Positions 1 through 22,202 of a stretch of 22,202 bases of DNA are shown one piece after another (within the stretch, counting starts at the first letter, position 1; each line of letters begins with the position of its first letter). Source of the DNA: a virus; the IMG/VR virus record IMGVR_UViG_3300020192_000086, positions 1-22,202 of that record; one strand, given 5' to 3'. Below the pieces are notes generated by a model. The model was not told the DNA's origin. It saw nothing but the letters and a program-made list of their open reading frames with translations, and searched no databases. The translations under genes and the position numbers were made by a program.

Positions 1-127
1 CGCCACCACCGCCCCCGCAACCGAGAACGCTAATGCGGTAAACATCATCGGGAACTGTAAAATTCCCACTTGAAGTAAGCTCTACTTTTGTATTTAATTT
101 GCCATAAAATATTACTGATGCGCTCAT
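1..127 (-). CDS. Glycine-rich tail fibre-like protein, N-terminal fragment (cut by window edge)
   Basis: The frame opens at an ATG (125-127) that shares one base with the TAA stop of the preceding gene (TAATG) and stays open for 42 codons to the window edge. It begins MSASVIFYGKLN and contains FTVPDDVYRISVLGCGGGGG. An 'FTVP..V..i.V...GGGGG' pattern is what I know from phage fibre and tail-tip proteins, where a beta-strand leads into a polyglycine sandwich domain. The gene follows the tail hub and a small tail protein, so a distal fibre or receptor-binding role fits the place. The rest of the protein is outside the window, so its size and C-terminal domain are unknown. Seen: the open frame and glycine tract. 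Inferred: the fibre role. Confidence 0.6.
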   Translation of the reverse strand, partial: MSASVIFYGKLNTKVELTSSGNFTVPDDVYRISVLGCGGGGG

Positions 128-639
128 TATGAAACCTCTGCGTAAATATGGGTATGGAACTCACCCTGATCAAGTTGAATGCCGTCTATAACTAATCTTA
201 ATAAGTCCCCTTGATTAAAACTTTGCGCAGGAACGCTTACCCAGTCTACAGAAGAACTAATTGATCCAATTGTCGAAGTAGTAACTTCTACTGGGGTATT
301 AAGTAGCGGAGTCCAATTGACGCCATTATCTGTAGATTTTTCTAAAGATACTTCTAAAGTTCCACTGGTTGATGCTTCAAGTAGCGTGAGTTTAAAAGAA
401 ACCATAGTTGCGCTAACTGGAGCTTTAAATACAGGGATTCTTTCACCGACCAGCGCGGCATTGTATTCATTAAGATAACCACTAAATTTTACATTGAATA
501 CATCAATAGTTGAGGTCTGTTTTAAAGCCTCGATATCCGTATTAAAGCCTTCTTGATTGGCCCTTATGGTATCAAATATCTCTTTTTTTGTGGGTTTACC
601 AACTTCAATATCCGTTGGGTTTATTGCGACATATGCCAT
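127..639 (-). CDS. Small tail-tip-associated structural protein (unknown function)
   Basis: Encodes 170 residues starting MAYVAINPTDIEVGKPTKKE. The ATG at 639 has a good Shine-Dalgarno sequence (AGAGGAG, five bases upstream). The N-terminal ~45 residues look helical and polar. The rest (about 46-170) alternates in a beta-rich manner with many Ser/Thr/Val, including SLEKSTDNGVNWTPLL, and resembles a beta-sandwich attached to a short helical anchor. No catalytic motif is visible. It lies 11 bases after the tail hub gene and overlaps the following glycine-rich fibre gene by one base. It is therefore probably a tip component or fibre adaptor of the virion. I do not recognise a named family with certainty. 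Confidence 0.6.
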   Translation of the reverse strand: MAYVAINPTDIEVGKPTKKEIFDTIRANQEGFNTDIEALKQTSTIDVFNVKFSGYLNEYNAALVGERIPVFKAPVSATMVSFKLTLLEASTSGTLEVSLEKSTDNGVNWTPLLNTPVEVTTSTIGSISSSVDWVSVPAQSFNQGDLLRLVIDGIQLDQGEFHTHIYAEVS

Positions 640-650
640 TTATTCTCCTC

Positions 651-3221
651 TTATGAAATCAAATGAATGTTAGCGGTTGTTTCATCATTATTGACAATGC
701 CCTGATTATCAGTAATAAAACCGTATTTAAGTTTTTCGTCTTCAGTTGCGCTTGAAAATTGGTTAGTTGTATTTGGGGTTATAACTGAAGATGTACTAAA
801 CGTGTTTCCTAAATCAGATAGCTCTAGAGATACCTTTTCACCGTCAACTGTTTTACCGACAACTATTGCTATTTTCTTTCTGCTAGTATCTCCGCCTAAT
901 CTAAGATACAATCGCTTCATTTGAAGCTGCATCACATCCCCGATTTCTACATTCTCAAACCGAAGATCCGTATCAAGGAATATGGTAGACTGACCAATTC
1001 TGTTAAAGTAAACCTGACGCTCACTAAAGATATTAGCTTCGTTATCGTTAAACAGATATGCGTCAAATTCCTCAAGCTTCGAGGTCTCGATATACCTATT
1101 AATAAAGACAGAGCTGAAGGTTTTTACTAAGCTACCGGACTCTAAACTTGCGCGGTCTATATCTTTATGTCTATATCTAACCAGGGAATCCCTAAAGTTT
1201 TTACCGCTGGTGGTTTGAATATTCCACTTAATCAGGTCTTCGTCATTTACGATAACGGGATTATCCGGGATATCATCTTGTAGTATTTTATATTTAAGCT
1301 TTAAATCATTATCTAATGTTACACAACCAAAAATACTTTTGTTGATCTTGTCGATTATATCCTTTGCCCGAACAGAGCTTCCGCCAATACTCGTGGGTAC
1401 TGCTAATGATATAAGTTGACGACCAACTTGAGTCGCGGTGGTAAAAGATGCCTCGTTTATAATGTCGGAGCTTACTTGAATCTGGGTAAGAATGTCTCGT
1501 ACAGCTTGCGCTCCGGTTTGAATCCATAAACCGCCAGGCTCACCATTAACAGTCTTGCCTAGAACTTCAGCACTTAATATGCTTTCATCCCCAATGTAGT
1601 CTGGCAATTTACCAGTAACGCCGCTCAATATAGTGGCTTCAGCAAACGGTATTCTAAGTTCAATAGCCGTTTCAGATACCGATAGTATTTCATAATAAGT
1701 TGTATATGATATATTTGATGGACGTATCCAGTCTCTAGGAGAAAGAGTTTCTCTTAGGTCAACTGCATCTGGTGTGGTAATAGCTCTACTTCCGTTTGTA
1801 AACTGTAAATCAAATGCCAGCAATGTGGCTCTGGCTAAATCAAATTCAACATCGGATGCTAGTGTAATTGAGCACTGATTAGACGGGCTTCCTAAATTAG
1901 ATATAGTAAAATTGTCTGCGTTTATCAGGCGGCTTTCTTTATATATCCGCTGTATGGGTTGTCGGATAACCGATGAAGCTATTGTTGGTTCTGTAATTAT
2001 ATTACTTCGCAATACAACAATATTCCCAGGAGCGATATTCTTAATTTCTTTTCTCTCGCTATTAGACTGGAACTCAATAAAGTCTCCAGGGGATAAGCCG
2101 TCAGTCCCGCTTAGTTCAATCCGATTAAGCTGTAATACATTAACCACCGAGTACGTAATAGTAGAACATGCGTGACCGGCTACAAGAAATGTTCTGTTTT
2201 TGCTAACAATTGGTATTTCAGGAAGAAGGCTTGCCGGTTGTCCCGTAAATGAAAACGTGTTATCGCTATCTAAAGTTATTACGGTATCAGAAACTACCGC
2301 CTCTATATCAAATTCCTGAGTTCCAATTGTAATTGTATCGCCAGGGCTGGTCTCGGTTAGGAATAAAGTCCCAACGCCAGTTAGGGTTGGTGATGAAGCA
2401 TCTGCCGATACCGTTCCAGTTATCGCATATCCATTACCGATTTGGTCAATAGACTGTAGCTGTAGCCCGTCAACTCTACCGTATAGCTGTCGCTTGTATC
2501 TGCCCTTGATGTTATCGTTTACATTATCCGAGTCTGTATAGTTATCCAGAGGGATAGCTTGTTCCAGATCGAATAGTAAATCTTTAATTAAAAAGCTAAT
2601 GTCGTTGGGTCCGAATCGTTTGTTCGTAATTCTACCACGGTATATTATGTTTGCATCGCTAAAGCTTAAGTCTTTGTTCCAGCTATAGATGGCAGCTTCT
2701 CTGTTTTCAAAATACAGCTTATCAAACGCTTCATCAAGTCCGCCGTCTCCGTTTTCTAGTTTTAACGTGCCCGACCCGACTATAGATGTTAGGCTCTGGT
2801 CAATACCGATCTTATGCTTATACCCAGGGGTAGAAATGATTCTGCCGTCGTATTGAACTTGCGCCCCAATATCGGTTAGATCCCAGGATAAAACTGCCGG
2901 ACCTGTGGAAAAGAAAAACCTGTATGTTACAATAGCTTCTATTGTGGTTGGGTTAACTGATCCCATAAAGTAAGCATATAGAGTTCCAGACTGGGGGTTA
3001 TAATAAAACATCCCCTCGTTTAGTCCGGCAAGTTGTCCGTGATCAACCATGTTTAAGTCATTATTTTTTAGGCCAATTACGAAGTGAGGAACTACTTTAC
3101 TCCAGACCCCGCCGCCCTCATCGGACCATTCATACAATCGTCCCCTGGCACTTATATGCGCAACCGTTAGCTTCTCAGAAGCCTGTGCTGTTATAAATTC
3201 TGTTCTAGATTTAAACGACAT
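651..3221 (-). CDS. Tail hub / tail tip (Tal-like) protein
   Basis: Encodes 856 residues, probably the central hub at the distal end of the tail. The ATG at 3221 shares a base with the upstream TAA (TAATG). The N-terminal part (1-220) is beta-rich and includes a polar loop around 150-165 (GSGTLKLENGDGGLDE) of the kind seen in tail hub proteins. The middle (about 268-535) holds three divergent modules of the type 'GD-x-I ... I-x-x-(I/V) ... I-x-L', probably small beta barrels. The C-terminal third (about 560-830) has helices around ILTQIQ and AKDIIDKINK. It then has ENVEIGDVMQLQMKRLYLRLGG and ends in a VSLELSDLGN motif typical of phage tail tip proteins as I know them. No peptidase or lysozyme signature is visible. 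Position downstream of the tape measure and distal-tail genes supports the call. Confidence 0.65.
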   Translation of the reverse strand: MSFKSRTEFITAQASEKLTVAHISARGRLYEWSDEGGGVWSKVVPHFVIGLKNNDLNMVDHGQLAGLNEGMFYYNPQSGTLYAYFMGSVNPTTIEAIVTYRFFFSTGPAVLSWDLTDIGAQVQYDGRIISTPGYKHKIGIDQSLTSIVGSGTLKLENGDGGLDEAFDKLYFENREAAIYSWNKDLSFSDANIIYRGRITNKRFGPNDISFLIKDLLFDLEQAIPLDNYTDSDNVNDNIKGRYKRQLYGRVDGLQLQSIDQIGNGYAITGTVSADASSPTLTGVGTLFLTETSPGDTITIGTQEFDIEAVVSDTVITLDSDNTFSFTGQPASLLPEIPIVSKNRTFLVAGHACSTITYSVVNVLQLNRIELSGTDGLSPGDFIEFQSNSERKEIKNIAPGNIVVLRSNIITEPTIASSVIRQPIQRIYKESRLINADNFTISNLGSPSNQCSITLASDVEFDLARATLLAFDLQFTNGSRAITTPDAVDLRETLSPRDWIRPSNISYTTYYEILSVSETAIELRIPFAEATILSGVTGKLPDYIGDESILSAEVLGKTVNGEPGGLWIQTGAQAVRDILTQIQVSSDIINEASFTTATQVGRQLISLAVPTSIGGSSVRAKDIIDKINKSIFGCVTLDNDLKLKYKILQDDIPDNPVIVNDEDLIKWNIQTTSGKNFRDSLVRYRHKDIDRASLESGSLVKTFSSVFINRYIETSKLEEFDAYLFNDNEANIFSERQVYFNRIGQSTIFLDTDLRFENVEIGDVMQLQMKRLYLRLGGDTSRKKIAIVVGKTVDGEKVSLELSDLGNTFSTSSVITPNTTNQFSSATEDEKLKYGFITDNQGIVNNDETTANIHLIS

Positions 3222-6200
3222 TATAATACCTTAGTTAGCTTGACTGTGGCATAGATTTCTGAAACCCCAACATTACCCGCTGCCCCAAAGCCGTTTGATG
3301 CTCTAGTAACCGTACACCTATGTTGAGTTTCAAATGTTTTAGCAGAAGCAATTGTAAAAGTTCCATTTAATAGCGAATTGTTTTGCACGTTACTTGCGGC
3401 ATCTGCATAACTAACTGCACCAATAATAGTATCTACTGCGTCCGTAATATTTCTTAATTTGATTACATGGTTGTCTATCTTAAACGCCGGAGCACTGGCT
3501 TCAATATGATAAGTCCCTGGCTGTAATACTATTTGGTTTGCCGATAAAGAAATAAAACTAACATCACCCTCAAGAGTGTTTAATGTTCTGGTCTGCCAAG
3601 CTCCACTAGTAAATGTTCCACCCGCCGTAGATGCTGCCTTAACATCTTTTACATAAGCAATTCTTGGTGCGTAAGGTTGTGCCTCTGATCCAATTTTGTG
3701 TATAGAAAGATATGTTCCAGTATTGTTAGAAGCTACGGTGCCGGTTAGTGTATTTCTCACGTCAATCGTGTCGCCGTATTTTAGATTAACTAAATTGGTG
3801 CTAACGTGTTTAAATACGCTACTTGCATCAATTCCAGAGGCAGCAACAAGAGTCCCGTTTAAATAAACAGAAACACCGTTTGTATTCGTTACAGCTTGTT
3901 GACAATTAAAATGTACATAATAGTCTCCAGGATTTCTAACCGTATAGATACCCGTTGAACTATTAAAGCTTCCGGTTGTATCCTTTTGTACAGTAGTCCA
4001 TGATGGTACAACAGCAAGACCAGTTATTGCCCCACCATTTTTAAATGCACGAAATACTACTAAAGGATTTAATCCAACAGACGCGGGGTGAAAATACCCA
4101 AAACCTACGGTTTGCGCAGTAATAGAAAAATTACAATTTAAGTTATTTGTAAAATTAACGCTCGAAACAACCCGAATAAATTCCCCTGGGTTTAATTCAA
4201 GTGTCAATGTTGCGCCCGTTCCTGAGGAGTTTGCATCAACAAATGTACCCGCAGCCGTCATAATTTCTACGTCAGCCGCCGTCCTTGCCTGTAATGCTGG
4301 CGTAAATGCTAAGCTGGTTGTATATTGCGTGTTAAAGGTTGCGGTTACTAATATTTTAGCCCTAGCTATAAATTGGGTATATCCTAACGCTGTACTTATT
4401 TGGATTAAACCTACAGTTGGTGTCTTTAATGTTGTAGCAAACAAAACATTGGTTCCGGATCTAGATGTAAACCCAGTCACAGATGCGGTATCATTAATAA
4501 TCCCATTGGCGTAGTCGTTTGGTGCAAGAGACAGTTCGATATTGTCAATGAACAAGTCCCAGGCTAGGGCATTAGTAGTTGCTATGTGGAATATAAGCCT
4601 GATACTAGAACATGTAGTTGGAATTTGAAATGCACCGCTGGTAAATTTACCACCACTTAACGCATTTGGAAATGGGGTTATTGGGCTTCCACCATTAGTT
4701 ACGTCATACGCGTAGATCATTACATCTGAAGGCGAAGCTGCTAAGTCAAATGGATTTCCGTAAGAAAAGTTTACTGACGCATCGTAAGATAGTTTGAATT
4801 GTACAGGTTGGCCTTTTAAATAATTAGGTACTGCAAGGGTTAGGCTTATACCTTCGCCCTGTCTATTAAATGCACCTTTAGTTAACTTGAATGAACCATT
4901 GCCGTTTTGAACTTCAGATGCCGTAGTTGTTCTAGTTAATGTTACGTTAGGTGTTCCGCCAGTACCGTCTACAGGAACAGAAGCCGCAGCATCTTGGTAT
5001 GTTATCCAGTCCCCGATTGTAGAGTTTGCGGTACTGTTATTGCCGGTAATAACTCCAGTTACTCCAGAACCAGCTCCACCCTGTCCACCAATTACACGCC
5101 ATCTTGCGCTTGTTGAATCATACGTTAAATAAACGCTTGCGTTTGTAGTAAGTTCTATCGGTCCAGAAGTTCCAGTCAATATGCGATTTGCGGCAGTTGA
5201 TCCGGTTTCGTTATTAATTGTAATGGCTACGGTAGATTTATTTGCTAATATTAATTTTTGCCCACTGTACCCAGAAGTTACTTCATCTACAGAAACAAGG
5301 CCGACATTTGTTAATTGAACAACGGAAGAAGTGACTGCACCAAGAACCGCGTTTGCACCAGTAGAAGCAGCGTCTATTGTGACGCTATCGGGATTAAAGT
5401 TTTCCCATTCAGTGTTGCCGACGTTTCTTCTTATCTCTTCTCTAGCTGCGGGAGTACCTGCCGATACATCATTCAAGTTGTCAAGAGACAAAGATGCCGC
5501 ACCAGTTTGACCGTTGACTGAAGTTACTAATTCAGAGTTATCTACTTTACGCCATACGGTTCCATCAAAGATAGCCCAATCGTTTACCCCCCAGTCGGAT
5601 ATTCCGTCTAGGCTTGTTGTTCCAGCTATGCTTACAATGTAAAATTCACCTTGGGTGCCAGCCGAACTGACTAGTGCCGGGCTGTTAGTATTTGCGTTCC
5701 ATGTGCCAACAAAAACTAATGCGCCACCGACTGACTCGACTGCGGTCTCTAGTGCCTGAAGTGCGGCCTTAATATTCTGGTCATCCGGTATAGTAACTCC
5801 GGTAAACGTCCCAAGGGTTGTTGCCCCAGCAACTCCAGTAAGAGTTTCTAAGTTCGCAATGTCCGTGGTGTTAGTCCCGATGTTGGTTGTATTGGTAACG
5901 ATATCAGTTTCAGCGGATTCTACTCTAGCCTCAACCTCATCAATCGCGGCTTGCGCATCCGTTGCAGTTAATCCACTTACAACATTATCGAACGATATAT
6001 CGTCAGCATCCGTTAGGACCGTATTGTTTCCGGTGGCACTTGTTCCATCAATGGTTTTATTTTCTAATGTCTGAGTACCGGCTTCATCTAATACATTTAC
6101 CCAAGCGGTTCCGTTATAGTACCGAACTAAATCAACTGTAGTATTAAAATAAATGTTTCCGGAGGTTGGCGATCCCAGATTGGCGGCTTCGTATGTCGCA

Positions 6201-6298
6201 TCATTAGCGTACTGAAGTAGGCTCGTGGTATCAATGTTACCGATAGTTGGGGTTGTGCTCGACTGCGCCCCGTCAAAGAAATCAATTTGCTTAGCCAT
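3221..6298 (-). CDS. Long tail fibre / receptor-binding protein with C1q-like jelly rolls
   Basis: Encodes 1025 residues. The ATG (6298) has AGGAG six bases upstream and overlaps the previous TAA by one base. Visible layout: N-terminal attachment region (1-110) with YYNGTAWV; a short Asn/Thr-rich coiled-coil-like stretch (115-155); the fibre module GTWNANTNSP...DWAIFDGTVWRKVDN (about 197-265), common in phage fibres; a Gly-rich linker (403-413); a carbohydrate-binding-module-like beta sandwich (about 425-590); further beta-rich repeats; a C1q/TNF-like jelly roll (about 757-870, GIYTVRNPGDYYVHFNC); and a second jelly-roll-like end domain (888-1025, QIVLQPGTYHIEASAP). Such trimeric jelly rolls commonly end phage fibres and bind surface glycans or proteins. 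No enzymatic motif is seen. The receptor-binding role is inferred from layout and neighbours. Confidence 0.75.
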   Translation of the reverse strand: MAKQIDFFDGAQSSTTPTIGNIDTTSLLQYANDATYEAANLGSPTSGNIYFNTTVDLVRYYNGTAWVNVLDEAGTQTLENKTIDGTSATGNNTVLTDADDISFDNVVSGLTATDAQAAIDEVEARVESAETDIVTNTTNIGTNTTDIANLETLTGVAGATTLGTFTGVTIPDDQNIKAALQALETAVESVGGALVFVGTWNANTNSPALVSSAGTQGEFYIVSIAGTTSLDGISDWGVNDWAIFDGTVWRKVDNSELVTSVNGQTGAASLSLDNLNDVSAGTPAAREEIRRNVGNTEWENFNPDSVTIDAASTGANAVLGAVTSSVVQLTNVGLVSVDEVTSGYSGQKLILANKSTVAITINNETGSTAANRILTGTSGPIELTTNASVYLTYDSTSARWRVIGGQGGAGSGVTGVITGNNSTANSTIGDWITYQDAAASVPVDGTGGTPNVTLTRTTTASEVQNGNGSFKLTKGAFNRQGEGISLTLAVPNYLKGQPVQFKLSYDASVNFSYGNPFDLAASPSDVMIYAYDVTNGGSPITPFPNALSGGKFTSGAFQIPTTCSSIRLIFHIATTNALAWDLFIDNIELSLAPNDYANGIINDTASVTGFTSRSGTNVLFATTLKTPTVGLIQISTALGYTQFIARAKILVTATFNTQYTTSLAFTPALQARTAADVEIMTAAGTFVDANSSGTGATLTLELNPGEFIRVVSSVNFTNNLNCNFSITAQTVGFGYFHPASVGLNPLVVFRAFKNGGAITGLAVVPSWTTVQKDTTGSFNSSTGIYTVRNPGDYYVHFNCQQAVTNTNGVSVYLNGTLVAASGIDASSVFKHVSTNLVNLKYGDTIDVRNTLTGTVASNNTGTYLSIHKIGSEAQPYAPRIAYVKDVKAASTAGGTFTSGAWQTRTLNTLEGDVSFISLSANQIVLQPGTYHIEASAPAFKIDNHVIKLRNITDAVDTIIGAVSYADAASNVQNNSLLNGTFTIASAKTFETQHRCTVTRASNGFGAAGNVGVSEIYATVKLTKVL

Positions 6299-6771
6299 TA
6301 TCTACTCCTGTATTCATAAATTTGATATCCAGCGGGCTCTACTTGGTCGTTAATAGCTTTCCCGTTTACGTCAATCCCACCATATACTATCGAAGATGGG
6401 AAGTCCCACTCTCTGCATATGCCAAGATAATTAATTGGATCGTTTGTGTAATTAATCATGCTGAACTCGAATATGTATTCGGTATCCGTTTCACCTTCAG
6501 CTCGGTGTAAAATTAAACTATCAAAATCAAATCGAATGTAACCATGTGCATAAGTTTCAGTCTTAGCTGCGTTTATGTCTACATAGTTAATTAATGCGGT
6601 ATGCAATAGGTTTGCACCTTGGTAGACCCGGCATCTAAAGTCCCCGGTGGTTAAAGTGCCCTGAAGATATACCCACGGCCTGATGTGGACAACAGATACC
6701 GATCTTGATACCTTAATCTTCTGAGGGAATATAACGCCAGTAAATAATTGATCGACAATGAGGATACTCAA
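6298..6771 (-). CDS. Small beta-rich tail protein (unknown)
   Basis: Encodes 157 residues beginning (as fMet) MSILIVDQLFTGVIFPQK. The start is a TTG at 6771 with GAGG four bases upstream, and the TTGA overlap with the preceding stop supports it; there is no in-frame ATG nearby. The sequence is rich in Tyr, Ile and alternating hydrophobic residues (RFDFDSLILHRAEGETD, EYIFEFSMINYT), compatible with a compact beta sandwich. No signal peptide, membrane segment or catalytic motif. It sits between the distal-tail-like protein and the long fibre, so it may help attach the fibre to the baseplate. I do not recognise the family. Confidence 0.6.
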   Translation of the reverse strand: MSILIVDQLFTGVIFPQKIKVSRSVSVVHIRPWVYLQGTLTTGDFRCRVYQGANLLHTALINYVDINAAKTETYAHGYIRFDFDSLILHRAEGETDTEYIFEFSMINYTNDPINYLGICREWDFPSSIVYGGIDVNGKAINDQVEPAGYQIYEYRSR

Positions 6772-7541
6772 GTTGCCTCTTTAATTCTAACTGTAGCGTT
6801 CCACGTTCTTCCACCACTAGCGGTCCATACTGGAACTCGATTAAAGTATCCATATACAGTAAGCTTAGTGTCCCCACCGATCATAGCTTCGCCGTCTTTA
6901 TCTACGATCATCCATATTGGCTCATGTCTGCCGTGGCGGATAAACAACGTATCTAGTATTTCCTGTTCCGTCTTAGTACAGTATTCTAGGCTTCCACTCA
7001 ATGTCTTTTGTAGCGGTCTTTCATTAATAAACTTTTGACCGTATTCGCTTTCGCTGGTGTCTGAGGTATCAGCGTATTCGTAATTGAAGGATGCAATAGA
7101 TAAACTGTTTTGTTCGATGTTGGTTAACTCGCCGATAAAGATGTTACCTACTTCGACATAGGACCCTTGTCCAGTAAACGTCATCTGAACAAACCGATGG
7201 CTTACCTGATTAATGTAGCTGTATCCCATATTTTGGGAAGGGTCCATTGTTAGGTTGTTAATTGGTGAACTTGAAAAATCGGTGGTGACCGAGGTCTTAT
7301 AACTAACCGCAGTCATACCAAAGGTCTCAGTCTTGTCACCCATTACAGTAACCGCGTCTATATCTCGAACTTGTATTAGGTCTATTTGAACAACAACCGT
7401 ATTACCAGTTGACCTAAACTTAACACTAGGAGAATCGTTATTAAGATTGACAAGAGGAAACTGAGCATTAGCTACACCCGTGGTAAGAGTTTTTGTTCCA
7501 GCCTTAAATAAGTTATCTGATAAAAAGTTAATTCCAGACAT
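6768..7541 (-). CDS. Distal tail (Dit-like) protein
   Basis: Encodes 257 residues. The ATG (7541) shares one base with the TAA of the tape measure gene. The N-terminal half (about 10-135) resembles a discoidin-like sandwich (NLFKAGTKTLTTG..., IDLIQVRDIDAVTVMGD). The C-terminal half (about 145-257) contains GSLEYCTKTEQEILDTLF, EPIWMIVD and a terminal beta pair ending RTWNATVRIKEAT. This two-part arrangement directly after the tape measure protein matches distal tail proteins that cap the tail tube and form the baseplate platform in siphophages. The assignment rests mainly on gene order and overall architecture, so an alternative name such as minor tail protein is possible. Confidence 0.6.
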   Translation of the reverse strand: MSGINFLSDNLFKAGTKTLTTGVANAQFPLVNLNNDSPSVKFRSTGNTVVVQIDLIQVRDIDAVTVMGDKTETFGMTAVSYKTSVTTDFSSSPINNLTMDPSQNMGYSYINQVSHRFVQMTFTGQGSYVEVGNIFIGELTNIEQNSLSIASFNYEYADTSDTSESEYGQKFINERPLQKTLSGSLEYCTKTEQEILDTLFIRHGRHEPIWMIVDKDGEAMIGGDTKLTVYGYFNRVPVWTASGGRTWNATVRIKEAT

Positions 7542-10102
7542 TATACACCACCTTCACCTAGAGCTAAACCGTTAGCAACTTGTCTAGATACCGCTCTGCC
7601 GATTTCATTTTCATCTATCTGTATTATACTTGTGACCTCGATCATCTGTCCACCAGAAGATCCACCATTTGATTGATTAAATAGTTGAGTTTGTTGTTGT
7701 CGGTTTAAAATCATTTCACCAGAATTTACTCTAGCTAAAACTTTATCGCCGCTAAAGCTTCCACCGCCAACGATACCACCGTCTTGAAAACCCTGAATCG
7801 CTGAAGCAAGAACCGTTGCAGTACCAATCGCCGCAGCAATGTTTACACCTGCCGTTAGTTTTGCAGCCGCAGCCGCCCTGATTGACTGTGTCGGAGTTGG
7901 ATCTAATAATGGCGCAACTTGCATAGGAATTAATCCTAACGCTGTACCACGGGCCAATGCTATTTGAGCTAGAGCCGCAGCTTTTTGAATAATGAATTGT
8001 TCTTTAGATCCGCTTTTAGCTAACGCAGATGCCAACCCAAACCCGGCACCAACAATATCATTTCTTTGTTTAGCTAATGTTCTTTCAATATCAAGAGACG
8101 CGTTGTTTGATTTCTTGAGATCATCTATTTTCCTAGCGTTTTCTTTCTTTTGATTATCAATCTTTGTTTTAGCATGTTCGTCAAAAAGAAATAGCTCTGC
8201 GGTAAGAAACGCCTTTTGGTCTTCTAGTTCTTTTGCAAGTTTTTCTGCTTTTAGTTGTAACTCTACCTCTTCTCTAGCGGCGTCTAACTCATCGCTGGCT
8301 AAAAACGCGGCTCGCTGTTGTTCTAATTTTAATTCATTTTCTTGTTCACCAAAGTTTTTAAGGGTTTCAAGCCTTTTTTGTTGGTCGGTCTTTAGGTCTT
8401 CTGCACGTTGTTCTGCAAGTCGGCGTTCGGAAGTGTCCCCAGTTTGCCCTGCGCCCCCCGGACTGCCTAATCGTTGTTCGGCACGTTGCCCATCGACTCC
8501 GCCGGAAGATTGTATTAGCCGTTCTAGACGTAGCTCTTCTTCTTTCTTTTTAATAACATCTTTAAGTATTTTATCTTTTGCTTCTAATCGCTCAAGTTCG
8601 GAATCTAATCCAGGGATCGAAATTCCTAATAATGTTGTTGTTGCACTTGCTAGTCGCAATACACTAAGCGTAACCGTATCCCAGTTTCTAATTAGAACAA
8701 CCACTATAGCAGTTAATGCGGCAATAGCAGCAATCGCGATAGTCACTGGTAAATTTATAGCTGCCCACATAGTAACTGCGACGGCTCGAACCCCAACCAT
8801 AGCTGCCTGCATCAAGGTAAGTCCGCTTAACATAAGTAGAACATTAGCATTAAACGCAATAAACGCAACAGTCGATATGGCTGCAAAGGTAATAATAATA
8901 TCTAAATTTTCGGTTATTACATCAATTAGTTTTGTTAATCCTGATATAGAGGCGTTGATTGCCGGTACAACTCCACCAACTATAGCATTTGTAAGTACGA
9001 TCCAACTGTTTGATAGCGTGGTTAAATTACTATCCAGGGTAGCAAATGCTGCCTCAGATTCTTCGATTAATGATGTGTTTTCTTTGTAAGCTTTAGATGA
9101 TAAATTTAATGCTTCTGTTAATAAATCAGTTCTGTCAATCAAAGGGCCTAATGTTTTAGTAACCCGTAGATCGTTAAATCCTAATTCGGCTAGAGACGTT
9201 GATAAGTTTTTACCACCATCCGCGCTCTTCTTAAGACCCTCTACTAATTTAAGAAAGAATTGATCGGGTTTAGTTTCAAATAAGGTTGTGAACTCTTCAT
9301 TGTTAAGTCCCAATACTGAAGTAAACTTTTCTAATGAGCTGCCGCCTTTGCCGATGGCAATCTCAACTAAAGAAAATACCTTTTGAATTGTTGAACCACC
9401 GACCTGCGCCTCGGTTCCTAATGCGGACATAGCTGTAGATAGACCTAGCACTTGTTCTGCGGTTATTCCAAACCGGGCTCCGCCCTTAGCAACTTCGTTA
9501 GAAACTGTTAATATTTGGCTTTCAGTTGCAGCAAAGTTGTTACCAAGAGAAACTATAGACGACCCAAGCCTGTCTATATTTTGTACAGACTCTCCAGTTA
9601 CGTTTATGATCCTGGCAAAAGCAATCGCGCCTTGTTCACCTATAATATCAGTTGCAGAAGCAAGCCGGGCCATTGTCTCTGTAAATTTTAATATGTTGTC
9701 TGTACCCTTAACGCCCAATTGCGCTGCGGTTTGCGCCATGCCAGCTAGCTCAGTAGATGCAACCGGGATTCGTTTAGATAGGGCCTCTAAGTCTTGACCA
9801 AGTTTAACTAGCGCGTCTCCAGATAATCCGGTAGTCTTACCGACACCAACTAGTGCAGTTTCAAACGCTCGTAAGTTAGTTACGGAATTACTTATGCCGT
9901 TAATCAGGCCGCTGAAGGCTCTAAATACAATAGTGGCCCCAAGGTTTCCAATAAAGGAATTGAACGCACCTTGTGTATTTTTAACGATTAACTGTAGGCC
10001 ATCTAGCTTCTGACCTGCACGTTTTGCCCCAGCACCAAACTCATTCAACCCTTGGGTTGCTGCGCTAGATACCAGGCGTATGTTAATATTAATGTCACTC
10101 AT
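7541..10102 (-). CDS. Tail tape measure protein
   Basis: Encodes 853 residues. The ATG (10102) overlaps the TAA of the chaperone extension by one base. Residues about 75-380 show the phage tape measure core (TGLSGDALVKLGQDLEALSK, TELAGMAQTAAQLGV, GITAEQVLGLSTAMSALG). A long hydrophobic stretch (about 401-473) could form membrane-spanning segments used in DNA delivery. Residues about 505-690 are Glu/Lys/Gln-rich coiled coil (KKKEEELRLERL, EDQKAFLTAELF). The end contains FQDGGIVGGGSFSGDKVLA and NSGEMILNRQQQ, a typical C-terminal tape measure signature. It sets tail length and threads through the tube. At the usual ~0.15 nm per residue, 853 residues would predict a tail near 130 nm. The size and the absence of sheath genes argue for a siphovirus. 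Confidence 0.93.
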   Translation of the reverse strand: MSDININIRLVSSAATQGLNEFGAGAKRAGQKLDGLQLIVKNTQGAFNSFIGNLGATIVFRAFSGLINGISNSVTNLRAFETALVGVGKTTGLSGDALVKLGQDLEALSKRIPVASTELAGMAQTAAQLGVKGTDNILKFTETMARLASATDIIGEQGAIAFARIINVTGESVQNIDRLGSSIVSLGNNFAATESQILTVSNEVAKGGARFGITAEQVLGLSTAMSALGTEAQVGGSTIQKVFSLVEIAIGKGGSSLEKFTSVLGLNNEEFTTLFETKPDQFFLKLVEGLKKSADGGKNLSTSLAELGFNDLRVTKTLGPLIDRTDLLTEALNLSSKAYKENTSLIEESEAAFATLDSNLTTLSNSWIVLTNAIVGGVVPAINASISGLTKLIDVITENLDIIITFAAISTVAFIAFNANVLLMLSGLTLMQAAMVGVRAVAVTMWAAINLPVTIAIAAIAALTAIVVVLIRNWDTVTLSVLRLASATTTLLGISIPGLDSELERLEAKDKILKDVIKKKEEELRLERLIQSSGGVDGQRAEQRLGSPGGAGQTGDTSERRLAEQRAEDLKTDQQKRLETLKNFGEQENELKLEQQRAAFLASDELDAAREEVELQLKAEKLAKELEDQKAFLTAELFLFDEHAKTKIDNQKKENARKIDDLKKSNNASLDIERTLAKQRNDIVGAGFGLASALAKSGSKEQFIIQKAAALAQIALARGTALGLIPMQVAPLLDPTPTQSIRAAAAAKLTAGVNIAAAIGTATVLASAIQGFQDGGIVGGGSFSGDKVLARVNSGEMILNRQQQTQLFNQSNGGSSGGQMIEVTSIIQIDENEIGRAVSRQVANGLALGEGGV

Positions 10103-10563
10103 TATTTTTTGTTCCTGTTTTGTTTAGATTCTCGTATTGCTTCTGCATGAGCCTTTTGTTCGGCCTCGAATTTAAGTTCGTCCATGATGCTGAAATATTC
10201 GATGACTTTATTCGGTTGTTCGCTATAACCACCAGAAAACGGTAGAGCATTATGCTTATCCCACGCCTGGAATATGGTATAAATAAACCCCGAATTGGGG
10301 TGCTTATACGACTTAATATCATTTTCAAATCTAATATTAAGCCCGATAATTGATCTACTGCCCATAGCCTTTCGCATTTCAGCTAACTGTTGATCAGTAA
10401 AGCCGCGCTTTAATAGCCTTGGGTCTATTCCATTATTTTTAGAAAAGGATAAATACTCGCCCACGAGCAGGGCACGTTCGTATTCTGTTACGCTAGATAT
10501 GCGTAAGATTTTGGCAATAATAAACTCCCACAATTTATTAACCGGGATGTGAGAGTCTTCTAC
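10102..10563 (-). CDS. Tail assembly chaperone, -1 frameshift extension (gpT-like half of gpGT)
   Basis: This frame has no convincing start of its own. It is open from the slippery heptamer of the preceding gene, in the -1 frame. A -1 slip at 10563 would add 153 residues (VEDSHIPVNKLWEFIIAKIL...) to the 135-residue upstream protein, giving a product of 288. The only candidate independent start near the beginning is a TTG at 10533, which lies in the downstream stem and has no ribosome binding site. Residues like NALPFSGGYSEQPNKVIEYF and the charged helical end (FEAEQKAHAEAIRESKQ) match what I know of downstream tail chaperone halves. The long form is expected in small amounts and guides tail tube polymerisation around the tape measure protein, encoded next. 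Confidence 0.8.
   Translation of the reverse strand, partial: VEDSHIPVNKLWEFIIAKILRISSVTEYERALLVGEYLSFSKNNGIDPRLLKRGFTDQQLAEMRKAMGSRSIIGLNIRFENDIKSYKHPNSGFIYTIFQAWDKHNALPFSGGYSEQPNKVIEYFSIMDELKFEAEQKAHAEAIRESKQNRNKK
10524..10556 (-). promoter_or_regulatory. Frameshift-stimulating stem-loop
   Basis: On the minus strand ACTCTCACA (10556-10548) pairs with TGTGGGAGT (10532-10524): nine consecutive base pairs with one G-U wobble, around a 15-base loop. It begins six bases after the slippery heptamer, a normal distance for a -1 frameshift stimulator. It is coding in the -1 frame and has no U-tract, so it does not look like a terminator. Confidence 0.7.
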
Positions 10564-10967
10564 TTTTTTTCTGTGACTTCTCCGGATTCTACATAAGATA
10601 CCCCGTCAAGAGGTTGACCTGTTTCGGGATGTAGAAATTGATCAGGTATTCCATTTAAAAGAGAAACGCATACCAGATTGATTTTAGTTCCAACCGGAGA
10701 GTTTAATAACATATCCACGGTTTTATCGTCTAGTTGGTTGTTTTTCGTTTTAAGTTTAAAGTCTTTACCATCTCGGGACTTTAGTCCTTTGATATCTTTA
10801 ATGGCGTATCTCATTGCTAAGATCGCACCCTCAAGAGCTTCTCTATTCAAGAAGAGGTTTTGAATTTCATTCTTTTGTTTGTAAGTCAGGGGGCTAACGC
10901 TAACCGTCAACCCCTCAACATTTACTTCTATTATATCGTCCGTACTATAAACGGTAAAATTTTGCAT
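10560..10967 (-). CDS. Tail assembly chaperone (gpG-like)
   Basis: Encodes 135 residues. ATG at 10967 with GGAGA six bases upstream. The protein starts MQNFTVYSTDDIIEVNVEGL with a short beta-rich N-terminus (1-30), followed by a helical middle (YKQKNEIQNLF, LEGAILAMRYAIKDIKG) and a polar C-terminus ending VTEKK at the slippery sequence. Position between tail tube and tape measure, size, and the -1 frameshift at the end match the gpG type of tail assembly chaperone first described in lambda. It acts in the cytoplasm during tail assembly and is not expected in the mature virion. Most ribosomes should stop at TAG (10562-10560), making this short form. Confidence 0.85.
   Translation of the reverse strand: MQNFTVYSTDDIIEVNVEGLTVSVSPLTYKQKNEIQNLFLNREALEGAILAMRYAIKDIKGLKSRDGKDFKLKTKNNQLDDKTVDMLLNSPVGTKINLVCVSLLNGIPDQFLHPETGQPLDGVSYVESGEVTEKK
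10563..10583 (-). promoter_or_regulatory. Programmed -1 frameshift site (A AAA AAG with upstream SD-like element)
   Basis: The last codons of the upstream chaperone gene read GAA AAA AAG TAG, so A AAA AAG (10569-10563) is in the correct register for a -1 slip, with the zero-frame stop immediately after it. This is the same heptamer used by E. coli dnaX. A Shine-Dalgarno-like GGAG (10583-10580) lies 10 bases upstream of the heptamer, comparable with the dnaX stimulator. Together with the stem-loop at 10524-10556 all three known elements of this signal are present. Confidence 0.8.
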
Positions 10968-10989
10968 AACTTTTCTCCCTATTTTTAAG

Positions 10990-12183
10990 TTAGCTTGCAG
11001 TAATATAAAGCTCTTCTTCGGTACCAGCCGCTCCGCGACCGGCAGTAAAGCCTAGCTCTTCCTGCAATAATCCATCTTGATCCGCTTCTGTAGCTTCTGT
11101 GATAATACAGTTGGGTAGATAAAACGCTACCACTTGACCATATTGACCAGCAACTCCAGACGGAACATACGCAGAACCAAACAAACTAAATTCAACATTG
11201 TTTCTGAATCTGTTTGATTGCGCAACGCTATCGTCCTGCTTATACGGATTAAAACTTCCGGTTACAGTTCTTTCTGTAGGCCGACTTGAAATCCTGCCAT
11301 TAGAAGAACAAGTTGAAGTAACAAACCCTAAAGTATTCTCTAATGAGAATGATAGTTCGTTAACCGCGACCTGTACGCCATCTTGGAATACGCAAGCGTT
11401 TAGAATGATAGGTGGCTGTGCAGTATCAAAGCTTGGGGTAAATGGGTTAGCAGTTAAGCTATGGTCCCAATCGAGACCTTCCATACCAAAGTTGAAACTA
11501 GCAAGCTGCCCGGTGGTAAAATTCTCTAGTGATAGACTAGTAACTTTAACTCCAGTACCGCGTTCTAATCTTGCATTCTCAATATACTTAGATATTGATA
11601 GGCTTGGGTGACCACTATCCGCAGTTACATAAGTAGTAATCGCAGCGATTATCGTACTGTTTGTAAATGCAATCGCAGCGGGCACAAGTATATCAATGTA
11701 TACGTTGGCAGCTATATCACCTTTTGCAACAACCGGAGATGTATGATATGCTCCAGTGGTCTTGATAGTAACGATATCACCGATATTATATTTTGCAGCG
11801 GCGGCATTAGGTAGATACGCACGAGTAGTGGTATGTGTTCCACTGCTATCAGTTGCATCTATAGTAGTAGCCGTCACTTGACGCCTAAGACCCATAGCCG
11901 ATCTCATTAACTTATCATATTCTGGTGCAGTACCTTCGATACTATGTGCTCGCATTTCTACGGGCATAGAGCCTGATACGCTCCTTGTTCCAGTAAGTGG
12001 CGTTGATTTACCGATAGATCCGTTAAGAATGTTACGTTCCAATGTTTCTTTAGCTGGTGTCAGTTCAAACCCATCCGATAGGGTCTGTACATAACTGCCC
12101 GCACTACTTGGTGCAACGTATATTCCTTCTGTTACTTCGATCTCAACCGCTACTACTGTATTATTTTTAACAGCAATTGCCAT
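10990..12183 (-). CDS. Major tail tube protein
   Basis: Encodes 397 residues. ATG at 12183 with AGGAG six bases upstream. The N-terminus (MAIAVKNNTVVAVEIEVTEGIYVAP) and the statement-like blocks FELTPAKETLERN and SVSGSMPVEMRAH are typical of phage tail tube proteins. Residues about 105-190 look like an inserted small beta barrel (KYNIGDIVTIKTTGAYHTSP). The later part includes LSLENFTTGQLASFNFGMEG, FSLENTLGF and RTVTGSFNPY, the usual beta-sandwich strands and long hairpin. The protein is longer than simple tube proteins such as lambda gpV because of the insertion and C-terminal extension, which may project from the tube. It polymerises as rings into the tail tube. The neighbours (tail terminator upstream, chaperones downstream) give the canonical order. 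Confidence 0.82.
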   Translation of the reverse strand: MAIAVKNNTVVAVEIEVTEGIYVAPSSAGSYVQTLSDGFELTPAKETLERNILNGSIGKSTPLTGTRSVSGSMPVEMRAHSIEGTAPEYDKLMRSAMGLRRQVTATTIDATDSSGTHTTTRAYLPNAAAAKYNIGDIVTIKTTGAYHTSPVVAKGDIAANVYIDILVPAAIAFTNSTIIAAITTYVTADSGHPSLSISKYIENARLERGTGVKVTSLSLENFTTGQLASFNFGMEGLDWDHSLTANPFTPSFDTAQPPIILNACVFQDGVQVAVNELSFSLENTLGFVTSTCSSNGRISSRPTERTVTGSFNPYKQDDSVAQSNRFRNNVEFSLFGSAYVPSGVAGQYGQVVAFYLPNCIITEATEADQDGLLQEELGFTAGRGAAGTEEELYITAS

Positions 12184-12196
12184 ATTGAACTCCTTT

Positions 12197-12649
12197 TTAA
12201 ATTAAACTAAATCTGTATGTTATATCCATAGTAGCCCTCTGAACTGCTACCTTTTCCTCAACCAAAAATTCCGGCTCTGATACCACAAGATTGGTTATAT
12301 TAAGAACCGTTCCAGGAAGTCCGCCTCGCGTATTTACTAATCGCTTGTAGATATCCAGCACGTTTTCTCTATTGTCATAAGCCCTTTCGATTTTCTCTGC
12401 ATCGTCTAGGCTTGATTCATAATATCCCTTAGTCAGTACAACTTCAAAGGTTTGTGTTATATGTACGTTTTTCGTTACTCCTGGAACTTCAGCACCGAAC
12501 AGGGCTCTTACTCCATAACGATTGTTATTTGATCTAAAGTTATTCTTTTCTACATTTTCTAAATAAGGTAATGCTGAATATGTGGCACCAAGCTCTGCAA
12601 CTATTTCGGCAGTTATACTGTCCCTAATGTCGCGCATCATGTCGATCAT
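12197..12649 (-). CDS. Probable tail terminator / tail completion protein
   Basis: Encodes 150 residues from the ATG at 12649, which forms an ATGA overlap with the stop of the previous gene and has GGTGG five bases upstream. A GTG at 12658 would add three residues but has no clear ribosome binding site. The N-terminus is helical (MIDMMRDIRDSITAEIVAEL). The middle and end are beta strands, including THITQTFEVVLTKGY-like spacing (HITQTFEVVLTKGY) and a final VQRATMDITYRFSL strand. The size and alpha/beta layout fit the proteins that cap the tail tube and join it to the head. Its position immediately upstream of the tail tube gene supports this. The exact family is not certain. Confidence 0.6.
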   Translation of the reverse strand: MIDMMRDIRDSITAEIVAELGATYSALPYLENVEKNNFRSNNNRYGVRALFGAEVPGVTKNVHITQTFEVVLTKGYYESSLDDAEKIERAYDNRENVLDIYKRLVNTRGGLPGTVLNITNLVVSEPEFLVEEKVAVQRATMDITYRFSLI

Positions 12650-13476
12650 CGCAGCCACCGATTGTTCTTAAATTTAACTAGCTCCTCGGAGGCATCTTTA
12701 ACGCCATCATTATTAGAATCTAGTGAAAGTCTTGCCAGCTTAAAAGCCTCTTCAAACTTGTCCTGATACTCTCTATATTTGGCCCACCAAGTATCTTCCT
12801 GGGAATCAGACAAGATAAAGAATATCTTAGAAAGAGTGAGCATCACTGCGGCCTGTTTAATTTCAAATAAGTCGAATAGATCCCATTGGGTCATGTTTAC
12901 ATACTTACCAGAGTTGTCGAACTTAATGTATTGTAAGTTCCTAAGCTTCTGAATAATTGTATTTCGAGCGGCTACATGATGAACCATATGGTCAGTCTCA
13001 CCCTGTGGTAAAAGAGACGCATTGTCAATCTCGAAGAACTCTTGTTTAAGAGCGTTATCATCGGCGAATACTAAGTTAATTCCCCTGACAGTAGATGCCG
13101 TTTGGTCTACATTGGGTTTAATTCTAATGTAAAATGCAGCTATCGAATTGATAGTGCTTATAGCCATATTAGCTCTGTCCCAGTACATAAAGCCGCTTCT
13201 GGTAAGACCTAGAGTCTCGTCTGTGACTGACCTTGCGACCCAGGCAGTGCCGTTCCAATACTCCATAACGATAGAATTGGCGTTGGTATTGGCGGTTACA
13301 AGCTTAATATATGTAGAACTAAATGGCTTACTAAAGCCCAGGTATAAATAGTCTTCTGCGGCGATTAGCTCTACGCTAAAGTTATCGCGTATGTAGTCCG
13401 CAGCGGCGTTTGAATGGTCTACAAAAACACCATTATCATCATGCAATACGGTTAATTTAGAAATTGGATCTATCAT
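12646..13476 (-). CDS. Putative head-tail connector/adaptor with EF-hand-like loop
   Basis: Encodes 276 residues. The ATG at 13476 overlaps the upstream TGA as ATGA. The N-terminal half (about 30-150) is beta-rich, with YLYLGFSKPFSSTYIKL and MEYWNGTAWVARSV, resembling a discoidin-type sandwich. The C-terminal half is helical (FDLFEIKQAAVMLTLSKIFF, WWAKYREYQDKFEEAFKLA) and ends in a DSNNDGVKDASE loop (253-264) with acidic or amide residues at positions 1, 3, 5, 9 and 12, like an EF-hand or dockerin calcium loop. Helical domains that end in such a loop occur in phage neck adaptor proteins as I know them. Placement just before the tail terminator favours a connector role. The fusion to a sandwich domain is unusual. 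Confidence 0.5.
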   Translation of the reverse strand: MIDPISKLTVLHDDNGVFVDHSNAAADYIRDNFSVELIAAEDYLYLGFSKPFSSTYIKLVTANTNANSIVMEYWNGTAWVARSVTDETLGLTRSGFMYWDRANMAISTINSIAAFYIRIKPNVDQTASTVRGINLVFADDNALKQEFFEIDNASLLPQGETDHMVHHVAARNTIIQKLRNLQYIKFDNSGKYVNMTQWDLFDLFEIKQAAVMLTLSKIFFILSDSQEDTWWAKYREYQDKFEEAFKLARLSLDSNNDGVKDASEELVKFKNNRWLR

Positions 13477-13712
13477 AATACCCCAGTTAAAAATTTAGCA
13501 ATTTCTGGAGCTGCGCTTTGAGCCCCCGCCCCTACTAATGCAGCTATTGCAATCCATAGTTTATTGATATGTCTCTTATTTAGTTGCATTTCGATTTCGT
13601 GATTATCGGATCGTTTAATATGGTGTCGTAAATCGGTTTCAATCTTAGCCAGGCTAACTCTCTGGTCCGCTTGATTTTCTAAAATGCGATCTATTTTGTT
13701 TTCCATATTCAT
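13473..13712 (-). CDS. XhlA-like small membrane protein (possible holin-associated)
   Basis: Encodes 79 residues. ATG at 13712 with AGGA six bases upstream; a second ATG two codons later is a less well placed alternative. The first ~48 residues are a charged, heptad-like amphipathic helix (KIDRILENQADQRVSLAKIE). They are followed by one transmembrane segment (about 51-75, LWIAIAALVGAGAQ...). A coiled coil plus a C-terminal membrane helix in ~80 residues is the layout of the hemolysin XhlA family found in phage lysis cassettes. No endolysin lies next to it, so a lysis role is not confirmed; it could also be a virion or membrane-anchoring protein. It overlaps the following connector gene by four bases. 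Confidence 0.6.
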   Translation of the reverse strand: MNMENKIDRILENQADQRVSLAKIETDLRHHIKRSDNHEIEMQLNKRHINKLWIAIAALVGAGAQSAAPEIAKFLTGVL

Positions 13713-13720
13713 AATAAATC

Positions 13721-13837
13721 CTAACCTTCAGAACTAATTGTTTTTAGTGCAAGTTGTAACGTCTGATGCTCCTGTAGAGTTAGCTTCATTTGTGCCACGG
13801 CTTGTGCAAGAATTTGTAACGCTTGTTCTTTTGTCAT
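13721..13837 (-). CDS. Microprotein, second MTKEQAL copy (38 aa)
   Basis: Encodes 38 residues starting MTKEQALQILAQAVAQMKL and ending SSEG. The ATG overlaps the stop of the previous microprotein as ATGA, with AGGGG five bases upstream. It looks like two short amphipathic helices. It shares the first seven residues, plus a later QE...ALK block, with the 39-residue protein encoded just upstream, so the two look like a diverged tandem duplication. Both have usable ribosome binding signals and keep open frames despite divergence, which argues for real translation. No known family is recognised. It precedes the XhlA-like gene by eight bases. Confidence 0.55.
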   Translation of the reverse strand: MTKEQALQILAQAVAQMKLTLQEHQTLQLALKTISSEG

Positions 13838-13956
13838 ATTGGCCCCTGTATGGTCGAAACTATTTTAATGGCTTCTTTTATTTTTTGTTTTTCTTGTACC
13901 GTCATATCTTTTGGATTCTTTTTTAGCAGCTCTAATGCCTGTTCTTTTGTCATATT
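13821..13956 (-). repeat. Direct repeat at the starts of the two microprotein genes
   Basis: The 20-base plus-strand segments at 13821-13840 (gcttgttcttttgtcatatt) and 13937-13956 (gcctgttcttttgtcatatt) differ at one base and are 116 bases apart. Each covers the start codon and first codons of one microprotein gene. This is the most conserved part of the duplication. Confidence 0.7.
13834..13953 (-). CDS. Microprotein, first MTKEQAL copy (39 aa)
   Basis: Encodes 39 residues starting MTKEQALELLKKNPKDMT and ending STIQGPI. The ATG lies one base after the TAA of the large upstream gene, with only a weak GGGTG ribosome binding signal, so it is probably translated by reinitiation. The composition is Lys/Glu-rich and helical, with a likely turn at NPKD. 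It is paralogous to the following 38-residue protein: identical MTKEQAL start, Leu10 and Met17 conserved, then QE and A-(I/L)-K two residues out of step. Function unknown; it could be a small virion cofactor or a regulator of the neighbouring membrane protein. Confidence 0.55.
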   Translation of the reverse strand: MTKEQALELLKKNPKDMTVQEKQKIKEAIKIVSTIQGPI

Positions 13957-16525
13957 ACACCCAAACTGTGCCGTCGTAGTACGCTGGCGCTTGCAATGTT
14001 AAATCGTAAACGTACATACCTTCGATAGCCGTTAATGCGTTCTTCTCTGTGGTCGTCATCCGTGGTAAAACAAAGGCTTTAGTGGTCGATTTGATTTCCA
14101 GTGCCACGCTTGCGTTTGTTACTATGTCGTCACTGCCAGCGGCCCCACCAATTAACAGATTTCCCTGAAAGTAGTTATTCACACCAGGTGACTCGTAAAA
14201 GCCCCAGGTGTCTGTTCCAGGATTGCCGAAGGGTAAATCCATAGTATATCCGCGAAGTTTATTAATTGCCGTCACGCCGTTCGGGATCGCAATAGCTCTG
14301 CATAGATCCATAATATCTATTGTCCCACCCGTTGAGGTCGCATCTAGACTTAGGACAAACGTACCAGCCGCGCAACGATCAAGAGTTGATCCCGCCCCCA
14401 TAGTTGAGACTACCGGAGCGGCAAAGGAAGATATTCCTGTAAGTCCGGTAGAAACGGTTGCATTTGTACCAATGTTTAAAAGCATAGCGGTATTAACACC
14501 AAGGGTGTCTGCTCCAGCAATTGTTATGTTTGCGGCAACGGTTGGTTGAGTTACCAAATTATGAATAGTGGACGGCTGCCCACCACCGTTAACTACCGTA
14601 GCACTTGCGAATGAGTTAAGATTTCCGTTAAATGAAAACGCACCAGTTATTTCAACATCCCCGTCTAGGAAAGCAGCAAGAGTCCTACCGGCATCTTGAC
14701 CGCCTGAAAAGTTTGTCGGTCCAGCGGTAACCTGTGCGTTGCTTCCAACACCGGAAATTGTTGCCGTCGCACCTGCAGCGAAGCCCGGGTTAGCCTCAAG
14801 TGCAGCTTTAATTTGTGCGGCAGTTGAAACGCCGCTCTCGATTTGAACTTCGAATGCAAACCCTGCGACGGAAAAAACTTCAGATCCAGCGGTTGCCCCA
14901 GGGGTGTATTCAATAGTAAACGAATTGCTAAAAGTTCCGGGTTCATTAAAAGCTAAAGTTAAATCTTGAAATACAATACTTGCCTGTACACCCGCGAAAG
15001 GCGTCACGCCGTCCATTGTGACCTGCAATCCCGCCGCGTACCTTGCGGAAGTTATCGTCGGGTTTACGTTTACACCCTGGTAATAACCGTTAGCATTGAA
15101 AACCCCTAGATTGCCGCCGACATAAACGCCGATAAATCCCGCGTTGCCGGTGAAGGTATTAATGTCTGGGTTTATGTTTAAGCTCGTGTAGTTATTATTG
15201 TTCGCAATGGACTCAAGCGTCGGTGTAAAGTTAGCCGACGAGTAACCTTTAACTTCGCAAGCAAAATTTGCGTTGTCGAAAAATCCTTGAACGTATGCAT
15301 TTTGGTGAATGATCGCAGCGGCGTTTACGTTTGGCCCGAAACCGTAACCTAGAATCGGCCCGTTTATTGTCACGTTGGCGTTAACGGTGCCTTGGCCCGC
15401 AATATACGAAATGCCTTTGACTGAAATCGGATCAGTACCGTTTCCTATTCCTAAATCGTTTTGAATAAACGCGATTGAACCAATGTCGCCGCTCGCATTG
15501 TGAATGGCGTTGTTAATAGTAAACCGAACACCATTGCCGCTTGTTCCGATACCGAAACCCGTGTCGTCTGGATCAACCGTTATCTGTCGATATTCTAACG
15601 TGGCGGTGTCGTTTGGTGAGTTCTGCAACGGTTTAACATTAACCAGGATTAAATCTAAATCTATATTTTGACTAAGGTTGTTTGGCTCAATTATATGCGA
15701 ACGATCTGAACCAAAGTTATTGGGGTCAAAGTTGTACCCAGTGATACTAACAGGAAGCCCCGAGGAATTGTAACCTACGAAAGAGTTTGCGTTTCCAGTT
15801 AGTGAGTTTTGCTTAGCGTTAAGTGCTGCCTGTAAATCGGTCTGGTCAGAAAGCGTTCCAGTAAGATCGCCCCATTTAACAATGGCACCAGACTCTAATG
15901 GAAATCTTGATCTCGAAAGCTCAGAACCCTGAAATCTTATATCAATATTTGTGTTCGTGCCAGAACCAACGTCAGCCCTGATTCTAACTACCAATCGGTC
16001 GGTTAGGTTCATACCACGTACCGGCTCTGTAGTCGTGTATGCTTTTACAAGAGTAGAGCTATTAGTGACCTCTTCGCTTAGCAAAGAAGTACCGATAAGG
16101 GTCTCAACTGCGCCTGGAACAGTGCGTACATAAAATTCAGCGAACAACTTAATGGGCTTTGTGCCAGCGGTCCTCTGTGCGTAAACCGCAAAACTTAACG
16201 GCCCGGCTGGTAACTCGTCCGCGTCTGGAAATCCAAGAGCCGTACAAAACGCCGATAAGTAATCGCCATTGCTGATATTTACGAAGCTCTCGCTTGCGAC
16301 GCCTCCAGGAGATATTTCCCTAACCATATTAAGTAGTCCGGCACCTAAATCAGATGCCGTATTTGTAAAATAATAAGAACCGTTGCCGGGTATTAAATCT
16401 ACAAGCTCTTCTTTTAAATCTACTTGGTCAGAAAGTAAACCCGTGATTGAACCCCAACTAGCGCCAGAGCTACCTGCGCCAACAAGATCTAATTGTCCTG
16501 TAGTTGGGTTATATTTAAATGCCAT
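13955..16525 (-). CDS. Large fibre- or decoration-type virion protein
   Basis: Encodes 856 residues. ATG at 16525 in a TAATG overlap. It starts MAFKYNPTTGQLDLVG, a common opening for phage appendage proteins. Two copies of a short attachment repeat are visible: WGSITGLLSDQVDLKEEL (about 24-41) and WGDLTGTLSDQTDLQAAL (about 220-237). The centre is rich in Asn, Gly, Thr and short beta strands, compatible with a beta helix or beta prism. A known-looking insertion domain follows (FTIEYTPGATAGSEVFSV ... VSTAAQIKAALEANPGF). The end has a motif like VALEIKSTTKAFVLPRMTTT and YYDGTVWV. It lies between the capsid and connector genes, away from the tail fibres, so a head fibre, neck whisker or capsid decoration is plausible. 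The function is inferred only from repeats, composition and place. Confidence 0.6.
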   Translation of the reverse strand: MAFKYNPTTGQLDLVGAGSSGASWGSITGLLSDQVDLKEELVDLIPGNGSYYFTNTASDLGAGLLNMVREISPGGVASESFVNISNGDYLSAFCTALGFPDADELPAGPLSFAVYAQRTAGTKPIKLFAEFYVRTVPGAVETLIGTSLLSEEVTNSSTLVKAYTTTEPVRGMNLTDRLVVRIRADVGSGTNTNIDIRFQGSELSRSRFPLESGAIVKWGDLTGTLSDQTDLQAALNAKQNSLTGNANSFVGYNSSGLPVSITGYNFDPNNFGSDRSHIIEPNNLSQNIDLDLILVNVKPLQNSPNDTATLEYRQITVDPDDTGFGIGTSGNGVRFTINNAIHNASGDIGSIAFIQNDLGIGNGTDPISVKGISYIAGQGTVNANVTINGPILGYGFGPNVNAAAIIHQNAYVQGFFDNANFACEVKGYSSANFTPTLESIANNNNYTSLNINPDINTFTGNAGFIGVYVGGNLGVFNANGYYQGVNVNPTITSARYAAGLQVTMDGVTPFAGVQASIVFQDLTLAFNEPGTFSNSFTIEYTPGATAGSEVFSVAGFAFEVQIESGVSTAAQIKAALEANPGFAAGATATISGVGSNAQVTAGPTNFSGGQDAGRTLAAFLDGDVEITGAFSFNGNLNSFASATVVNGGGQPSTIHNLVTQPTVAANITIAGADTLGVNTAMLLNIGTNATVSTGLTGISSFAAPVVSTMGAGSTLDRCAAGTFVLSLDATSTGGTIDIMDLCRAIAIPNGVTAINKLRGYTMDLPFGNPGTDTWGFYESPGVNNYFQGNLLIGGAAGSDDIVTNASVALEIKSTTKAFVLPRMTTTEKNALTAIEGMYVYDLTLQAPAYYDGTVWV

Positions 16526-16812
16526 TATGTTGACCTAAAAACTGTAAGTAAATCAGATTTTGAGGAATTGGTATATGTAACGTCGATAACCGCAACTATT
16601 GTTCCGGCAGCTCCACCATCTCGATATGTGTATGATTCTTGGGTTGATGAGGGATACGTTGCACCAATATAATTAAAATCCACTCCCTGTAATAAACTTC
16701 CAAAAAAGCCGGGAGAGGCTCCTTCTAGTGTAACCGCAATCTTTTTTTCTTCAGACGTATCGCCATCCCGTATGGATTGCTGATAACCATCCTTAAGATT
16801 AGTTCTGGCCAC
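16525..16812 (-). CDS. Small conserved-looking structural protein (unknown)
   Basis: Encodes 95 residues from a GTG at 16812, with GAGAG five bases upstream; the start lies 14 bases inside the previous gene. The N-terminus is polar (MARTNLKDGYQQSIRDGDTS). The second half has beta-strand character, YTYRDGGAAGTIVAVIDVTY followed by SKSDLLTVFRS, which I associate with small phage proteins next to capsid genes. It may be a minor head or neck component. No catalytic or membrane feature is present. Its TAA shares a base with the start of the large appendage gene, suggesting the two are translated together. Confidence 0.5.
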   Translation of the reverse strand: MARTNLKDGYQQSIRDGDTSEEKKIAVTLEGASPGFFGSLLQGVDFNYIGATYPSSTQESYTYRDGGAAGTIVAVIDVTYTNSSKSDLLTVFRST

Positions 16813-17011
16813 TGTTTCTCTCTTCTATAAGACGCTCAGATTCTCTTATCTCAAACCATACATACCACTTTTTGTTGGCAAATACTGGGTTCAAATAATG
16901 AAACCTTTTACTAAATCTTCTATTGTTTGCGATCATTAACATGTGGAGTTCCATAGGGCTATTAGCCACTAGGAAGAATAACGGTTGGTTTTGATCGTCT
17001 AATGTAGCCAC
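16799..17011 (-). CDS. Small unknown protein downstream of the capsid terminator
   Basis: Encodes 70 residues, starting at a GTG (17011) with GGAG five bases upstream, which decides the start. The sequence runs MATLDDQNQPLFFLVANSPM, then a basic stretch (NNRRFSKRFHYLNP), an aromatic cluster (KKWYVWFEI) and an acidic/basic end (RESERLIEER). It is compact, mixed alpha/beta, with no membrane segment. It is the first gene after the hairpin at 17031-17058, so it is reached only by read-through or by a promoter I do not see. The family is not recognised. Confidence 0.5.
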   Translation of the reverse strand: MATLDDQNQPLFFLVANSPMELHMLMIANNRRFSKRFHYLNPVFANKKWYVWFEIRESERLIEERNSGQN

Positions 17012-17025
17012 GTTATCTCCATTTG

Positions 17026-17058
17026 AAAAGAACCCAGGTTCCCGAAGGAACCCAGATT
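17026..17058 (-). terminator. Rho-independent terminator or attenuator after the capsid gene
   Basis: On the minus strand the 12 bases at 17058-17047 pair with 17042-17031 around a TTCG loop (17046-17043). The inner six pairs (GGTTCC/GGAACC) are perfect; the outer six include three G-U wobbles. The stem is followed by CTTTT. UUCG loops closed by C-G are exceptionally stable. It is the only sizeable intergenic space in the window and comes 11 bases after the capsid stop. The short T-tract suggests incomplete termination. Confidence 0.7.
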
Positions 17059-17068
17059 AAATTAACTA

Positions 17069-17947
17069 TTATGCACCTAGCATGTAGATGTTCATTTTGC
17101 CGTCATTTAGAACAGCATCACCCATGCCCATAGAGAAAGAGTAGTCTGTAGCTTGTAGACGAACATCAGCTCGTTGGCTTTCAAACTTAACTTCTTTCTG
17201 TACTGCAACAGCTACGCTATTTTTGTGATAAGCAAGAGCTTCGTTAGCAGCTAGACCGTTGTGAACTAATACGCGGAAACCGTAGATTTCTCCGATTTCA
17301 CCACGGATTAGGGCATCCCTTGATCCATATTTATCCGCATTACGGAAATTATCTAGATCAATAAGGGCCTTCTCTTGCTCAGGTGGAACTACCAACCATC
17401 GGTCTTGTTGCGGAACATTAGATCTGTTCAACAATTGACGTGATGTTGATATTGCTTCCAACGTGATAGCTGCGCCTACACCGGCAGTTGTACCGCCACC
17501 TAGACCACGCAAATGATCGGGAGCTGCGGCAGAAGCTTGCTTAAGACGGATAATAATTTGGTCATCAATATAGATGCCCATTTTAGAACCGGCTGATTTT
17601 GCAAGTTCGGCTTCAAGACTTAGCATAGTTTGTGTAGACACTCTGTCTGCAACTCTGTATGGTAAGTTAACCCATTTATTAAGCGCGATTGAATCTACGC
17701 CGAATACTGGAGATTGAAACTCAGTCTCGGTTAAACCGTCTGGGTTTTGTGTTGTGGGGCCAGAAAATGAAGATGTGAACTTAGGTACATCTACGCTTTT
17801 GACACCTTTAGTGGCTTGTGCTGAAAGGTCCATTACGGTTGGACGCAGGAAACTATTTCTATCTAGTTCGTCTTGCACAATGCTCAAGATGAGTTCCATC
17901 TCGGTAGCGGCTGTTGCAAACGCACTAGTTACTGGTTGATTGGCCAT
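17069..17947 (-). CDS. Major capsid protein
   Basis: Encodes 292 residues. ATG at 17947 with AGGAG six bases upstream, two bases after the scaffold stop. The protein begins MANQPVTSAFATAATEMELI; it then has LDRNSFLRPTVMDLS and SVDVPKFTSSF, the N-terminal strand region. Residues about 80-110 (SPVFGVDSIALNKWVNLPYRVADR) resemble the E-loop/backbone area. The centre has helices (SLEAELAKSAGSKMGIYIDD) and WLVVPPEQEKALIDLDNF. Near the end EIGEIYGFRVLVHNGL and a final YSFSMGMGDAV match HK97-fold coat proteins of the P22/SPP1-like kind. There is no long N-terminal delta domain, consistent with the separate scaffold gene immediately upstream. It forms the icosahedral head. Confidence 0.9.
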   Translation of the reverse strand: MANQPVTSAFATAATEMELILSIVQDELDRNSFLRPTVMDLSAQATKGVKSVDVPKFTSSFSGPTTQNPDGLTETEFQSPVFGVDSIALNKWVNLPYRVADRVSTQTMLSLEAELAKSAGSKMGIYIDDQIIIRLKQASAAAPDHLRGLGGGTTAGVGAAITLEAISTSRQLLNRSNVPQQDRWLVVPPEQEKALIDLDNFRNADKYGSRDALIRGEIGEIYGFRVLVHNGLAANEALAYHKNSVAVAVQKEVKFESQRADVRLQATDYSFSMGMGDAVLNDGKMNIYMLGA

Positions 17948-17949
17948 AT

Positions 17950-18567
17950 TTAACTCCTATTTTGTTTTAATTTTTCTAATAGAGCAATTTTTTCCGCAGT
18001 AGTAAGGTCGTTGACCCCTTTAGGCGGTTGCCCAGGTTGGACTCCTTTAGCTGGATTAGCTCCGGTAATATTGACAGATGAATCTTTAGCTATCAATCCG
18101 GGATGATCTTGACGAAAAGTATTTGCGACTGTTTGTACGCTTTCAGAGTTAAGCGTCCCATCTTCTTTAAATTCGATTTTCTCGATTCTGGCGAAGGATA
18201 GGTATTCGTCTTTTACTTTACCACCTAGTTCATCTTTCAACGCAGAAAGCTTAACGGATCTAAGATATAAATCTTTTTCCCGACCTCTTTCTTCGATGAC
18301 TCTTTCTTTCTCAGCTTTTTCGCGTTCGTACAGCGTTTGATACTCTTGCTTAGCTTTAAGCTCGTTTTCTTCGCTTGACTTGATGCGTTCCGCTAATTCA
18401 TTAGCTTTGGCTTCTGCGTCGCGAGCACGTTGCTTATACTTATGCATATCCGAGGATACTTCCTTATACGCCGTTACTGATACGAATTTCTTTTCAGCCG
18501 ACACACCGTCCGGTTGAATTGGATCTTCTTGTTCCTTACTAGGATCTTGTTTATCATTTACACTCAC
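17950..18567 (-). CDS. Scaffolding protein
   Basis: Encodes 205 residues from a GTG at 18567. An upstream ATG (18621) in the same frame overlaps the previous gene and would add 18 residues, but the AGGAG six bases before this GTG clearly marks it as the start. The N-terminus is acidic and disordered (VNDKQDPSKEQEDPIQPDG). Residues about 30-105 form a long charged coiled coil (AEAKANELAERIKSSEEN, EREKAEKERVIEERGR). After a short folded part (LSALKDELGGKVKDEYLSFA) and a Pro/Gly linker, it ends in a helix (TTAEKIALLEKLKQNRS), where scaffolds usually bind capsid protein. Position directly before the coat gene fits. No serine protease motif is seen, so it is a scaffold rather than a protease-scaffold fusion. 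Confidence 0.85.
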   Translation of the reverse strand: MSVNDKQDPSKEQEDPIQPDGVSAEKKFVSVTAYKEVSSDMHKYKQRARDAEAKANELAERIKSSEENELKAKQEYQTLYEREKAEKERVIEERGREKDLYLRSVKLSALKDELGGKVKDEYLSFARIEKIEFKEDGTLNSESVQTVANTFRQDHPGLIAKDSSVNITGANPAKGVQPGQPPKGVNDLTTAEKIALLEKLKQNRS

Positions 18568-18573
18568 TTTATT

Positions 18574-18578
18574 CTCCT
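18574..18578 (-). promoter_or_regulatory. Ribosome binding site of the scaffold gene
   Basis: AGGAG on the minus strand, six bases before the GTG at 18567, in the 22-base gap after the stop of the preceding gene. It selects the GTG over the in-frame ATG at 18621, which lies inside the previous gene without a comparable signal. Confidence 0.75.
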
Positions 18579-18589
18579 GGGTTACTACC

Positions 18590-19066
18590 CTATAAATCTG
18601 TAAATCGAATCCTTTTAACAATCCGATCTATTTGGTCTGTAATTGCTTTAAAAACCGCTTTAAATTCTGGTTTTGATAACTTCATAAAACTATAATCTGG
18701 GTTAATTTTAATTAAATCATCAACTTTAGCCTGTTGCGACTTGTCTAGAGTAATCTCTAAATGTCCGGGTTGCGAGATGGCTTTGATGCTATTCAACGCT
18801 TTCCCTGTCCTGTTTATTCCGGACTTCTTTGGGGTCGCGAGTGGGCCAGTAAGTCTGCCCTGTTTCTGTAAATCTTTACGAATTTTAACTGTTGATTCTT
18901 TTAGTGGCGGCAACTTGTGAGAGTCACCTAAGTTTTCTCTAACTCCGTTACCAAGTCTAGTTCTTTTGGGTATTCGTTCAACTGCAATTTGCCCAGCTTT
19001 TTCGAGTATTATTTTAGACTTAAGCAGTTCTTCAATTAGTTTTGGTAAATCTGATAACTTACTCAT
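18590..19066 (-). CDS. HK97 gp10-like neck / tail completion protein
   Basis: Encodes 158 residues from an ATG at 19066, with GAGGA eight bases upstream; a TTG one codon earlier is possible but weaker. After an N-terminal helix (LPKLIEELLKSKIILEKAG) it shows IPKRTRLGNGV, KLPPLKESTVKIRKDL, then GPLATPKKSGINRTGKALNS. Basic RTR-G segments followed by a 'TGxxLxSI' motif are typical of phage neck proteins that complete the head or tail. The final part is helical and basic (KPEFKAVFKAITDQIDRIVKR). It overlaps the start of the previous gene's end by eight bases. Lying between portal and scaffold is unusual for this family. Confidence 0.6.
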   Translation of the reverse strand: MSKLSDLPKLIEELLKSKIILEKAGQIAVERIPKRTRLGNGVRENLGDSHKLPPLKESTVKIRKDLQKQGRLTGPLATPKKSGINRTGKALNSIKAISQPGHLEITLDKSQQAKVDDLIKINPDYSFMKLSKPEFKAVFKAITDQIDRIVKRIRFTDL

Positions 19067-19547
19067 CAAATATGTCCTCTAAAAACTGTCTGGCAATACT
19101 TTGCGATATTCTACCCGCCTTGATTTCTTCTGGAGTTAATCTATTAAATTGTCGCAATAATACATTCTTTTCAGAGTCGCTAAGTCCAAGGAAATCGTAA
19201 CCCTTTTCCCGCATCCACTGTGCCTTTTCTGCGTTCTGTGCATCATCAATGCCGATGATTATCCGTCCAGCCAGGCTTATATCTAAAACCTCAATACTTG
19301 AAAGCATGTCCCCAGTAAGTGTTAGGTTTATTGGGTTTGGGATTTTACCACCGAGCTTGAAATCTATATGATTCTGGTATGCTTCGGTATACTTGGACGA
19401 TCCGTTCTTATTTTTAAATCGCTTGTTATCAACTCCGCGTCCCTTTTTGGTTCTAGCGATAACGTAATTGACAATCGAGTTGCCTATCGTTTCCCGCTCA
19501 TCCGCGTCAAAGGCTGGATCGACAAATACAGTAAACGAGAGTATCAT
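19059..19547 (-). CDS. Virion morphogenesis / neck-like protein
   Basis: Encodes 162 residues. The ATG (19547) abuts the portal stop (TAAATG) and is preceded by a GGGAAAG ribosome binding signal. It contains IVNYVIARTKKGRGVDNKRF, KYTEAYQNHIDFKLGG, then INLTLTGDMLSSIEV, IIIGIDDAQNAEKAQWMREK and GLSDSEKNVLLRQF. The combination 'L-TGdML-si' followed by an IG-hydrophobic strand and an 'N-A-K-A-x-G' segment is typical of phage virion morphogenesis or tail completion proteins as I know them. It shares the TG-x-(M/A)-L-x-SI element with the next gene, so the two may be distant paralogues. It probably acts at the head-tail interface. Confidence 0.6.
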   Translation of the reverse strand: MILSFTVFVDPAFDADERETIGNSIVNYVIARTKKGRGVDNKRFKNKNGSSKYTEAYQNHIDFKLGGKIPNPINLTLTGDMLSSIEVLDISLAGRIIIGIDDAQNAEKAQWMREKGYDFLGLSDSEKNVLLRQFNRLTPEEIKAGRISQSIARQFLEDIFDE

Positions 19548-21104
19548 TTACTTTCCCTTTTGCGATGCTTCTAGCCGTTTAACTGGGTCTTGTTCGTTAC
19601 CTTTGGTGTTTCCTTCTTGAAACGTACCACCGGCCTTGCGCTCAGCTTGCATCAATGGGCTACTCATCATAGCGTCCATGGCCTCTTCATTTTCTTCATT
19701 AAGCTCTTCCAACCAGTCGTCTACGTTTTCATCGGAAAAGTCTGGATACAAAATCTTAATAGACTGTTTCTTGGATATAAGCTGTTGGTCGCGTAACAAT
19801 TGAATCTCTTCAATCTTCTGCTTAAAGGTCTTTAGCGGCTTCATCTCCGCAAAAATAATTCTAAATTCAAAATCTGTAGAGAACTTACGAACTTCTTTAG
19901 TAAGGATTCCCGCGTCAGACCAGATTGACTCCATAATAGAAATAAGGTTCCACAGGTGGGTCTCTACGTTAGAAAAGAACTCTACTTGGCGCTTACGCTC
20001 TGCGGTGGTATCGCCTTCATCCAACGCCTTAGAAACTCCGCTAGACTCTGCGCCTGGGGTTACCGACGCTGCGGCATTTGTCTTAATACCAATAGACGAA
20101 AAATACAAGTCAAGTTCGGTGTTAATCATTGATAGTATGTTTGGGATATCGACTGTCGGCTGGATGACTCCCATTTCTGGATCACCGTTTTCTTCAGTTC
20201 GTTCACCAAGATCAACAATGGCATCCGGGTTAAGCTCTTGATTCGATATATCCGCATTCTTAGTCCAAATAATAGAGTGGGACATAAATTGTGCGGCGTA
20301 GTTCAAATCAGTGAATAGCTTAGGAATAAGTATAGCCATATCCAAACCCTCTTTATTAGGGTAAGGAATTAGTTCTGTTTTAGAGCGATTACCATACTTA
20401 AACGGTATTACTGCAAACGGGTTAGTAGAGTTGTTTACTCCAACGGCTTTCATTTTATCTTCACGGACAGTTCCCGTGGTATCTATAATTATAAATTCAT
20501 TGTCGCTATAAAGGGCCAAAGTCGTTACTAAACGAATATCGTCTTTATTGGTTACCTTATTGCCTCGATCATCGTACGCCTGTGTTGCAAAATTAATCAG
20601 CTCACTACCAAGTAATTTAATCATTACCGTCATGTTTAACTGGTTAACTGGATCATCCGAGTATGGTAGAAATTGATGGCCGCCAAGGACCCGAAGCTTT
20701 TGTATGCCGTCTTGAATAAAGGGCTCAATTGCAAACATCCCGTGGACATTATAAAACTCATTTGCCACGCGCATGATGTTATTCATATCAGAGTGTTTAG
20801 CAATATTCTGCATAATCTCTACATCTGTTTTATTGTCGGCAAGTCTAACTGGGTTTTCTACATAAACCTTAGACAGCTTGTCTACGGCCTTTTTAATAAT
20901 ATTGATTGACGGGATACGCTGAATCGCACGACTATAAGCCGCATGTGATATAATCTCACAACGCAGACTCTTTTCAACTTCTTCACGAAGCTGTCCCTGC
21001 CAAATGTCGTATAGACGTTTGTTTGTTTCCAGAATACCAATATGTTCATTGTAATGAGAAAGAATATCTGTGATCATTTCTCGTAATGGTTTTTGTGTTG
21101 CCAC
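19548..21104 (-). CDS. Portal protein
   Basis: Encodes 518 residues from a GTG at 21104, with AGGA four bases upstream; the terminase stop is eight bases before. The N-terminal part includes RRLYDIWQGQL-like spacing (NKRLYDIWQGQLREEVEKSL) and INIIKKAVDKLSKVYVENPV, the usual opening of SPP1-type portals. The middle has the wing (LRVLGGHQFLPYSDDP) and stem strands. The helical crown region contains TNAAASVTPGAESSGVSKAL and AERKRQVEFFSNVETHLWNL. The C-terminus is acidic, then low-complexity. Size and position directly after the large terminase are normal. It forms the dodecameric ring through which DNA enters and leaves the head. Confidence 0.88.
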   Translation of the reverse strand: MATQKPLREMITDILSHYNEHIGILETNKRLYDIWQGQLREEVEKSLRCEIISHAAYSRAIQRIPSINIIKKAVDKLSKVYVENPVRLADNKTDVEIMQNIAKHSDMNNIMRVANEFYNVHGMFAIEPFIQDGIQKLRVLGGHQFLPYSDDPVNQLNMTVMIKLLGSELINFATQAYDDRGNKVTNKDDIRLVTTLALYSDNEFIIIDTTGTVREDKMKAVGVNNSTNPFAVIPFKYGNRSKTELIPYPNKEGLDMAILIPKLFTDLNYAAQFMSHSIIWTKNADISNQELNPDAIVDLGERTEENGDPEMGVIQPTVDIPNILSMINTELDLYFSSIGIKTNAAASVTPGAESSGVSKALDEGDTTAERKRQVEFFSNVETHLWNLISIMESIWSDAGILTKEVRKFSTDFEFRIIFAEMKPLKTFKQKIEEIQLLRDQQLISKKQSIKILYPDFSDENVDDWLEELNEENEEAMDAMMSSPLMQAERKAGGTFQEGNTKGNEQDPVKRLEASQKGK

Positions 21105-21112
21105 GTATTCCT

Positions 21113-22202
21113 TTATCTGTAAGTTACTTTACCGGGTCTCGTAGGCTTTTTAAGCGGATCAAGATACCAGCAAACATATCCCAGCGCATCACTAATATGA
21201 CTTATCATTAAGTCCGTATTGTCATATGTCATTTTCTCTAAATCTTGAATTAGCTTTTTACAGCTAGGATCTATAACTAAGAGGCCCTGACTTAACAATC
21301 TATTTATATTATTATATCTATCTTTAACTAATGGATTTCTAAACTTTATAACATCAAAATTGGCTCTACGAAGAATTTCATGATCAGTATTTTTAGCACT
21401 GGTCTTTCGTTTTGCCCCACTATCATCTGCAACAATTCTAATTGCCTGATGTGGAAAGCGCGTTAGTATTTCTTTTGCTGCGCTGAACGTGTTGGAATCT
21501 TCCTGGTAGAGTTCCCCAGTGATATATATCTTACCTTGGGCTTGGTGAGCAAATACGCCGCAAAGGGGATGAACGTTAAAATCCAGACCGCAGAAAGTAT
21601 TATAATTTCTTCCGTCATGTGTTCCTAAGCTGGTGGTTCTATCAAACTCGTAATAAACTTTACCACTTGATAGATTAACAAACTGTCCATCTAATTCTTG
21701 TTGAGCTAATCGTTTGTCGTATTGTGCGGTTAACGCTTTAACATATGTATCTGGAAGATTTGCACTATTATCGACTGTTCGAGAATATACCACGCGTGAA
21801 CTAGGAAGTGGGTTTTCAACAAACTTAGTATATCCCCAATTAAATCCGTTTGGGGTACTTGTGCCCTTCCATTGACAGGGACCTTTTTTATCCCTAATCC
21901 TACCGATTAATACGTTAAATGCTTCTTCTTTATTAAACAGACATTCATCCGACCAGGCCCAGCCGACTTCAACTCCTCGGAGTAAATTGTACTTTTCCAT
22001 GGATATAGCGTAAACCGTTGTGCCATTTACTTCAATGACCCCTTCTTGGGATTTATAAGTATATGGTATTCCAAATTTATCTAAAATTTCAAAAAATACT
22101 GGCAGCGTGGCTTTCTTTAACTGACTATACGAGTTAGCAGTTATTAGCCCCTTAGTCTTTGGGAACTGATGAATCATGTGGTTAGCCCACGCAGCCCCAG
22201 CG
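21113..22202 (-). CDS. terL: Terminase large subunit (5' end outside window)
   Basis: The frame is open to the window edge: 362 codons are present, and eight codons (AGAAWANH) precede an internal ATG at 22177. The true start and the Walker A loop therefore lie outside. Counting from that ATG, FPKTKGLITANSYSQL (5-20) follows the missing P-loop. Walker B with catalytic Glu is WAWSDE (73-78), and the coupling motif is GTSTPNG (105-111). The nuclease domain shows LDF (Asp199), VADDSG (Asp251/252) and HISDALGY (Asp330), the three acidic motifs of the RNase H-like headful or cos nuclease. It is the packaging motor ATPase and cuts DNA at the portal. The C-terminus is short and basic. Confidence 0.93.
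   Translation of the reverse strand, partial: AGAAWANHMIHQFPKTKGLITANSYSQLKKATLPVFFEILDKFGIPYTYKSQEGVIEVNGTTVYAISMEKYNLLRGVEVGWAWSDECLFNKEEAFNVLIGRIRDKKGPCQWKGTSTPNGFNWGYTKFVENPLPSSRVVYSRTVDNSANLPDTYVKALTAQYDKRLAQQELDGQFVNLSSGKVYYEFDRTTSLGTHDGRNYNTFCGLDFNVHPLCGVFAHQAQGKIYITGELYQEDSNTFSAAKEILTRFPHQAIRIVADDSGAKRKTSAKNTDHEILRRANFDVIKFRNPLVKDRYNNINRLLSQGLLVIDPSCKKLIQDLEKMTYDNTDLMISHISDALGYVCWYLDPLKKPTRPGKVTYR

Follow-up and report, generated by a model that had tools for sequence, protein, structure and literature searches.

The 22,202-base virus record analysed here, referred to as the window, very probably carries a programmed -1 ribosomal frameshift that yields, as a minority product, a gpG-gpT-like fusion of two siphophage tail assembly chaperones, judging from its sequence and that of its relatives. 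Both chaperone ORFs lie on the minus strand (Table 1). Most ribosomes would terminate at the TAG of ORF1, yielding a 135-residue chaperone. On some, both lysine tRNAs would slip back one base on A_AAA_AAG, and translation would continue into ORF2 to give a protein of 288 residues. The internal GGAG is predicted to base-pair with the anti-SD of the ribosome as it translates, and the hairpin further downstream to slow this ribosome; both elements should make slipping more frequent. If the roles known from lambda apply, the tape measure would be coated by the ORF1 part, and the ORF2 part would bring in tail tube subunits. We infer the slipping itself, together with the role of the stem, the roles of the proteins and the product ratio, from the features described below. 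A -1 slip by the ribosome would account for the heptamer register, the direction of the shift, the substitutions among heptamers and the distance of the SD found in the family.

The predicted chaperone gene pair and the proposed signal at its junction

Table 1. Positions of the chaperone ORFs, the flanking tail genes and the elements of the putative frameshift signal in the window.
Feature	Position	Strand	Details
Tail tape measure protein	7541..10102	-	PHROG tape-measure families, best E 3.1e-65; Pfam PhageMin_Tail
ORF2, -1 frame extension (T-like)	10102..10563	-	153 aa after slip
Hairpin	10524..10556	-	9-pair stem, 15-nt loop, 6 nt (UAGAAG) past heptamer
Zero-frame stop TAG	10560..10562	-	abuts 3' end of heptamer
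ORF1, upstream tail assembly chaperone (G-like)	10560..10967	-	135 aa; ATG start; ends ...GEVTEKK-TAG
Slippery heptamer A_AAA_AAG	10563..10569	-	X_XXY_YYZ register; within seven-A run
SD-like stimulator GGAG	10580..10583	-	followed by 10-nt spacer before heptamer
Tail tube protein	10990..12183	-	Pfam Phage_tube_2, E 7.6e-14

The genes are arranged in the order terminase, portal, capsid, tail tube, ORF1, ORF2 and tape measure, which points to a phage of the siphophage type. The overlapping ORF pair is placed between the tail tube and tape measure genes, as is typical of G/GT-type pairs, and this position is a stronger argument for chaperone identity than the fold match. AlphaFold models generated from family alignments reached a pLDDT of 93.4 for ORF1 and 91.3 for ORF2. 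The predicted ORF1 fold bears a modest resemblance to the HK97 chaperone. Its top PDB match in Foldseek was the HK97 tail assembly chaperone 2ob9 (probability 0.82, E 0.12), with a VIA Z of 5.0 over 87 residues that is tied by a Vibrio phage-inducible island protein (Z 5.6), and the model also matched several viral models named tail assembly chaperone.

Neither ORF matched family profiles above the cut-offs, with ORF1 showing a weak match only, to a PHROG of unknown function, and none above the cut-off in Pfam. For ORF2, no convincing known relative was found by family profile or fold. Searches of 50,697 phage records with both ORFs gave no match, cultured phages gave none to the tail tube protein or the protein encoded at 6768-7541 either, and viral contigs searched directly with the ORF1, ORF2 and tape measure proteins returned no relatives. 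Within the family described below, the ORF2 domain occurs in two forms. Many loci (L037, L040, L048, L050, L054, L056, L057, L058 and others) carry CxxC...C...C cysteines resembling a zinc knuckle, and ORF2 of the window and its nearest relatives are without them.

All four parts of the signal proposed in the preliminary description are present, its interval 10524-10583 corresponding to minus-strand 10583..10524. The zero-frame codons at the end of ORF1 read GAA AAA AAG TAG. From the slip site to its end ORF2 contains no stop, and its TAA overlaps the tape-measure ATG. The proposed products of 135 residues for the zero frame and 288 residues (135 + 153) for the fusion were reproduced from the ORF coordinates. 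In the hairpin, ACUCUCACA (10556-10548) pairs with UGUGGGAGU (10532-10524), and RNAfold predicts an 11-pair stem (10558-10522) located 4 nt past the heptamer with an energy of -13.4 kcal/mol. Compared with dinucleotide shuffles, the hairpin has a z of -3.3 in a 43-nt piece and weaker values of -1.4 to -2.7 in other pieces.

AAAAAAG occurs seven times in the window when both strands are counted, and in two cases an SD core is found 8-13 nt upstream. The junction site alone combines an SD, AAAAAAG and a hairpin of -13 kcal/mol or better, where 0.013 such triple sites are expected from dinucleotide shuffles of one strand. The other AAAAAAG with an SD-class core lies out of frameshift register in the terminase gene (21889-21883, minus strand). 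This phage uses SD-led initiation, a value of -5 kcal/mol or better being reached at 8 of its 16 gene starts against a background of 8%. As its genes carry SDs at their starts, the host ribosome can pair with an internal SD.

Slip site and shift direction are conserved

Relatives were fetched using the tail tube protein as an anchor, resulting in 37 non-redundant loci with both ORFs, the window included. A second set fetched with the ORF2 alignment contributed 15 further non-redundant loci, for a total of 52 (again including the window) from many metagenomes. ORF1 and ORF2 overlap in the -1 direction in all 52 loci, and an in-register X_XXY_YYZ heptamer is located within the overlap in 51 (37/37 in the tail-tube set and 14/15 in the second set). 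Among the 37 loci, 1.9 heptamers would be expected based on other ORF1 windows and 5.0 based on codon shuffles. At the sequence level, this shows that slip site and shift direction are conserved, and it answers the question, raised in the preliminary description, of whether homologues keep the heptamer.

In the tail-tube set we counted 26 A_AAA_AAG, 2 G_GGA_AAG and 1 C_CCA_AAG, followed by 5 A_AAA_AAA, 2 A_AAA_AAC and 1 C_CCA_AAA. For overlaps with more than one heptamer, A_AAA_AAG was taken first and then the one nearest the stop, a rule that inflates the A_AAA_AAG tally and not the presence count. The heptamers substituting A_AAA_AAG differ in sequence and follow the same slip rule. In E. 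coli, A_AAA_AAG, G_GGA_AAG and C_CCA_AAG slip more efficiently than any other heptamer (PMC4066793). The sole family member without a canonical in-register heptamer is L095 (copies L096-L098), whose junction codons are GTA AGA GAA AAA AGC with the A6G run out of register, which would reflect a different way of slipping or else an error in the sequence that the copies have in common. Two loci differ in layout. In L057 the chaperone pair starts ca. 600 bases past the tail tube gene with extra sequence between them, and in L032 extra sequence likewise follows the tail tube gene and no chaperone pair was found at the usual place.

Lysine-rich C-termini make AAA AAG common at ORF1 ends, and the heptamer could in principle be a by-product of such tails next to a chance frame disruption or sequencing error. 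We give this explanation almost no credence, since the identical -1 overlap recurs across 52 loci from many metagenomes and synonymous recoding with the protein fixed retains a heptamer in 8.4 +/- 2.4 of 37 loci (maximum 17 in 1000) against 37 observed. No single uninterrupted ORF across the junction was found in the relatives.

The run of seven consecutive A in the window, with longer A runs in several relatives, would also allow transcriptional slippage, in which mRNAs with altered A counts give the -1 product without any ribosomal slip. However, the run is replaced by C_CCA_AAG, C_CCA_AAC, G_GGA_AAG or A_AAA_AAC in some relatives, heptamers that preserve tRNA re-pairing and not a long homopolymer, and many relatives have six A only. 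Further, an SD at 9-11 nt would have no role for the polymerase. Slippage during transcription is very unlikely on these grounds.

ORF2 could alternatively be a separate gene translated by reinitiation or from a start of its own (TTG 10533), with GGAG serving that start or translational coupling. The ORFs do overlap, coupled genes often have an SD just ahead of a stop (PMC5009743), and TTG 10533 is present as the sole -1 frame start codon near the junction. Its SD is weak, however (-2.4 kcal/mol), and in 30/37 loci the first possible start lies at least 12 residues into ORF2, at scattered positions as late as residue 77, or is missing altogether. Only 2/37 loci have an ATG as their first or second start together with an SD at or below -5 kcal/mol. 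In addition, aligned ORF2 residues begin right past the junction, the SD distance is fixed relative to the heptamer and not to any start, and reinitiation leaves the in-register heptamers in the overlaps unexplained. Independent translation of ORF2 is highly improbable in view of this evidence. The earlier remark that the downstream frame lacks a good start holds across the family, where no conserved or SD-supported start emerged among the 37 loci. Together with the conserved heptamer, register and direction, this supports the original proposal that the two tail chaperone frames are joined through a programmed -1 frameshift.

The upstream SD and the downstream hairpin

Among the 26 A_AAA_AAG loci, 15 have an SD core (GGAG, GAGG or AGGA) 8-13 nt upstream, compared with 1.3 expected by position from same-phase windows and 7.4 +/- 2.0 (at most 15 in 1000 draws) when the protein is fixed and codons are redrawn. 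The signal is thus carried partly by amino-acid choice and partly by codons. In these 26 loci, pairing with the anti-SD has a sharp maximum where the spacer measures 7-10 nt, and it is far weaker elsewhere. SD cores occupy all three codon phases (spacers 8-12), which argues for selection at the RNA level. In the second set, 5/14 loci have an SD core where 0.5 are expected. On the tail-tube tree, for which SDs were assigned manually using both pairing and cores, slightly more widely than by the core rule, the SD is concentrated in the window's clade with at least nine state changes. Because of this clustering the loci are not fully independent, and the above counts overstate the number of events.

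Stimulation of -1 frameshifting requires an SD 9-14 nt upstream (PMC5009743), a range that includes the 10-nt spacer of the window. The suggestion that GGAG is an SD-like stimulator gains support from its position-specific enrichment, which lies above the synonymous controls and is repeated in the second set. Sequence comparison thus shows the upstream SD to be a real part of the signal that is under selection in the window's lineage. In the literature examined, we found no explicit description of an SD-stimulated tail chaperone frameshift. Conserved SDs are known from 3/13 IS/prophage clusters (PMC4066793), and we therefore make no claim of priority.

In the window, folding of the 50 nt past the heptamer surpasses that of 98.5% of synonymous ORF2 recodings (z -2.8). 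Of the 37 loci, 12 have a z below -1.5 in this comparison, and the mean over the family is -0.81 (s.e. 0.22). Measured against shuffles, folding reaches its lowest value in the immediate surroundings of the heptamer, forming a shallow dip. No equivalent hairpin was found in the nearest relatives L011-L014. The stem noted in the preliminary description thus stands out in the window itself and is not conserved in its nearest relatives, and a stimulatory role specific to this lineage is plausible from sequence. The sister loci L021 and L023 have a common hairpin of their own (CUACCC/GGGUAG, with differing loops) directly after A_AAA_AAG TAA, which is a cleaner stem candidate than that of the window. 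No trade-off between SD and stem was detected (Spearman 0.05, p 0.76).

It may be that selection keeps the SD as a permanent component of the signal in this lineage while the hairpin comes and goes, a reading that we regard as evenly poised. If true, the chaperone ratio would depend chiefly on which heptamer is used and on pairing between mRNA and rRNA, as in dnaX and insertion sequences, and not on conserved RNA structure. The ca. fifty natural variants of one signal, with varied heptamers and with or without an SD or stem, would allow testing which stimulators set the chaperone ratio.

The unusually efficient slippage predicted in the preliminary description is a conjecture, as efficiency would depend on the lysine tRNAs of the host and on stem strength. 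In E. coli, A_AAA_AAG ranks with the best heptamers (PMC4066793), and a single lysine tRNA reads AAA and AAG there, as in about half of known bacteria (PMC5009743). Tail chaperones usually require a low fusion ratio of a few percent. The ratio in lambda is ca. 30:1 (PMC5009743), and frameshifting of 6-7% was measured at two HK97-like chaperone sites (PMC3711429). Regarding the host, alignments of the tail tube protein and ORF2 gave no relative among 84,980 bacterial and archaeal genomes, and no tRNA genes were found in the scanned parts of the relative G001/L013. The DNA polymerase of this relative is closest to those of Salinibacter and cyanobacterial phages, and its identity of 25-31% is too distant for naming a host.

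Comparison with known frameshift systems

The -1 frameshift of lambda G/GT and of HK97-type tail assembly chaperones was reportedly described by Xu, Hendrix and Duda in 2004. The window shares with these systems the position between tail tube and tape measure genes, the overlapping frames, the -1 shift near the end of ORF1 and the T-like extension in the predicted fusion, and the modeled ORF1 fold modestly resembles the HK97 chaperone. In contrast, no sequence relation was detected between the window ORFs and the chaperones of cultured phages. The lambda slip site is G_GGA_AAG, whereas the window family mostly uses A_AAA_AAG. The window lineage has a conserved upstream SD, none being described for lambda-type systems in the literature examined, which includes a review of the lambda G/GT and HK97-type frameshifts (PMC5009743). 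The phages that fuse their tail chaperones through a -1 frameshift would thereby gain a siphophage lineage that is divergent and has no cultured member, in which automatic annotation would show ORF1 and ORF2 as two unrelated genes.

The preliminary description had emphasized how closely the layout follows E. coli dnaX. The likeness itself is confirmed for A_AAA_AAG, the SD ca. 10 nt upstream and the hairpin a few bases downstream. It is not special, since IS911 and further insertion sequences likewise combine an SD, A_AAA_AAG and a stem (PMC4066793, PMC5009743). The dnaX gene is a different gene for which no homology is claimed, and its shift truncates the product whereas the phage shift would extend it. 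Further, unlike dnaX, the window has a zero-frame stop directly past the slip site and a modest hairpin that has a 15-nt loop and is not conserved. In IS911 and the IS3 family, GGAG, A_AAA_AAG and a stem-loop likewise direct a shift giving a longer fusion (OrfAB), although the product is a transposase with no relation to tail genes (PMC4066793), and an SD stimulator is used by ca. 56% of IS elements (PMC5009743). The locus is a further example of a familiar phage mechanism, for which the evidence of an SD stimulator is stronger than usual.
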